A stretch of 58,865 bases of DNA from SAR202 cluster bacterium bin22 (lineage in GTDB: Bacteria; Chloroflexota; Dehalococcoidia; Lucifugimonadales; UBA3495): assembly GCA_002238505.1 (NCBI GenBank), contig MPMM01000022.1, positions 1 through 58,865 on the forward strand, read 5' to 3'. The notes beneath the pieces are model-generated. The model was not told where the DNA came from and did not search any database. It was given only the letters and a program-made list of their open reading frames with translations. The position numbers and the translations under genes were made by a program. The number at the start of each line of letters is the position of its first letter. Within the stretch, counting starts at the first letter, position 1. Below are positions 1-58,865 of this stretch, one piece after another.

Positions 1-105
1 GCCCAGCGCCCAGTTGTAGGCGAACCGGGCGTAGCCAGCGTGCTGGGCGAACCGGGATTCCTGCTCCGCCGTTGGTCTCAACGCTATCCGGTGGGACTTA
101 AGCAT
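1..105 (-). CDS. tnpB: TnpB RNA-guided nuclease, N-terminal fragment (runs off the window)
   Basis: The minus strand reads MLKSHRIALRPTAEQ, then a stretch ending FAYNWALG, before the window ends. This is the classic N-terminus of IS200/IS605-type TnpB (HRI.L.PT..Q...F....G..RFAYNWAL). TnpB proteins are RuvC-fold endonucleases guided by an RNA from the right end of their own element. Only 35 codons are visible, so the catalytic residues and zinc finger cannot be checked. The ATG is at 105-103. This opening differs clearly from the TnpB genes at 35, 41, 46 and 58 kb, so it is a separate subfamily. Confidence 0.85.
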   Translation of the reverse strand, partial: MLKSHRIALRPTAEQESRFAQHAGYARFAYNWALG

Positions 106-543
106 AGGGAAAGCCTACCCAATGACCACCCTCTCCCGCAAGAAGCTGCTGTCAGTAAACTCCGCTCCAGCCGTGAAGAATGTCAGATATTACAAAGTAT
201 CATCAGATAACAGCAGATTAGAGCCAACAGTTAAAAGCCCTTCCACCACGGAATCGAAAAAACCTGACAGTAGGTTGGAGACCGGCAAGAGCGTACCTCC
301 CCTGAAGGAACGCAGGTTGAACGGGGACACCAGCGACGATTGTCAACAATACATCAACCAAAAGTCAAGAACATAGACGGCCAAAACCGGCAATCAAGGG
401 AGACCGCCCCCGACGAGGTCCAAGGCATCCCATAGCTGATCCAAACCGCCGGAATCCGTACGACCTGAACCAGGCTATTGTCGGGACGGGACGGGCCAAT
501 GGGAAGGGCGTCCATGGCCCTCTCCTGAAGCCGCCTGAGACGC
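106..543. other. gap with no convincing gene
   Basis: This stretch lies between the start of the minus-strand TnpB gene and the 3' end of the next minus-strand gene. Bases 120-400 are less GC-rich than the rest of the window. A plus-strand open frame at 122-376 (84 codons, Ser/Lys-rich) has no ribosome binding site that I can see and no recognisable motif. Part of the stretch is probably the left end of the TnpB element. Confidence 0.4.
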
Positions 544-1143
544 TCAGCCCCGAGCCGGACAGGACCAGAGACCCGGGAACAAAACGGAGGCCGTGGGCCT
601 CAGCCCCCGCTGTCCCAGGGGCCCGCGGACGGGACGCAGGTCCACCGACAACCGCGCCCGGACCCCCACCTCTATCGGCCAGGAAACACTGGCCTCAAGC
701 TGACAGACCGCTCCCTCCGTCTGCCACTGGGAGGAAGCCGCACAGCGGTAGGAAAGAGCTCGCTCCGCCAGCGATTCCGCCACCTCGGAGACCAGCTCGC
801 CCACCAGGAAGAAATCCAGAATCACCAGGTCCACCAGCCCCTCGGCAACCTGGTCGTAACGGTCCTCGACGTGCCGCTCCGCAGCCTCCACCGGCCCGGG
901 AGGAGTCGTCACACGGTAAACGACCAGGAAAACGAGAACGCAGGGGACGGTACCCAGGATGAACAGAAGCTAGGACCAGCCAAAGAAACGACGCACAGGC
1001 GTGCGCCCAACAGCAGTATCCTCCGGAGAATCAGCCGAAGCGGAGAACGGCGACGCCGGCGACGCCGCCGGAGCATCAGGAAAGGACTCAGCATCGGGAT
1101 ACTCGGGGCCAGCAATGCCGCGGCCGGGACAGGGAAAAGGCAC
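544..1143 (-). pseudogene. single-pass membrane protein interrupted by an in-frame TAG
   Basis: Read on the minus strand from a GTG at 1143 with GGAGG eight bases upstream. The frame gives a Pro/Ala-rich head (about 58 codons), a TAG at 972-970, and then continues in the same frame with a hydrophobic segment (LLFILGTVPCVLVFLVVY) and about 120 more residues. The parts before and after the TAG look like one protein: a soluble tail, a membrane span, and a second domain starting VTTPPGPVEAAERHVEDRYD. A GTG after the TAG (912) could allow a shorter product, but that would lose the membrane span. No family is recognised. It follows the decayed permease on the same strand. Confidence 0.45.
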
Positions 1144-1148
1144 AGAGT

Positions 1149-2275
1149 TCACCTCCCTCGGAGACGATTAGATGGCCAGGGAACCAGCTGAATAAGAGGA
1201 TTGGCTACCACAACCAAGGCGAACCCAAGGAAGAACCAGTCCAGCGGGCTGATGGCCACGCCGTGGATCAGCCAGATCCAGAGGACGGCCAGGGCCGGCG
1301 CGAGATAGAAGACGGCGTTAACCGCCAGGTTGCTCGGCACCACCTGGCACACTGGCAGGCCAATGACCACCGGCCAAAGGAACACCAGCCCGACAAGAAA
1401 GAGGAAGCCAACGTAGCCCGACTCCCGACTCGCCGGTCAGGAATGAAACCAGAAGGGCGAGACCAGCCAACACCACGTTCGTAACAATGCCCTGCAGAAA
1501 TACGCAGAACATCAGCGGGGACCGCACACCAGTGAAGGCCGAATACTCGGCGGGCAACACCAGCGAGGCCCGTCGGGCCCACCAGACGCCGGCCACCAGG
1601 CCGACGGCCCCCAGGACGCTGTAAGAATCGGCAATAGCGACGCCCACCAGGGAATCCGACCCCCAGGCCATATCGGGCATAGCGCCCGACGGGCTGATAC
1701 CCACCAGCAGGGACCCGGACATGACCACGGCAAAAAGCGGCAACACGAAGTAACGGTTGGAAGAATAAACTGACGGCCTCCGGTAGACGACCGCAGCCAG
1801 CAGCACCACCGCGACCGGCCAGAGAGAAGTGAGCACGACCGCCACGGCAGGCTCAATGTACCGCACGGAAAGGGCGAAGTGGACCTCCGGAAAATACTGC
1901 AGAATTCCAAGCCAGAACACCCAGGACACCAGCGTCGGCCACAGGCTCTAACGCACAACCCGGTTGAACCAGTACATGCGGTGGATACCACAGGGTAAAG
2001 CTACACAGCAACAGCGAGCTTATGCCCACGGCGAAGGGCGCCGACGGCACCTGCAGTAAGAGAGTGATGGAGCCCATCGGCGAAATCAGCAGGACCACGC
2101 CGAACATGGTCAACAGACCATAAAGGTCGCCACGGTACATGGACAAAGCCGCCAGGGGAGCGCGGCCGGCCAGCAGACCAGTCGTATTCCACAAGGCAAA
2201 TATACCACTGGCAAGATAGAATGAGGCCTGCACGGGAGCGAATAAAAGGGGCGGAACGGGAGAAGGAATGAGCAA
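1149..2275 (-). pseudogene. decayed EamA/DMT-superfamily permease
   Basis: Joining three frames on the minus strand rebuilds a very hydrophobic protein with about ten membrane spans. Its final part (FYLAPALAVLWIWLIHG, then FLGFALVVVANPLI) resembles the end of EamA-family drug/metabolite transporters. The frame breaks near 1975, meets a TAG at 1950-1948, and breaks again near 1415-1425, where the shifted frame resumes as YVGFLFLVGLVFLWPVVIG. Two frameshifts plus a stop point to a dead gene rather than one sequencing error. The apparent TTG start at 2275 overlaps the start of the divergent gene at 2268, so the true start is unknown. Confidence 0.55.
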
Positions 2276-2777
2276 CGGACAGGATGAACCGACGATGAAC
2301 TACGGGCTGAACCCCTACATAGACTCAACAACACTGCTGGGAAAAGGGGCAGAGCGCTTCCTCGCCCGGATCACGTACCGCTGCAGCCTCTGCCAAGAGG
2401 AACACAATTGCGAAATGTACGTCACCAGCGCCACGGAGGACCCCGCGGAGCAGCGAAGACGATTCGCCGAGAGTCTGATGAAGCAGTCGGACGCGACCGC
2501 GCTGCTGATTAAGTACATGCTCAGCCATCACGAGGACCAGGGCGACGCCGTGGTGCTGGCGCTGAAGCTGCTGGACGGCCCTAAACCGGAACCGATCAGG
2601 ATAACCCATGTGGAGACCACGACCGAAAGCGATTACACCTGCGACTACTGCGAGCTGACCTTCGACACGATAGCCGCCCTGAGAATCCACCTGGGGCAGA
2701 ACCCCAAGACAGCACGCACCGAGGGGCCCGAGGAATGCCGCCAGGCTCCGGAGCCGCCGGCCAATCCGGCCGGTTAA
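2268..2777 (+). CDS. zinc-finger protein of unknown function
   Basis: A 169-residue protein, the first gene of the long plus-strand run. The ATG follows GGAGAAGGA closely. Two Cys pairs are visible: a CSLCQEEHNC cluster near residue 40 and CDYCELTF near residue 125, followed by a His (IAALRIHLGQ), so the second resembles a C2H2 finger. Zinc-dependent nucleic-acid or protein binding is likely, but no family is recognised. The C-terminus is Pro/Glu-rich and probably disordered. It lies 45 bases before an ATP-grasp gene and divergent from the dead permease. Confidence 0.6.
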   Translation: MSNGQDEPTMNYGLNPYIDSTTLLGKGAERFLARITYRCSLCQEEHNCEMYVTSATEDPAEQRRRFAESLMKQSDATALLIKYMLSHHEDQGDAVVLALKLLDGPKPEPIRITHVETTTESDYTCDYCELTFDTIAALRIHLGQNPKTARTEGPEECRQAPEPPANPAG

Positions 2778-2822
2778 GAGCCGAGACGGCGCCGAACAGC
2801 GCCAGCAATGGAGGTTAGAACG

Positions 2823-3608
2823 GTGACCGCAAACACCAACCATTCCGGCGGACAGGAATTCTGCCCCGTATCCCTGGGCGACTGGCTCCGGGCCTGGCAG
2901 GCCCGGAGCATACCCCACGTCCCAGCGCACCTCATGGGCATGGCCAGCGTAGACGACTGCATGAGCTTCGATACCGAAGGACCGCACATAAACCGGCTGA
3001 GCACCGCATTCCAGGGGGCGGCCCAGGCCAGGACCCAGGGACGGATGATCCGGTTCGACTGCTGCAGCTCTATGGAGCTGAAGCAAAGGATGGCCAGCGG
3101 CCAGACGGACTGGCAGCCGGAATTCGCCATTCCGGTGCTGGACGACCCGCGCCTGATGGACATCCTCAGCGAGTTTCCGCGGCCGGACGTTCCGATCTGG
3201 AGCAGGCCCTGGATCGTTGCGGCCAAGGTCCAAAACTACCCGGTGGAGTACCGGGCCTTCGTCCGGGACGGGCTGGTGGCCGGAATATCCAGCTACTATC
3301 CCCAGCGGCCGCTGCCGCGCTTCGAAGACCAGATCCGGACCGTGAACCACCACACGGAGGTCCTCGCCGACTGGATCCAACGAGAAACCGCCAAGCCGCT
3401 GCTCTGGCCTCAAAGCCCCCACATGCTGAAGGCCCAGGGCGACGGAATGGATCCCAACGGGGTCCACTTCACCGCCGATTACCTGGTCGACGAGGCCGGC
3501 GGGATCCTCTTCCTGGAAGGAGGCCCGCCGCATGAGATGGGAGCGCACCCATGCTGCTTCCGACCCGGCGAGATAAAGGGCACAGCCCTCACCGACCGCA
3601 ACAGCTAA
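2823..3608 (+). CDS. ATP-grasp domain protein, R2K-clade-like
   Basis: A 261-residue protein started here at GTG 2823, because GGAGG lies eight bases upstream; an ATG at 2808 lacks a site. The C-terminal half has the look of an ATP-grasp ligase: EYRAFVRDGLVAGISSYY, later FTADYLVDEAGGILFLEGG and a Gly/His-rich end (HEMGAHPCCF). R2K-clade ATP-grasp proteins are known from phages and conflict loci and are thought to modify peptides or RNA. The match is by pattern only; metal- and ATP-binding residues were not aligned. A Cys-rich patch (FDCCSSM) in the middle is unexplained. Confidence 0.5.
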   Translation: MTANTNHSGGQEFCPVSLGDWLRAWQARSIPHVPAHLMGMASVDDCMSFDTEGPHINRLSTAFQGAAQARTQGRMIRFDCCSSMELKQRMASGQTDWQPEFAIPVLDDPRLMDILSEFPRPDVPIWSRPWIVAAKVQNYPVEYRAFVRDGLVAGISSYYPQRPLPRFEDQIRTVNHHTEVLADWIQRETAKPLLWPQSPHMLKAQGDGMDPNGVHFTADYLVDEAGGILFLEGGPPHEMGAHPCCFRPGEIKGTALTDRNS

Positions 3609-3661
3609 CCAGGAATCAGGCCAGGAATCAGGCCACAATACCGACTGAAGGGACGGACACA

Positions 3662-3850
3662 GTGACCAGAACCATCCGAATATCCGAAGACAATTACCGG
3701 CGGCTCCAGGAATGGGCCGAGCCGCTCGCAGAGAAGCCCGACGACGTCATCGGAAAGATCCTCGACGTGGCGGAAAGGGGGCGGGATGAGAGACCCGGAC
3801 ACGAGGAAAAGGGAGAGCACGCGCCCCAAGCAGAGCTCAACGGAGAATAA
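3662..3850 (+). CDS. small ribbon-helix-helix type DNA-binding protein
   Basis: A 62-residue protein from GTG 3662, with AAGGGA about eleven bases upstream. The opening TRTIRISEDNYRRLQEWAEP followed by a helix ending DDVIGKILD fits the strand-helix-helix of ribbon-helix-helix repressors such as the SeqA N-terminal domain. The C-terminus is charged and probably flexible. Its last 65 bases overlap the next gene in another frame, which suggests coupled translation. It may be a local transcription regulator, but no operator was identified. Confidence 0.5.
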   Translation: MTRTIRISEDNYRRLQEWAEPLAEKPDDVIGKILDVAERGRDERPGHEEKGEHAPQAELNGE

Positions 3851-4304
3851 GGCAACCAGGCACACCACCCAGGCTGCCAGCGGAAGCAGACTGAACAAGG
3901 CAGCGGCGTTGACGCTGACCCTGATCAGCGTGCTGCTGGCCGGGACCCTGCTCACGACAGCGGCGGCGCTCAGCACCGGGGACCAGAGGCTGGCGCAGAC
4001 CAGCATCATAGCCGGGGCCGCGGCCCTGGCAGTCATGCCGGTCCGAAACGCCGTATGGCGACAGTGGAGCAGAGGCAAACCCGCCAGCGCGACCGCGTGG
4101 ACCGACCGGATCATGCTGGCGCTGAGCATCCTCCTGGTGCTGACCGCCCTCAAGAGCAGCCGGACCATGCTGATAATCATAGCGACGCTGGTGCTGGTGA
4201 TCAGCCTGGCTATCCTGGCGAAAAATGCGTACCTCGCCTACCGCTACTTCCTGCAGATAACCGCGCCGGACAAGGGCCGCGCCCGGAAGGAGAAAGCACC
4301 TTGA
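3786..4304 (+). CDS. membrane protein with about four spans
   Basis: A 172-residue protein starting at ATG 3786 inside the end of the previous gene. A charged, Thr/Arg/Lys-rich head of about 35 residues precedes hydrophobic segments (ALTLTLISVLLAGTLLTTAA; SIIAGAAALAVMPV; MLALSILLVLTAL; MLIIIATLVLVISLAILA). The tail is basic. No family is recognised. Its TGA overlaps the TTG start of the lipoprotein gene downstream, so the two are probably translated together at the membrane. Confidence 0.6.
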   Translation: MRDPDTRKRESTRPKQSSTENKATRHTTQAASGSRLNKAAALTLTLISVLLAGTLLTTAAALSTGDQRLAQTSIIAGAAALAVMPVRNAVWRQWSRGKPASATAWTDRIMLALSILLVLTALKSSRTMLIIIATLVLVISLAILAKNAYLAYRYFLQITAPDKGRARKEKAP

Positions 4305-5921
4305 CCATGAAATTGAAAGCCCTGTGGCTCACACTGGCGCTGGCCGCCTCACTAAGCCTCTACGGCTGTGAGAGCCAGGAACCGGAGCCAACGGCAGAGC
4401 AACGAGACGCCCCGGCGATCCAACCAACCGCGGCGGCAACGGTGCAGCTGGCAAGACCGGTGGACCTGACGCCGCTGACAACGTCGGCCGAGCCTACAAC
4501 GGCGCCCAGGCCCGAAAGACAGCCCGAATCACAACCGGAGCAGGAAAGGCAAACGGTAACCCGCATCGGACAAAGCACCGCTGCCGGCGAAGAGACTACG
4601 GCACAAGCCCAAGAAAAGGTGCGAGGCGACGTCCAGACGAAGAAGCAGGCCGCCCGCCTGCGGACGGCACAAGAAGCAGACGGCTCGGGATACGGACGGA
4701 GCGCCACGGCAGCATCGACAAGAAGCTGGCTATCAGAGCATCCCGAAGTAAAAGCCGCGCTGGCAGAACTACCCTGCGCGACGCAGGAAGACAGGCCGGA
4801 GACCCACCCGCTGGCCGGGATCCTGAAAACAGCGGTAGCCGCCAAGAACGGTACAGGAAATCAGGAGCAGGAGCGAGCGCCCATGGAGCCGTACCTGCCG
4901 CTTCTGGAAGCCCCGCTACTCAGCGAGCACTTCGTCTACCCGTACCGGAACGAACCCGGGACCGGTTGCCTGACCTACCGGGTGGCCATAAAAGGACTCG
5001 CGCAGCTCCAGAACAAGAACGACGGAACGCTGGCCAGGCTCATCGCCAGCACCGAGCCGCCGGCATTCATGGGGCTGAACCACACGGGAACCGCCATCGC
5101 CGCAGGCAGGATAGTCAACGGAATGCCCGCCACCTACGGCAACCAGCCCGGACGGCTGCTGAACCCAAGCTTCGTAACCGGAGAGGAGAAGCGGGACGAC
5201 GAGGGATACCGGCTGGCCGAGAACATCTTCACAGTCCGGGCCGCCGCCAGCGAGGGAGACCCCAACGAGGGTAGAAAGATCAACAGCTTGGAACAGACGG
5301 AAATGGCAATCGCAATGGCAGCCTGGATACTGCAACAGGAGGTGCCCAAACTGACGGTATTGCTGCTGGCAGACCAGCTGCCCGAACACCAGGGCGACGG
5401 CGCCAGGATCCTGACCGTCCTGCGGTCAAAGGAAGCAAGTGACGACTTCGGAGCCAGCCTGGCCCACGCCGCGGTCCTCAGCCACTTTCCCGACAACCAG
5501 GGCTGGATACCGCTGGGGCTGGCGGGACTGCTGGAACCAGGGCAGGTACCACGACCTGACGGCGCTGCTGACGCCCAGAAACCAATACGAAATGGAACAC
5601 GGCTTCGCGCTCTACCACCGGCCGGTGGCCTGCATCGAGGCCGCGACCCTTACGGACCTGGAGCAAGATCCCAACGCCGAGACCGCACAGTGCCGGGCGA
5701 CCCTGGGCGAAGCGTACTTCACCAGGCTGTGGAACGAACTCAACGACCGGAGACCCGAGCTGATCGCCGGCTTCGGCCACCTGCTGGAAAGGTCAAGGGA
5801 CCGGGACAACCCGCCCGGCCTCGCCGACCTGGCCGAGGCCTTCCCCAGGCTGGCCAGGCCGGGATTCAACACGGAACGAATCTGGGGCAGCAGCGAGATT
5901 GCGGGGCAGAATGGACCCTGA
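4301..5921 (+). CDS. lipoprotein with a large extracytoplasmic domain, frameshifted
   Basis: The start is TTG 4301 (GGAAGGAG eight bases upstream) or ATG 4307. A signal peptide ends in the lipobox LYGC, followed by a Thr/Pro/Glu-rich linker of about 150 residues and a helical domain of about 350 residues. The reading frame breaks near 5525-5545. Upstream it reads PLGLAGLLEPG; downstream the good frame is YHDLTALLTPRNQYEMEHGF and runs to TGA 5921. Repaired length is about 539 residues. The function is unknown. The stop lies inside the start of ruvC. One missing or extra base accounts for the break, so it may be an assembly error rather than decay. Confidence 0.6.
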
Positions 5922-6537
5922 CACGCAGAACTGGAGACGGAACGACCAGAAGGCCGACGTGAAACGCGCCGAGACCAGACTGCTGATCGCCATAGACCCG
6001 GGAACGCGGCTGATCGGATACGCCGTCCTCAAGACCGACGGAGCATCGCCCCTGACCGACTACGGGACGCTGAAAGCCAAATCAAAGGATCCCATAGAGA
6101 ACAGGCTGGGCAGCCTGCTGCTGCAGATCCAAGAGCTGCTGGAGAAGTGGCAGCCGGAGGTGCTGACCATCGAGACCCCCTACCTGGGCCGGAACAGCAG
6201 CGGTTTCTTCCGGTCCGCCGTGGCCATCGGACAAGCCCAGGGCCTGGCCATCGCCACCGCCGCCAGCATGGGAATAAAGATCACCAGGCATACGCCCGCT
6301 GAGGTCAAGCAGGCGCTGACCGGCTACGGCAACGCCAGCAAGGAGCAGATGCAGGACGCCGTAACCGCCCAGCTGGGGCTGAACACCAGGCCGACGGCCG
6401 ACGAAGCCGACGCACTGGCGGTGGGTCTGTGCCACCTGATGCAGAACCAGGCCGCAAAGCGGCAGAGAAACGAAATCACAGACTGGAACGCCGGCACAAG
6501 CCGGAGAAAAAAACCCGCTGCGGAGGAAACAAGTTGA
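5911..6537 (+). CDS. ruvC: RuvC-like Holliday-junction resolvase
   Basis: A 208-residue RuvC-family endonuclease that resolves four-way DNA junctions. Visible motifs: IAIDPGTRLIGYAV (first catalytic Asp, about residue 29), LTIETPYLGRN (Glu, about 88), HTPAEVKQALTGYGNASKEQ, and DEADALAVGLCH (final acidic residues, about 164-167). The spacing fits RuvC better than the TnpB/IscB relatives in this window, and there is no zinc finger. The start shown is ATG 5911; GTG 5959, with AGAAGG upstream, would give a length nearer the usual 170-190. No RuvA or RuvB is seen, as is common for phage and plasmid resolvases. Confidence 0.85.
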   Translation: MDPDTQNWRRNDQKADVKRAETRLLIAIDPGTRLIGYAVLKTDGASPLTDYGTLKAKSKDPIENRLGSLLLQIQELLEKWQPEVLTIETPYLGRNSSGFFRSAVAIGQAQGLAIATAASMGIKITRHTPAEVKQALTGYGNASKEQMQDAVTAQLGLNTRPTADEADALAVGLCHLMQNQAAKRQRNEITDWNAGTSRRKKPAAEETS

Positions 6538-7004
6538 CCGAGAACCAGGACCACGACCACAAGTGGCCGGACTGGATGCCCGAACTGAAATTCAGTAAAC
6601 AGAACGACTGGGTCTGCTGTGACGATATGGCCATGGGAAGAACCACCGACCACCTGGTGGTGGTGAAGGTGGACCGCATGACAACGGGCAGCATCCGGGC
6701 CGCAATAACCCGGGGACGAAGCGAGCTGAACGAGGACCTGTGCGAGGCGGGAGAGGGCGCCGCCTTCTACCTGTCGGTGGAGGAGATCGGGCCTGACGGC
6801 AACACCACGGAGCTTAACAGCACCATCATAATTCCCGCCAGCTACATAAGCTAGACCGACCCCGCAATCCCGGAGGACCAGGTAGACCTGACCGAAATGC
6901 TGAAACGGAATACCCCGGACCAGATGCTGGACCTTTGGCGTAACGCCCAGGCATGGTACCTGCTGCACCCGCCGGACTCAACGGAAGGCTCCACCATTAC
7001 CTGA
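6534..7004 (+). CDS. hypothetical protein with an in-frame TAG
   Basis: The start is TTG 6534, overlapping the stop of ruvC, with GGAGG eight bases upstream. The first part (106 residues) ends PASYIS and a TAG at 6852-6854. The same frame then stays open for 49 codons of protein-like sequence (PEDQVDLTEMLKRNTPDQML, then LWRNAQAWYLLHPP) to a TGA at 7002-7004. No strong start site was found for the second part; an ATG at 6897 lacks a close ribosome binding site. The shorter product is the conservative reading. No domain is recognised. Confidence 0.5.
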
Positions 7005-7070
7005 ACACCAGCGGGCTCCACACTCAAACCAGAAAAAAGGATGCGACCGAATGGTCCGTCACAGGTGGTT

Positions 7071-7496
7071 ATGCCAGCAAGCAAGAGAACCGTGAAGCAG
7101 AGAACCCTGATCGACATAGACCTGAACCAGAACCAGGAGACCCTGATACTCGGCTCCCCGCCCCTGAACCAGGGCCAACTAAGGGCAGGCGCAAGCGGGA
7201 AGTCCTACGCCCGAATGAAAACAATCAAGAGCACGGACGGCGCGGTAACCCTGAGTATTACGCTGCTGGCACGCCGTGACCAGAGGCAGAACATGGCGGA
7301 TCTGGTCAACAGACAGCCGGAAATCCAGGAATGGATCGCCGGGCACGGCCGTCACTACCGCCAGTACGGAGTGACCGACTACCGGATGACGGGAACCAGG
7401 GCGTCGGCACTGGAGGAGAGCAAACAGGAGCGGCGGCGCCTGGGTCTGCGGGGCAGGACGGAGCCCGGAGACCCACGGAGAAAAACCGGAGTGTGA
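7071..7496 (+). CDS. hypothetical basic protein
   Basis: A protein of about 141 residues from ATG 7071, preceded by CAGGTGG; ATG 7041 would add ten residues. It opens MPASKRTVKQRTLIDIDLNQ and has a Gly/Lys/Arg-rich middle (GQLRAGASGKSYARMKTI). It is basic overall, which is compatible with nucleic-acid binding, but no family is recognised. It is the last gene before a 549-base noncoding stretch, so it probably ends a transcription unit. Confidence 0.45.
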   Translation: MPASKRTVKQRTLIDIDLNQNQETLILGSPPLNQGQLRAGASGKSYARMKTIKSTDGAVTLSITLLARRDQRQNMADLVNRQPEIQEWIAGHGRHYRQYGVTDYRMTGTRASALEESKQERRRLGLRGRTEPGDPRRKTGV

Positions 7497-7509
7497 CCAG
7501 AAAAAGGGG

Positions 7510-7538
7510 TTGACGGAACCGAAAAAATAGTTTTATGG
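7510..7538 (+). promoter_or_regulatory. candidate sigma-70-type promoter
   Basis: TTGACG at 7510-7515 is followed, 17 bases later, by TTATGG at 7533-7538 inside an A/T-rich run that stands out from the GC-rich surroundings. It sits at the head of a long noncoding stretch. The -35 match is good and the -10 match is weak. Confidence 0.45.
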
Positions 7539-7544
7539 TGAAAA

Positions 7545-7870
7545 GAGCCGGGGGACCCGCTCCGCTCGCGGAGCAACCGTCCTGACGGAGAGCGCTCCGG
7601 ACCCGGCAGGCCCTGTTCCAGGACCCGCCCCACCGGCGCCGCTACCCGGGGCCAGCGGCCCAGACCGCACGGCAACCCCGCCGGCAGGCGGAAGCGCCGG
7701 GCGCAACCCAGGCCCTGACCTACCGGCCAGCCCCGCCGACGGCCGCACCGGCTGCCCACCGGCAGTCACCGCGCCGCCCAGCAGGGCCGACCACCCAGGG
7801 CTACAGCCCCCAGGCTGCTTGTAAGATGCTGTGCTGCGCTCGCAGGAGTAGTTCGGCATCTTCTTCTTTT
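7545..7870 (+). ncRNA. candidate structured noncoding RNA
   Basis: The 549-base stretch 7497-8045 holds no credible gene on either strand. Its first part lies between a promoter-like sequence (7510-7538) and a terminator-like hairpin (7823-7870), giving a transcript of about 330 bases. It is rich in complementary GC blocks, for example GCTCCGCTCGCGGAGC at 7559-7574. It does not show the consensus blocks I know for tmRNA, RNase P RNA, 6S or SRP RNA. Large RNAs of unknown function are common on phages and plasmids, but assignment to such a class is only a guess. Confidence 0.35.
7823..7870 (+). terminator. candidate intrinsic terminator
   Basis: AAGATGC (7823-7829) pairs with GCATCTT (7856-7862). 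An inner CTGCG/CGCAG stem lies within the loop, and CTTCTTTT follows directly. The loop is large, so termination strength is uncertain. Confidence 0.45.
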
Positions 7871-8045
7871 CAAAGCCCACGCCCCAGGTCCACGACCCCC
7901 CAAAAACCAACAGCAACCGCATCCGATCGCCAGGCGGCCGGACGCCAAGCGCCGCGCAAGGCCAAAGGTTGCCGCCGCCCAACTCGGGCACCGAGGCGAA
8001 GCGCTGCCAAAACGCCAATCAACGAGAAAAAGGAGTAATGAAGAG

Positions 8046-9008
8046 ATGACAATTGGGACAATAGCCCGGCAGGGCTTGCTCATGCTGGCCGCCCGGAAGA
8101 GCGATCCCGACATCGAGGACACAAGACCCATACTGAACTCCGAATGGGTCAGGGGGCTGACCGCCCTCGGCCTGTGGCTGAGCGTCCCGGCAATCGTGAC
8201 CGGAATCGCAGTAGCCGCGCGGACGGGAGCGGACCCGACGGCCCTGGTAGCCATCCCCTGCATCGCCGGCTCCCTGCTTTTCGTGACCCACGGAATATCA
8301 CGGACAAGACCAGGCTACGCGGCGCCGGGCGAGCGGCACCCGCTCTCAGTCAGGGCCACCACCAGGGCCGCCGAGGTTTGCCGGCAGGGCCGGGGCATCA
8401 TCAAAGCCCACGACAACCAGAGGCTGCTCGACGCCAACGGATTGACCGGCAACGACGATGAGACCGCCGAGGACAGGCTTGACCATCGGCTGAGCCAATA
8501 CCTGGACAGGCTGGAGCACGACAGCCTACCCATGGAAGTGCAGGGGATAACCTTCCACGTCCAGGTCTACGACGACGGCTCAATGACCCGGTACCCGGAA
8601 ACAACGCACGGCATCCAGAAACTCAGGAACCTGGAAACCCTCTACTGCAGGGACCAGCTCGCGTACCTCGCCGAACAGTGGAGAGCCGCCAGCGGCCGGA
8701 CGGACCGGGAGGCAGCCACTTACAATCAGAACGAGCAACCCATGCCCATGACGACCGGCCTCGACACCACCGAGGTATGCGAGGTTTGCCTGGGTGATCC
8801 CGCAGGAAGCTGCTCTTGCACCGAGTGCGAGGCCTGCGGCAGCGCCGGAGACCCGGGCTGCTACATGCTGCTGGCCGCCGACGGATACGGCCACGGCATG
8901 GCCATGTCCCAAACCCAGCTGGAGCACCGCCAGGAAAGGCTGGCCATAGCCCACGAGCACGGCATCTCAGTGTTCGTCCCAAACCGGCCGACCAGAAATG
9001 CCGAGTAA
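8046..9008 (+). CDS. membrane protein with a Cys-rich zinc-binding C-terminal region
   Basis: A 320-residue protein; ATG 8046 lies after AAGGAG and GAAGAG. Two hydrophobic segments (LTALGLWLSVPAIVTGIAVA and LVAIPCIAGSLLFVTHG) lie near residues 40-85. A helical charged middle follows. Then comes a dense Cys cluster (CEVCLGDPAGSCSCTECEAC, then CGSAGDPGC) near residues 242-270 that could bind two zinc ions. The C-terminus (QTQLEHRQERLAIAHEHGIS) looks helical. Anchoring of a zinc-binding domain at the inner membrane is inferred. The next gene starts 11 bases before its stop. Confidence 0.55.
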   Translation: MTIGTIARQGLLMLAARKSDPDIEDTRPILNSEWVRGLTALGLWLSVPAIVTGIAVAARTGADPTALVAIPCIAGSLLFVTHGISRTRPGYAAPGERHPLSVRATTRAAEVCRQGRGIIKAHDNQRLLDANGLTGNDDETAEDRLDHRLSQYLDRLEHDSLPMEVQGITFHVQVYDDGSMTRYPETTHGIQKLRNLETLYCRDQLAYLAEQWRAASGRTDREAATYNQNEQPMPMTTGLDTTEVCEVCLGDPAGSCSCTECEACGSAGDPGCYMLLAADGYGHGMAMSQTQLEHRQERLAIAHEHGISVFVPNRPTRNAE

Positions 9009-9648
9009 AGCAGAGCAACGGGGAAGCCAGCCAGCCCGGCCAAGGCTCATTCCGGACCGGGAGGCGCCGGCAACCAGAAAGGAGCAGAAGCGGCCCAACT
9101 ACGCCGTCTCCCCCTCCCACTCCTGGTACGGAAAGCTGGTCATACCCGACTGGTACGCCGACGACCCGCCCACGGACGAGGAAATGGAGGCGCACGCACG
9201 CCGCCGCGACCAGGCCCTGCTGGACTGGCAGGACGCAAAAAGAGATTACCGGGCCAACCACGAGGAACCGCCGCTGCGGTGGGACACCTGGCGCGAGGCG
9301 AAGGTGTACGACCGGCTGATGGCCGAAACACTCAAAGCGTTCAGCGACGCCCTGCAGGAGGCAGGAGAAAAGTACCGCCAGATGATCTGCGTCAGGGGCG
9401 TCAACGACAGGCCCCCTACGCCGGGATCCCCGGGCGCCGTCGCCCTCGAAGAGGCCCGGGACAGGCGACGCATGCGGCCGCAGCTGATAACCGTGCTGGA
9501 GAACCAGCCGCAAACGGAGGAACAAGATGACACCCAGCAGCGAAACCAGACCGGAGCGGGAAATCAAGGTAGCCGTATTCTTCTGCAAGTGCTGCGGCCG
9601 CCTGGCCCAGGACAGCGAAACCATAGAAGCCCACCTGAGCAGCCCTGA
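8998..9648 (+). CDS. hypothetical charged protein
   Basis: A frame of 216 codons overlapping the end of the previous gene. The middle (WYGKLVIPDWYADDPPTDEE, then a helical Arg/Asp-rich segment) looks like real protein. The last 40 codons overlap a well-formed small gene at 9527 in another frame and look like out-of-frame sequence. The true product may therefore end near 9530, with a frame error, or the two genes may genuinely overlap. No family is recognised. Confidence 0.5.
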   Translation: MPSKAEQRGSQPARPRLIPDREAPATRKEQKRPNYAVSPSHSWYGKLVIPDWYADDPPTDEEMEAHARRRDQALLDWQDAKRDYRANHEEPPLRWDTWREAKVYDRLMAETLKAFSDALQEAGEKYRQMICVRGVNDRPPTPGSPGAVALEEARDRRRMRPQLITVLENQPQTEEQDDTQQRNQTGAGNQGSRILLQVLRPPGPGQRNHRSPPEQP

Positions 9649-9814
9649 AAACGAGGCCTGCTCCGCAGCCTAGGACGGCGGTAACGGCCACGTTGACCTG
9701 AACCTGCGGATGATCCGCCTGACCGCGGAGACCGGAGACCAGGAGCTGAGGCTGACGGTAACCAGGGCCAGCGGACTGCCCGAGTTCAAGTGGGACAGCG
9801 TCGAGATGCTGTAA
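9527..9814 (+). CDS. small zinc-ribbon protein split by an in-frame TAG
   Basis: ATG 9527 follows GGAGG closely. The first 48 residues include a FFCKCCGRLAQD Cys cluster and end ENEACSAA at a TAG (9671-9673). The same frame then continues for 46 strongly protein-like codons (HVDLNLRMIRLTAETGDQEL, ending LPEFKWDSVEML) to a TAA at 9812-9814. Codon use after the TAG matches real genes here, with almost every third base G or C. No good start lies between the TAG and the second part. Nonsense mutation, readthrough and two genes are all possible. Confidence 0.5.
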
Positions 9815-9851
9815 CAGGCCCCGAAGAAAGCGGGATCCAACGCCGGGGGCA

Positions 9852-11432
9852 TCACCGCCGCCGGACCCCGCGGGACCGCCCTCGATGGGGCGAACGCCCC
9901 TCCGACCAGCGGAATTCATCGACAACGCTCACGGCAATCTTCCGAAAGAGCGCCGCCGGATCGGAGACAAACCGCTCGGCATAATGCGCCGAATAGCGGC
10001 GGGAGGCCGCCTCCAGCACGGCCTCAGTCCACTGGCACAGCAGCAGGTCTTCGTAAACCGCCCGCCACGGCGGAAGATTGCGCTCGACCACCTCGGAAGC
10101 CAGGCGCTGATACCAGGCTGGGACAGCCGGAAGCTGAGGACCGTCGCGGACAAAACCCGACGAAACGGACCCAGCGCCAACGGCGGGGGAAGCGGTAAGC
10201 AACGGGTCCAGCGGCGCCGGCGGCGCCGGCAAAGAGAGCAGAGGCTCATCCGGTCGGGTAAAACCGCCAACAACGCCGGACTGCTCCGGACCGGCCGGGG
10301 TCTCAGAATTGAGCAAAACCGCCGGGGTCTCTAAATTGAGACCCCCCAGCCCTAGTCCGGGGAAACCAAGACTTGAATCACCCGGTACCGGGTGATTGAT
10401 TGATTTGTATTTATATATATTTATATATATATCAATCAAATCACCCCGGTAATCATGATCATAGAGCAAAAACGCAGGGGGGGTCTCAATTCTGATAACC
10501 CGCCCCGGGGTCTCTAAACTGAGACCCCCTCCGGCCACGGCCAGACAACCCCCGTCAGGAACGTCAACAACCTCCTCCGCTACCGCTTGGTACAGATTCA
10601 ACTCAGGTTGGAGCAAACCGGGCCTGCCGGCGCCGACGAAGCGACCATCCGGAGGGCCGCCAGCCCCGCCGTCCTGCGGCCCGGAGCCATGCCCCCGGGC
10701 AGGGGGCGGGGTCTCAGTTTTGATAAGACCCCCCGGGGTCTCTAAATTGAGACCCCGGTCGGGAGTGTCCTCGACCGGGGTCTCTTCATCAAAAGGGGTT
10801 TCGCTCGGCGCATCCGCGCCGGGCGGCGGAGCAGGCCCGGAGCCCGGCTCCGGGCCCGGGGCACAGACTGGCGACGATGGTGGGGAACCGTCCGCCACGC
10901 CAGGAACCAGACGGTGATGCTCCAGGACCCGACGGGCCGGCTCCGAGAGGGTGGAATGTCCCTGCTCCACCAGCAGACGGCAGACGGCAACGCCGGAGAA
11001 TACGAGCATGTTGCCCGAGTAGCCCCGGGGCGAATTCACCATATCCCTCCGGTTAAGCAGACCGGCCTGAACCAGTGCGCTCACGGCGCGAGCCACGTTC
11101 TGATAGCCCTTGACGTTGGCCACCGAGCCCAGCGCCTCCCGGGAGGGCGCCCCGGACCACCCGTAACGCAGAATCGCCATGGCAACACGCTGCGCGGCGG
11201 CAGAGACGGGCATCAGCGCCGTCAACATCATGCGGTCGCCCTCAGTGGCCGAATCACGGATGAGAACATGGTCGTCGGTGAGGAGATCGGAGGGGACGTC
11301 GTCGAAAAGGTTGGGCTCAGTGGAGTGGGCCAGGTCGGGATGAACCAGCTGAAATCCGGACTGCAAATCGGGCGATGAGTGTCCCGGTACCCTTGAGTCA
11401 ACCTCTGTATCGTGGTAATATTGACTAGTCAC
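9852..11432 (-). CDS. replication-initiator-like protein with the origin inside its gene
   Basis: A 526-residue protein read from GTG 11432, with TAGGAGAA upstream. Residues about 75-135 look like a winged helix (VAMAILRYGWSGAPSREALG, later VARAVSALVQAGLLNRRDM). The C-terminus, about residues 445-510, is a second helical domain (PAWYQRLASEVVERNLPPW and onward). The middle 300 residues are low-complexity, with repeated xLxLETPG...ETP units encoded by DNA repeats at 10297-10794, plus an AT-rich core. Initiators that carry their iterons inside the gene are known (lambda O, for example). It is the only long minus-strand gene outside the ends of the window. The assignment to replication is inferred from architecture, not family match. 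Confidence 0.55.
   Translation of the reverse strand: MTSQYYHDTEVDSRVPGHSSPDLQSGFQLVHPDLAHSTEPNLFDDVPSDLLTDDHVLIRDSATEGDRMMLTALMPVSAAAQRVAMAILRYGWSGAPSREALGSVANVKGYQNVARAVSALVQAGLLNRRDMVNSPRGYSGNMLVFSGVAVCRLLVEQGHSTLSEPARRVLEHHRLVPGVADGSPPSSPVCAPGPEPGSGPAPPPGADAPSETPFDEETPVEDTPDRGLNLETPGGLIKTETPPPARGHGSGPQDGGAGGPPDGRFVGAGRPGLLQPELNLYQAVAEEVVDVPDGGCLAVAGGGLSLETPGRVIRIETPPAFLLYDHDYRGDLIDIYINIYKYKSINHPVPGDSSLGFPGLGLGGLNLETPAVLLNSETPAGPEQSGVVGGFTRPDEPLLSLPAPPAPLDPLLTASPAVGAGSVSSGFVRDGPQLPAVPAWYQRLASEVVERNLPPWRAVYEDLLLCQWTEAVLEAASRRYSAHYAERFVSDPAALFRKIAVSVVDEFRWSEGRSPHRGRSRGVRRR
10297..10345. repeat. iteron pair 1
   Basis: A half-site GGGGTCTCAGAATTGAG at 10297-10313 is followed 27 bases on by the palindrome GGGGTCTC-N6-GAGACCCC at 10324-10345. 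Confidence 0.75.
10393..10443. repeat. AT-rich core flanked by inverted GGTGATTGATT-like arms
   Basis: GGTGATTGATTGAT enters and ATCAATCAAATCACC leaves a central run of alternating T and A (TATATATATTTATATATATA-like). This is the most A/T-rich stretch of the window and is palindromic overall. It is a good candidate DNA unwinding element. It encodes an Ile/Tyr/Lys run in the initiator. Confidence 0.7.
10480..10528. repeat. iteron pair 2
   Basis: A half-site GGGGTCTCAATTCTGAT at 10480-10496 is followed 27 bases on by GGGGTCTC-N6-GAGACCCC at 10507-10528, which differs from pair 1 only in the spacer. Confidence 0.75.
10708..10756. repeat. iteron pair 3
   Basis: A half-site GGGGTCTCAGTTTTGAT at 10708-10724 is followed 27 bases on by GGGGTCTC-N6-GAGACCCC at 10735-10756. 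An extra GGGGTCTCTTCATCAAAA lies at 10777. Confidence 0.75.
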
Positions 11433-11796
11433 GTAGCTTCTCCTACGTTGACACCCGCCACCGGATTAGGGTTGATTTCCGTTGGCGCCTCGGCTGCCGC
11501 CGGCCTGACACCACCTGATGATACCGGGTGGTGTTTGTGCGTTTGAGGCACAGCGGTTGCCCCAAGAATACACCCGGCAACGGTGAATATCAACCGTACG
11601 TTCCAATCCCCGAAAAATAGTCCGTTTACACCCCCCACCAACGTCCACAAACCTGACACCCAGGCTCCGCCCAGACCCGGCGCGGGACGCCAATTCGGCA
11701 ATCCCGAAAAAGAAGCCGCCCGCCGGGCATTGCCCGGTATAATAGCCCGGACGAATGTACCATACCCAGCGAGCCGAGACGGGCAGGGAGGACGGA
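11433..11796. promoter_or_regulatory. divergent intergenic region with hairpin and promoter-like sites
   Basis: This 364-base gap separates the minus-strand initiator from the plus-strand gene at 11797. ACACCACC (11508-11515) pairs with GGTGGTGT (11527-11534) around an 11-base loop, 76 bases upstream of the initiator start; T-rich bases follow on the plus strand. It could be an operator, a leader hairpin or a weak terminator. A TATAAT lies at 11738. No convincing gene was found here. Confidence 0.45.
11738..11743 (+). promoter_or_regulatory. -10 element TATAAT upstream of the 11797 gene
   Basis: GGTATAATAGCCCGG lies 54 bases before the ATG at 11797. No good -35 hexamer is 17 bases upstream, so it may be an extended -10 or activator-dependent promoter. 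Similar sites precede the genes at 21028 and 49087. Confidence 0.4.
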
Positions 11797-13770
11797 ATGG
11801 CAACGTCAGACCAGGAAGAATACCGGCCAAGCCGCACGGCCAGCGATGACAGCCAGGCGGCTGAGCCGGCCGCAAGGGACAAGGCGGACTTCGAAGACGA
11901 GAAGGAGGAGTTCGAGGACGACGACCAGCCCCAATGGGCCGCCAGAGCCACCGGGTACCGTATGGAAGGCCACATCAAGGACCGGCTGGACGAGCTGCTC
12001 GACGGGCTGCAGGCCAGCGAACACCCGGGGGCCAGCCTGGGATACCGGGCGCTGGCCGGAGAGGAGAACCTGGCCGATCACAGCCCCGAGGAACGACTCG
12101 AAGCGGTCCAGGCCATCTACGAGGCGGTGGCGGCTGACTTCATGCGCCCGGCCCAGGACTACCACGAAATGGGAACGGCGGTGGCCTACCAGCTCATCAC
12201 GCCCATCTACAACGGCATGCCGGAGACCGGACACAGCCGTGAACACCTGCTCCTGGACTTCCGCATAACCGAAGGCCACGCCGACCAGCAAAGCTGGTTC
12301 ATCCCCACCAAGGATACGGCCGAGTCCATCGCCGAGACCGTCAACGAGGCCCTGGACTACGCCGAAAAGCGGGTATACGAAGACCCGGAGGAGGACCTCG
12401 CCCGGCTGGAACGCAAGGCCCAGGTCTACGGGGGCCTGGAATCCTTCCTCGCCGGAGAGGAAATCGGATACAACCAGGCCAGGCCGGCAGAAATCAGGGC
12501 CGAGGCCGCCATCGCCGCCTACAACGACCCGAGAATAGTCATCGAGGCCAACCCCGACGACTACGTCGGCAACAACAACGGGATCAACTGGAACCAGGCC
12601 TTCACCAGCGAGATGGGATACCGGCCCGAGTCCGCCAGCTTCCGCACGCCCGAGGAGGAGAAGGCCGCGGCCATAGCCGGCCAGCTCCTGTCCGACAACC
12701 AGGAGCAGGTCAACTTCGAATGGGCCAAGCTGCAAGCCAGGGCCGGAGTCCTTCCGGAGGACCAGGACGAGGGTGGACTACTCCACGCCTGGGCCGAGGG
12801 ACTCAGCGACGACCAGAAGGTCGGCGAGGACCAGAGGCTCCACGCCCACAGCGAGGCCTGGGCCGCCAAGCGCGGCCTGGAAGCCGCCAACTACATGATC
12901 ACACTGGCCCTGAGACGGGGAGACCCCATGGTCCTGGACCAGACGCGGGAACTGGCGGACAATCTGAACGAATCGCTGGCTGAACTGCTGCAGTACAACG
13001 GAACGAATACCCTCCACGACACCCACTTCACAACCGCCATCAGCATGACCGAAACCGGCCTGGACCAGACAGAAAAGTTCGAAGGAGCAGTGGAGGAACG
13101 GATCTTCCACACGCTGCAGGCCGGATCGGGCTACGAGCACCTGGAGGACGAAGGGCCCAGGAACCAGATGATTCGCTACGCGGCCTACCAGCTGGCCGGA
13201 GACGACCTGCAGATGGCCGCACAGCACACCTCGGACCAGGCAATGAACTTCAACGGCCACGTCGCAAACCACGCCCTCCTGGGCTTCTACAACAGCGAAC
13301 TGAGCCCCTGGTCCAGCGACATACCGGACAAACTAGCCGCCGGCCTGACCAGCGGCGACCGGGAAACCGCAGGAGCCGCCTACGAACCCATGGCAACGCT
13401 CCACAAGGACCTCCTGGACTTCGACGCGACGCTGGACGACGAGGAACTCAGCGCCCAGGACGAACGGGTAAGGCTGGCCTACGTGGCCATGGGCGACGCC
13501 CTCCAAAACAACCCGGAAGCCGCGGCAATATTCCTGCAAAAAGCGCTGGGGCGCTGCGAAGACGCCGACCCGGAGGGTGAAAACCTGCTGGTGAACTACG
13601 CAAGAAAGACCCTGGCCGGAAGCTGCCAGGAGCCCCTGGACCTGGCCAACAACCCAAACCACGGCATGCGAGACAGCGAGATCACCTCGCTGAGGGATAA
13701 TGCCGCGCGGGACTACGCCTACGCGCTGGGAATCCTGGAACTCAAAGGAAACATGACACCCCCTCCCTAG
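11797..13770 (+). CDS. large acidic helical protein of unknown function
   Basis: A protein of about 657 residues; ATG 11797 follows GGGAGGACGGA. It is rich in Glu, Asp and Ala, lacks membrane spans and appears almost wholly helical. Residues 1-60 are very acidic (FEDEKEEFEDDDQPQW). The segment near residues 380-410 (LALRRGDPMVLDQTRELADN) resembles one in the protein at 18344 (LGLSQGNESLVTEGKDLMDR), so the two are probably distant paralogues. Its stop is the TAG of the CTAG target of the IS701-type insertion, so the insertion leaves the protein intact. Confidence 0.6.
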   Translation: MATSDQEEYRPSRTASDDSQAAEPAARDKADFEDEKEEFEDDDQPQWAARATGYRMEGHIKDRLDELLDGLQASEHPGASLGYRALAGEENLADHSPEERLEAVQAIYEAVAADFMRPAQDYHEMGTAVAYQLITPIYNGMPETGHSREHLLLDFRITEGHADQQSWFIPTKDTAESIAETVNEALDYAEKRVYEDPEEDLARLERKAQVYGGLESFLAGEEIGYNQARPAEIRAEAAIAAYNDPRIVIEANPDDYVGNNNGINWNQAFTSEMGYRPESASFRTPEEEKAAAIAGQLLSDNQEQVNFEWAKLQARAGVLPEDQDEGGLLHAWAEGLSDDQKVGEDQRLHAHSEAWAAKRGLEAANYMITLALRRGDPMVLDQTRELADNLNESLAELLQYNGTNTLHDTHFTTAISMTETGLDQTEKFEGAVEERIFHTLQAGSGYEHLEDEGPRNQMIRYAAYQLAGDDLQMAAQHTSDQAMNFNGHVANHALLGFYNSELSPWSSDIPDKLAAGLTSGDRETAGAAYEPMATLHKDLLDFDATLDDEELSAQDERVRLAYVAMGDALQNNPEAAAIFLQKALGRCEDADPEGENLLVNYARKTLAGSCQEPLDLANNPNHGMRDSEITSLRDNAARDYAYALGILELKGNMTPPP

Positions 13771-15228
13771 TATTACAACGTCAGTTCAAGGCGGGATGGC
13801 GGAGGATGCGCGAAGGGCGGCGCGGCGCTGGGCGTGAGAGCGACTGGCCCGTTCGTTGCTATCCTGCGTATCCTTGAGCCACCGCAGCAGTTCAGCCGGC
13901 CCGAACCGTTCCCTGGGCAGCATCTCCCGCACCACCCGGTACACCTGCGGTCTCGTGATCCGGGGCATCTTTTTCCCCCCAGACCTGCTGCAGGCTCAGC
14001 AGGAAGGCTCCGCCCAAGAGGCACAAGGCCACGTGATGATGCCAGCCCGCCCAGGTACGGGTCTCGTACTCGTCCAGCCCCACGTCGCTTTTCTCCGTCT
14101 CGAACTCCGTTTCTATCCGCCAGCGGGAGCCACCCACATAGGCCAGGGTCTCCAACGGAGTATCCTCCGGCGCGTTGGACAGGTAGTAGCGAGGCTCGCT
14201 GCCGTCCAGGTTCCTCCGCCAGATTGCCCAGGCTTCGTCGCCGGGTTTGCGCCTCTTGGTGGGCCGCACCCGCTGGGCGCTGAACTGGTAAGTCCGGGGT
14301 CCCTGGCTTCCCTGGGCCACCGTGATCTCACGCCAGGCATCCTCGGGCAATTCGGCGCTCCGCTCCCCCATGGTGCGCCGCTGCCCGCTCACCAGCCTGG
14401 GCTTGGGAGGGCCGCCCCGTCCCCGGTAGACCGGTGTGGTCCACTCTGGCTCCACCGGCCACACCGTAAAGCCCGCGGGTACGTCCAGCACGTACTTCAT
14501 CCCCAGGGCCGCCAGTCCCTCCCGCAAGGAGGGCGACATGCCGAAGGCGTCGTCCGCGGCGATCCACCCCGCCTTCAGATGGCCCAGGTCCACTGCCCCC
14601 TCCAGCAGCTCCAAGGCCAACTCCGTCTTGGACCGGTAGCCCCTCCGTTCCTCCGGAACCCCCGCCTCGGCACAGCGTTCCGGGTCCTTGGTCCAGCTCT
14701 CCGGCAGATACAGGCGCTTGTCCACCAGGGCACGTCCCAACGGGCTGACATAGGCCAGGAACAGCCCCGCCTGGCAGTTGGCCACCTTCCCCAGCCTCCC
14801 GCAGTACTGCCTCGCCACTCCCGCCGACTTACGGCCCTGCTTGGGAAAGTCGCTGCCGTCCAGCACCCACACCCCTTCCGGATGCCCCAGTCTGGGCGCC
14901 AGGTACTCCTGCAGCCGTCCTATGACCGCGTCATCGTCCCAGGGAGAGTCGGTGAGAAACCGCTGCATTCCCCGGGCCGACTCGGGGACCGCCTCCGACA
15001 GATTCTCGGCGTTGCGCCGCTCCCCGGACTGCGCCAGCAGGGCCTGAAGATAGTTCCGGCTGTGCTCCCGCCTCTCCCTCCGGCCAAACAGCCCAGCGAA
15101 ATAAGCGTGAAACTCGTGAAAGTCCTGGTATACCTGCTCGAAAACCGCCGCTTCCACTTCCCTGCCTCACCCGATCAAGCTTTCCCCAATTTTCCAGCCA
15201 TCTTATCATGTCAACTGACGTTGTAATA
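13771..15228 (-). mobile_element. IS701-family insertion sequence
   Basis: The element is 1458 bases long. Terminal inverted repeats TATTACAACGTCAGTT (13771-13786) and AACTGACGTTGTAATA (15213-15228) match perfectly over 16 bases. It is flanked by a CTAG duplication (13767-13770 and 15229-15232), matching the YTAR target known for IS701. It carries one transposase gene on the minus strand. The perfect ends and duplication suggest a recent insertion. Confidence 0.93.
13786..15157 (-). CDS. IS701-family DDE transposase, one-base frameshift near the C-terminus
   Basis: The protein starts MEAAVFEQVYQDFHEFHAYF at ATG 15157. The DDE residues are visible: VWVLDGSDFPKQG, GWIAADDAFG and ETEFETEKSDVGLDEYE. 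It catalyses cut-and-paste transposition of its own element. The frame breaks near 13975 in a G6A5 run. Before it the protein reads SLQQVWGEK; after it the expected C-terminus continues in another frame (MPRITRPQVYRVVREMLPRE) to 13786. One extra base in the homopolymer explains the break, so either an inactive copy or a base-calling error is possible. Confidence 0.88.
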
Positions 15229-15468
15229 CTAGCAACCAGAAGCCGCAAGCCGCCATGACGGCAGGGCCGCCCGACGTCAGCACAGCGAGGGGGCCCGGCG
15301 CAAGAGCACAAAAACGGCAGGGCGGCGGCACGACTTAACCGCTGGAGGGCCTGCACTCCAGCGGGAGAGAAAGCCGAAGAAGGGCGGACATCCGTTCCGC
15401 CCGCCCCCAGAGTGACGGAAGCCAGCTGCAGGATAACCGCAGCAGCCGAGGACTCACCGAGGGGAAAA

Positions 15469-16578
15469 ATGAAAACCAGGGAACAACCACAACACCGAGA
15501 AGGCAGACCCGCCGGAGCGCTCACCCCCAACACCTACAGCACCAGACCGTGCGTGCGAACCCGATGGCCGTTCCTGGACGGCAGGATCCGCTGGATCCCC
15601 GTCCTGGGGCCAGCCCACAGCGACCGGGAAATCATCGGCTTCGACCCCCACCACTTTCACGTCGATTACCGATTCCTGCCAGCCAGGCTGAGAGCAAAGC
15701 TGGAAGAAGACGCCAGCACCTGCGGCGTACAGCCGGTATACCAGATACCCATCCACTGGGTGGAGCCGGAGGGGCACGTCGGACTGGTGGAGCTGGAATC
15801 GGCCCTCAAGAGCAGGATACCCCGCGAGACGTGGTACCGGCCCATAAGACTGATGTTCAAGGCCAACTACCCGCCGTACCCGCAGAGCAGGGCGCGCTGG
15901 CTCGAAGAGCTGCCCCAGGCCCACGCAGGCGAGCAGCTGCAGGGTGAGGACCGGATCTGTCCCCACAAGGGGGCGGCGCTCCAGGGAATAACCCCGGACC
16001 CGGACGGATACCTGACCTGCCCGCTCCACGGTCTCCGGTTCGACGCGTCGACCGGGGAGGTGCTCGCTGAAGGCAATTGGCCGATACATGACATGCGCAA
16101 CAGACAGCCCCCCAAAGGGGAAGGAGATAAAGAGCCAATGTCACCACAGGAAGACCAGGACCGCCGGCCGATGACCGACGAGCAATGGAAGGACGGACAC
16201 TACGGAATCGTCTGGTCCATCCACCGGCATCCCGAGGACGACCCGGGAAACCAGTCCAACAGCCAAGCACAGGACCACCCGGACCCGGAGGAAGTCCTGG
16301 AGCTGGAGCTGCGGGCCCCCGAAGGAATGCCCGACGGGACCTATGACGCGGTGGTCAAATACCTCTCCTTGGAGGGAAGAGCCGAGGGCGTCACGATAAG
16401 CAAGGGCCAGTTCCTGCCCGGCCCGACGGCGAGGGCCGTACTGCAGGCAGTCTGCCGCTGCTTCGGAGCCGACGAGCAGGCCGCGCTGGACGGCGACCAC
16501 GTGGCCGACCACATATTCGTGGAACGCCACGAGTGGAAACCGGACCAGAACGCAATCCAATTCTACATGGGTTCGTAA
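15469..16578 (+). CDS. Rieske-type iron-sulfur domain protein with an extra C-terminal domain
   Basis: A 369-residue protein; ATG 15469 follows GAGGGGAAAA. A Rieske [2Fe-2S] motif is clear: CPHKGAALQG (about residue 164) and CPLHGLRFDASTG (about 184), the CxH...CxxH pair that binds the cluster. Ahead of it lies a domain of about 150 residues without a known match. After it, the frame continues without a break through an acidic linker into about 140 residues of unknown type. AAGGAG before ATG 16138 could start an internal product. Rieske domains usually serve electron transfer or oxygenases, so its role on a mobile element is unclear. Confidence 0.75.
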   Translation: MKTREQPQHREGRPAGALTPNTYSTRPCVRTRWPFLDGRIRWIPVLGPAHSDREIIGFDPHHFHVDYRFLPARLRAKLEEDASTCGVQPVYQIPIHWVEPEGHVGLVELESALKSRIPRETWYRPIRLMFKANYPPYPQSRARWLEELPQAHAGEQLQGEDRICPHKGAALQGITPDPDGYLTCPLHGLRFDASTGEVLAEGNWPIHDMRNRQPPKGEGDKEPMSPQEDQDRRPMTDEQWKDGHYGIVWSIHRHPEDDPGNQSNSQAQDHPDPEEVLELELRAPEGMPDGTYDAVVKYLSLEGRAEGVTISKGQFLPGPTARAVLQAVCRCFGADEQAALDGDHVADHIFVERHEWKPDQNAIQFYMGS

Positions 16579-16651
16579 CTGGGCCGAAACCAAGGGACAC
16601 CGGAAACCAAGGGAAGCCGGAAACCGAAAAGGAGGCGAGACGCCAGACAAA

Positions 16652-16945
16652 ATGGAATTCGCAAGCGAAAGGCCACAGGCCCATGAACTGGGCAACGAGG
16701 CAAAGGCCGACGGCAAGTACCTGCTGGACCACTGGTCAACCAGCGACGTCGAGAGAATCTACGACGAGACGATCACCAAGCTCGGCGGCGGCGCCAGGTG
16801 GAAGAGCCTGCCCTGCAGCGTAAGGGAAGAGATCGTCAACGACGTCGAGGCAAGGCTCAACGACAGCCACGACCTCCGGGAGGCCAAGGCGATCATGAAC
16901 AACGCCATCGGAAATGCCATCGAGGAGATACTGGAACGCAGATGA
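16652..16945 (+). CDS. small helical protein of unknown function
   Basis: A 97-residue protein, with AAAAGGAGG about 15 bases before ATG 16652. The sequence is soluble and probably all helical (DVERIYDETITKLGGG; LREAKAIMNNAIGNAIEEIL). No family is recognised. Its TGA overlaps the next ATG by four bases, marking an operon that runs into the DNA methyltransferase. Confidence 0.55.
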   Translation: MEFASERPQAHELGNEAKADGKYLLDHWSTSDVERIYDETITKLGGGARWKSLPCSVREEIVNDVEARLNDSHDLREAKAIMNNAIGNAIEEILERR

Positions 16946-17163
16946 CCAGCCCGAACAAGCCCCACCGGCATATCTCCAGGAAAACCTCCTACGGCAGGTA
17001 CCAGGACTGCGTGGCGCCCGAGAACTGTAACCCAAAGGCCCACCACGGCGAGACCAAGACCAGCGTCTGCCGGTGCGGCGCCACCCGAATAATGAACAGC
17101 AAGGGGAGCCACTTCGAGCGGACCGGCTGGATTGAGACCATGGCGGCCGGAGGCCACGAATGA
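16942..17163 (+). CDS. small Cys/His-containing protein
   Basis: A 73-residue protein from ATG 16942, overlapping its neighbours by ATGA on both sides. Cys and His residues (DCVAPENCNPKAHH, then SVCRCGATR) could form one zinc site. It is basic and may bind nucleic acid. Its position directly before, and overlapping, the C5 methyltransferase gene suggests joint expression with it. Confidence 0.5.
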   Translation: MTSPNKPHRHISRKTSYGRYQDCVAPENCNPKAHHGETKTSVCRCGATRIMNSKGSHFERTGWIETMAAGGHE

Positions 17164-18278
17164 CGATGACGATGCAACCTCCGGTGGACCGCGGCAAACT
17201 GCCGCTCCGGGTACCCCCGCCGGCCCGGATCACCGGGCTCCGGAGAAACCCGGCCAACCCCAAGCCGGCGGGCAAATACCGCTTTCTGGACATCTTTGCC
17301 GGAATCGGCGGCTTCCGCTTCGGCCTGGAGCCCGCCGGCGGCGCCTGCGTCTGGAGCTGCGAGATCAACCGGTACGCCCGCAGGACCTACTCGGTCAACC
17401 ACGCCGTTGCCGAGGAGGACATCTTCGTCGACGTGAGGGAGGCAGACGCCGGAGACGTGCCGGACCACGAGATGCTCATCGCCGGGTTTCCCTGCCAGCC
17501 CTTCTCCCGGGCCGGAGTCAGCCGGAACCGGTCCCTGAACCGGCCCCACGGGTTCATGGACCTGACGAGGGGAACCCTCTTCTTCGAAATCGCCCGGGTC
17601 CTGGACAGCCACCGGCCCGAGGCCTTCCTGCTGGAGAACGTGCCGGGGCTGCTCACCCACGACCAGGGCCACAGCTTCGAGGTGATCCTCAAGGTACTTG
17701 CCAAGGAGCTGGGCTACCACGTCAGCCACCGGGTCATCGACGCCCTGCACTACGTCCCCCAGCGAAGGCGCCGCCTCTTCATCGCCGGACAGCTGCGCCG
17801 CGACTGCCCGGACCTGAACCGGCTGGACCTGCCGCCCGCCGAGAGCACGCTGGCCGAGATCCTGCACCCGCAGGACGGCACCGAGCAGGCCGAACCGCCC
17901 TACACCAGCGGCCCAGCCGCCCAGGTCAGCGCCAAGTACACGCTGGGCGACGGCACCTGGAACGCGCTGCTGCGCCACCGGGAGAAGCACGCCAACCGGG
18001 GCAACGGCTTCGGTTTCACCATCGCGGATCCGGGGCAGCCCTCGCGGACCCTGACCGCCCGCTACGGAAAGGACGGCCAGGAGGTCCTGATCGCCACCCC
18101 CGACTACGAAAAGCCCAGGCGGCTGACGCCGCGGGAATGCTCAAGGCTGATGGGCATGCCCAGGCTCCAGATCCCCGTCTCCGACCGGCAGGCTTACCAC
18201 CAGCTCGGCAACTCAGTTGTCCCAGCGCTGGTGGAGGACCTGGCCGACTACCTGATGGGACAGCGCCACGCGCTATGA
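17160..18278 (+). CDS. DNA (cytosine-5) methyltransferase
   Basis: A 372-residue enzyme that would transfer a methyl group from AdoMet to C5 of cytosine in a specific DNA site. Motif I FLDIFAGIGGFRFGLE (about 42-57), motif IV GFPCQPFSRAG with catalytic Cys about 112, motif VI ENVPG (about 159-163), motif VIII PQRRRRLF (about 200-207) and motif X QLGNSVVPALVEDLADYL are all present in order. The target-recognition region lies about residues 215-310. No cognate endonuclease is adjacent, so it is probably an orphan methylase that guards the element against restriction. The ATG overlaps the preceding gene. Confidence 0.95.
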   Translation: MTMTMQPPVDRGKLPLRVPPPARITGLRRNPANPKPAGKYRFLDIFAGIGGFRFGLEPAGGACVWSCEINRYARRTYSVNHAVAEEDIFVDVREADAGDVPDHEMLIAGFPCQPFSRAGVSRNRSLNRPHGFMDLTRGTLFFEIARVLDSHRPEAFLLENVPGLLTHDQGHSFEVILKVLAKELGYHVSHRVIDALHYVPQRRRRLFIAGQLRRDCPDLNRLDLPPAESTLAEILHPQDGTEQAEPPYTSGPAAQVSAKYTLGDGTWNALLRHREKHANRGNGFGFTIADPGQPSRTLTARYGKDGQEVLIATPDYEKPRRLTPRECSRLMGMPRLQIPVSDRQAYHQLGNSVVPALVEDLADYLMGQRHAL

Positions 18279-18343
18279 ACCAGGAGACCCGTAACGAAAG
18301 CCAGCGCGAGCCCGCCCGCCGGTAAACTATCCGGGAGGTGAAA

Positions 18344-19654
18344 ATGATGCCAGCACAGCCCGAGAACGACAGAGCGAACAGTTCCAGCCGGCCCGACACG
18401 GGCGCCGGATACCGGGACAAGAGCGCCCAGGAAATGGAACCGGCCAGCCTGCTGGCCGCAATGAACGATCCGGCCGACGGAAGCGCCAACAACTACGAGC
18501 CCGAGGTAAAACTGCCGGGCAGAGACCAGCGGTCGGCAAGATGGAAACGCATCCTGCATGGCGAGACCAACTACGACGAAAAGAACGAGCCCGCGCCGTG
18601 GGACGCCCGCGCCATGGGCTTCGCCTCCGAAGCGGCAACCCCCTACTACGTCGCCATCAACGACCCGGAACAGGCGCTGGGCAGCGCCGGCCAGGACTAC
18701 GACCAGGTGGAACTCACCATGAGCATGTACCGGCAGGTCCACGGCGAAGCGTGGGAAGACCGGCTCACCGGCCTGACCAGGACGGCCCGGGGCAGGACGG
18801 AACTCGGCGAGCACCTCGTATACCTGGGCCTGAGCCAGGGCAATGAGAGCCTGGTAACCGAGGGTAAGGACCTGATGGACCGGACCGCCGACGAGATGCT
18901 GGAAGCCCTCACGGCGCCGGAAACCGACAACGCCCTGACGAGACACGCGGCAAGGGAGGAATCGGCCCTGGACGAGCCCTTCATATATATGATGGAGATG
19001 GAGCACACCAGGTACAACCTGATGGAGCTGGGACTCACGGACAAAAAGGCCCAGGACACGGCCGCAGGATTCCTGAAGGAGAACACGGCCGCCTCGGCGG
19101 CAGACAAACTGGCCCATGCCACCAGCAGCCTGACCATGAACATCGAGGACCCGGAGTTGAGAAAGGCAGTACGCGACACCGCGGATCTGGCCTTCGGCAA
19201 CCACGACCGGGGAGCGATTGCCGACCTGGCAGCCCACTGCGCGCAGGGAAACACCCACCTGGCCGCCGAAGCCTACGGCAAGATGCTCTGGACACGGGAA
19301 CTGGCCGCAACGGCGCTGGAAAACGACCGAACCATCGCCCGAGAGGCCGCAGAAACAATGGACGAAATGCTGGCGCTGATCAATGGCAGCGACCCGGCGG
19401 CGGCCCTGGAAAGGGCGAACGACGACCTGGAAGTCCGCCACGCACGCTACGACAGCAGACCCACGCCGGCCAACGCCACCGCCCTGCAACTGGCCGAGGA
19501 CCTGAGCCAGGAGCTGATCAACCACCGCTACGCCGCGGAAAACCCGGGCGAGCCAGGCGCCGCCTTCGGAGAAGGGGCCCTCAACCGGGCCGCCAGCGCC
19601 ATGCGGCAGCTGGCCAGCCTGGACGCCGCCGTCAGGATCCACGAATCCCCCTGA
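18344..19654 (+). CDS. acidic helical protein, probable paralogue of the 11797 product
   Basis: A protein of about 436 residues; GGGAGG lies a few bases before ATG 18344. It has no membrane span and is rich in Ala, Glu and Asp. Several stretches recall the larger protein at 11797: YLGLSQGNESLVTEGKDLMD, then DEPFIYMMEMEHTRYNLMEL. A shared helical-repeat fold is inferred. The function is unknown. It follows the C5 methyltransferase by about 65 bases and may belong to a new transcription unit (GGTAAACTAT just upstream). Confidence 0.55.
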   Translation: MMPAQPENDRANSSSRPDTGAGYRDKSAQEMEPASLLAAMNDPADGSANNYEPEVKLPGRDQRSARWKRILHGETNYDEKNEPAPWDARAMGFASEAATPYYVAINDPEQALGSAGQDYDQVELTMSMYRQVHGEAWEDRLTGLTRTARGRTELGEHLVYLGLSQGNESLVTEGKDLMDRTADEMLEALTAPETDNALTRHAAREESALDEPFIYMMEMEHTRYNLMELGLTDKKAQDTAAGFLKENTAASAADKLAHATSSLTMNIEDPELRKAVRDTADLAFGNHDRGAIADLAAHCAQGNTHLAAEAYGKMLWTRELAATALENDRTIAREAAETMDEMLALINGSDPAAALERANDDLEVRHARYDSRPTPANATALQLAEDLSQELINHRYAAENPGEPGAAFGEGALNRAASAMRQLASLDAAVRIHESP

Positions 19655-19722
19655 ACTCCCCACAGACCGACGAAGGCCGCCAAGGCGGCAACGGCAGAAG
19701 GCCCACCCAGGAGAGAAGCCAC

Positions 19723-20409
19723 ATGAATGACAACGGATCCGGCCAGGCCGGAGACCGCTGGGAGAAGCTGCGCCTGCTGGAAGAGCTCACCCGGGAGGAA
19801 CTCCTGCCCGAGCTGGCCGACAGCCTGATCACCCTGCCCCAGGGCCTGCAGATGGTGCATCACCCGCTGGTGGTGGAGATAGCCGTCATGCCGGGCGCCC
19901 TGAACCGGAAACTGCGGGACCGACAGGAACGGCTGACCCGGGAGACCGACCCGGAAACGATCCTGTGGCTCCACGAAAGGCCCTACCGGCTGACCAAGCT
20001 GAAAGAGATGTGGGAAGACGGGAAGATCGACCGGACAACTCTGCCGCACCTCCTCGGCAGGTTCTGGCGGGACAGTGAGGGGTCCAGCGACGAGGAACAG
20101 GACTCCAGCTGGATCATCGGGATGTTCCGCGAGGCGGGATTCCTGTGCGACATCGGCTGGAATCCACCCCAGCAGCCCATGCCGGTATGGAGGGGAGGAC
20201 TCCCCTGCGGAATGTCCTGGACCCTGGACCGCAACGTAGCCGAATACTTCAGCAGCAGGTTTCGGCAACACGCCCGCCCGCTGTACCAGGCCATAGCCCC
20301 GCCGGAAGCCGTGCTGGCGGTGTTCATGGACGCCCGGGCGGAAAGCGAGGTGGTCGCCGACCCATCCCTCCTGCAGGAGGTCAGACTGGTCAGGAAAGCC
20401 ATAGCCTGA
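19723..20409 (+). CDS. possible ADP-ribosyltransferase-fold protein
   Basis: A 228-residue protein. The C-terminal half reads MPVWRGGLPCGMSWTLDRNV, then AEYFSSRF, then PPEAVLAVFMDARAESEVV. Arg in WRGG, Ser-Trp-Thr, and Glu in SEVVADP are spaced as in the R-S-E core of ADP-ribosyltransferases, which modify proteins or nucleic acids using NAD. Such enzymes are used by phages for host takeover and by bacteria as toxins. This is motif-level evidence only. The N-terminal half is helical, with no match. Confidence 0.45.
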   Translation: MNDNGSGQAGDRWEKLRLLEELTREELLPELADSLITLPQGLQMVHHPLVVEIAVMPGALNRKLRDRQERLTRETDPETILWLHERPYRLTKLKEMWEDGKIDRTTLPHLLGRFWRDSEGSSDEEQDSSWIIGMFREAGFLCDIGWNPPQQPMPVWRGGLPCGMSWTLDRNVAEYFSSRFRQHARPLYQAIAPPEAVLAVFMDARAESEVVADPSLLQEVRLVRKAIA

Positions 20410-20438
20410 AGAGACCCAGCAAGAAAGAGGAGAACCCC

Positions 20439-20960
20439 ATGACCGAGAAGCAAGACAGATACCCGGTCGTATTGCTGGCCACGGCCCCCGCAGCCACAGC
20501 AATGCGACAAGCCGCCGGACTGCCCGAGGACGCCAGCATCGTCATACACGCGCAGCTGACCGAGGACGAATTCGAGAACCTGACGCGAGACGACAGTACC
20601 GGCAAGCCAGCCCACATGAAGAACTGCGTTGCCATACAGGTCACCGGGCCCGACGGCTGGAACATAACCTACAACGTCGATGAGGTCATGGCCGCGGAGC
20701 ACAGCCGGGAAACCTGGCAGGAAAGGGCCATCAACGCGCTCAGAGTCCAGGCCGGCCTGCCGGAACTCACCGGATCTGACCTGGTCAAGGTGGCCAGAAC
20801 CCGGGAGGAATGCTCGCTGAGGACGCTAAGCGCGCTGGTCAACATGGGCGAGTGGTCGGTCATAGAAACCGACGTAGTTGGCGACGGCGAGATCCTGTCG
20901 GCGCTCGACAGCGCCGGAGTGACGCTGGACGACCTTCAGAAGGAAGAACACTCCGGTTGA
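20439..20960 (+). CDS. hypothetical protein
   Basis: A 173-residue protein from ATG 20439, with AGAGGAG eight bases upstream. It starts MTEKQDRYPVVLLATAPAAT, which has the look of a Rossmann-like strand, but no nucleotide motif follows. The C-terminal part (EILSALDSAGVTLDDLQKEE) is acidic and helical. No family is recognised. It lies 29 bases after the candidate ADP-ribosyltransferase and probably shares its transcript. Confidence 0.5.
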   Translation: MTEKQDRYPVVLLATAPAATAMRQAAGLPEDASIVIHAQLTEDEFENLTRDDSTGKPAHMKNCVAIQVTGPDGWNITYNVDEVMAAEHSRETWQERAINALRVQAGLPELTGSDLVKVARTREECSLRTLSALVNMGEWSVIETDVVGDGEILSALDSAGVTLDDLQKEEHSG

Positions 20961-20987
20961 TGAAAGCCGCCGCCACCCGCGGCTGAA

Positions 20988-20993
20988 TATAAT
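20988..20993 (+). promoter_or_regulatory. -10 element TATAAT upstream of the 21028 gene
   Basis: GAATATAATCGGCCC lies 35 bases before the ATG at 21028, in a 67-base gap. A TTGATG lies about 25 bases further upstream, too far for a standard -35. Confidence 0.4.
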
Positions 20994-21027
20994 CGGCCCT
21001 GTACCCACTTCACTGAAGGGATAGACG

Positions 21028-22506
21028 ATGAACGAAAGAGAAGAGGACCGGCAGGAGACCGCCAGCCAGGAGACCGCCGACGGGCCCGGCCCGGATAACA
21101 GGCAGGACCCGCTTAAGCTGTTCAAGAGACCGGCAGTGGCCATCACGATCGGCGCAACGCTCCTCCTGCTTGGCATCGGAACCGCAATAGCGACGCAGCT
21201 CCTGACGGGAGGCGCCGAGCCCGAAAACGCAGCCGAGGAACACATCGGCCGCAACTACGAGCAGCTGGCCCGGCAGGTCTTGACCAGGGCCATCGACGAC
21301 GCTGAATTACGGGAGCAGGCGCTGCAGGAGGCCCTGGACTACCTCGAACCGGCACAGGCAGCGGGAAAGCCGCCCTACGAATGCCGGGCCGACAGTGAGA
21401 CCTGGCCCACCGACGGCGCCGACTGCGGCATCTTCGTGAAGGCGCCCAGGTCCACCGGGGAGGAATTCACCGCCGGGGTGATTGTCCAGCTGGCCGAGGA
21501 ATCGAGCGGACCCTTTCGATCGAAGGCGACCGCCCTCAGGTCCGCCCTGGACCGGGCCAGCATCGCAGCCAACGGACGCCTGCTAACCCAGCCAAACACA
21601 GAAGCTGAAGGGCAAGAGACCAAAGACGAAGAAGGGCCGGAGCCGCCGGGCAACGAAGAGGCCGCCGTGGAGCCAACGCCGGAGATGCAACGCATCGAGG
21701 AGCCGAGGCCCAGAATTCCAACACCGGCGCCGGAGGCCGAGGCCCAGGCCAACATCTGCCAGCGGAACCCGGAGGTACAGGACGCCATCATCGAAAACCT
21801 GGGCATCAGCCGCTGCCAGGACATCACCGGCGAGAACCTCTTCCGCATCAGGGAGCTGGAGGTGAAGACCGACAGCCTCGGGGCCGGCGACCTGGCAGGA
21901 CTGACCAACCTGACCGACCTGAAAGTCCAGACGGTAACCCAGCCGCCGGACGCACTGCTGGAGGCGACTCCGCAGCTTGAGAGCATCCGATACGAGTTCA
22001 TCGGCGAGAGATGGACGCTGACGCCAAACTTCCACTGGCCAGCGGCACTGGCCCAGCTGAGCATAACCACAGACGACGGCGCGGGCGTGATCCTGGCCGA
22101 CAATGCGCTGGCCAGCGCCGAGAGCCTACAGAAACTGGAGGTCCATGGCATCGAGGTCCTCCAGGCCAACGCCCTGGAAGGCCTCGACCACCTGGAGACC
22201 ATCAGCCTGAGCGCCAAGCAGGAAGAGCCCATCCCACTGATAGTGCCCCTGAGCGCGACGGCGCTGGAAAACATGGCCAGCCTGACCAGCCACCGGCTGG
22301 AGGGGTTCAGCAGGAGCGGACCCCTGCGCTTCCACTCCGACAAAACGGCCTGCGGCCTGACAACTCTGGTCAAGCTGGACAGCGCCAGTCCCGGAGGGCT
22401 CATCGCCGACCGTTCGGTCGACCAGGTAGGAGACGCGTTGGTATGCGTCCTCACCTACGCCGACGGAACAACAAATCTGATAAACCTGGGCCCGCCGGGC
22501 GGATAG
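21028..22506 (+). CDS. membrane-anchored leucine-rich-repeat protein
   Basis: A 492-residue protein. A charged cytoplasmic head (about 33 residues) is followed by one membrane span (AVAITIGATLLLLGIGTAIA), a helical domain with a Cys pair, a Pro/Glu-rich linker, and an LRR region. The LRR starts with the cap NICQRNPEVQDAIIENLGIS and continues ITGENLFRIRELEVK, then LAGLTNLTDLKV. This cap-plus-LRR style is frequent in Chloroflexota surface proteins. It probably faces outward and binds a partner. A TATAAT box precedes it. It ends with TAG, and the next gene starts 28 bases later. Confidence 0.7.
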   Translation: MNEREEDRQETASQETADGPGPDNRQDPLKLFKRPAVAITIGATLLLLGIGTAIATQLLTGGAEPENAAEEHIGRNYEQLARQVLTRAIDDAELREQALQEALDYLEPAQAAGKPPYECRADSETWPTDGADCGIFVKAPRSTGEEFTAGVIVQLAEESSGPFRSKATALRSALDRASIAANGRLLTQPNTEAEGQETKDEEGPEPPGNEEAAVEPTPEMQRIEEPRPRIPTPAPEAEAQANICQRNPEVQDAIIENLGISRCQDITGENLFRIRELEVKTDSLGAGDLAGLTNLTDLKVQTVTQPPDALLEATPQLESIRYEFIGERWTLTPNFHWPAALAQLSITTDDGAGVILADNALASAESLQKLEVHGIEVLQANALEGLDHLETISLSAKQEEPIPLIVPLSATALENMASLTSHRLEGFSRSGPLRFHSDKTACGLTTLVKLDSASPGGLIADRSVDQVGDALVCVLTYADGTTNLINLGPPGG

Positions 22507-22534
22507 ACCCGGCCGGCCCGGCAGGAACAGAGAA

Positions 22535-22825
22535 TTGAACAGTAACCAGAACGGACCACACGAGTACCGGCACGTCAGGCACAACGCCCACACCGACGGC
22601 TTCCAGTGCCGAAAATGCCTGGGCTGGCTCTTCATCCCCTTCCCGCGGGGAAGAAGGCCATTCACCCTGCCCGGCAACCGCCAGAGGCGGGTGAAGCCCA
22701 CCAAGGCCGCAGCGCGGCTGAACTACACTCCGGAACAGTCGATGAGAACCCGAACCGATCCCCACGAGTTCCGGCTGGACCCGAGCATCTACGACAACTG
22801 CCCGGGAGAGGAGCAGACAGCATGA
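22535..22825 (+). CDS. small zinc-ribbon-like protein
   Basis: A 96-residue protein from TTG 22535. One Cys pair (FQCRKCLGW) follows a His-rich head (HEYRHVRHNAHTDG), enough for a single zinc site. The rest is basic and Arg/Pro-rich. Start assignment is tentative because TTG lacks a strong site. Its TGA overlaps the ATG of the next gene. Confidence 0.45.
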   Translation: MNSNQNGPHEYRHVRHNAHTDGFQCRKCLGWLFIPFPRGRRPFTLPGNRQRRVKPTKAAARLNYTPEQSMRTRTDPHEFRLDPSIYDNCPGEEQTA

Positions 22826-23256
22826 CAACCCCGAAGGAACCCATCCTGAAAGAGGACGAAAGAAGCCGAAAGTCGGCCAGGTACACCCGCGACCGCCAGT
22901 GGCAGGTACTGGAGAAGATGGCCGAACACGGGACCATCCATATCTGCTGGTGGGACAAAAAGGGGGTCCACAAGGGCAAGGAAAGGCCCGACGACCTGGT
23001 CGTCTTCGGGCTGCTTAACGGCATGGACCTGGCCGCGTGGCTGAGAAGCCATCCCGAATGGGTGGAAATGGGAGAGTGGGACGACGAACACTACGCCATG
23101 CCGGCCACCATAACCGAGGCCGGACGAGCCGCCCTGCGGGAGAGGGAAAAGTACGACCTCGAACCGGTGGTCAGCGGCCTGGTGGAGCCCGGCTGGCAGG
23201 CCGTGCCGGCAGAGCGCGAGGACCCGAAGCAAAGTCCGGCCGGCGAGCCGTCATGA
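22822..23256 (+). CDS. hypothetical protein with winged-helix-like features
   Basis: A 144-residue protein from ATG 22822, joined by four-base overlaps to both neighbours. RQWQVLEKMAEHGTIHICWW followed, later, by ITEAGRAALREREKYDL resembles the first helix and final helix of small winged-helix domains. This is weak evidence for DNA binding. The tail is Pro/Glu-rich. Confidence 0.45.
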   Translation: MTTPKEPILKEDERSRKSARYTRDRQWQVLEKMAEHGTIHICWWDKKGVHKGKERPDDLVVFGLLNGMDLAAWLRSHPEWVEMGEWDDEHYAMPATITEAGRAALREREKYDLEPVVSGLVEPGWQAVPAEREDPKQSPAGEPS

Positions 23257-23630
23257 ACGTCGGGGCGATGATCGGGATTGAACAGCCCGACGGGACCGTC
23301 GATTACACCCGGCTGGAGCGGGGCGGAGAGCCCCAGTGGGCCGGGGCCCTGCTGGCATCCGCCCGGGAACCCCTCAACTTCGCAAGAAGAATCATCGAAG
23401 CCGGCGAGCTGGTCGAGATCCAGCGCGACCGCACCATGATATCAGACCAACGGCGTACCAGAGCCCGGAGAACCTGCCCAGGACGGGTCGCATTCCTGGA
23501 ACTGGCAGTCCACACGCCGGGCACAGACTACTGTTACCTGAGACGGGGACGAACCTGGTACTGCGCCGCCACCGGAAAGGAAGCCGCCAACCGGCCCATG
23601 CGAGAGCTGGAGGACATGATCCTGGAATGA
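23253..23630 (+). CDS. hypothetical protein
   Basis: A 125-residue protein from ATG 23253 in the same tight cluster of overlapping genes. It contains a basic middle (DQRRTRARRTCPGRVAFLEL) and two later Cys (DYCYLRRGRTWYC). No family is recognised. It is compact and probably globular. Confidence 0.45.
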   Translation: MNVGAMIGIEQPDGTVDYTRLERGGEPQWAGALLASAREPLNFARRIIEAGELVEIQRDRTMISDQRRTRARRTCPGRVAFLELAVHTPGTDYCYLRRGRTWYCAATGKEAANRPMRELEDMILE

Positions 23631-23709
23631 AATCTCCACTGAGGCCGGTGCAGCGACTCGGCCGGCCATCAGACACAGGAAAATGAGAAGGAGGTAATTC
23701 CAGGACAAG

Positions 23710-24195
23710 ATGATCGAATTCAACATGAAAGAATTGGACCAGCGCAAGCTCAGCGAAAAGAGCGTGGCAACATTGGACCTCATCTCCAGCGGCCGCAGCG
23801 CCGAGTATGCCGCCGCATACACCAAGAGCGCCCACGACGAGGGCAAACCGGACGAGTACGCCCACATGTACGCCCTGGCCTTCGAGGAATACCACCGGAC
23901 CCTGAGGGCCTACCTCCAGGAAAACGGATGCTACGCCATGACCTTCGTAGAACAGCAGCTGACAGACGGCTACCGGGAAGACGCCGTGGACCTGATGCTC
24001 GAATTCATGTGCCAGGACTACGGGCACAGCTACGCCACCGCCTACGCCGAGGCGTCCCTGTCGGACAACAGCCACGAATACTGCCAGGCCTACGGATCCG
24101 CAATGGCCCAGGGCCACAGCGAGGACTTCGCGCGGGGCGCGGGACACCAGGCCGAATTGCACCGGGGAACCAGGGGGTTGCAGCTGGCCGCGTAG
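23710..24195 (+). CDS. repeat-containing helical protein
   Basis: A 161-residue protein with GAAGGAGG about 18 bases before ATG 23710. It shows a degenerate helical repeat in which Tyr-Ala-x-x-Tyr recurs: AEYAAAYTKSAHDEG, DEYAHMYALAFEE, HSYATAYAEASLSD and HEYCQAYGSAMAQG. The stop is TAG; the same frame then runs on 21 codons to a TGA that overlaps the next ATG by four bases (24258). That junction is typical of real stops in this window, so a longer product is possible. The function is unknown. Confidence 0.55.
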   Translation: MIEFNMKELDQRKLSEKSVATLDLISSGRSAEYAAAYTKSAHDEGKPDEYAHMYALAFEEYHRTLRAYLQENGCYAMTFVEQQLTDGYREDAVDLMLEFMCQDYGHSYATAYAEASLSDNSHEYCQAYGSAMAQGHSEDFARGAGHQAELHRGTRGLQLAA

Positions 24196-24257
24196 CTGAC
24201 CGCCGGGGAACAGCGCCCCCAGCAAGGATGGCACCGAGTAAAAAAGGACTTTAAGTC

Positions 24258-26096
24258 ATGAGATGCACAAAAAGAACCCAACTAACGGCCGGGCTGATCC
24301 TGACCGCGCAGGCGTTGCTGCTGATGACGGGCTGCCAGGGCAGCGAGCCGCACCCGGCCCCGGCCACGGTCGCGCCGGCGGCGGAAGTATACAGCGAACC
24401 GGCCAGGCCGACCGCCGGAGCCCAGGCCTCCACCGCGCCAAGGGCGCTGTACCAGCCCTGGAGCAGGCTGATAGACGCAGGCACAGGCTGGCCCACGGCG
24501 ACCCCCGCGCCGAAACCGGCGCCGACTGCCCAGGCCACACCGGCCCCAACGCAGGCCGCAATACCAGCCACAATACCGGCCCCGACACCGGCGCATGTGC
24601 CGCAAAAGAGAACGAACACCCTGGATGACGAGAACGCGGCGCTGACGCTGCTGCTCCGCCAAAAGAGCCCGAAGGCCGCGGCCCAAGCGGCGGCGCTGCC
24701 CTGGGTCCAGGACGGCTTAACCGCAACGGAGCAGGAAGCGTACCGGAACATAGTAGGCCTGGCCGACGCCGCCGGCGACGACACAACAGCCAAGATCATT
24801 AAAATGCCCTTTCTGCAGGAACTATCCAGTCTCGACAACATAATGCTCAACGCCCTGATAAGGGGAGCAACGCTGAGCCCCGACGAGCTAAAACGCATCC
24901 TCGGACTGCCGGCCCTCCAGAGGGACGGAATAACCGACGACACGCTCCCCCACCTGGTAACCACCCTGCGGGAGGAGACCATTAACAATCGGGAACTGGT
25001 GAATATCCTGCTGAATCCAGCGCTCACCATCGGCCAGTCCTGGACGGTAGACACCGCCCACTCAGGCCAGATGCAAACCTACCTGCTGGCGCCCAGGCAA
25101 CATCAGAACCCCGAGCTGCGGGACAAAATCAGCGACGCGCTAATCCGCATCGAAGAGCTGATGGCACTCCCCCTGCCCGCCGACGCCGCCGTATTCGCCG
25201 TGTCAGAGAGCCTGACCCTGGAGGCGGCAGGAGCCCACCACCACGATGTGATCGGACTCAACCCAGAGGTCCTGAACAGGACCAACGTGAGGCGACTGCT
25301 GGCCCACGAAATCGCGCACTACTACTGGAACCACCACCCAGGCTGGCTGGACGAAGGTATGGCCAACGTCCTTGAAGAGATGGCCGTAAACGGCACACAG
25401 CCCGGCAGAACACCGGTGGTCGAGTACCCCTGTCCCTACTACGAAAACATACGGGACCTGGAGGAGGATGCGCCGGCTCCCGGCACGCCGCAGTACAGCT
25501 GCAACTACAGCTGGGGAGAGAGGCTCTTCCAGAGCCTGAGATTAACGCTGGGGGACGAGGCCTTCCTGCGAGCCGCCGCCCAGTTCCACCAGGAGACCGC
25601 CGCAGGCATGGCGCCGGTAGACCGGCTCAAGAGGACCTTCGGGCACGAGAAGATCATCGACGCCTGGTACTCAGGGACCAAGCAGAGAGCCCCACGGCCG
25701 GAAGGAAGCCAAGCACCCACGGGGCGGTTTGAGAACCAGGGACTCATCGTTACCAGCATCAGCATCGACGACCGGAGGACCGGCAAAAAATACAACGTAT
25801 TCAGCGCGTCACAAGACCCGCCCTGGCGGATCTGGATCACCCTGAACACTGTCAGCGACGACGCAAGCGCGCCGGCAACAGACCTGCTCTACACCCTGGA
25901 GATCAGACACGAGGACGGATTTCCCTTCCAACGAAGGGAGAGAACCATGAGCGGACTACCCCGCCAGAGGCAAAAGAGCCACAGCACATGGATCGTGCCA
26001 GGGTACGAAGGGTGGAGAGCCGGCCAGCACACCGCAGCGATCTACGACCGGAAAGGAACGCTGGTGGCAACCAGAGAATGGACGGTCACGCCGTGA
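24258..26096 (+). CDS. lipoprotein metallopeptidase (HExxH, gluzincin-like)
   Basis: A 612-residue protein. The signal peptide ends in the lipobox LLMTGC, followed by a Pro/Thr/Ala-rich stalk to about residue 115, a helical domain, and then the peptidase core RRLLAHEIAHYYWNHHPGWL (HEIAH about residue 350), followed by DEGMA, which supplies the third zinc ligand as in gluzincins. A C-terminal beta-rich domain follows (from about 500). It would cleave proteins outside the membrane. It sits between a repeat protein and the MNT-HEPN gene. Confidence 0.75.
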   Translation: MRCTKRTQLTAGLILTAQALLLMTGCQGSEPHPAPATVAPAAEVYSEPARPTAGAQASTAPRALYQPWSRLIDAGTGWPTATPAPKPAPTAQATPAPTQAAIPATIPAPTPAHVPQKRTNTLDDENAALTLLLRQKSPKAAAQAAALPWVQDGLTATEQEAYRNIVGLADAAGDDTTAKIIKMPFLQELSSLDNIMLNALIRGATLSPDELKRILGLPALQRDGITDDTLPHLVTTLREETINNRELVNILLNPALTIGQSWTVDTAHSGQMQTYLLAPRQHQNPELRDKISDALIRIEELMALPLPADAAVFAVSESLTLEAAGAHHHDVIGLNPEVLNRTNVRRLLAHEIAHYYWNHHPGWLDEGMANVLEEMAVNGTQPGRTPVVEYPCPYYENIRDLEEDAPAPGTPQYSCNYSWGERLFQSLRLTLGDEAFLRAAAQFHQETAAGMAPVDRLKRTFGHEKIIDAWYSGTKQRAPRPEGSQAPTGRFENQGLIVTSISIDDRRTGKKYNVFSASQDPPWRIWITLNTVSDDASAPATDLLYTLEIRHEDGFPFQRRERTMSGLPRQRQKSHSTWIVPGYEGWRAGQHTAAIYDRKGTLVATREWTVTP

Positions 26097-26133
26097 CGAG
26101 AAGCGGGAGCGTACCGGGGAAAAAGTAAGAGAC

Positions 26134-26337
26134 ATGACCATCAGGAAACAGGAAAAGGGCGCCCCCGGCGAACCGGAGACGCCCCTGACAGGAGAAAAAC
26201 CGATAGCGGGCTACTCGCCGTCTCCGTCGCCGTCTCCGTCGCCGTCCCCGTCCCCGCCACCGTCTCCGCCCTCAGGGCCATCGTCATTCCCGCCCTCAGG
26301 ACCGCCATCGGGGGCAGGGGCGCCGTCACCCGGCTGA
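26134..26337 (+). CDS. Ser-Pro repeat peptide (doubtful)
   Basis: A 67-codon frame with a short charged head and a Ser-Pro repeat tail encoded by repeats of CCGTCT and CCGTCG. The ribosome binding site is weak. The opposite strand holds a frame with a better site over the same bases (26211-26390), so only one of the two is likely to be translated. Confidence 0.25.
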   Translation: MTIRKQEKGAPGEPETPLTGEKPIAGYSPSPSPSPSPSPSPPPSPPSGPSSFPPSGPPSGAGAPSPG

Positions 26338-26390
26338 GTAACGGACAGGGCGGAGGGAGAGCGACGGGCCAGAAGCATTCTGAGATTCAT
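26211..26390 (-). CDS. small Gly-Asp repeat peptide
   Basis: A 59-residue frame on the minus strand. ATG 26390 is preceded at the right distance by GGGAGG. It has a basic head (MNLRMLLARRSPSALSV) and an acidic Gly/Asp tail that ends in a perfect Gly-Asp repeat. The arrangement, a short leader and a repetitive acidic core, is like a secreted or modified peptide, or a calcium-binding tail, but no partner enzymes are adjacent. It lies divergent from the MNT-HEPN gene, with a palindrome between them. Confidence 0.35.
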   Translation of the reverse strand: MNLRMLLARRSPSALSVTQPGDGAPAPDGGPEGGNDDGPEGGDGGGDGDGDGDGDGDGE

Positions 26391-26416
26391 CTTGGACCTC
26401 CCACGGTGCAAATTCA

Positions 26417-26433
26417 GGGGTGATAAATACCCC
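26417..26433. promoter_or_regulatory. palindrome between divergent genes
   Basis: GGGGT (26417-26421) and ACCCC (26429-26433) face each other around GATAAAT. It lies 27 bases from the minus-strand ATG and 48 bases before the MNT-HEPN ATG. It could be an operator, possibly for autoregulation by the toxin-antitoxin-like gene. Confidence 0.3.
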
Positions 26434-26480
26434 CGTAACTGTCAGAATATAGGACAAACCCACAGGGAGTAAAGACCCAT

Positions 26481-27347
26481 ATGTCACAGCAGGACGAATC
26501 CAACAAGAGCCAGGGAGCCGACGGCCGCTGCCCCAACGCCGATCCGAAGGCCATCGCCACCGCAATGACCGTCAGGGACGCCGCCCACGCCGCCCACGCC
26601 GCCACGGTCATACTCCACGGCTCCAGGGCCCGAGGCGACCACCGCGACCGCTCCGACGTCAACCTGATACTAATCCACCACCGCGCCCCGGACCAGCGGA
26701 TCGCCGACGCGGCCACCGCCACCGGCGACAGCGAAGCCCGCCGACACTACGGTACCGACGACAGCGGCGCCTGCCCGGTCGAGGTCAGCATATCCTGGGC
26801 CCTGCCCGGGGACGTCCAGCGCGGCCGCAACACGATAAACGGCATATTCGCCCGCGCCCTGGACGAGGGAATCGCCATCAACCGGAACTGGTGGGAAACC
26901 AACTACCACCGGCTGGAAGCAACGCACCCCAGCCTCTACGAACCGCAGATCACCGCAAAGCTGCTGTCCGAATGCGCTCTGGAGCTGATGCTGGCCAGCA
27001 TCCAGGGGCAGCCGCCGGCCACCGCCGCACAGAGGCAGGCCCACCACGGCAGCCTGGCGCTGAAGCGAGCGCTGGAGGCCTGGATCTCATCGGCCGGAGT
27101 CCGCTTCCCCTGGAAGGCGACAGCCTACCGCCTGATGACGCTGGCACAGGAGAACGGCGCCCAGATGCGGGACGCGCCCACCGAGGAGGAAATCGAAATG
27201 TGGAGCGCCGCCGCCCGGGCCGCCGCAGTCACCGGCGACGAGACCCGCCTCGACGAGCAGGGAATCAGGGCCATGACCGCAGCCCGGGAACTGCACAACC
27301 AGGCCGCCGAAAGGCTGCCAGAATGGATGAGGCCCAACCAGGCGTAG
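26481..27347 (+). CDS. fused MNT nucleotidyltransferase - HEPN-like protein
   Basis: A 288-residue protein with GGGAG about ten bases before ATG 26481. The N-terminal half has the minimal nucleotidyltransferase signature HGSRARGDHRDRSDVNLILI (GS at about 47-48, Asp at about 59). The C-terminal half is helical, with LALKRALEAWISSAGVRFPW and YRLMTLAQENGAQ, similar to HEPN proteins that partner MNT. In known MntA-HepT modules the MNT AMPylates and silences the HEPN RNase. Here both seem to be one chain. The RNase motif was not clearly seen. A GHKL ATPase gene follows 70 bases later. Confidence 0.65.
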   Translation: MSQQDESNKSQGADGRCPNADPKAIATAMTVRDAAHAAHAATVILHGSRARGDHRDRSDVNLILIHHRAPDQRIADAATATGDSEARRHYGTDDSGACPVEVSISWALPGDVQRGRNTINGIFARALDEGIAINRNWWETNYHRLEATHPSLYEPQITAKLLSECALELMLASIQGQPPATAAQRQAHHGSLALKRALEAWISSAGVRFPWKATAYRLMTLAQENGAQMRDAPTEEEIEMWSAAARAAAVTGDETRLDEQGIRAMTAARELHNQAAERLPEWMRPNQA

Positions 27348-27417
27348 CCAGCGACAGGGCCACCAAAGGCAGGAATGCCAAAAACCCAATGAGCAAGAGA
27401 AGAAGGAGCGAATATTC

Positions 27418-29118
27418 ATGACCACCGCCACCGGAACAGCAGCGAGCCGCCCCCGGGAGATCCGGGCCGAGATTCACCACGACGCCATCGACCGGGTATC
27501 CAGGTTCTTCAACGCCACCGTGAGGGACTGCCTCAACGAGATCATGCAGAACTCCCGCCGGGCCGGCGCCACCGGCGTCGCCATAACCACCAACGCCGCG
27601 GGACGCATCACCGTCACCGACGACGGCAGCGGCATCGCCGACCCCCAGAGCCTCCTGTCCTTCGGCCTGTCCGACTGGAGCGAGACCACCAGCAACAGCG
27701 AGGACCCGGCCGGCATGGGGGTCTACGCCCTGGCCAGAATGCGGGACATCACCATAACCTCCCACTGCCCCGCCACCGGCGCCGCCTGGCAGGTGGAGCT
27801 GGACGAGCAGATCTTCAGCGGAGCCCGCGCCGCCACCGTGCAACCAATGAACCCGGCCGACATCCCGCCGGGTACCACGGTGGCATTCACCACCAACAGC
27901 GAAAGCCCGTACAGCTACCTGGAAGAGGAGGCCAAGCGGGCCGCCAGGTTCTACCCGCTGCCCGTAACCGTCAACGGCCACGACGCCGAGCAGAAGGACT
28001 TCCTTGCCGATTGCTCCTACATCGAGGAATGGAATGGACTCCGCATCGGGGTGAAAAACCAGCGCCGCCACTACAGAGAGCCGGGAATCAACTTCCACGG
28101 GGTAACCATCGAGGACCAGATCAACTGCCACATGATCACCAGAAGAAAGGACTGGCAGACCATGACCGACGTGGTCGACGCGCCGCAGATGGAGTTGACC
28201 CTGCCCGCCCGCAAGGACGTGGTCAAGAACGACTTCATTGACGCGCTGCAGACCGCCTGCCGCCGCGCCACCTACCGGGCAATGGCCCAGAGCGAAACGG
28301 TGGTGGAGATCAGCTTCCGGCAGCAGAAGGAAGCTGCAGAGCTGGGCGTGACGCTGCCCACGCCACCAAGCCGGCTGCACGCCTGGCAGCCGAACATGGC
28401 CGACCGGGAGCGTATGGACTACCACCCGGACGAGCGCCGCAACGACGTGCTGGCGGACAGCATCCGCGTTGAAGCCGCCACCGAGGCCCGCGAGGACCTG
28501 ACGCTGGCCATGGCCCTGGAGGACTCGGAGATCATCCGCCGGATGTATAGCGCGGACAGCCAGATGTCAGGATTCGTCTGGTACGAGGAGATGACCGTCC
28601 TAGACCGGATCGAAACGGTGCTCCACATGCCCGACGGCTCCGAGATAAACTTCTTCGACGAAGACCGCAGCGTCGAGGACCAACCGGCCGAGGACCCGGA
28701 GGGCATCGTCCACCAGCTCAGGTTCCGGGACAAGGACGGCCACGTCACCTGGCTGGAGGTTGAGGGAAAAATCGCCCTGTGGTACGACGAAGACGGCTAC
28801 GAAGGGCTGGACTACCGGCCCATGATCGCCAAGGGGCAAGCCATCGAGGTGGAGCAGCTCACCGAGCTGCTGGTCGATGCCTACCTGACCTACAGCGACG
28901 ACTCCAGCGCCGACAGCCGCGAGACACAGACCGAATACTTCCGAAACGAGGCCCGCCAGCTGGCGCTTCAAACGCTCCTCAACGAGAAGGAGGCGATCAG
29001 CGCCACCCTGAAGGCCGCCGTCAACACCCACGTAAGGCACCGGCTGCCCAGCGGCTGGAACGCCGTCATCTACCTGCAGGAAAACGAACCGCCGGAAATC
29101 GAACTGGACGAGGCCTGA
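27418..29118 (+). CDS. GHKL-type (HSP90/MutL-like) ATPase
   Basis: A 566-residue protein; GAAGAAGGAG lies about 14 bases before ATG 27418. The Bergerat ATP-binding motifs are in order: CLNEIMQNSRRAG (Glu41, Asn45), VTDDGSGI (about 67-73) and AGMGVYALA (about 98-106). The remaining 400 residues match no known HSP90, MutL, histidine-kinase or gyrase C-terminal region that I recognise. They are rich in acidic residues. A tiny ten-codon frame (MSKRRRSEYS) overlaps its start by ATGA and may couple translation. Stand-alone GHKL ATPases occur in conflict systems. Confidence 0.75.
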   Translation: MTTATGTAASRPREIRAEIHHDAIDRVSRFFNATVRDCLNEIMQNSRRAGATGVAITTNAAGRITVTDDGSGIADPQSLLSFGLSDWSETTSNSEDPAGMGVYALARMRDITITSHCPATGAAWQVELDEQIFSGARAATVQPMNPADIPPGTTVAFTTNSESPYSYLEEEAKRAARFYPLPVTVNGHDAEQKDFLADCSYIEEWNGLRIGVKNQRRHYREPGINFHGVTIEDQINCHMITRRKDWQTMTDVVDAPQMELTLPARKDVVKNDFIDALQTACRRATYRAMAQSETVVEISFRQQKEAAELGVTLPTPPSRLHAWQPNMADRERMDYHPDERRNDVLADSIRVEAATEAREDLTLAMALEDSEIIRRMYSADSQMSGFVWYEEMTVLDRIETVLHMPDGSEINFFDEDRSVEDQPAEDPEGIVHQLRFRDKDGHVTWLEVEGKIALWYDEDGYEGLDYRPMIAKGQAIEVEQLTELLVDAYLTYSDDSSADSRETQTEYFRNEARQLALQTLLNEKEAISATLKAAVNTHVRHRLPSGWNAVIYLQENEPPEIELDEA

Positions 29119-29139
29119 ACGGCCGGGGATATGGAGACT

Positions 29140-29394
29140 ATGCCCGACAGCAAGAAGTGCCGCATCTGCGGCGGGGACGAGGACCAGGGAAGCCACGGAT
29201 ACCTGGTCTGCATCGGGGACAGCGAGGCACCCGACCAGCAGGAAGGCCAGGAAAAGGCAGGGCAGCCCAGAGTCTCCGTGATCGTCTGGCGCCAGTGCGA
29301 CTCCTGCAGGAAGAACAGGTACATGACCCTCGACGATAAGGGCACCCCGCCCGCCACATGCGTCGAATGCGAGAAAGAGGCGGCCCAGGAGTAA
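29140..29394 (+). CDS. small double zinc-ribbon protein
   Basis: An 84-residue protein from ATG 29140 (ATG 29131 also possible). Cys pairs KCRICGGDED, RQCDSCRKN and ATCVECEKE form one or two zinc sites. It is probably co-transcribed with the GHKL ATPase, which ends 22 bases upstream. A role in binding nucleic acid or a partner protein is inferred. Confidence 0.55.
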   Translation: MPDSKKCRICGGDEDQGSHGYLVCIGDSEAPDQQEGQEKAGQPRVSVIVWRQCDSCRKNRYMTLDDKGTPPATCVECEKEAAQE

Positions 29395-29422
29395 AGGAAC
29401 GGACCGCAAGGACAGAAACAGG

Positions 29423-30766
29423 ATGCGAAGAACCGGGGCGAAGCCATTGGAGCGGAAAGCCAGCATAACCGCATGGACGGCGGGCGCCGCGCTAACCGCC
29501 CTGACCGGGCTATTCATCCTGCTGGGCGCGGCCCACGAATGGCGGAAGTGGCCCGGAATCTCCCACGCCCAGGAGAGACCTCCGCTGGAGTACGAACGCT
29601 GCCAAGGAAAGCCCTACCACGAAACGCCCATCACCGTAACCGCAGTAACCAGCGGAACGCCGCCCACGCTAGAACACTACCGAATAGAATGGGAAACCAA
29701 CCCCGCGGGGGCGCGGGGAGTCGCGGAATTCCGCGTCAACGACGGAGACCCACCCCAAACCAGGCGAAGGGCCGGCTACTGGCCATCCGACGGCCCGTTC
29801 GAGCCGTCGAGAAACCGGATCGACTACGACGTCGAACCGGAAATAAAATACTGGTACCAGATAGCCTGGCTCTCCGCCGGCTGGGAGGAGAACAACGACG
29901 AGGTCATCGCGTGCTCCGGCACGACCAACACCGAAAACGACGTGGTAATCGCCCACGACCCAGAGAGCGGGGGACCCCAACCCGGGGCAACGCCGACACC
30001 GACACCGACTCCGACTCCGACTCCGACCGTGGAGCCGACCGTGGAGCCGACCGCCACGGCAACAATAGCTCCGACGGCAACGCCCACAAGGGCTCCCACG
30101 GCAACGCCGGCAGACAACGGAGAGGAACAGGGGGAGCAGCCAACGCCGCACCCAACGCCGCACCCCACAGCGCCGCCTACGGTAGCCCCGACGACGCCGC
30201 CAACCTTGGCGCCGACGCCTGCCCCAACACCTGCGCCAACGGCAGAGCCCAGGCCCACGGCACGCCCGAACCACGACCGGGAAGAGAACGACCGGAAGTC
30301 GGACCCGACGGCAACCCCGACGGATGTACCGACGCCGTCGCCGACGGCCACCGCCACGCCGAGGCCGAGGCCAACGGCTACCAACACGCCCACGGCCACG
30401 CCGACCCCGACACCGGTCTTCCAGGTCGCCAGGTCAGGAGACCAGGTCCTGGCCATGAGATTAACCCTAGAGACCCCGCTGCCCACCGCAACGACGGCGC
30501 TGCCGGCGACCGCCACACCGGCGCCCACGGCAACGGCAACGGCAACGCCGCCAACACTAACGGCATCCGCGGCCGCTGGACCGCATGTGGAGAGACCCAG
30601 CAGGCCGGCCATAGCCGGGATCGGCGACGCGCTTCCCCGCCTGAGAGATGGGATCCGCGCCATAACCGCTACGGACCGGCAACGGCTGACGCTGGTCGCA
30701 GCCCTGGTGGCCGCACTGATAGCGGCCGCGAGCGTATTCGCCTACCTCCTGCTGAGAAAGCAATAA
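29423..30766 (+). CDS. Thr/Pro-rich surface stalk protein
   Basis: A 447-residue protein. An N-terminal membrane segment (LTALTGLFILLGAAHEW) is followed by an extracytoplasmic domain of about 130 residues, possibly fibronectin-like (LEHYRIEWETNPAGARGVAE). Next comes a low-complexity stalk of about 220 residues built from Pro-Thr and Ala-Thr repeats, then a C-terminal membrane segment (LTLVAALVAALIAAASVFAY) and a basic end. Such stalks lift domains off the cell surface and are common in Chloroflexota. The TAA overlaps the next ATG. Confidence 0.65.
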   Translation: MRRTGAKPLERKASITAWTAGAALTALTGLFILLGAAHEWRKWPGISHAQERPPLEYERCQGKPYHETPITVTAVTSGTPPTLEHYRIEWETNPAGARGVAEFRVNDGDPPQTRRRAGYWPSDGPFEPSRNRIDYDVEPEIKYWYQIAWLSAGWEENNDEVIACSGTTNTENDVVIAHDPESGGPQPGATPTPTPTPTPTPTVEPTVEPTATATIAPTATPTRAPTATPADNGEEQGEQPTPHPTPHPTAPPTVAPTTPPTLAPTPAPTPAPTAEPRPTARPNHDREENDRKSDPTATPTDVPTPSPTATATPRPRPTATNTPTATPTPTPVFQVARSGDQVLAMRLTLETPLPTATTALPATATPAPTATATATPPTLTASAAAGPHVERPSRPAIAGIGDALPRLRDGIRAITATDRQRLTLVAALVAALIAAASVFAYLLLRKQ

Positions 30767-31227
30767 TGAGCAGAAACCTCCGGGTAAAATGCCCGGTCGA
30801 CGGGTGCCAGCAAACAGTTAAGAGCTACCGCAGCCTGGCCAGACACACTGAACCAGCCCACGGACTGTGCGCCGACTGCGCCATCCAGAACAGGAAAGAT
30901 TGCCGGTGCCACGAAGAGCGGATGGCGGAACAGGCAGACCTGGGAATATACGTCCGCATATCGCTGACCGACGGCCGCAGGCTGACCGTCGAGGAGCTGA
31001 AAGGGGATACAACCGAGGACCAGTTCGTCACCGGCCACGGCGTGAACCCCGACTGCTCGACGACGTGGACGATCCACATCATCAGCACGAAAGCCATCGC
31101 CAAGGTGCAGCCGCTCGCCTACAACCTGATCAGCGGACTGCTGGAGCAAGAACTGAAGCCCAGAAAAACCAGACCAGCCGGACGGGACACAAAACAAGTT
31201 GACGCCGAAAAAGAAGGACCTGGTTGA
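30766..31227 (+). CDS. zinc-finger protein
   Basis: A 153-residue protein from ATG 30766. It has a C2H2-type finger (CPVDGCQQTVKSYRSLARH, then AH) and a second Cys/His group (CADCAIQNRKDCRCH). The C-terminal part, from about residue 55 (DLGIYVRISLTDGRRLTVEE), looks like a beta-rich domain. Nucleic-acid binding is likely. Its end overlaps the TTG start of the next gene. Confidence 0.55.
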   Translation: MSRNLRVKCPVDGCQQTVKSYRSLARHTEPAHGLCADCAIQNRKDCRCHEERMAEQADLGIYVRISLTDGRRLTVEELKGDTTEDQFVTGHGVNPDCSTTWTIHIISTKAIAKVQPLAYNLISGLLEQELKPRKTRPAGRDTKQVDAEKEGPG

Positions 31228-31756
31228 TAAGCAGGAGGAACGGCAGTACCACCAAGCCAACGGCCGGTGGGAGCAGGCCGTTCTCCGCCAGATGATGCCG
31301 CTGGGAAGGCTGCTGATGCAGGCCAGGCACAGCGGCCGCACGGTGAGACTCGAGGACCCGCGAATCAAAGCGGAACTGACCAGATTGATTGGAAAATTAA
31401 CCGGCTGGCACGCGGACTACTCACGCTGGAGGAGCGATCAGGGAAGGCCCCTCACCGGCCGGTACCGACCCCAGGACAGCAGCGCGCCCCCAGAGACCAG
31501 GGCAGTTGCAGCGGCAAAGGAGGCGGCCTATCGGCTGAGGCTGAAGGAAAGAGCCCGCGCCCGGGCCGCCCTGAAGGACCTGGCCGCGGCGACCGAGGAG
31601 CTGGCCCGGCGGGAAAGCAGACGGCAGCGAGCGCCGCGTGGGAAAGAGAAGGAGAAGAATGGGGTACACCCACAAGTGGCGGCTCAAGCCGGAGGCCACC
31701 GACCGGAAGACCACAGAAATAGGCGAGGACATCCTGACCATGATGATGCTCACTGA
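31199..31756 (+). CDS. basic helical protein of unknown function
   Basis: A 185-codon frame from TTG 31199. The N-terminal region (KKKDLVDKQEERQYHQANGR) and an Arg/Ala-rich helix (RLKERARARAALKDLAAATE) suggest a coiled, basic protein. The last 32 codons overlap the next gene in another frame and look out of frame, so the true end may be earlier. Confidence 0.4.
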   Translation: MTPKKKDLVDKQEERQYHQANGRWEQAVLRQMMPLGRLLMQARHSGRTVRLEDPRIKAELTRLIGKLTGWHADYSRWRSDQGRPLTGRYRPQDSSAPPETRAVAAAKEAAYRLRLKERARARAALKDLAAATEELARRESRRQRAPRGKEKEKNGVHPQVAAQAGGHRPEDHRNRRGHPDHDDAH

Positions 31757-32144
31757 AATTCCGGTTGCGAGGCACACGGACCATCCGGACCAGCCGCCGC
31801 AGATAGACGAGAACCATATTTCCTTCAACGGGGTCGGGGATGACATGTGCGAGGACTTCAGGTGGCCTCCGCCCGAAGAATTGAACCGCCTGATGGGGAT
31901 TAATCCCGGGACCGACTGGTGCAAGACAGAACGGAGACCCTATGACGTGCTGGTGGCCGCGGCGCTGATCTCAATCAAGCACCACCTGGGGCCCAACGTA
32001 GAGACCGGCAGTGACGGCCGCCTCGACGAGGAAGAATGGAAAGCGGCCATCAGCCTGTACCGCCGGGCCTTCCCGGACAGGCACATACCAGCCGGAATAA
32101 CCGAGGATTACAGCGAAGGACAGGCGCCCCTGCTGGGCCTGTAA
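31659..32144 (+). CDS. conserved phage-type hypothetical protein
   Basis: A 161-residue protein; AAGAGAAGGAG lies a few bases before ATG 31659. The sequence CKTERRPYDVLVAAALISIK, followed by HHLGPNVETGSDG, closely recalls a small protein family often seen in phages (KTAxKPYDxxVxAxLxxxKHHLG). The family's function is not known to me. It is soluble and acidic. Confidence 0.55.
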   Translation: MGYTHKWRLKPEATDRKTTEIGEDILTMMMLTEIPVARHTDHPDQPPQIDENHISFNGVGDDMCEDFRWPPPEELNRLMGINPGTDWCKTERRPYDVLVAAALISIKHHLGPNVETGSDGRLDEEEWKAAISLYRRAFPDRHIPAGITEDYSEGQAPLLGL

Positions 32145-32169
32145 ACCTGCGGCAAAGGAGCAGACCCCA

Positions 32170-32667
32170 ATGGACCAAAACGAAGGACGAACCCCGACCC
32201 CGAAGGGTTACGATGAGAACGAAAAGACCGCATACCTGGAAGGCCTAAGAGTAGGCAGGGCGGAGGGCGGCCGCCGGACGACCGCCGAGGCGCTCTTCGA
32301 TATGGCGACCAGCGCCTTCAGCGGAGCGGGGGTGACGGTCATGATAATAGCCTGGAGCCATAAGCTCCCCCTGTTCGGACTGGCCTTAGCACTCGCGATG
32401 GCCGGGGTGGCCGTCGGCAACGGATACCGGCTGGTCAGAGACCTGCAGCAGGACCCCGTCCCCGTCGTTGAGGCCACCCGAGAGCTCCTGATGCTGATCG
32501 CCTGCCTGACGGTAATCGCCGCGGCTCTCGCTCCCCACCCAATCACCACGGCAATCTGCCTGTTAAGCATCGGAGCGGCGCTGATCAACGAGGTCCGAAA
32601 CCGCTTCAACCGAAAGGGCAGCGACCGGCAGGCCAGTAAGAACCAGGACCAGGACGAAGGAGGCTGA
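32170..32667 (+). CDS. membrane protein with about four spans
   Basis: A 165-residue protein; AAAGGAG lies upstream of ATG 32170. A soluble head with a Gly/Arg-rich segment precedes hydrophobic stretches (GVTVMIIAWSHKLPLFGLAL; LALAMAGVAVGNG; LLMLIACLTVIAAALA; TTAICLLSIGAALI). The tail is basic. No family is recognised. Confidence 0.55.
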   Translation: MDQNEGRTPTPKGYDENEKTAYLEGLRVGRAEGGRRTTAEALFDMATSAFSGAGVTVMIIAWSHKLPLFGLALALAMAGVAVGNGYRLVRDLQQDPVPVVEATRELLMLIACLTVIAAALAPHPITTAICLLSIGAALINEVRNRFNRKGSDRQASKNQDQDEGG

Positions 32668-32675
32668 CAGGTCAG

Positions 32676-33200
32676 ATGACCAGCAAACGCTACGCGGCAA
32701 ATACCGAGGTCTCGCCCCAGCGCAGCCGCATGGAGATCGAACAGGTCCTGGAGCGGTACGGCACCGAGGACTTCGTCTACGGGCACGACCGGCAGAAGGC
32801 CATGATCGCCTTCACCTACCAGGGAATGCCCGTCCGGATAACCATGCCCATGCCGAACCGGGACGACTTCCAGCACTACGAACGCAGGACCAACCGCGGC
32901 GTTACCCGGCTTGAACGGACCGAGTCCAGCCAGGAAAACCTGTACCGACAGGCGGAACGTCAGGCCTGGCGGGCGCTGCTGCTGGTGATAAAGGCCAAGC
33001 TGGAGGCCATCGCGGCCGGCATAACCACCTTTGAGCAGGAGTTCCTGCCCTACATGCTGCTGCCGGACAACACCACGGTCAGCGACCGGATAATCCCCGG
33101 CATCCACCAGCTCCTGGAGGACGGCCACCTGCCGGAGCTGATGCCGCGCCAGCAGGGAGCCATAGCCCTCGGGGCCCCGGTACAACAACCGGAGGTCTGA
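32676..33200 (+). CDS. conserved phage/plasmid hypothetical protein
   Basis: A 174-residue protein. The pattern MTSKRYAANTEVSPQRSRME, then VLERYGTEDFVYG, then LLLVIKAKLEAIAAGITTFE matches a hypothetical family widespread in phages and integrated elements (YA..T.VS...SR.EIE..L.RYGA; ALLLVIKAKLEAV..GI.T.EEEFL). The family role is unknown to me. It supports a mobile-element origin for this region. Confidence 0.65.
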   Translation: MTSKRYAANTEVSPQRSRMEIEQVLERYGTEDFVYGHDRQKAMIAFTYQGMPVRITMPMPNRDDFQHYERRTNRGVTRLERTESSQENLYRQAERQAWRALLLVIKAKLEAIAAGITTFEQEFLPYMLLPDNTTVSDRIIPGIHQLLEDGHLPELMPRQQGAIALGAPVQQPEV

Positions 33201-33249
33201 AAGGCAATACCGCCAACCAGCGAGAGACGATGGATAGAAGGAGACACAC

Positions 33250-33558
33250 TTGACCACGACAACAGAGACCAGCCCCTGGACCAAAAAACTCGATGACGCC
33301 CTGGAAAAACTGGGCGCCGCCCACCTGACCCTGGAAGAGCTGCACCGGGACCTTGAAAGCTACCGCGACAACTTCGACCCGGACGCCGACGACAGGGCCG
33401 ACGCGGACTACGCCATGATCGACTGGATCACCGACACCGTCGGACAGCTGAAGGAACGGATCGACATGAGCGAAATCAACTCCGACCTGGACCTGGATGA
33501 GGATAAGGTCAAGGAGAACCTTAACCGGCTGAACGCAGAGCGCGGCGCCGGAAACTGA
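33250..33558 (+). CDS. small acidic coiled-coil protein
   Basis: A 102-residue protein from TTG 33250, with GAAGGAG about eleven bases upstream. It has charged helices (KKLDDALEKLGAAHLTLEEL; VGQLKERIDMSEINSD) and a net negative charge. No family is recognised. Confidence 0.5.
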   Translation: MTTTTETSPWTKKLDDALEKLGAAHLTLEELHRDLESYRDNFDPDADDRADADYAMIDWITDTVGQLKERIDMSEINSDLDLDEDKVKENLNRLNAERGAGN

Positions 33559-33571
33559 AGGGATACGCCCA

Positions 33572-34051
33572 ATGGCAGACAGTAACCAGCCCGAATTGGT
33601 CCACGTACACCGCTGGGTGACCTATCAGACCCAGTACGCCCACGACTGGAGGCTGTGCCTAGACTGCCACGCCAGCGAGCAGGTGGAATCAGAAGCCGCC
33701 GACCGGCTGAAGGAGCTGATGGACGTGGTTCACGCCGGCGAAGGATTGAACCGCATCCGGGGCAGAATGGGCCACGGCCGTCTGAACACCGGGGTCGCCT
33801 GCCACCTGCTGGCAACCATAGACACCAGCCGGCCGGAAACCCGAATCACCAGCCAGGCGCCGTACCCGGCCGAGACCCGGGAGTTCGCCACCACCGAGGA
33901 GGCCGCCAGCCACATATTCGCCATGATCGAACAGTTCGCAGCCGACAGCGCCGACTGGAAGCGAGCCGCACTGGAAGGCGGGAAATGGAAGCCACGGACC
34001 GGGCCGGATGGCCCGGAAAAAAGGGGACAGGGAGAGCGGAATAACTTATGA
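33572..34051 (+). CDS. hypothetical protein with one Cys pair
   Basis: A 159-residue protein with GAAGGGA near ATG 33572. The head (VHRWVTYQTQYAHDWRLCLD, then CHASEQ) carries His and Cys residues that may bind zinc. A helical C-terminal part follows, with a basic tail. No family is recognised. Confidence 0.5.
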   Translation: MADSNQPELVHVHRWVTYQTQYAHDWRLCLDCHASEQVESEAADRLKELMDVVHAGEGLNRIRGRMGHGRLNTGVACHLLATIDTSRPETRITSQAPYPAETREFATTEEAASHIFAMIEQFAADSADWKRAALEGGKWKPRTGPDGPEKRGQGERNNL

Positions 34052-34143
34052 CCGGCGCCTCCTGGCGCCGGCGCTGGGGGAGAATTCAAAATCCAGGTCC
34101 GGCCCCGAGATCGGGCCGGAAGCGCTGCAAGAAGGAGATGAAG

Positions 34144-34602
34144 ATGACACCCCAGGAACAGAACAATCAGCCAACAGACGCCAGCGAAGATCCAGGCTCC
34201 AGCTTCTTCGCCCGGATAACCGAAAAACTACGCAACCAGGTGGACCTGGCCTGCAAGACCTGCAACGAACCCTTCCGGGGAGACCCGGACGGCGACGGCC
34301 TGTGCAGCCGATGCAGCCACTACGCCAGCGTCCCTTCCGACGCCCCAGGCGCATTTAACTGGTTTCAGAAGCACAACAACGGCGCCTGGACCGTGCGGGC
34401 CCTCTGGGAGGACTACCGCTACGTGGGCGACGGCCGCCGGGAGGACATCCCCATGGAAATGCCCGCGGCCGGCGACGCGATCAACGTCTACCGGCGCGAC
34501 GGCTCCAGCTCCAGGCAGACCATCAGCAAGGTGGGCGAGAGCTTCATGGCCCACAACGGCTGCCGGTACCTCTACTGCGAAATAAGCCCGGACGGCCGGT
34601 AG
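34144..34602 (+). CDS. zinc-ribbon protein
   Basis: A 152-residue protein; AAGGAG lies about six bases before ATG 34144. Two Cys pairs (DLACKTCNEPF; GLCSRCSHY) form a zinc ribbon near residues 37-57. The C-terminal part (INVYRRDGSSSRQTISKVGE) looks like a small beta domain. The TAG is followed directly by the ribosome binding site of the next gene, so TAG acts as a true stop here. A GGCGCC hairpin lies about 85 bases upstream. Confidence 0.6.
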   Translation: MTPQEQNNQPTDASEDPGSSFFARITEKLRNQVDLACKTCNEPFRGDPDGDGLCSRCSHYASVPSDAPGAFNWFQKHNNGAWTVRALWEDYRYVGDGRREDIPMEMPAAGDAINVYRRDGSSSRQTISKVGESFMAHNGCRYLYCEISPDGR

Positions 34603-34616
34603 GAGGAGCGACGCCA

Positions 34617-35140
34617 TGATCACCAACACGATCCACGGCTCCAACAACGCCGAACCTGCGATTCGCAACCTCCTGAACCGGATCAAGGACGAGGGCTCGC
34701 TAACCGGCCAGCTGGTGACCGGTTACCCGCTCTTCCCCATCGAGGGCCGACGGCCCTACTCACCGGACGCGGTCCTGGTATCCGCCCAGGGACAGGTGAC
34801 CATCATCGACGTAACCGACGAAAAGGAGCCAGGCGACGTCAAGGAACGGCACGACCTGGGCTTCAACCAGATCCGGTCCCGGCTCTGCAACGACCGGCGT
34901 ATGCGCCGTGGAAGGCAGCTCAAGCTGCACCTGCAAACAGTTACCTACGGCCCCAACCTGAAGCCCGAAAGCATCAACCCGGGAGAACCCGATTACCCGG
35001 TGGTCGACGACCGCCACCTGACCAGCATGCTCCACACCTTCCAGAAAATGCAGGACCTGCTCCACTCCGAGGCCGGACTGAACGACGACGCGGTGATGAG
35101 CGTCCTGTGTCACTACCGGCACGACTGGGGAGAAGGCTGA
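34617..35140 (+). CDS. hypothetical protein, possible nuclease-like fold
   Basis: A 174-residue protein; GAGGAG lies directly before ATG 34617. The segment PYSPDAVLVSAQGQVTIIDV, then TDEKEP, resembles the D...[D/E]xK core of NERD and other PD-(D/E)XK proteins, but the usual Glu-x-Lys is not exact. The rest is mixed. The nuclease idea is weak. It lies just upstream of the first TnpB element. Confidence 0.45.
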
Positions 35141-35202
35141 CCGCCAGGCGAAGGCCAGGGATCTGACAGATTCCTGACCGGCTGCCCGAAGGGCCAGGAG
35201 GG

Positions 35203-36776
35203 AGAAAATTGCGAAACTCTGAAAAGCAGAGAGACTGACAGTTGCCCGTTGAATATCAACCCCGACAACAGGTACAAATAAACCATGCAGAACTGCCAGG
35301 TCAGAGCCATGAAGGCCCAGGGCCGCGTCAACAGCCCAGCAGCGCTCCGCCGGCTGGAGCAGGTGCTGAACCAGCTCAGGGAACTCCACGACGCCTGCCT
35401 CTACCAGTGGCGCCTCGCCGAGAATAACCACGAGCCCAAATGGTTTGACGCCAACCGGCAGCAGAAGGAGCTTACCCTAATGCGGGCCCACAGCCCGGAG
35501 CACGACAACGTCCTGCGGAGACTCCAGGACAACGTGATACGCCACACGGCGGCCAGATGGAACAAGTACCTTAAGGACGAGAACACCGGCAGACCCCGCT
35601 ACAAGACCGGCAGGTTCCGCACCATCGCCCTGGACTCGCCGCAAGGAAGGGTAATAAGGTTTACCGCAACAGGCAAGCCAGTGCTGCACATAAACTCCTT
35701 GCCAGCCATCAGGCTGCTGACCAGCCAGCAAATCCCCTCTGACCGGCAACCCAGGGCCGTGAGAATTACCCTGAAGGGCAGGATGATCCACGTAAGGCTT
35801 TCGTACCAGTTTGAATTGCCGGAAAGGCTGGAACCCACCCTGGCCACCAGCCCCGTAGGCGTCGACCTGGGCATCGCCCTGTCAATGGCCACCTCCACCG
35901 GACAGACATTCCGGTCCCCGAAACAAGCTTACCTGCAGACACAGGAGCGAAAGGCCCGCCGGAAGCTGAGCAAGGTTATAGCAGCCGCAATGGCCACCGG
36001 CACAGCCGGGTTCAGGGCAGCCCTGGACGCTGACGGCAGACAGAGACTCACCAAAAAGGGCCGTCCCATGCGGCAACTAGTGTGGAGTTCAGGCAAACCC
36101 ACCAAGTCCTACCTGAAGGCCAGGAGACGGCTTTCTGCCATTACGGAAAGACTGGCCCTCCTGAGACGCGAGTTCCGACACCGGGTTACAACCAGTCTGA
36201 TTGAGAAGGCAGCAGCTGAAGGCAGGGACCTGCTGGCAATGGAAAACCTGCAGGTCAAGAACATGACCGCCTCGGCCCGGGGAACGGTGGAAAAACCCGG
36301 CCGAAACGTCCGGGCCAAGTCCGGGCTGAACCGCGCCATCCTACAGGAAGCGTGGGGCGAGACCCTTACCATGCTGGAATACAAGGCTGAAAGAGCCGGC
36401 ATCGCCAGCGTCAGGGTCTACGCCCAAGCTACATCCATTACCTGCAGCTGCTGCGGCCACAGGGACCCGAAATCCCGAACCTCCCAGAGCAGATTCAAAT
36501 GCACCGCCTGCGACTACCAGGCCAACGCCGACTTTAACGCGTCCCTGAATATCGCAGACCGGGGAATGCTCTACTTCCAGAAACGAAAGGGACTGAGCAT
36601 CGAAGACCTGAGACAGGCCAGGAGAGATGAAAGTCACTCCGGCGGAACAGAAGGCCCGGAAACGGGACCCGCTGGGCACCCTGCCTCACAGACCAGCCAA
36701 GAAAGCCCGATAAACGCGAGCGCCTCTGTACTGACCAGGCGTGACCCGGCCCAGGCAGAGAGTTTCGCAATTTTCT
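35203..36776 (+). mobile_element. TnpB element 1 with inverted terminal repeats
   Basis: AGAAAATTGCGAAACTCT (35203-35220) and its exact reverse complement AGAGTTTCGCAATTTTCT (36759-36776) bracket the TnpB gene. ACTGACAG lies 31 bases from the left end. The TnpB stop codon starts at the last base of the right repeat. No transposase gene is present. The exact cut points are not known. Confidence 0.7.
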
Positions 36777-36778
36777 GA
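35285..36778 (+). CDS. tnpB: TnpB RNA-guided nuclease (copy 1)
   Basis: A 497-residue protein. The RuvC-fold active site is complete: VGVDLGIALS (Asp194), LLAMENLQVKNM (Glu320) and ANADFNASLNIADRG (Asp416). A zinc finger lies between them (CSCCGH at about 387 and KCTACD at about 406). TnpB is guided by an RNA that overlaps the 3' end of its own gene and cuts matching DNA. Between the first motif and the helix that follows there is an extra loop of about 35 residues (DADGRQRLTKKGRP). It is about 80% identical by eye to copy 2 at 41560. The guide would come from bases just after 36776. Confidence 0.9.
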   Translation: MQNCQVRAMKAQGRVNSPAALRRLEQVLNQLRELHDACLYQWRLAENNHEPKWFDANRQQKELTLMRAHSPEHDNVLRRLQDNVIRHTAARWNKYLKDENTGRPRYKTGRFRTIALDSPQGRVIRFTATGKPVLHINSLPAIRLLTSQQIPSDRQPRAVRITLKGRMIHVRLSYQFELPERLEPTLATSPVGVDLGIALSMATSTGQTFRSPKQAYLQTQERKARRKLSKVIAAAMATGTAGFRAALDADGRQRLTKKGRPMRQLVWSSGKPTKSYLKARRRLSAITERLALLRREFRHRVTTSLIEKAAAEGRDLLAMENLQVKNMTASARGTVEKPGRNVRAKSGLNRAILQEAWGETLTMLEYKAERAGIASVRVYAQATSITCSCCGHRDPKSRTSQSRFKCTACDYQANADFNASLNIADRGMLYFQKRKGLSIEDLRQARRDESHSGGTEGPETGPAGHPASQTSQESPINASASVLTRRDPAQAESFAIF

Positions 36779-36980
36779 GAACGTCAACGTATGGGAGTTG
36801 GAGAGGTTCCGAAACCGGAACCGGAACCTAGTAGCCTTCACCGCAACCCCCTGGGCCACCGAGCCCTCAACAGGACAGGCCCGGATGACCGGCGCCAACG
36901 GGCGCCGGCGGCAGGGGAGGAAAACCCCAAGCTACCAAGGACAGACCCGGACCCGAAAAACACAAAAGGAGGTAAGCCCG

Positions 36981-37370
36981 ATGGTAGACAGCGCGACACT
37001 GGAGGCCATACGAAGGGCCGACATAGCCAACACCAAGCCGGTCAGCGGCTGCGCCGACTGCGGCGGCGATGAGAACCCCCACTACGTGGAGCGAATCGAG
37101 ATCCTGGACGGGCCCACCGTGAAATGGACCAAGGGCTGGCTCTGCAAGCGCTGCCAGGACCGGAACCGGAAGATGGACCTGGAATCGACGACCCGGGTCA
37201 TAGGCTGCCACCGCTGCGGCGGAGGCGAGTATGCAGCGCGGAGCTTTACGTTCATGCCGAAGGCCTGGCTCTGCCACAAATGCGTTGACCAGATCAGCGA
37301 AAACAACAAGAACGAACAGGCCCTCCTGGACTACATCGCGGACACAATGCGCTCCGCCCGCGGCGTCTGA
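36981..37370 (+). CDS. double zinc-ribbon protein
   Basis: A 129-residue protein; AAAGGAGG lies about eleven bases before ATG 36981. Four Cys pairs form two ribbons: GCADCGGDEN with LCKRCQDRN, and GCHRCGGGEY with LCHKCVDQ. The internal duplication suggests two tandem zinc domains. The C-terminus is helical. A GGCGCC hairpin lies 75 bases upstream, like that before the gene at 34144. Confidence 0.6.
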   Translation: MVDSATLEAIRRADIANTKPVSGCADCGGDENPHYVERIEILDGPTVKWTKGWLCKRCQDRNRKMDLESTTRVIGCHRCGGGEYAARSFTFMPKAWLCHKCVDQISENNKNEQALLDYIADTMRSARGV

Positions 37371-37476
37371 CCCCGAGGCACGCCCCAGGCAAAACCCAGT
37401 ATCCAGAAAGCAGATTCCAGGCCGCGATACCGCGGCCTGGATCCGCACGCCCAATGAAAAGGAGGACATTACCGCC

Positions 37477-37719
37477 ATGTGGAAGATCATCGGCAGCCTG
37501 CTGGCCAGGCTGAAAAACGAAAGCCCCGCCGGACGCTGGACATGTAAAATCTGTTCCAGGACGTCGGAATCCTACCGCAGAGAGGTCGCCGGACAGGAGC
37601 CCATCGGCATGTGCCCGCCCTGCGGCGACACCCCCTGGGGACGCGCAATGCTGGCCGGAGCCCGGATCGACATCCCCAGGCCCCAGCCCAGGAAAGGGAC
37701 GAGGCTGACCGCAAGCTAA
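37477..37719 (+). CDS. small zinc-ribbon protein
   Basis: An 80-residue protein; AAAGGAGG lies close to ATG 37477. A helical head (MWKIIGSLLARLKNESP) is followed by Cys pairs TCKICSRTS and MCPPCGDTP. It is similar in style to its neighbours at 36981 and 37749. Its function is unknown. Confidence 0.5.
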   Translation: MWKIIGSLLARLKNESPAGRWTCKICSRTSESYRREVAGQEPIGMCPPCGDTPWGRAMLAGARIDIPRPQPRKGTRLTAS

Positions 37720-37748
37720 ACATCCAGAACCGGAGCGAAAACCCCCCA

Positions 37749-37973
37749 ATGTACATATCGCAAAACAGCGGCGTCCAGACCGGACACCAGGACCTCTTCT
37801 ACTGCACCGGCTGCGGCAAATTCTACGCCAATAACGGCGCAGCCCACCGGCACGGCAAAACCCCCGGGCACAGCATCGCCAAAATGGACCTGGCCGTCAC
37901 CCTGGAACTGGTCGACGGACAGCCCAAGGCCCGGGTCGTCTGCCCCACCACCGGGCGGGAGTTGGACCAATGA
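37749..37973 (+). CDS. small C2H2-type zinc-finger protein
   Basis: A 74-residue protein from ATG 37749. The finger CTGCGKFYANNGAAHRHGKT, then PGH, has the C2H2 spacing. A short beta-like tail follows (VTLELVDGQPKARVVC). Its TGA overlaps the next ATG by four bases. It is probably a nucleic-acid-binding adapter. Confidence 0.55.
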   Translation: MYISQNSGVQTGHQDLFYCTGCGKFYANNGAAHRHGKTPGHSIAKMDLAVTLELVDGQPKARVVCPTTGRELDQ

Positions 37974-39632
37974 ACCTGACCCGCAACACCTACCTGACCA
38001 CCGAGGCAGCCGCCGCCCGCATCGACCAGCAACTGAAGGACTGGGTGGTGGGCCACAGCCCGAAACGGGAGCAGGTGGCAGCCCGCAAGGAACTGTCCCA
38101 CGCCAGGACCGGCGGCAGCTTCCAGAGCCAGCGGCTCAGCGTTATGAGCAGCCGCCTGCAGCGCTCGCCCTTCCGCCGGTGCAACAGCTACTACATCACC
38201 CACCGGAACCCGGAGGAGACCGGCTACACCTACCAGGCCGGAATCCATATTTTCACCATCGACGAAAACCGGCTGTCCGGCGTGATAGGGCACATCTACG
38301 CCAGCGACCAGGAGCCCCCGGACAACGTGGAATGGAACGTGCAGGAGCAGGTCGAGGCCTTCCGGCAGATCTTCCTCAACGCGGACCAGGAACGCTACCG
38401 AGCCATGGAACAAGTCCAGTTGACCACGGATAACGAGGGACGGGAACTCCCCACCATGCCCGGGGTATACATCATGATCGAACGGGCCGACGGGGAGGAT
38501 GAAGCCCACGAGGCGAGGCTCGCCCGGCTGCAGGAGGAGACGCCCCGCGCCAAGGTGGTCTCCATATCCGAACGGGGGATCATCAACGCCGCCCGGGAGA
38601 TGAAGGACGACCAGCTGCGCCCCTGGCTCAGCGCATCCTACCGGATGCTGGCCATCAGGGAATCCGGGGAGAAAAGGTTCAGCTACCCCCAGGAGGAAGA
38701 ACTGCCCGGCGCGGCCGACGCCGAAGCCCAGGCCATGGACGACCACAACTCGGCCCAGGCCATCTGCGCCATGGTCCGGAACATGCTGATACTCAGCACA
38801 ATGAGCCAGGGAGACCCCACAGTCAGACTGGACCAGGAACAGGACGAAATGGCCCGGCTGCTCCTCAGCGAGACGGGAGGCCAGGTTGGCCCCAGCCTGG
38901 GCAACCTGCAGCTAGCGCTGCTGGCGAAAAGGGTGGACGGACCGACCGCCGCCGACGTCACTGAGATAGAACTGGAATTGCGCCGAAACGGCGACGGCAA
39001 TGAGCAGACTGACGACCTGCCACACCCGGCGGACCGGGATAAAGACAAAGAAATCGAACGGCTGAACAGCGAGCTGGACGACTTCCGCCAGCAGGTAGCC
39101 AACCTGCAGGAAGCCCTTCGGTACAGCGGCCAGCAGGCTCCGGCAGAGCCGGACGAGGACGAATCGGAGGATACCGGCGCCACCGGCGGCCAGCGAACCA
39201 GCCGGTCCGACCTGGTGCTGGAGGCCATCACCGACCCGGCCCGGTTCCCCCGCCTCAGGTTCCTGGCCCCGGCCCAAGAGGTCGCCAGCTACGGCAAGGC
39301 CAGGCCCCACGGCGAGGAGATAATCGCCGCGCTGGACGCCATCAATCAGCTGGCCAGCCAGTATTACGAAAAACAGGGAAAGGTCGGCAACTGGGCCGAC
39401 CACTTCCAGCTGCCCGGGTGGAACTACTCGCCGCGGGACAGCCAGACCACCATGGGAACGCACCTTCACCGATCACGAAAGCGGCAGCCGGGTGGTGATC
39501 GACCGCCACATGACGTATCCCACCGGCCGCTACGGCGGGATGCAGATCTACTTCGACCAGGACGACGCCACCGGCAAGTTCATCGTCGCCTACATCGGCA
39601 GCCACAAGACGGCCGCCCACGAACGGAGCTGA
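37970..39632 (+). CDS. large hypothetical protein with a coiled coil, frameshifted near the end
   Basis: The repaired protein has about 553 residues. The middle holds a coiled coil (DKEIERLNSELDDFRQQVAN). The C-terminal domain (VGNWADHFQLPGWNYSPRDS) breaks at about 39445-39455. The correct continuation in another frame is RTFTDHESGSRVVIDRHMTY, ending SHKTAAHERS at TGA 39632. The YFDQDD..TGKFIVAYIGSH ending recalls a conserved phage-type hypothetical domain. One base explains the break. The gene starts with an ATGA overlap. Confidence 0.55.
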
Positions 39633-39659
39633 AACAGACCGGCAAGGAGAGAACCAGCC

Positions 39660-40025
39660 ATGATCACACCAAGCCTGCTCGCCGAGACCGCGAGCCAGCT
39701 GGAGGGCGAGACCCTGGACGACGTCCTCTTCGACCTCTTCGAGGAGATGTTCGAAAACCGGATTCCGCAGCTCAACCGGATCCAGATGTGGGACAAGCTG
39801 GACCGCGACCCAAAAACGGCCGAGGAGTTCGCCCGTTACGTCAGGGCCAAGCTGGGCCCCCAAGGAAACGAGCCGACGCTCAAGCTCCGGAGAGACCTGC
39901 GCAACAAGTATTTCAGGGGGCGCCTGGACCGTCTGACCAGAATCTGGAGGGAAGTAACCGAAACCAAGGCCGCCGCCCAGGCCGACGACAAGGAAACCAC
40001 CAGGACCAGGAGAGAGGCGAAATGA
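39660..40025 (+). CDS. hypothetical helical protein
   Basis: A 121-residue protein with AAGGAGAG about ten bases before ATG 39660. The head is acidic (ETLDDVLFDLFEEMFENRIP) and the tail basic (LKLRRDLRNKYFRGRLDRLT). It is probably all helical. No family is recognised. It overlaps the next gene by ATGA. Confidence 0.5.
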   Translation: MITPSLLAETASQLEGETLDDVLFDLFEEMFENRIPQLNRIQMWDKLDRDPKTAEEFARYVRAKLGPQGNEPTLKLRRDLRNKYFRGRLDRLTRIWREVTETKAAAQADDKETTRTRREAK

Positions 40026-40474
40026 CCTACGAGAACGCGCCCAGCGACGCCCAGGAACTCAAGGGAGCCACCCAGGCAGGACTGATCCACGCCGGAACGG
40101 CAGCGGGAGGCCTGATCGCCGCAGCGCTGTTCAAGGCAGGAGCCGCCGCGGCACGACTGCTGGACCCGACGGGGTATCTCAGCCTGGGCATCATGCAGGA
40201 TATAAGCCAGCTCGCCGCGCTGACGCTGGCAACGACGGCAACCAGCTTGGTGATCATCGCCTACAGCATGGGCAGGCTGGATGGAATCAGCTGCACAGCG
40301 CGGGACATCGACGACCGAGGACTCCCGCCGATGGCCGATTTCAGCGCCATGCTGGCCTGCCAGGAACGTCTCGGACGGGATACCAGGAAAGGCCAGGGGC
40401 GCGCCATCGGCAGCCTGCTGGCCACGGCCGCAATACTGGCCGGCTGCCTGGCAGTGAAAATAGCAATCGGCTGA
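40022..40474 (+). CDS. membrane protein with about three spans
   Basis: A 150-residue protein from ATG 40022. Hydrophobic segments are AGTAAGGLIAAALFKAGAAA, LAALTLATTATSLVIIAYSM and SLLATAAILAGCLAVKIAIG. The loop near residue 100 carries charged residues. No family is recognised. Confidence 0.5.
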   Translation: MTYENAPSDAQELKGATQAGLIHAGTAAGGLIAAALFKAGAAAARLLDPTGYLSLGIMQDISQLAALTLATTATSLVIIAYSMGRLDGISCTARDIDDRGLPPMADFSAMLACQERLGRDTRKGQGRAIGSLLATAAILAGCLAVKIAIG

Positions 40475-40532
40475 AAAAAGCCAACCGGCGCCATGCGGCG
40501 CAAGGCGCGGACAAGGAGATGAACCACAAACC

Positions 40533-41180
40533 ATGGGGTACAACACCGAATACCGACTCACCTGGAACCATGAGTCGCCCACCACCGAAGAGGTATGCGC
40601 CTTCATCGCCAGCACCGAATACTGGAACGGCTGCGACGACGCGGTCAGAGACGCCCTGCAGGGGCAGTCAGTCACCTGGCGCCACTGGCAGGAGGACCTG
40701 AAGCGGCTGGCCGCCAAATGGCCCCAAGTAACCTTCACCATGAACGCCCGTGGCGACGACTTAGACGACGCCTGGGCCGCGTTCTTCAGAGGAAATCAGT
40801 CCTACCAGATGAGGGTGGAGTTCCCCCAGGCCGACGAGAACCGCCTCTGCGGCCGGAAGGGCAGGACGGCCCCGACCGCCGAGCACCTCATGGACCTGAT
40901 CCGGGCCGAGGAGGAGCTGGGCGCCGCCCTGGACCAGATGAGCCAATCGTGCCGGCGGGCCGGAAACATGAACCACGCCGCCCAGTCCGCCAAGCAGGCT
41001 CGGGATCACCGCCACGACGCCATGAAACGCATCGTCCACTTCTGCAACACCGGCGAATATGCCACGGCCGACCAAGCCGACCTGGTGAACCGGGAGTCCA
41101 ACAGCCCGCAGGACCTGCGTTCCCAGGCCGCAACGACAAGACATATGGCAAGCTTTCAGAGACGAACCGGGCAAAAGTGA
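40533..41180 (+). CDS. conserved phage-type hypothetical protein
   Basis: A 215-residue protein; AAGGAG lies about 15 bases before ATG 40533. The opening MGYNTEYRLTWNHESPTTEE and the segment KWPQVTFTMNARGDDLDDAW resemble proteins often found in phages with the start MGYxTxY. The C-terminal helical part (LIRAEEELGAALDQMSQSCR) is separate. Its function is unknown. Confidence 0.5.
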   Translation: MGYNTEYRLTWNHESPTTEEVCAFIASTEYWNGCDDAVRDALQGQSVTWRHWQEDLKRLAAKWPQVTFTMNARGDDLDDAWAAFFRGNQSYQMRVEFPQADENRLCGRKGRTAPTAEHLMDLIRAEEELGAALDQMSQSCRRAGNMNHAAQSAKQARDHRHDAMKRIVHFCNTGEYATADQADLVNRESNSPQDLRSQAATTRHMASFQRRTGQK

Positions 41181-41211
41181 ACAACCACACGATGGAAGGT
41201 CAAAACCAACC

Positions 41212-41499
41212 ATGATCAAAAGATTGCTGACCATAGGGGCCTGCTTCACGATCAGTGCCGCCGCAGTGGCGGCGCACATGGCGCTGTACGGGACGGAATG
41301 CGACCCATACCGGACCCCATGCGGCTCCCGGCTGCTGGCCGCGGCCACCATCATCCCAATCCTGGCCGCGTCGCCCCTGGCCGTCAGCGAATGGCTGACG
41401 CCGCGGCACCGAGGGACCCTGAGAAGGTACATGGGCCGAGTCTCAACGGAAGAGCCCACGGAAGATGAAACCGAGAAGGAGACAATTGCGAAACTCTAA
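41212..41499 (+). CDS. small membrane protein whose end was altered by TnpB element 2
   Basis: A 95-residue protein with two hydrophobic segments (LLTIGACFTISAAAVAAHMA; LLAAATIIPILAASPLAVS). The last residues TIAKL and the TAA are encoded by the left end of TnpB element 2 (from about 41480), so the original C-terminus is lost. The original gene probably continued or ended near the AAGGAG at 41476-41481. Confidence 0.5.
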   Translation: MIKRLLTIGACFTISAAAVAAHMALYGTECDPYRTPCGSRLLAAATIIPILAASPLAVSEWLTPRHRGTLRRYMGRVSTEEPTEDETEKETIAKL

Positions 41500-43051
41500 A
41501 AAGCAGAGACTGACAGTTACCCGTTGAACATCCACCCTAACGTCAGGTAAAAATAAACCATGCAGAACTGCCAGGTCAGAACCATCAAGGCCCAGGGCCG
41601 CGTCAACAGCCGAGCGGCACTCAGCCGGCTGGAACAAGTGCTGGACCAGCTCAGGGAGCTCCACGACGCGTGCCTCTACCAGCACCGACTAGCCGAGAAA
41701 AACCACGAGCCCAAGAGGTTTGACGTCAATCGCCAGCAAAAGGAGCTTACCCTGCTGCAGGCCGACAGCCCGGAACAAAACAACCTCCTGCGGAGACTCC
41801 AGGGCAACGTGATACGCCACACAGCCGCCAGATGGAACAAGTACCTGAAGGAAAGCGCCACCGGCAGGCCCCGCTACAAGACCAGCAGGTTCAGGACCAT
41901 CGCCCTGGACTCGCCCCAAGGAAAGGTCATGAGGTTTACCGCCTCCGGCAAGCCGGTCCTGCACATCAGCTCCCTGCCAGCCATCAGGCTGCTGACCAGC
42001 CAGGAAATCCTCGATGACCGGCAGCCCAGGGCCGTGAGAATCACCCTGAAGGGCGGAAGAATCCAGGTCAGGCTTTCGTACCAGTTTGAGGTGCGAGAAA
42101 GGCAAGACCCCACCCTGGCAACCAGCCCCATAGGCGTGGACCTGGGCATCGCCCTGTCAGTGGCCACCTCCACAGGCCAGACATTCCAGTCCCCAAAACA
42201 GCTATACCTGCAAGCGCAGGAGCGAAAGTACCGGCGAAAGCTGAACAGGATCGTAGCATCCGCTATGGCCACCGGCACAGCCGGGTTCAGGGCCGTCCTG
42301 GACGCTGACGGAAGCCAAATGCTAACCAGGAAAGGTCGTCCCATGCGGGAACTGGTGTGGACCTCAGGAAAGCCAGCGAAGGCGTACCTGAAGGCCAGAA
42401 GAAGGCTGTCGGAAATTACGGAAAGGCTGGCGCTGCTGAGACGCGAGTTCCGACACCGGGTTACCACCAGTCTCATTGAGAAAGCAGCAGCTGAGGGCAG
42501 GGACCTGCTGGCAATGGAAGACCTGCAGGTCAGGAACATGACCGCCTCAGCCCGGGGGACGGTGGAAAAACCCGGGCGCAACGTCCGGGCCAAGTCCGGC
42601 CTGAACCGCGCCATCCTCCACGAAGCCTGGGGCGAAACCCTTACCATGCTGGAATACAAGGCTGAGAGAGCTGGTATCCCCAGCGTCAGGGTCAACGCCC
42701 AGGCCACATCCATCACCTGCAGCTGCTGCGGCCACAAGGACCCGAAATCCCGAAACTCGCAGAGCAGCTTCAAATGCACCGCCTGCCATTACCAGGCCAA
42801 CGCCGACTCCAACGCGTCGCTGAATATCGCAGACCGGGGAATGCTCTACTTCCAGAAACGGAAGGGACTGAGCATCGAGAGCCTGAGACAGGCCAGGAGA
42901 GACGCAGGTCTCTCCGGCGGGACAGAAGGCCCGGACACGGGACCCGCTGGGCAGCCTGCCTCACAGAACAACCTAGAAAGCCCGACAAACGCAAGCAAAT
43001 CTGCCCTGACCGGGCCTGATCGGGGCAAAACAGAGAGTCTCGCAATTTTCT
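41480..43051 (+). mobile_element. TnpB element 2 with inverted terminal repeats
   Basis: AGACAATTGCGAAACTCT (41480-41497) faces AGAGTCTCGCAATTTTCT (43034-43051), an imperfect inverted pair (two mismatches). ACTGACAG lies 29 bases from the left end. It lies between AAGGAG on its left and an ATG on its right (43053), so it probably separated a start codon from its ribosome binding site. Confidence 0.7.
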
Positions 43052-43053
43052 GA
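41560..43053 (+). CDS. tnpB: TnpB RNA-guided nuclease (copy 2)
   Basis: A 497-residue close relative of copy 1, same length. The catalytic residues are IGVDLGIALSVATS, LLAMEDLQVRNM and ANADSNASLNIADRG. The zinc finger is CSCCGHKDP...KCTACHYQ. The frame is intact. The same extra loop occurs after the first RuvC motif. The stop codon lies at the right terminal repeat and overlaps the ATG of the next gene (TGATG), so that gene may now rely on translation of TnpB. It is likely active in reRNA-guided cleavage, by family knowledge. Confidence 0.9.
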   Translation: MQNCQVRTIKAQGRVNSRAALSRLEQVLDQLRELHDACLYQHRLAEKNHEPKRFDVNRQQKELTLLQADSPEQNNLLRRLQGNVIRHTAARWNKYLKESATGRPRYKTSRFRTIALDSPQGKVMRFTASGKPVLHISSLPAIRLLTSQEILDDRQPRAVRITLKGGRIQVRLSYQFEVRERQDPTLATSPIGVDLGIALSVATSTGQTFQSPKQLYLQAQERKYRRKLNRIVASAMATGTAGFRAVLDADGSQMLTRKGRPMRELVWTSGKPAKAYLKARRRLSEITERLALLRREFRHRVTTSLIEKAAAEGRDLLAMEDLQVRNMTASARGTVEKPGRNVRAKSGLNRAILHEAWGETLTMLEYKAERAGIPSVRVNAQATSITCSCCGHKDPKSRNSQSSFKCTACHYQANADSNASLNIADRGMLYFQKRKGLSIESLRQARRDAGLSGGTEGPDTGPAGQPASQNNLESPTNASKSALTGPDRGKTESLAIF

Positions 43054-43538
43054 TGCACGGGGAACAGTTCCGCAACCAGCTCACCAGACTGATCAACGAC
43101 CTAGCCAGGGCCTGGGCAGACGCCCAGTCCACCGCGACGCCGCCCAACCGGCGGCTGACCATCGGCCGCCGGACGGCCCGCGCCAACGCGCTGCGCCGGC
43201 TGAAAAAGCACAACCCCCAGGTCGCAGACCTGGAAACCACGCAAAACGACGTGGTAAGCGCCGCAGCCCTCAACCGGGCCGCCAACGCCGCCGTCCGGCT
43301 GACCGCCGCCAGAATGATCCAGGAGCTGGACAGCCTACCAGGAGGAATAGACAACCGATCCCTGGCGAAGGCCGAGGCATACCAGCAGGCCAGGCGCGAG
43401 GTGCTGAGACAGCTGGGGTCAGAGGAAGGGAGCCCTCCCGGCAGTGCCACCAAAAGCTCCCCCGGGAACAAACGCCTAAGGCGCAACTGGAAGCCTGACA
43501 TTCCAGACCGTGACCGGCGCTTCAAGTCTGACCGCTAA
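43053..43538 (+). CDS. hypothetical basic helical protein
   Basis: A 161-residue protein whose ATG overlaps the TnpB copy 2 stop. It is rich in Arg and Ala (NRRLTIGRRTARANALRRLK; LNRAANAAVRLTAARMIQEL) and probably helical. No family is recognised. Its own ribosome binding site was probably displaced by the TnpB element. Confidence 0.5.
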   Translation: MHGEQFRNQLTRLINDLARAWADAQSTATPPNRRLTIGRRTARANALRRLKKHNPQVADLETTQNDVVSAAALNRAANAAVRLTAARMIQELDSLPGGIDNRSLAKAEAYQQARREVLRQLGSEEGSPPGSATKSSPGNKRLRRNWKPDIPDRDRRFKSDR

Positions 43539-43652
43539 AACCCTCCCACTCCGGACGGGCTTCCCGCTAATCTTTTGCCCCAAGGCGCGGGCAATCCGCT
43601 GACTGAACAACAGTCACCAGCGCCGATTCAACGAAGGCAGGATCGAAACCCA

Positions 43653-44099
43653 ATGAGTGAGACCGCCCAGAACAGTCAGCGCACCAGCGAGCTGGCCGAA
43701 AAGAAGGAAACCCCGACCGCCCGTGCCCTCCGGTTCACCGGAAACAGCGCCGGCGCAACACTGATCTGGCTGGGGGTCGGCCCCGCCGAGTCCAGCCCCG
43801 GGCTGCACGCCACCGGGCTGATAACCCTGGCCCCGATCAACTCGGCCACCGCCAGCACCCTGTGGCTGAGCTACACCAGGGAATCCCTCAGACTGCTGAA
43901 AAAGGCGGGATACGCCTTCACCGCCACGGCGATGTCCATATCCGGGACCGGGGCAACCTTCATAAGCGCAAGCTGCCTGCAAAACGCCCTGCCGGTCATG
44001 CCCGGCGCCTGCAACTACGGGTTCAGTCTGGGGCTGACAACCACCCTCCTTAGCGCCACGACCGCCGCAGGAGCCATCCTGGACCTCAGAAGGAAGTAA
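43653..44099 (+). CDS. membrane protein with about three or four spans
   Basis: A 148-residue protein from ATG 43653. A polar head is followed by hydrophobic segments (ATLIWLGVGPAES; ATGLITLAPINSATASTLWL; YAFTATAMSISGTGATFISA; LGLTTTLLSATTAAGAILDL). It ends LRRK. No family is recognised. Confidence 0.5.
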   Translation: MSETAQNSQRTSELAEKKETPTARALRFTGNSAGATLIWLGVGPAESSPGLHATGLITLAPINSATASTLWLSYTRESLRLLKKAGYAFTATAMSISGTGATFISASCLQNALPVMPGACNYGFSLGLTTTLLSATTAAGAILDLRRK

Positions 44100-44150
44100 G
44101 GCAGACCGCGCCAGAAGAAAAGGCCGCCGGCCAAAAAGGAGAAACCAACC

Positions 44151-44549
44151 GTGTTTGACAACGACGAAACCAGCCACATATACCTGGAGTTGCAGGAGCC
44201 CATGTCCCCCAACGAGCTGGCGGAGATCCTGCAGAAGACGGGGATAGCCGTCCGGAAGGGACGGGCCGCGACACCGATGGTCGAGGGATACGCCCTGACC
44301 CTCGCCGCCGTCGAGGGCATCTGGGACCACGAAAGCGGCGCAGAGAGATATACCCCGCAGTGCGGGCAGGGCTGCGGACACCGAAACTGGTACGCCCTGA
44401 CGGCGGAACAACAGCACACCTTCCTGGAACGCTACGTCAGGTTCCTGGAAGCCTGCCGCGACCAGACGCTGGACCTGGCCGACCTGCTGGAAGACCACCC
44501 AAGCTTCCAGGACATAACCCTGTCCAGCGGACACGACAACCTGGAATAG
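44151..44549 (+). CDS. hypothetical protein with a Cys/His motif
   Basis: A 132-residue protein from GTG 44151, with AAAAAGGAG about 13 bases upstream. The middle contains TPQCGQGCGHRNWYAL, a possible zinc site. Helices flank it. Its function is unknown. Confidence 0.5.
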   Translation: MFDNDETSHIYLELQEPMSPNELAEILQKTGIAVRKGRAATPMVEGYALTLAAVEGIWDHESGAERYTPQCGQGCGHRNWYALTAEQQHTFLERYVRFLEACRDQTLDLADLLEDHPSFQDITLSSGHDNLE

Positions 44550-44657
44550 CCACGTCCGGAAACACGCCACATGAATTAAACCAATCCGGACACCACGGAG
44601 ATTGAAAATATGGCAGAGGAAGGAATCGAACGCCACGAGTCCTACTGACTGATCACC

Positions 44658-45254
44658 ATGACCCGGATCAACAGCCAGAACACCCCGCTGTTCGGTTCCT
44701 CCATACTCCACAGTGCCGCCGTCATGATTGAGATCTCCGAGGCCCGGGTGCAAAGACAGATCTCCCGCGACTGGCACTTCCAGGAGGGGATCATATTCCA
44801 GGGCCTGCTGTCGCCCAGCCAGTTCGCCGAGGCCATAACCCAGATGAACCACGGCACCGGCACGCCAATCACGCTGGAATACGTGGCCGGAGACCCGACC
44901 AGACAGCGGGAGAGGCCGCCGGCCCCCAACAAGCGGGACGAATTCCAACAGGAGATCCACAGGTCGCTGGAGAACGTCCTCGAACGGCTGCACGAGCTGC
45001 GGGAAACCCTGAAGACCAAGCGGGACCAGGCCAAGGTCGACGGGATCATCCAGCAGATGCGCTCCAACATCCCCTTTGTCGAAAGCCAGTTCGCGACCCA
45101 GATGGAGAAGACGGTGACCGAGGCCAAGGCCGAGATAGAAGCCATGATGCAGCAGCGGATAAACCTCGCCGGCCAACAGGCGCTCCAGGACAACCCGACC
45201 CAGGGTAGCCTGGAGGCCGACAGCCGGACGACAACGGACGGAGACAGAATATGA
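44658..45254 (+). CDS. conserved phage-type hypothetical protein
   Basis: A 198-residue protein from ATG 44658. The sequence LFGSSILHSAAVMIEISEAR, followed by LLSPSQFAEAITQMNHGTGT, matches a phage hypothetical family with the pattern LFGS...H......I..A........LS..QFAE.IT..N.G.GTP. The C-terminal half is a long helix (ENVLERLHELRETLKTKRDQ). The family function is unknown to me. It overlaps the next gene by ATGA. Confidence 0.6.
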   Translation: MTRINSQNTPLFGSSILHSAAVMIEISEARVQRQISRDWHFQEGIIFQGLLSPSQFAEAITQMNHGTGTPITLEYVAGDPTRQRERPPAPNKRDEFQQEIHRSLENVLERLHELRETLKTKRDQAKVDGIIQQMRSNIPFVESQFATQMEKTVTEAKAEIEAMMQQRINLAGQQALQDNPTQGSLEADSRTTTDGDRI

Positions 45255-46051
45255 ACGGTTGGAGAGAACGGCGGGGAGCCGCCCACGGCCAGGCCGGCGG
45301 CATCGACCTGACCGTAACCGTGCGCCGCTGGGAGGAAATAAAGGACGACGTCAGAACCCTGCCGGCGCCGGACGACGACGACAACCCCCGGACGCTGCTG
45401 CTCAGAGACCACGACGCAATGCCCGACGACCCGGACCGGCCCGGGTTCAGGATCGAGGGCCGCCGCAACGGACGGAGGGCACTGTCCGCCTTCCTGACGG
45501 CCCCGGAGGCCGCCGCCGACCGGCAGGTGACCATCCGGCTGTTCACCGGAAACATCTCGCCGGAACAGTTCCTGGAGAGCTACAACCGGCGCCGGCAGGC
45601 CCTCAGCCAGCAGCTGGAAGATCAGCTGAAGGCCTTCATCAGGCTCATGGGCCCACGGCCGGAGCAGGAACCGGCATGGCAGCTATCAGAGGACGGAAAG
45701 AGCGCCCACGCCAGCCTGAACCGGCTGACACTGACCGTACTGCGCCGTAACCACGCGGACGCCGCCGCCGGCGTCGAGAGGGTAAAAAACAACTCGATCG
45801 ACATAAGAAACACCGTGGAGGCCGGACGGCCCGAGCGCATCAGACAAGACGGAGACGTCCTGACGCTGAACCTGAGCCTGGGCGGCATGACGGTCTGCAT
45901 GGCAGTGATAGACGGCGACGAGGAGATCAACGGCGCCGACAGCAACAGCGCCGACAGCGCCGACGTCCCGGCATATACCCGCGCCCACACACCCCGGGCC
46001 GTGCTCGGCTGGCTGGTCCAGCTGACGACAACCCGGACGAACGAGCCGTAA
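45251..46051 (+). CDS. hypothetical protein
   Basis: A 266-residue protein from ATG 45251, coupled to the previous gene. Beta-rich segments (IDLTVTVRRWEEIKDDVRTL; VLTLNLSLGGMTVCMAVIDG) surround a helical middle (ALSQQLEDQLKAFIRLMGPR). No family is recognised. It is acidic at the C-terminal end. Confidence 0.5.
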   Translation: MNGWRERRGAAHGQAGGIDLTVTVRRWEEIKDDVRTLPAPDDDDNPRTLLLRDHDAMPDDPDRPGFRIEGRRNGRRALSAFLTAPEAAADRQVTIRLFTGNISPEQFLESYNRRRQALSQQLEDQLKAFIRLMGPRPEQEPAWQLSEDGKSAHASLNRLTLTVLRRNHADAAAGVERVKNNSIDIRNTVEAGRPERIRQDGDVLTLNLSLGGMTVCMAVIDGDEEINGADSNSADSADVPAYTRAHTPRAVLGWLVQLTTTRTNEP

Positions 46052-46069
46052 GAAGAGGGGGAACCCAGA

Positions 46070-46621
46070 TTGACCGAAACATTCATGGACCAAGCGCCGC
46101 CGGTGAACCCGCGCCAGCAATTCGAATCCCTCAGGACCAACGGGTGGCAGCCCAGGTTCCACCTGACCCAAACGGTCGCCGACTGCGCTGACCACATCAA
46201 CCGACCCCACGAGGACTATCCGGCCCGGGTGAAAGATACCATCAAGGCCATCGACGAGGCCGTAACCGAGGTGCGGAGGCTGATGGCCAGACCCGGCCAG
46301 CCCATCCTCAGCTCAGACATCGCAGTCGCCGCCCACCGGCGCATCTTCAGCGACCACGGCAAACAGGCCGGCCGGTGGCGCCAGGTCAACGTCCGGGTCG
46401 CCGACCACATCGCGCCCGACCACCAGCTGGTGGGCAAGCTCATGGACCAGCTGGAGCAGGCCTACGCGCTCCAGAACCCCAGCCAAAGGGACCTGGAAGA
46501 CTGGCATTTCTGTTACGAAACCGTACACCCGTTCCGGGACGGCAACGGCCGGACCGGCGGCGTAACCATCGCCGCAATCCATTTCGCCTTGCACGGCATC
46601 TACCTGACCCCAGGCCAGTAG
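46070..46621 (+). CDS. Fic-domain protein with a degenerate active-site motif
   Basis: A 183-residue protein from TTG 46070. The Fic core is clear: HRRIFSDHGKQAGRWRQVNV as flap region and ETVHPFRDGNGRTGGVTIAA as active-site loop. Fic proteins transfer AMP or similar groups to target proteins, often as toxins or effectors. The motif HPFRDGNGRTGG lacks the final Arg of the usual HxFx[D/E]GNGRxxR, which may weaken ATP binding. No antitoxin was seen. It lies 40 bases upstream of TnpB element 3. Confidence 0.75.
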   Translation: MTETFMDQAPPVNPRQQFESLRTNGWQPRFHLTQTVADCADHINRPHEDYPARVKDTIKAIDEAVTEVRRLMARPGQPILSSDIAVAAHRRIFSDHGKQAGRWRQVNVRVADHIAPDHQLVGKLMDQLEQAYALQNPSQRDLEDWHFCYETVHPFRDGNGRTGGVTIAAIHFALHGIYLTPGQ

Positions 46622-46663
46622 ACCCCGGCCCCAAAGAAAACCGCAACCGGAGAAGAAGAAAAT

Positions 46664-48010
46664 GGGGAATTACATAGAAGACGATCCAGATTCACTGACA
46701 GCAGACCATTGACCAACCCGGGAAGCACGAAGGAACATACCTGTATGACCAGACCAGACGAACAGCTCCAGACCTTCCAGCTACGCGGCTACTGCTCAAA
46801 AGCAGGATACCAGCGGCTGCACAAAGTCCTGAATATGAGCCGTACCCTCTACAACGCCGCCCTGCAGGAACGCCGAGACGCCTACCGTCACAGCAAGACG
46901 CAGATCCCCTACACCCACCAGCAGAACCAGATGACCCTGATCAAGCAGGATCTGCCCGAATACCGGGAAATCGACAACCGCGTCTGGAGAGCCGCCCTAC
47001 GGAGACTGGACAAGTCCTTCAACGCCTTCTTCCGAAGAATCAAAAGGGGAGAAACCCCCGGCTACCCCAGGTTCAAGGGGAGAAGCCGCTACAAGACCAT
47101 CGAGATGGTGGCCGCCCACCCGAGCATGCTTAAAACCGCCCCAGACGGCCGCAGGGCATGGCTAAGAGTCAAGGGCCCCCGCTATCCAGCTCAGGCCAGG
47201 CAGAGCCCTGCCCGACAGCAGCCTGCTGAAGAACTTCAGGATTACCATGCGCCCCACTGGCCTCACGGTGGACCTGCTCTACGAAAGGGCAGCGGCAGAA
47301 AACCCGCCTACCGTCCGCCCACCAGCAGGTCCGGCCGTCGGCATAGACCTGGGCGTGAACCACCGACTCACCCTCTCCGACGGCACAATCGTCCAGCCAA
47401 GAGAAATAGACCGGACCAGGGAGGAAAACCTGCGCAGAAGAATCTCCACCGCCAGGAAGGGCAGCAACCGCCGCCACAAAAGGGTCAAAGGCCTGGCAAA
47501 GGAGTGCCGACGCAACCAGGTCAGAAACCGCAATCAGTGCCACCGCATCACCAGCAAACTGGTCAGGGAATACTCCCTGATAGCCATCGAGAACCTCAAG
47601 CTCCGCAATTTGACCGCCTCCGCCAACGGAACAGTCGAGGAGCCCGGCTCCAACGTAAAACAAAAGGCCGGCCTCAACCGTTCTATCCTGGAACAGTCCC
47701 TGGGACTGATAACACAGCAGCTGCGCTACAAGGCAGAATGGGCCGGTGTACAGCTGATAGCCGTCAACCCGGCGAACACCTCAAGGACCTGCTCCACGTG
47801 TGGAGCAATCAACGGAGAGAAACTGGCCGAATACCGGGTATTCAGATGCCCGGGCTGCGGGCTCGAAACGGACCGGGACCTGAACGCAGCTATCAACATA
47901 CTGAACAAGGGCCTTAAGGCCCAGCAGGGCGGGAATCCCCCTGCCGCCCCACCCGGGGCGATGACAACAGGAGGACTGGTCCCTCAGGGATCGTCTTGTA
48001 TGTAATTCCC
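46664..48010 (+). mobile_element. TnpB element 3
   Basis: GGGAATTACATA (46665-46676) and TATGTAATTCCC (47999-48010) are inverted. ACTGACAG lies 30 bases from the left end, as in elements 1, 2 and the partial one at the window end. The element sits inside a small zinc-finger gene: ATG-GGG-AAT-TAC on the left and TAC-ACC-TGC-GAC on the right. Confidence 0.6.
46745..48005 (+). CDS. tnpB: TnpB RNA-guided nuclease (copy 3), frameshifted
   Basis: About 419 residues after repair. The N-terminal half (QTFQLRGYCSKAGYQRLHKV) is in one frame up to about 47175. The rest is in another, joined by LPAIQLRPGR-like sequence upstream of ATG 47247. The frame breaks at a GGGCCCCC run (about 47174-47181). The active site is complete: VGIDLGVNHRLTLS, LIAIENLKLRNLT and ETDRDLNAAINIL, with CSTCGAI...CPGCGLE as zinc finger. 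It is a different TnpB branch from copies 1 and 2. One indel in the run could be an error or inactivation. Confidence 0.82.
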
Positions 48011-48145
48011 AAACTACACCTGCGACGCCTGCCACGCCAAGTTCCCCAACACGGACTGCGCCGCCTCCACCTGGGCCGGGAGCCGGTGACCAACCTGCCG
48101 ATCAGCAAATCGCAGTGCCCCGCGTACAACGACGCCGACAAATAG
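48011..48145 (+). pseudogene. remnant of a small zinc-finger gene split by TnpB element 3
   Basis: The right flank reads YTCDACHAKFPNTDCAASTW, then breaks frame near 48075, and continues EPVTNLPISKSQCPAYND to a TAG at 48143. The start (MGNY) is left of the element at 46662-46673. The four Cys suggest a zinc ribbon. The gene is dead from both the insertion and the frameshift. Confidence 0.55.
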
Positions 48146-48202
48146 GAAAGCAGGCCGGAAGAGGACTCCACGGAGAGTTAACCGACCCGCCGGAACTGAA
48201 CG

Positions 48203-48468
48203 ATGAACGAGACCGACGAACGGATCTCCCTCCCCACCCGGAAGGCAAGGGCCGAGCTGGCCCAGCAGCTGCGCGGCGGCCGCAGCAAGGCGGGCCTGAC
48301 CCGCCAAGAGCTGGCCGCCCGCAGCGGCGTAAGCCTGCACAGCTGCTCCAGCTGGAGAACCAAACCTCATGGCGAACGAACCGGGCCATCCTGGCCGCCC
48401 TGCGGGACACGTTGGCCCGGACGCCCAACCGGAAAACGACCACGGAGGACAATGCAGAAACCAAGTGA
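48203..48468 (+). CDS. helix-turn-helix regulator, frameshifted
   Basis: The N-terminal part (MNETDERISLPTRKARAELA, then GLTRQELAARSGVS) has an XRE-type helix-turn-helix. It continues in another frame as LLQLENQTSWRTNRAILAAL and LRDTLARTPNRK to TGA 48468. The break is near 48330 and one missing base explains it. XRE proteins repress transcription. The stop overlaps the start of the ASCH gene. Confidence 0.5.
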
Positions 48469-48997
48469 AGCAGAGGGCCCCAGCCAGCCCCGGCTGCTGG
48501 AGGAACCCAAACAGGACACGGCTGAAAGGAAAACGACGCCGTCCGAGCAAAACAGGACGGTCCGGATACTCAACGTCCCGGAGCCCCTGGCCACCCTGAT
48601 CCTGCTGGGCATCAAGAAAATCTACACCACCGGCCGTTACACGAAGCACGAGGGACCGACCCTGATCTACACGTCGGGGCTGGGCCGGCTGCCGGTGGAA
48701 AGAATCCCCTCCGAGGTCCTGCGGGCCATCGAGGGCCGGGAAATGCACCGGCAAGCCATCATCGGCCACGTCAGGCTGAAACTGGTCGCGCCCACCGAGG
48801 GCCTGAACCCCAGGTTCGAGCACCACGGACTGACCGCGACGGAACTGGCCCTGGACGACTTCAGCGCGGACCGCTATGCCCTGTACCTGCAGGAACCACG
48901 CTGGCTGGACGAGCCCATCCGCATTACCCCCAGGGGGCAGCTGGCCAAGGCCGACCCGCCGACGCTGCGCGCCATCGGAAGCCAGCTGGCAAGCTGA
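48452..48997 (+). CDS. ASCH-like domain protein
   Basis: A 181-residue protein; GGAGG lies just before ATG 48452. The segments VRILNVPEPLATLILLGIKK, then GPTLIYTSGLGRLP, then IIGHVRLKLVAP and DRYALYLQEPRWLDEPI follow the order of ASCH domains, which are thought to bind RNA or modified nucleosides. The family assignment is by pattern. It lies downstream of the frameshifted regulator and before the methyltransferase. Confidence 0.6.
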   Translation: MQKPSEAEGPSQPRLLEEPKQDTAERKTTPSEQNRTVRILNVPEPLATLILLGIKKIYTTGRYTKHEGPTLIYTSGLGRLPVERIPSEVLRAIEGREMHRQAIIGHVRLKLVAPTEGLNPRFEHHGLTATELALDDFSADRYALYLQEPRWLDEPIRITPRGQLAKADPPTLRAIGSQLAS

Positions 48998-49044
48998 TAC
49001 AGCGCACCCCTGCCGGCGAAAGCCGGACCAACCCCCTGACGGGT

Positions 49045-49050
49045 TAGAAT
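49045..49050 (+). promoter_or_regulatory. -10-like element upstream of the 49087 methyltransferase
   Basis: GGTTAGAATCCCG lies 37 bases before ATG 49087, resembling the sites before 11797 and 21028. A small GCCGG/CCGGC hairpin lies just upstream. No -35 was seen. Confidence 0.35.
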
Positions 49051-49086
49051 CCCGACAATCAGGAACCCCCCGACGCCGGAGCGCCC

Positions 49087-49878
49087 ATGCTCAACACGGT
49101 AATCCACGGCGACTGCCTGGAGGTCATGGCCACGATGGAGACCGCCTCCGTGGGCATAGTCGTAACCTCGCCTCCCTACAACCTGAGAAACAGCAGCGGC
49201 TCCGGAACCCACAACCCGGGCAGATCGGCCAAATGGACCAACTCCGCCTACCTGCAACAACAGGGCTACGACGGCGACGACGACAACCGGCCGGAGGAGG
49301 AATACCAGGACTGGCTGACCGCCGTGATGCAACAGATCATGCGGGTCCTTGCCGAGGACGGCGCCGCCTTCGTCGTGTTCAAGGAACGGGTCCAAAACGG
49401 GCTGATCCAGGACCGCCGCCAGGTTTGGGACCGCTTCCCCCTGCGGCAGACCATAATCTGGAACCGCCCCAAGGGGATCAACTTCAACGGCGGCTACTTC
49501 GTGCCGTCCCACGAGCAGATCCTGCTCTTCGCCAAGCCCGCCTTCCGGCTGTCGCCCGGGGCCAACGGCCTGGGCACCGTCTGGACCATAGCGCCAGCCA
49601 GGAACAACCCCCATCCGGCCCCCTTTCCCGAGGCGCTGGCCAGAAGGTGCGTAAAAAGCAGTCCGGACAACGGGCCCGTCCTTGACCCCTTCCTGGGGAG
49701 CGGTACGACCGCGCTGGCCGCCGAGGAGCTGGGCAGGAGCTGGATCGGGATCGAGCAGTCGGCCCGCTACTGCCGCATGGCGGAGGAAAAGCTGGAAGAG
49801 CAGCGGCAGCGCCGGGAAGCCAGCCCGGAGGGCCGGCCGCCGGCCAGCCCCCCACAGGACGAACAGGAAACCCAATGA
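49087..49878 (+). CDS. DNA N4-cytosine/N6-adenine methyltransferase
   Basis: A 263-residue enzyme. Motif IV (TSPPYNLR, about 27-34) comes first and the AdoMet-binding region (VLDPFLGSGTTALAAEELGR, then SWIGIE) last, as in beta-class methyltransferases. TSPPY is often, but not only, seen in N4-cytosine enzymes. Between them are the expected helices and a target-recognition segment. The Pro/Glu-rich tail is disordered. No partner nuclease is adjacent, so it is likely an orphan methylase. Confidence 0.9.
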   Translation: MLNTVIHGDCLEVMATMETASVGIVVTSPPYNLRNSSGSGTHNPGRSAKWTNSAYLQQQGYDGDDDNRPEEEYQDWLTAVMQQIMRVLAEDGAAFVVFKERVQNGLIQDRRQVWDRFPLRQTIIWNRPKGINFNGGYFVPSHEQILLFAKPAFRLSPGANGLGTVWTIAPARNNPHPAPFPEALARRCVKSSPDNGPVLDPFLGSGTTALAAEELGRSWIGIEQSARYCRMAEEKLEEQRQRREASPEGRPPASPPQDEQETQ

Positions 49879-49894
49879 GGAGAGGAAAACAAGT

Positions 49895-50272
49895 ATGACC
49901 ACCAGCGCCAAGGAGACGATCTGCGACCAGTGCCCCAAGCCAACCTACGTTGAGACGCCCACCCGGGCCGAGGACGTGACCACCGTCGGCACGCCGGAGC
50001 CGCGGTTCCCCTGCGAGAACGAAAGCGTGGGGCTGGAAAACGGAGTCAGCCACTACCGGGACACCGGGTATACAGCCGGAGAGCTGCGGTTCGCCCGGTT
50101 CGAAATCAGGGAGTACCAGACCGTGTACGGCGGGTTCTGGTGCCCGAGCTGCCTGCAGGGGCTGAACATCAAGCCCAAGGGCGCCACCCTGGAACAGTAC
50201 CTGGAGTACCGCGCCGGAAAGCAGGCCGCCGAGTCCGCCCGCAAGGAGATCCGGGCCCTGCTGGCCGGTTAG
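49895..50272 (+). CDS. zinc-ribbon protein
   Basis: A 125-residue protein from ATG 49895, with GGAGAGG about nine bases upstream. Cys pairs ICDQCPKPTY and WCPSCLQGL bracket the protein. The C-terminal helix (LEYRAGKQAAESARKEIRAL) is charged. It lies 17 bases after the methyltransferase and is probably co-transcribed. Beyond its TAG the frame stays open for 45 codons but is Arg-rich and not clearly protein-like. Confidence 0.55.
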   Translation: MTTSAKETICDQCPKPTYVETPTRAEDVTTVGTPEPRFPCENESVGLENGVSHYRDTGYTAGELRFARFEIREYQTVYGGFWCPSCLQGLNIKPKGATLEQYLEYRAGKQAAESARKEIRALLAG

Positions 50273-50434
50273 CCAACATCGGGGCCACCTAACCATCAGA
50301 ACGAGTTGCGGGCTGACCGCCCGGGCATCAGGACAGCGGGACGGCGTAACCGCCATACCAACGAGCATAGGGCCGTACTAGCGTCAGGACGGCCCACCCG
50401 CCTAACGGCATAAAAGGAGGACACCATAACCGGC

Positions 50435-50821
50435 ATGAAAAAGAGCTACACCATCGAGGAAATCGAGCAGGCGGCGAAAAACGCCGCTCAGGGAAAACCG
50501 ACGGGAACTGACCAGGAGCTGGACCAGATGGGCTCCAGGCTGGCGCGGGGCGACACCGCCCTGTACCTAATCGGCCCGCCGGACCTCACAGCCTACCTGC
50601 AGCAGCGAGAAGGGCCGGAGATCTGCGACCGGAGAATGCCCGTCTTCGCGGAATCCGCCCGGGTCTACATCGAACGCTCCGAAGGGCTGAGCGAAATGGT
50701 CGGCACCTGCCTGGACCTGGCCCACAGCGACGCGGCGGAAACCCCCTGCAGCTGCCCGGCCCATGACGGCGAGGGCGACGACGGGTACGACGGCGACGAG
50801 GAGGACGAGGAACAGTCTTGA
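50435..50821 (+). CDS. hypothetical acidic protein
   Basis: A 128-residue protein; AAGGAGG lies about 18 bases before ATG 50435. The sequence has a helical head (YTIEEIEQAAKNAAQGKPTG) and a strongly acidic tail (GDDGYDGDEEDEEQS). Two Cys (CSCPAH) near the end may bind metal. No family is recognised. Confidence 0.5.
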   Translation: MKKSYTIEEIEQAAKNAAQGKPTGTDQELDQMGSRLARGDTALYLIGPPDLTAYLQQREGPEICDRRMPVFAESARVYIERSEGLSEMVGTCLDLAHSDAAETPCSCPAHDGEGDDGYDGDEEDEEQS

Positions 50822-51231
50822 GCATACGCATGAGGGGCCGCTGGCCCGACGAACCCGGTACCACCGAGCCCGCCAACCTGGACCACGCGGTCGAGGAGAC
50901 CGAGAACGCCGTCTACGAAGCCATCGACGCCGCCCACCAGGCACAACAGGCCGGGCTGCCATTCACCGACGCCCTGACCCGGGAGCTGGCCCGCACCCTG
51001 GACACGACGCCCCGCGCCACCGTAACCGTGGAGGACGGCCTGGCCATGGTCCTGCAGTCCGTCGAGGACACCGGAACCAGCGATACCGGGCACCGGTCCT
51101 GGGACGGCTACGAGGCGCTGATCGAGGGCATACGCGACCACAGCCTTTACCACCTGGCCCGCCCCGGCGAGTGCGGGCAGAACTGCCCGGCCTACATCAC
51201 ATTCGCACTGGAGGAGGTAACCCCCGAGTGA
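50818..51231 (+). CDS. hypothetical protein next to the IscB element
   Basis: A 137-residue protein from TTG 50818, overlapping the previous stop. Helical segments (LDHAVEETENAVYEAIDAAH; SWDGYEALIEGIRDHSLYHL) and two Cys near the end (GECGQNCPAY). No family is recognised. Its TGA marks the left edge of the IscB element. In IscB systems the guide comes from sequence left of the omega-RNA, so this gene's 3' end may serve as guide. Confidence 0.5.
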   Translation: MSIRMRGRWPDEPGTTEPANLDHAVEETENAVYEAIDAAHQAQQAGLPFTDALTRELARTLDTTPRATVTVEDGLAMVLQSVEDTGTSDTGHRSWDGYEALIEGIRDHSLYHLARPGECGQNCPAYITFALEEVTPE

Positions 51232-51542
51232 ACGCCATGGCTTTGCACCAAAACTGAGCCTCAGGCGCCTCAAGGAGCCTGACCGCCCATCAGCAGTGCA
51301 CTGCACAGCCCCAGCCGGATGAAGGGACTTGAAACAAATCTGGCTACGCCCCCGGAGGGGCAAAGAATAACGACCTGCCGGTGCTTCGCCAGCCGACAGC
51401 TCTCCAACCAAAGGGCGACATCCGCCCCAAGGTGAAGAATCCCCTCCGGGGCATGGGCGAGGCGACGGGCCGGAATCCGGACAGTCACCCCGGTTCCAGC
51501 CCATACAACCAGGGTTTGCAACCCAAAACCGGAGTAACCACC
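51232..51542 (+). ncRNA. candidate omega-RNA of the IscB element
   Basis: A 311-base noncoding stretch directly upstream of iscB, where omega-RNAs (HEARO RNAs) lie. Local stems are visible: GCCCC-CGGA-GGGGC at 51348-51361, AGCCGGAT/ATCTGGCT near 51313-51345, and GGGCG-ACATC-CGCCC near 51412. The 5' guide would be the bases left of the scaffold. Exact ends are not defined. Confidence 0.7.
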
Positions 51543-52955
51543 TTGGCAAGACACATCTCACCACATAACCAGACCTCCGTACCAGTCCTGGACAAGGACG
51601 GAATACCCGTAGCGCCGACCAGGCCCTCACGGGCCAGAAGACTACTGGACCAGGGACGAGCGGCAAAGACCTGGAAACACGGCCGGTTCGCTATCCGGTT
51701 GAGCGACATCAGCAAGGCCGACTGCTCGGTACCCGACGTAACGCTGGGCATAGACCCCGGCGCACGCACCACCGGCATGGCCGTCACGGTGACAACCCCC
51801 GACGGGGAAAAGATTGTCCACGGCTGCCAGGTCAGGCACCGGGGACACCGCATCAGCCAGGCAATGCTCAGCCGGAGATCCTACCGCAGGAACCGGCGCA
51901 GCCGGATAAGAAGACGTCCCGCCAGATTTAACAACCGGACCAGAAGGCAGGGCTGGCTCCCGCCGTCGCTGGAATCCATCAGAGCCAACATCCGGACCAA
52001 CGTCAGTCACCTGACGGAGCTGTTTCCGGTCTCCGTCATAAATGTCGAGACCTGCCGGTTCGACCCCCGGCTCATCGCCGATCCTGACGTTTACGGCGAC
52101 GGATACCAGACCTCCGAGAGAGCAAATATGCAGGTCCGTGAGTACGTCCTACAGAGGGACCGCAGAACCTGCCAGTATTGCGGCAAAACCGGCGTCCGGC
52201 TGGAGGCAGACCACATCGTGCCCCGCAGCAGGGGTGGAGCCTACCGGATAGCCAACCTGATAGCAGCCTGCCACGACTGCAACCAGGCCAAGAGCAACTT
52301 GCCGGTGGAACACTTTCTGAAGGACAGACCAGAGACCCTGAGGAAGCTCAGACAGCAGATGAGATCTTCGCTGCAGTCAGCGGCCCACATGAACGCCCTC
52401 GTACCCTTCGTAATAACGGACGTCGAGAGTCTGGGCATACCCGTCAGGGAAACCGACGCAGTCAACACGGCATTTACCCGCACACAGCTGGGCATTGAGA
52501 AATCTCACGTCAACGACGCGGCCTGCCTGGGGGAACCCCCAGCGCTGCTGAACGTGCCAACGTCGATCACTGTCATATCCGCCACCGGGCACGGAAAGAG
52601 ACAAATGCTCACGCAAATGAGCAAGCACGGCACGCCTCGGTTCCAAACGGGAGCCGCCGGAAAGTACCACGGATACCGGGCCTGGAGCCGATTGCCAAGG
52701 CAACGGCAGGGCTTCACCACCATGCCCGGGCACAAGCTCCGACAACGGAGAAGTCACGGCATCGCCAGCGGAGACCTGATAGCCTACCGGCACCCAACGG
52801 ACGGAAAGGTAACCGGCTACGCCGTGCTAGCTAACCGAAAAACCCGGGCGAGAGCGTCGGGCATGAAATCGGTCAGAGTGACCGAGACCAGGCTGATTGC
52901 CCGAAACAACGGGTACCAGTACCAGAAGCAAACCAACTCAAACCAGGAGAATTGA
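51543..52955 (+). CDS. iscB: IscB RNA-guided nuclease
   Basis: A 470-residue protein from TTG 51543 (the frame is open further upstream, but that part is the RNA). Domains in order: PLMP-like head SVPVLDKDGIPVAPTRPSRA; RuvC-I LGIDPGARTTGMAV (Asp71); Arg-rich bridge helix RRSYRRNRRSRIRRRPARFN; RuvC-II VINVETCRF (Glu169); HNH CQYCGKTGVRLEADHIVPRS with a second CHDC pair; RuvC-III KSHVNDAACLGE (His322, Asp325). All catalytic residues are present. IscB is the ancestor of Cas9 and cuts DNA using the omega-RNA guide. The gene appears intact. Confidence 0.95.
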   Translation: MARHISPHNQTSVPVLDKDGIPVAPTRPSRARRLLDQGRAAKTWKHGRFAIRLSDISKADCSVPDVTLGIDPGARTTGMAVTVTTPDGEKIVHGCQVRHRGHRISQAMLSRRSYRRNRRSRIRRRPARFNNRTRRQGWLPPSLESIRANIRTNVSHLTELFPVSVINVETCRFDPRLIADPDVYGDGYQTSERANMQVREYVLQRDRRTCQYCGKTGVRLEADHIVPRSRGGAYRIANLIAACHDCNQAKSNLPVEHFLKDRPETLRKLRQQMRSSLQSAAHMNALVPFVITDVESLGIPVRETDAVNTAFTRTQLGIEKSHVNDAACLGEPPALLNVPTSITVISATGHGKRQMLTQMSKHGTPRFQTGAAGKYHGYRAWSRLPRQRQGFTTMPGHKLRQRRSHGIASGDLIAYRHPTDGKVTGYAVLANRKTRARASGMKSVRVTETRLIARNNGYQYQKQTNSNQEN

Positions 52956-52962
52956 TCCAAGA

Positions 52963-53250
52963 ATGGATTTTGATGCAAAGCAGAACGCCATTGAGATAGC
53001 CCCAACCCTGGAGGACTTCCGCCAGTGGGTCAGAGACCAGGAACACGACGGCGACGAGCCGCCCCCCTTCTGGGGGACCATCCACCACCCGGACTACCGA
53101 CACGGCATAGACGTCAACATCGAGCTGGACGAGGAGACCGAGGTATACACCGCCTGGGTCTACCCCAACTATATCGATAAGGCCGGATACCTGGCCGCCG
53201 ACACCGGCGTGCTCCTGGCCGCCATACCGTCCACCCAATGGCCCCAGTAA
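52963..53250 (+). CDS. hypothetical protein
   Basis: A 95-residue protein from ATG 52963, eight bases after iscB. The sequence (LEDFRQWVRDQEHDGDEPPP; FWGTIHHPDYRHGIDVNIEL) is acidic and mixed alpha/beta. It is rather like a small immunity or modulator protein in size, but there is no family match. It may be host DNA right of the IscB element. Its end overlaps the next gene. Confidence 0.45.
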   Translation: MDFDAKQNAIEIAPTLEDFRQWVRDQEHDGDEPPPFWGTIHHPDYRHGIDVNIELDEETEVYTAWVYPNYIDKAGYLAADTGVLLAAIPSTQWPQ

Positions 53251-53558
53251 AGCGGCCGAAAAAGAGCGCCGGACCCGGCTGGCCGGAGGGATACGTCCCG
53301 CAGTACAAGATCGACCACTACCTGTTCCGGGTGCAGGCATACGCCGAGATAGCCCGCGTGGGCTGGCGCCACGAGATAGAACGCCAGCTGGGCATCCGCT
53401 ACAGCTACTGGCGGGACGTCAGTTACCGCATATTCCCGCCCGACTGGATGGTGGAACTGGGCTACCACCGGCCGCTGCCAGCCATGGCGGACAGTCCACC
53501 ACCACGGCAACGGAGGGAAGGCCAGATGTCCCTCTGGGACCAGCGGGAAGCCGCATAG
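53238..53558 (+). CDS. hypothetical basic protein
   Basis: A 106-residue protein from ATG 53238, overlapping the previous gene. It starts basic (MAPVKRPKKSAGPGWPEGYV) and contains an aromatic-rich region (IDHYLFRVQAYAEIARVGWR; YSYWRDVSYRIFPPDWMVEL). No family is recognised. After its TAG the frame runs directly into the next gene. Confidence 0.45.
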   Translation: MAPVKRPKKSAGPGWPEGYVPQYKIDHYLFRVQAYAEIARVGWRHEIERQLGIRYSYWRDVSYRIFPPDWMVELGYHRPLPAMADSPPPRQRREGQMSLWDQREAA

Positions 53559-53594
53559 CCGCAACCCAAGCAAACTGAACGAAGGAGAAAGACC

Positions 53595-54068
53595 ATGAGC
53601 ACCGTAACCGAGCACACCCCGGACCTTGAGATCGAAGAGGACGGCCAGAACAGTCAGCCGGCGCAGAAGGCCGGATCCGACCACGTATGGTGGATGTTCC
53701 GGACCCCGGCCGGAGCCAATGAGGACGACATCCGCGCCGCGCTGGAACTGGTGGGCGCCGACTTCAGGCCCGACGAAGACCAGGTGGCCGTGTCCGACGG
53801 CTACAACGAATTTCACGGCGGCATGACCTCCGCCGACGGCGAGACCGCCGTCAACAGCCTGTACGACGCGCTGGACGACGATGGGAATTACCGGAAGAAC
53901 AACCCCGGATGCCGCAGCTTCGCCGACCTCTCCCGCGCCGAGCGCCAGGAGTTCATGGACGAGGCCGTCGGCTGCTACAGCTTCGTGTCCGAGGGCAACT
54001 TCAACGACACCGGCCCGGAGGTCCTGGCCGCGCTGCTCGCCATACTGACCGGCCCCGACGGCGAGTAA
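53595..54068 (+). CDS. hypothetical acidic protein
   Basis: A 157-residue protein; GAAGGAG lies about nine bases before ATG 53595. It is acidic throughout, with a mixed fold (VWWMFRTPAGANEDDIRAAL; LSRAERQEFMDEAVGCYSFV). No family is recognised. It precedes the gyrase gene. Confidence 0.5.
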   Translation: MSTVTEHTPDLEIEEDGQNSQPAQKAGSDHVWWMFRTPAGANEDDIRAALELVGADFRPDEDQVAVSDGYNEFHGGMTSADGETAVNSLYDALDDDGNYRKNNPGCRSFADLSRAERQEFMDEAVGCYSFVSEGNFNDTGPEVLAALLAILTGPDGE

Positions 54069-54144
54069 CAACCGACCAACCGAGGGAGTGACATCCGCCC
54101 CTTGACCGGAATTGAAATCAGGTTTGGAATAGAAAGGGACATAA

Positions 54145-56439
<2,295 letters not shown>

Positions 56440-56475
56440 ACCGAACGGCACACCCGCATGAAGGAGACCACCAGA

Positions 56476-56724
56476 ATGTACTCAAAACTGAAGCCCTGGG
56501 AACCCGAGGGTATGAGGATAAGGCCCGTACTCCGGGACGACGAGAGCCAGCCAGCGCTGCTGATGCTGCAACTGAGACCGGGCGCCATGCCGCCCGGCCA
56601 CTTTGGGTTCCTGACCCTTCCGGCCGTCCGCCGCCTGCGGGAGCTGCTGGACGAGGCCCTGGCCAACACGGCGGACGACCCCGGAGCCGAAGGTCAGGCG
56701 TCGGAAGAGGGAAGCCACCGGTAG
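56476..56724 (+). CDS. small hypothetical protein
   Basis: An 82-residue protein from ATG 56476; AAGGAG lies about nine bases upstream (ATG 56458 lacks a site). It begins MYSKLKPWEPEGMRIRPVLR and continues with a beta-like core (PALLMLQLRPGAMPPGHFGF). No family is recognised. Its TAG overlaps the 3' end of the convergent membrane gene. Confidence 0.5.
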   Translation: MYSKLKPWEPEGMRIRPVLRDDESQPALLMLQLRPGAMPPGHFGFLTLPAVRRLRELLDEALANTADDPGAEGQASEEGSHR

Positions 56725-57122
56725 GCCCACATGCCGACCGCCCCATACTCGGGAAAGAACAGGGCCTCCATGCGGCCCTCATCGAAGGCGATCTGGCAGG
56801 CGGCCAGCTGCCCCGGGTCCGCCGGGAAGTACCACAGCTCCGCCTCCATCAACGGCGTGATCAGGTACCCCAGCGAGTTGATGAACAGGATCACCGACCC
56901 GACGCACCCCAGCAGGCCGGCCAGACCGGCCGCCGGACCGAACCAGGACGGACCCGGCGAGAGCAAATAGCAGAGGCCGCCCACCAGCGTACTCCCCCCA
57001 AAGAAGGCCCCGTGCCGGGCTAGGAAAGAAAGGCGCCGCCGCAGGCGGATCGCCGCCAGGCGCTTCCGAGCCTCCCGGTCCGGCTGCACCGGTATGCGGT
57101 ACTTGGGATCCAGTGTGACCAT
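56694..57122 (-). CDS. membrane protein with two spans (convergent)
   Basis: A 142-residue minus-strand protein; GGGGGGTG lies just before ATG 57122. A basic head (YRIPVQPDREARKRLAAIRL) precedes two spans (FFGGSTLVGGLCYLLSPGPS; AGLAGLLGCVGSVILFINSL). The C-terminal part (LMEAELWYFPADPGQLAACQ) is soluble. It converges with the gene at 56476. No family is recognised. Its codon use and site argue that it is a real minus-strand gene. Confidence 0.6.
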   Translation of the reverse strand: MVTLDPKYRIPVQPDREARKRLAAIRLRRRLSFLARHGAFFGGSTLVGGLCYLLSPGPSWFGPAAGLAGLLGCVGSVILFINSLGYLITPLMEAELWYFPADPGQLAACQIAFDEGRMEALFFPEYGAVGMWAYRWLPSSDA

Positions 57123-57262
57123 GGGACGTCACCCCCCAAAAAGGAAACAGCTCCGCAGCCCATCAGACCGCGTTCAACGATTATCCCACGACCCACCAGC
57201 CGGACGGCTTACGCCGGCGCAACCCAAATTCACAACAGCCAGAGGAGGAACCAGCCACGCCC

Positions 57263-57703
57263 ATGAAACTGATCAAGAAGAGCCAGAAGATCCAGATGTT
57301 CAAGAACTGGGAAAAGGAGACCACTGAGGAAAACGCCGGAGAGCCGGTGCTCAAGCTGTTCAACCCGGCCGGCGCCGCAACCTGGCTGCTGACGTCCATG
57401 GACCCGGAGGACGAGGACACGATGTTCGGACTGTGCGACCTGGGCATGGGATGCCCGGAGCTGGGCACCGTCTCGATGAGCGAGCTGGCCGCCCTGGAAA
57501 CCAGGGTACAACTGGGCCCCTACAGCATGCCAATGAAGATCGAACGCGACCTGTACTTCAAGGCCACGCACCCGCTGCGCGTCTACACCGAGGCCTCCAT
57601 CGAGGCCGGCCGGATCACCGAGGACGAGCAGCACCTGGCAAGCGCCGCCCGGCGTATGGCCGAGGAGGACGCCAGGCAAACCGCCGCCAGCGCCACCACG
57701 TAG
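57263..57703 (+). CDS. DUF2958 family protein
   Basis: A 146-residue protein; AGAGGAGG lies about 18 bases before ATG 57263. The pattern VLKLFNPAGAATWLLTSMDP, then MFGLCDLGMGCPELGTVSMS, then MKIERDLYFKATHPLRVY matches DUF2958, a short protein common on plasmids and integrative elements. Its biochemical role is not known to me. It supports a plasmid-like element. Confidence 0.7.
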   Translation: MKLIKKSQKIQMFKNWEKETTEENAGEPVLKLFNPAGAATWLLTSMDPEDEDTMFGLCDLGMGCPELGTVSMSELAALETRVQLGPYSMPMKIERDLYFKATHPLRVYTEASIEAGRITEDEQHLASAARRMAEEDARQTAASATT

Positions 57704-57749
57704 GAAAACCAGACCGCCCAAGGCGGAAAACAAAAGAGGTGAGACAAGC

Positions 57750-58346
57750 ATGAGCAACGAGAACACCGACCGGACCGTGGCCCAGAGGGCCCAGGCGGTC
57801 TACGACGTCAGCGGCGAGGACGCCATGCTGGAATACATACGCCGCCACCGCCGCCAGCCCCAGGCCAAGGACCACGACTTCCACGGTTACGCCCTCCTGG
57901 ACGACGGCAGCACCGTGGAGATCAGCCCCAAGGGCTACGAGTTCAGCGGCGCCGAAACCCGACAGGTCCGGGCCGGACGGGCCAACCTGGCCGGAGCGTT
58001 CACCGAAAGCGCCCCCATCTACCCGGGCTGGATGACCACGTCAAAGCTGTGCCATCTCTTCCTGAACGCCGTGGCGGAGCTAAACACCGGACCGGACGAC
58101 CGCAGCGAACCGGCCATCAGCGAGGCGGAATGCTACGCCCGCTGGCCCCATCTGGAGGAGGCGGTCCGCTTCGAGGCCGCCAAACGGGACGCGGACGCCA
58201 ATGTCACGGAAGCCCTCCACGAGAGCATAAGCCAGTCGGGAAAGCTGATCGCAGCGATGTGCGACCCCAAGACCAGGGCAGAAGTGGCCACGGCCGTCGT
58301 AGATGAGCTGAGGCGCCGGGACCGGGAGAAAGCCGGCGAATGCTGA
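57750..58346 (+). CDS. hypothetical protein
   Basis: A 198-residue protein; AAAGAGGTG lies about ten bases before ATG 57750. The first half is mixed (FHGYALLDDGSTVEISPKGY) and the second is helical (VTEALHESISQSGKLIAAMC). No family is recognised. It overlaps the next gene by seven bases. Confidence 0.5.
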   Translation: MSNENTDRTVAQRAQAVYDVSGEDAMLEYIRRHRRQPQAKDHDFHGYALLDDGSTVEISPKGYEFSGAETRQVRAGRANLAGAFTESAPIYPGWMTTSKLCHLFLNAVAELNTGPDDRSEPAISEAECYARWPHLEEAVRFEAAKRDADANVTEALHESISQSGKLIAAMCDPKTRAEVATAVVDELRRRDREKAGEC

Positions 58347-58585
58347 CCTTCGCCAGGACCACCGAGATCCCCGGCGAGCTGACCGAATACGCCGTCCTGG
58401 AGGACGGCGTGGAGATCGGAACCCTGTACCGTGAATGGGACATCATGACCGAATGGGGCATCGACGCCCTGCTGGAGGAGCGGTTCGGCGCCAACGCCGC
58501 CAGCGGCCACGACAACGTCCGCTCCGCCATGGCCGAGCTGAAAAGGCTGCACCGGCAACAGAAGAAGGAGGAGAAAACCAGTTGA
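58340..58585 (+). CDS. small hypothetical protein next to a TnpB element
   Basis: An 81-residue protein from ATG 58340. A beta-like head (LTEYAVLEDGVEIGTLYREW) is followed by a helix ending KRLHRQQKKEEKTS. The left end of another TnpB element begins a few bases after the stop, so its original downstream neighbour is displaced. Confidence 0.5.
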   Translation: MLTFARTTEIPGELTEYAVLEDGVEIGTLYREWDIMTEWGIDALLEERFGANAASGHDNVRSAMAELKRLHRQQKKEEKTS

Positions 58586-58587
58586 TG

Positions 58588-58865
58588 AGAAAATTCCGCT
58601 ACTCTTCAAGCCCCACTGACAGCAGCTAATTGCCAACTGACAGTAGCCGACATACAGTCAACCCAGGAGCTGCGCCCATGCCAGCAACCAGCCTGCAATA
58701 CAAGCTGACCACCACCAGAACCGGCTACCAACAGCTGAACCAGGCACTGCTGGATATGGGCTACCTCCAGAACGCCCTCATCCGCCACCGGAGATCAGCC
58801 ACCGGCTGCCACAAGGGGCAATTCTCCCTGAAATTGCAGAATGCCGCCCTCACTGAACTACGCCA
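58588..58865 (+). mobile_element. TnpB element 4, left end only (runs off the window)
   Basis: AGAAAATTCCGCTACTCT (58588-58605) resembles the left end of elements 1 and 2. ACTGACAG occurs at 58615 (27 bases in) and again at 58636. A TnpB gene starts at 58678. The right end lies beyond the window. Confidence 0.65.
58678..58865 (+). CDS. tnpB: TnpB RNA-guided nuclease, N-terminal fragment (copy 4)
   Basis: The first 62 codons (MPATSLQYKLTTTRTGYQQL, then LQNALIRHRRSA) match the N-terminal helical region of TnpB copy 3 (QTFQLRGYCSKAGYQRLHKV). The catalytic part lies outside the window. The upstream end has the same terminal and ACTGACAG signals as the other plus-strand TnpB elements. Confidence 0.7.
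   Translation, partial: MPATSLQYKLTTTRTGYQQLNQALLDMGYLQNALIRHRRSATGCHKGQFSLKLQNAALTELR

Follow-up and report, generated by a model that had tools for sequence, protein, structure and literature searches.

We favor, with moderate confidence, the reading that a gene for an orphan winged-helix protein holds an iteron origin of replication within its own coding sequence and encodes the initiator acting there, on an element of ~74 kb or more. The window, that is the whole stretch of DNA analysed here, is an entire contig (C56; 58,865 b) in a 4.39-Mb genome that was assembled into 58 fragmentary contigs. We infer the initiator and origin roles from the layout of the gene, its repeats and an A/T-rich core, which are as follows:

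9852-11432, minus strand: gene for a 526-aa winged-helix protein, candidate replication initiator, with a GTG start (codon-position GC, homologous fragment in sister species G002, gap in the gene array)
11440-11444, minus strand: Shine-Dalgarno-like AGGAG, 7 nt before the GTG start (sequence reading)
10908-11342, minus strand: predicted N-terminal winged-helix domain, residues 31-175 (AF2, VIA-align, hhalign)
9855-10172, minus strand: predicted C-terminal helical domain, residues 421-526 (AF2, single sequence)
10297-10318, plus strand: unit 1, degenerate palindrome (GGGGTCTC half-site)
10324-10345, no strand: unit 1, perfect palindrome GGGGTCTC-TAAATT-GAGACCCC
10376-10397, no strand: 22-bp perfect palindrome AATCACCCGGTACCGGGTGATT at the edge of the A/T core
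10392-10441, no strand: A/T core, an imperfect inverted repeat and candidate unwinding element (7 G/C of 50)
10440-10453, no strand: partial copy of the 22-bp palindrome, ATCACCCCGGTAAT, on the opposite side of the A/T core
10480-10501, plus strand: unit 2, degenerate palindrome with 2 mismatches
10507-10528, no strand: unit 2, perfect palindrome GGGGTCTC-TAAACT-GAGACCCC
10708-10729, plus strand: unit 3, degenerate palindrome
10735-10756, no strand: unit 3, perfect palindrome GGGGTCTC-TAAATT-GAGACCCC
10777-10784, plus strand: lone half-site GGGGTCTC

An initial annotation had described three repeat pairs of one layout, each a GGGGTCTC half-site followed 27 bp to the right by a perfect palindrome, and their coordinates were recovered exactly: half-sites at 10297, 10480 and 10708 each lie exactly 27 bp left of one of three perfect GGGGTCTC-N6-GAGACCCC palindromes (10324-10345, 10507-10528 and 10735-10756). 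The lone fourth half-site of that annotation was likewise found at 10777-10784, and the whole 58,865-b contig has no plus-strand GGGGTCTC beyond these seven copies. The half-sites are themselves degenerate palindromes (the one at 10480-10501 differs from the full palindrome at two positions), and each repeat unit is a weak palindrome plus a perfect one, with centres 27 bp apart. All of the repeats fall, as had been claimed, inside the coding frame of a long minus-strand gene, in the linker of 9852-11432. Where repeated LETPG units had been read from the palindromes, we found LETPA, LETPG and LETPG; the half-sites encode xxETP, and the units encode similar 18-aa repeats. A further long palindrome, GGCCCGGAGCCCGGCTCCGGGCC, lies in the same linker at 10834-10856, near the lone half-site.

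The palindromes are constrained as DNA. When synonymous codons were shuffled within the gene, none of 5000 runs produced all three perfect palindromes (mean 0.042, maximum 2), and simple base composition predicts ~0.004 perfect copies per genome; these two estimates rule out a chance origin. All three cores share the codons GGT CTC AAT/AGT TTA GAG ACC CCG, and the gene uses TTA in no other place. The 22-bp cores are near-identical, in contrast to the diverged codons that separate the halves of each unit. Only four perfect palindromes are present in the 4.39-Mb genome. The fourth, GGGGTCTCAAAATTGAGACCCC, is intergenic on another contig (C34, 4408-4429) and is one letter away from units 1 and 3 (21/22 the same); because this copy is non-coding, the palindrome is a DNA site beyond any protein repeat. 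The proposal that one stretch of DNA serves both as protein code and as sites is thus supported by the constraint at DNA level and by the C34 copy. On the minus strand of C34, a terminator-like hairpin and then a short ORF follow this copy, and a second N6 palindrome, CCTTGAG-N6-CTCAAGG, is found near it, 24 bp apart from centre to centre.

The minus-strand gene is real. Its GC content by codon position is.71/.46/.79 in the N-terminal domain and.74/.55/.74 in the C-terminal domain, which argues for a gene on this strand, since shadow ORFs instead peak at position 1. The AGGAG ahead of the GTG start is further evidence for the gene. The length of the ORF is no evidence, because plus-strand genes here avoid T at third positions and long antisense ORFs are common. 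The gene, one of very few on the minus strand of a plus-coded contig, sits in one of only four gaps of more than 900 b in the plus-strand gene array (the other three are the contig's left end, 4.3-5.4 kb and a transposase). It carries the resident strand bias and has therefore long been established on the contig. A homologous fragment (29% identical, E 6e-7) is present in the sister species G002; this N-terminal domain fragment lies at a contig end (C94:4995-5285) and is possibly a decayed copy. From its start, the gene consists of the putative binding domain, sites from codon 217, the A/T core at about codon 331, the last site at codon 377 and the C-terminal domain from codon 421, with low-complexity linker between the domains.

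Predictions of structure point to a winged helix at the N-terminus, as the initial annotation had proposed: residues 31-175 gave a winged-helix AF2 model of low confidence (2-sequence alignment, pLDDT 53), with helices at 48-60, 68-75 and 80-92 of the modelled fragment, and its VIA-align matches were mostly varied winged-helix proteins, with best Z scores of 7-8.4 over 62-96 residues, a range that may also reflect a common arrangement. The weak Foldseek match to 4pt7 ('Structure of initiator') had an E-value of 2.3 against this low-confidence model. The C-terminal 106 residues, modelled by AF2 from a single sequence (pLDDT 57), are predicted to form five helices, and a search of this fold against the PDB gave no useful match. 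By sequence, the protein had no match in Pfam (up to E 1, with neither RepA_N, PF06970, nor Rep_3 detected), PHROGs, NCBIfam or PDB sequences, and PF04492 (Phage_rep_O) gave no match at the gene up to E 10. Rolling-circle replication was considered, and Pfam revealed no rolling-circle Rep domain in the protein. An hhalign comparison with a profile built from eight lambda-O N-domains returned a probability of 62% and a score of 31.7 (column shuffles, 8-15); with a lambda-O HMM, the protein ranked 13th of 11,796 ORFs, with another ORF beating it by hhalign and decoy ORFs scoring similarly. We read this resemblance as a shared general fold, not above the generic level and not proven kinship.

The protein is close to an orphan. 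Among 147 relatives, the G002 fragment was the sole homologue; an alignment-based search of 50 genomes of the family found none beyond it, and the N-terminal domain searched against 294 genomes of the class retrieved, besides itself, only matches with E above 0.002. Neither protein searches of genome and viral contig collections nor tblastn against plasmids and phages yielded a further homologue. The exact pair pattern was absent from viral contigs and, among 395 genomes, occurred only in its own. A relaxed pair was found in 20 stretches of genome contigs from unrelated taxa, one pair each; these were taken as unrelated, with no relative of the protein there. The neighbouring gene (11755-13770) also had no relatives in our searches, and an Rfam search returned nothing.

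The A/T run of about 50 bases that had been noted between the first two pairs is present at 10392-10441, with 7 G/C in 50. It is the most A/T-rich 50 bp in ~310 kb of suspected element DNA; elsewhere, no 50-mer has fewer than 15 G/C in the window or fewer than 14 in the other contigs suspected of belonging to the element. One edge of the core is formed by the 22-bp palindrome AATCACCCGGTACCGGGTGATT, which the initial annotation did not list, and the other by its partial copy, which makes the core an imperfect inverted repeat. This gapped inverted repeat scored 21.5 (shuffles: mean 9.8, maximum 18.5), and as single-stranded DNA the core folds better than 200 of 200 shuffles (z -4.4). In synonymous shuffles of the gene, the lowest G/C count per 50 bases averaged 11.5 and went down to 5. 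The A/T richness comes largely from the encoded amino acids (IYINIYKYK) and hence cannot be claimed as synonymous constraint.

Initiator genes that contain an origin have been described in lambdoid phages and in RepA_N plasmids of Firmicutes, and the candidate described here is of this known kind; what is new is its initiator, its doublet geometry and its setting. In the O gene of lambda, as in Stx phages, a DNA-binding domain is followed by hyphenated palindromic sites in mid-gene, an A/T tract and a C-terminal domain (PMC7466680). We took lambda from the public record as a control: its four annotated iterons span codons 117-139 of 299, with the A/T tract at about codon 145. The winged-helix gene similarly has repeated palindromic sites between its binding and C-terminal domains and an A/T-rich tract beside them, a likeness of composition only. 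The differences from lambda O are that the sites form three doublets across 460 bp, that units 1 and 2 enclose the A/T core, at whose edge a 22-bp palindrome lies, that no P-type gene follows downstream, that PF04492 does not match and that the gene is carried by a large, GC-rich, plasmid-like element. In RepA_N plasmids, a winged-helix N-terminal domain of Rep binds Rep boxes located centrally in rep, and the origin-encoded linker is dispensable (PMC5703833). The window gene resembles those of RepA_N theta plasmids (pSK41, pSK1) in having a predicted winged-helix N-terminal domain, central sites that encode a linker and a separate C-terminal domain; the sites occupy codons 217-377 of 526 in a low-complexity linker, the central placement typical of RepA_N. 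It differs in that PF06970 is undetected, its long palindromes form 27-bp doublets, its host is high in GC and its element is strongly strand-biased. Repeated (here candidate) initiator sites and an A/T-rich region also recall Rep_3 iteron plasmids; however, no Rep_3 match was obtained, and the sites are palindromes, not plain direct repeats. One such plasmid, pSK639, has its repeats upstream of rep (PMC5703833). On layout, then, the window gene may work like lambda O or RepA_N, while by sequence it belongs to neither. Such a layout on a large GC-rich element, with no detectable sequence kinship, would suggest that this arrangement has emerged repeatedly. The lambda-O-like origin of the initial annotation therefore stands as to the order of its parts, which is that of lambda O and RepA_N, but not as to family, since no family model, PF04492 included, matched the protein.

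The proposed origin could operate as follows. The winged-helix domain, probably as a dimer, would bind the palindromic sites in the DNA for the low-complexity linker of the same protein. The A/T core, which units 1 and 2 bracket, could bend and melt when the sites are loaded, and the C-terminal helical domain may recruit host replication proteins. The linker itself would be protein sequence written by origin DNA. We count against this reading the absence of an initiator family match, of a skew switch at 10.4 kb and of any DnaA box in the window, and the finding of only one, fragmentary, homologue. Furthermore, the element is in fragments, so another origin may lie elsewhere.

The strongest rival holds that the palindromes are operators, at which a MarR-like winged-helix regulator and not an initiator represses promoters in and around its own gene and the C34 gene; a winged-helix protein bound to palindromes within the gene that encodes it might just as well act as an autoregulator. 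The predicted fold is indeed closest to general winged-helix proteins, and the C34 copy is intergenic and upstream of an ORF, although a terminator-like hairpin separates the two. Within unit 3, antisense to the winged-helix gene, there is a promoter-like TTGATA-17-TAAATT on the plus strand (10720-10748), with the palindrome spacer as its second hexamer. Units 1 and 2 have weaker promoter-like versions in the same place, but these retain only 8/12 promoter letters (hand count). Since three even double sites deep in a gene, an extreme A/T core and flanking palindromes are more than operators need, we regard this explanation as unlikely. A partition centromere, with a TubR-like centromere-binding winged-helix protein and an outlying site on C34, would also account for clustered palindromes beside such a protein, and TubR is among the weak fold matches. 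Yet no ParA-type match was detected in the window or C34, nor a TubZ-type one among the window proteins scanned; a likely partition operon (ParA and a small partner) is located on C23 and lacks such sites, and the A/T core would be left unexplained, all of which makes a centromere quite improbable.

The remaining alternatives concern the origin of the repeats themselves. Small palindromic mobile elements, inserted in frame and functionless like the palindromic elements of Rickettsia, would be palindromic and multi-copy with one copy outside a gene, as observed, but the 4.39-Mb genome has no more than four perfect copies, three of them within 430 bp and with fixed internal spacing. The gene is also long resident by composition, and none of 394 other related genomes has the paired form; we therefore give this explanation very little credence. 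We give still less to the idea that the repeats are an LETP protein motif that arose by internal duplication, with the palindrome as a by-product of codons. The similar 18-aa repeats are in its favor, but synonymous shuffling fails to yield the palindromes, a near-identical 22-mer stands in non-coding DNA on C34, and the rest of each unit has diverged.

An origin at this place had been predicted to coincide with a skew switch, or minimum, near 10.4 kb, and this prediction failed: AT skew is +0.380 to the left and +0.355 to the right, with a slightly negative GC skew on either side. Sustained switches were also absent from C23, C28 and C34. Simple, steady bidirectional replication from 10.4 kb is thus a poor fit; the constant skew could reflect either a circle copied in one direction from this origin or some other dominant replication mode. 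If the site is an origin, the strand asymmetry with no switch here suggests that replication from it is probably unidirectional, on a circular element. If the usual deamination reasoning holds, the minus strand would more often be single-stranded, and forks would move towards lower coordinates, in the direction in which the candidate initiator is read and head-on to most of the other genes.

This asymmetry marks out a few contigs of the genome. Sampling up to 20 kb from every contig (four short contigs read N), we found an excess of A over T on one strand in C56 (+0.35), C23 (102.5 kb; +0.32) and C28 (91.7 kb; +0.28). Skew was -0.30 in C34 (15.0 kb), which is equivalent to the reverse orientation, and -0.22 in C29 (16.7 kb); it was weaker in C51, C54 and C24 and no more than 0.09 in size in the remaining readable contigs. 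At fourfold sites, plus-strand genes of the window have A.135 and T.033, and the minus-strand candidate initiator has A.064 and T.216, a reversal which indicates that the asymmetry follows the DNA strand, whichever strand is coding. The minus-strand transposase lacks the asymmetry and is probably a recent arrival. The strong A excess is steady over 58.9, 102.5 and 91.7 kb, is independent of gene direction where tested and is missing from most other contigs.

We suspect that the strand-asymmetric contigs represent one or more large extrachromosomal elements; nearly all genes of C56 and C34 are on one strand. Because they have the palindrome, GC content and bias in common, C56 and C34 were taken as one element of ~74 kb or more, and C23 and C28 may be further parts of it or sister elements. 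The ends that C23/C28 and C56 have in common are short repeats. In archaeal Borgs, nearly all genes of a replichore lie on one strand and initiation is inferred at the ends (PMC9605863), unlike the internal origin proposed here. A bolder version of the origin reading, which we consider doubtful, would make this protein the founder of a new initiator family that encodes its own origin in a new geometry, with double palindromes on both sides of an A/T core edged by a palindrome; this origin would drive strictly unidirectional replication of a large strand-asymmetric element of ~75 to 285 kb that is coded almost wholly on one strand and is Borg-like in organisation, except that its origin is internal. 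The 22-bp site and the protein, both defined, offer a handle on how such strand-asymmetric elements replicate, and the constant A/T asymmetry, independent of gene direction, makes unidirectional replication directly testable.

Besides many orphans, the window encodes RuvC, GyrB, TnpB and IscB proteins and two DNA methylases. DnaB was matched just once in the genome, on C16, and not on the element contigs. The GyrB gene lies at 54172-56439 on the plus strand, and no GyrA family match was detected among the window proteins scanned. C5-cytosine and N4/N6 DNA methylases are encoded at 17160-18278 and 49087-49878, with no obvious restriction partner. On C23, the ParA-like gene and its small likely partner (~61.5-62.5 kb) occupy the strand that carries fewer genes on this largely plus-coded contig. 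Three TnpB-type genes and one IscB-type RRXRR+HNH gene are found at 35285-36778, 41560-43053, 47247-48005 and 51381-52955, and two of the three TnpB-type genes are 87% identical in DNA.

Follow-up and report, generated by a model that had tools for sequence, protein, structure and literature searches.

Bacterial TnpB nucleases have been described as partners of the Y1 transposase of IS605 or the serine transposase of IS607, and the related Fanzor nucleases in many DDE transposons. Typical IS200/IS605 elements have no terminal inverted repeats, and neither IS200/IS605 nor IS607 elements make a target-site duplication. In the sections of PMC3627910 and PMC10711439 drawn on here, Fanzor1 and Fanzor2* are placed in terminal-inverted-repeat (TIR) DNA transposons from several DDE families; many of these elements encode no transposase themselves, and their repeats are predicted to contribute to the guide-RNA scaffold. 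Mobile insertion cassettes and transporter ISs, as outlined in the available text of PMC3129680, consist of IS ends around passenger genes and can be moved by a cognate transposase from elsewhere. Some IS1182-family elements insert at palindromes, and no duplication accompanied new copies of IS1272 (in the parts of PMC5678879 consulted). A search of the open-licence PMC literature returned no report of IS1182- or IS1595-type ends on a TnpB from bacteria.

The window analysed here, a stretch of 58,865 nucleotides, corresponds to contig C56 in an assembly of 4.39 Mb (58 contigs, 97% complete) and holds four TnpB elements whose ends are of three types, A to C (Table 1). The TnpB elements of this genome and its relatives are like Fanzor elements, as far as these are covered by the sources above, in placing a TnpB-family nuclease in TIR elements, with target duplications at 3/7 two-ended copies, and unlike them (Fanzor belongs to eukaryotes or their viruses) in their bacterial host, in the use of TnpB and in their IS1182-like and IS1595-like ends. 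Since these TnpB units are bounded by the ends of cut-and-paste transposons, they seem to depend for movement on the enzyme of another element; we put the probability at about 0.7 that tnpB and its guide RNA are cargo in cassettes with DDE transposon ends, moved in trans. Our best reading thus combines known kinds, a mobile insertion cassette with a Fanzor-like housing of an RNA-guided nuclease, and would make these units a bacterial counterpart of Fanzor elements.

Table 1. Positions in the window of elements 1–4 and of the IscB element.
Feature	Position	Strand	Remarks
Element 1, left terminal inverted repeat	35203–35220	+	type A (IS1182-like)
Element 1, ACTGACAG box	35234–35241	+	
Element 1, tnpB	35285–36778	+	497 aa
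Element 1, right terminal inverted repeat	36759–36776	-	type A
Element 2, left terminal inverted repeat	41480–41497	+	type A
Element 2, ACTGACAG box	41509–41516	+	
Element 2, tnpB	41560–43053	+	497 aa, 83% identity with element 1
Element 2, right terminal inverted repeat	43034–43051	-	type A
Element 3, left terminal inverted repeat	46665–46687	+	type C (IS1595-like)
Element 3, ACTGACAG box	46694–46701	+	
Element 3, tnpB	46745–48005	+	split by frameshift; N part in frame of 46745, C part in frame 47247–48005
Element 3, right terminal inverted repeat	47988–48010	-	type C
Element 4, left terminal inverted repeat	58587–58604	+	type B (IS1182-like), GAGAAAATTCCGCTACTC
Element 4, first ACTGACAG box	58615–58622	+	
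Element 4, second ACTGACAG box	58636–58643	+	
Element 4, tnpB, N-terminal part	58678–58865	+	element truncated by contig end
IscB element	51239–52982	+	15-nt inverted ends (13/15); IscB gene within 51381–52955

The arms of element 1 are 18 nucleotides long and 100% complementary, and their alignment score of 36 (200 shuffles gave at most 26) bears out the perfect 18-base pair described in the first-pass annotation. Element 2 has the same arms, imperfect as had been reported (16/18), with a score of 26 that taken alone is barely above chance (95th percentile 25, maximum 32; 200 shuffles). The inverted pair ascribed to element 3 is real, and the 12 bases it was given must be corrected to 23 with one mismatch (22/23). 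The tnpB stop codon, which had been located at or in the right repeat of the first three copies, overlaps the repeat end in element 1 (TGA, 36776–36778) and element 2 (TGA, 43051–43053); in element 3 this holds only through the downstream frame of the split gene, whose TAA (48003–48005) falls in the right repeat. The stop of element 2 overlaps the next ATG (TGATG, 43051–43055). Purine-rich, Shine-Dalgarno-like stretches directly precede elements 1, 2 and 4 (35195–35203 for element 1 and 58555–58587 for element 4; noted without a chance comparison). Some 400 bp downstream of element 2, the segment 43444–43545 overlaps the 3′ end of a small open reading frame and shares about 76–78% identity with the guide-RNA scaffold region found in TnpB elements on contig C23; it looks like a remnant of another element. 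Rfam gave no match within the window at gathering scores.

Two pairs of near-identical copies diverge exactly at the repeat, which places the inverted repeats at the edge of the mobile unit and not outside it: element 4 and its C23 counterpart match at 275/280 positions inside the unit and 60/109 outside (chance level), the copies on C34 and C36 at 565/601 inside and 57/114 outside. We compared the flanks of 15 two-ended elements (7 TnpB and 8 others, with a slack of 0–3 bases; element 4, C34 and C36 have one end only) and found direct repeats of 6–9 bp at the edges of 10, against 0/210 left/right pairs taken from different elements. By class, they flank 7/8 of the others, the 18-kb element of G066 being the one without, and 3/7 TnpB elements (6–7 bp: ATCTTCA at L008, GAATCAG at L015 and GGATTG at L009, all with IS1182-like ends). 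The remaining four TnpB elements, namely elements 1 and 2 with their IS1182-like ends, element 3 and the G030 copy, have no duplication in the flanks compared. Some of the non-TnpB insertions sit in palindromes, an example being the 8.7-kb element of G066, whose flanks together form an inverted repeat; by analogy with IS1272, palindrome targeting without duplication could account for elements 1 and 2. Comparison of the window with the other contigs found no empty site, that is, no uninterrupted homologous site. Joining the flanks across three sites gives open frames, which are frequent in this DNA anyway.

These flanks also bear on whether the elements are simply TnpB-only members of IS200/IS605 (IS1341-type), moved by Y1, with repeats that are incidental or were gained when an IS605 landed in a MITE. 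TnpB-only elements are common; in addition to the missing duplications at elements 1–3, other TnpBs of the same genome, and nearly all of 61 tested loci, have no such repeats. We nevertheless regard this origin as unlikely, because duplicated copies have the repeat itself as the edge of their unit, duplications of 6–7 bp in 3/7 are unexpected for Y1 elements, unrelated TnpBs have the same ends in common, and those ends also bound DDE transposons and small cassettes without TnpB. The elements are like the IS200/IS605 and IS607 TnpB elements portrayed in the portions of PMC9956272 and PMC6188088 used here in encoding TnpB with an expected right-end guide RNA, and unlike them in their true terminal inverted repeats, which that group's definition denies, in some target duplications and in that no Y1 or serine transposase gene was seen inside the 1.3–1.6 kb units.

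The transposons from which such ends could come are found among relatives. The type A pattern AGARAATTGCGAAACTCT (≤1 mismatch) occurs in 10/50 family genomes, with 0 matches for the reversed control, and the type B pattern in 5/50, with 1 control match. In these relatives, type A/B end pairs enclose cargo transposons of 8.7–18 kb, including L206 (11.8 kb), L207 (18 kb) and L298 (10 kb), each with a DUF772 plus DDE_Tnp_1 protein (Pfam) inside the cassette and adjoining one end; L208 is likewise a cargo transposon with a transposase match near one end (search at E≤1e-20). The best NCBIfam match for the L206 and L207 transposases is IS1182, with NF033551 scores of 151 and 81 bits that fall below the curated cut-off of 270, and we therefore name the A/B transposases IS1182-like; the L298 transposase is 36% and 43% identical to those of L206 and L207. 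The group is like the IS1182 family (for example, IS1272, as far as the consulted parts of PMC5678879 describe it) in joining a DDE transposase to inverted repeats, and unlike it in its score (151 against 270), its cargo cassettes of 8.7–18 kb and its 6–9 bp duplications. The L206-type transposase is present in 15/50 family genomes (E≤1e-20), and 11 of the 30 loci found with it have a type A or B end at ≤2 mismatches (shuffles 0 for type A), the other 19 having neither at that threshold. The cargo of L207 includes a helicase-like protein.

Type C ends flank IS1595-family transposases (PF12762 with a zinc ribbon) in G065 and G059. The G065 element (2.9 kb) carries its transposase with a methyltransferase and is flanked by an 8-bp duplication, TTTTCGAT; both of its ends equal the first 15 nucleotides of the right end of element 3, and the ends of the G059 element are close to type C, a pattern that at ≤2 mismatches in relatives has a visible chance background in controls. 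Element 3 is thus like the IS1595 family in its ends, and unlike it in holding only tnpB and in the absence of the 8-bp target duplication of the IS1595 kind. Transposases with matching ends, candidates for the mobilising enzyme that the first-pass annotation proposed to look for, exist in related Dehalococcoidia genomes and were not found in the window's own assembly: there, the A/B group has no match at E≤1e-20 or at E≤0.001, the two IS1595 transposases are without type C ends, and the DUF772 proteins have other ends. Matches to AGARAATTGCGAAACTCT in named genomes were set aside, being mainly from Candidatus Rhodobacter lobularis, whose contigs (for example, L100–L104) hold about 80 intergenic tandem-hairpin repeats, a different repeat with type A sequence by coincidence.

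Matching IS1182-like ends at elements 1, 2 and 4, L008, L009, L015, C34 and C36, and matching IS1595-family ends at element 3, align these units with mobile insertion cassettes as sketched in the cited text of PMC3129680; the likeness lies in IS ends around a passenger gene, and the difference in a passenger that is the nuclease of another transposon type and in the lack of a cognate transposase found in the same assembly. In the cassette reading, these are non-autonomous units of about 1.3–1.6 kb that have a DDE end on each side of tnpB and its 5′ ACTGACAG box, with a region at the right end expected to yield the guide RNA. Their ends are copies of the terminal inverted repeats of same-family transposons, IS1182-like for types A and B and IS1595-family for type C, and we infer that a cognate DDE transposase acting in trans would recognise the repeats, move the cassette and leave a 6–9 bp target duplication. 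Short cassettes that have these ends and 7–9 bp duplications but no TnpB lie at L063 (2300–3178, G000:C13) and L302 (698–2444, G000:C24), the C13 cassette containing a PIN-domain VapC-like gene and being flanked by a 9-bp duplication.

The inverted repeats are not confined to the window: other TnpB copies of the genome have them too. The TnpB zinc-finger family matches 16 places in the assembly, two of which are one element, leaving 15 loci. Among these, inverted ends score above all 200 shuffles at elements 1 and 3 and at the C23 copies L008, L009 and L015, the margin being small for L009 (30 against a shuffle maximum of 28) and element 2 being borderline. The TnpBs on C34 and C36 are truncated by contig ends, and their single visible end is type B. 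The genome contains 16 matches to the type A core AAAATTGCGAAACTCT at ≤2 mismatches (reversed control, 0), and 7/15 TnpB loci have none of these ends by the inverted-end scan and the later end scans of contigs examined. A wider inverted-end test of 61 TnpB loci (32/34 and 4/5 of two locus sets, 16 from family or order relatives and 9 from the own genome) detected ends nowhere but in the own genome, in its near-copy from IMG/VR and, as a weak 11-nt pair, in G030 L018; it missed element 3, which two other tests detected. Because the IMG/VR viral contig IMGVR_UViG_3300002159_000054 (L201–L203, L340, L341) holds the C23 TnpB elements with identical spacing, C23 is probably a phage or phage-like replicon.

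Ends and nucleases have been reassorted, to judge from their sequences. Elements 1 and 2 have type A ends in common with L008 and L015, and TnpBs only 28–32% identical to theirs; for element 1 and L015, 46/46 left-end bases agree at 28% TnpB identity. Conversely, the TnpBs of L008 and L009 are 81% identical and their ends type A versus type B. The TnpBs that bear the three end types are not one another's nearest relatives, and end type does not track TnpB relatedness; since unlike TnpBs have the same ends and like TnpBs different ones, ends were swapped or captured on more than one occasion. The earlier suggestion that these elements form a separate TnpB family with end-recognition rules of its own is not supported: the ends are DDE transposon ends of the host family, and one TnpB family with ends private to it was rejected, as unrelated TnpBs have the same ends and related TnpBs differ. 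With the same ends on different nucleases and the reverse in one bacterial genome, the partner switch becomes directly testable, and TnpB-only elements merit checking for DDE transposon ends.

The TnpB of element 1 matches solved TnpBs and scores 177 bits against guided_TnpB (NF040570, NCBIfam cut-off 100). Inspection of the alignment by eye identifies its RuvC motif residues (VGVDLG, AMENL and NADFNAS), and motif residues are kept in both element 1 and element 2. In element 3 the gene is interrupted by a frameshift or an assembly error, and that of L015 is also broken, near the C-terminus. TnpB is probably an active RNA-guided nuclease, whose guide would derive from the sequence that follows the right repeat.

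Five right ends (L008, L015, L009, C34 and C36) align with a conserved stem set, in which 11/46 predicted pairs have double changes and the inner part of the repeat pairs with a segment upstream of it. Fold energy is lower with an end's own repeat type than with the other type in 5/5, by 0.8–6.4 kcal/mol, the gain being only about 1 kcal/mol in two of the five and C34 and C36 being near copies; duplex shuffles in the guide-RNA end test were mostly not significant. These predictions only suggest that the borrowed repeat is part of the guide-RNA fold, with its inner part probably forming the 3′ strand of the last stem. The pairing in all five right ends would also suit repeats that act mainly in RNA, as transcript-end or scaffold pairing that regulates TnpB, with mobility secondary; we think this improbable, as tnpB-free elements have the same ends and duplications, and an RNA role is compatible with the cassette reading. 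The idea that the right repeat is instead a TnpB guide against the left end or same-ended transposons, as a defence or regulatory RNA, draws on arms of 15–23 nucleotides, near guide length, on the match to the ends of competing transposons and on a TAM-like T-rich stretch after the left repeat, and is similarly improbable given that both arms lie at the edges of moving units with target duplications beyond, that tnpB-free elements such as the VapC-like cassette with its 9-bp duplication have the same ends, and that a guide identical to its own end would cut its own element.

An IscB element lies on the same contig (match of 319.8 bits, cut-off 175), directly flanked by the 9-bp GAACGCCAT at 51230–51238 and 52983–52991, which reads as a target duplication. 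A 9/9 match at two random borders arose 10 times in 200,000, for a pair that had been spotted before testing. Its inverted pair, taken alone, scores 23 and does not exceed shuffles (95th percentile 26). Ends like those of the IscB element (type D), partly short inverted pairs, occur in relatives over a visible chance background, and a search around them found no transposase. Tentatively, and at somewhat less than even odds, we propose that this Dehalococcoidia lineage, together with its phage-like replicons, has repeatedly re-housed TnpB and IscB between different DDE ends, and that the borrowed repeat has become part of the guide RNA, which would let the nuclease work with a new transposase. 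If true, such re-housing would parallel the Fanzor way of life in bacteria and would reveal how a nuclease comes to switch transposases.

The ACTGACAG box, previously noted inside the left end of elements 1–4, is indeed there, about 29–32 bases in. The window has 7 copies against 1.65 expected, a count reached in 1/100 shuffles; one (42154, minus strand) is inside the element 2 gene and another (149, minus strand) in a further truncated TnpB element at the window start. Measured from the GAAAATT core, the box is at offset 26–30 in six tnpB left ends of type A/B; element 3 has it at a similar distance, and the L009 left end is without it. Among 65 distinct type A/B ends, a count that excludes loci L100–L205, the exact box is found only at the six tnpB left ends, and two transposon lineages have it with one mismatch. 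TnpB elements of another type, without type A–C ends, also carry it (at the window start, on C28 and in one C9 copy), and a second C9 copy has ATTGACAG instead. A part in the transposon end is excluded by the restriction of the exact box to tnpB left ends among type A/B ends, and it is not an end-recognition rule held in common with those transposons, since it travels with tnpB, including into TnpB elements that lack these ends. A G030 end with the box was dropped as support because the box lies in an apparent toxin-like coding sequence, with no TnpB. From its distribution, we read the box as a tnpB-linked 5′ element, a candidate promoter or operator. The other-type TnpB element at 1–240 (minus strand) comprises a left end, with no type A–C end, and the N-terminus, and is 96.7% identical to the C28 copy and 74–79% to the two C9 copies.
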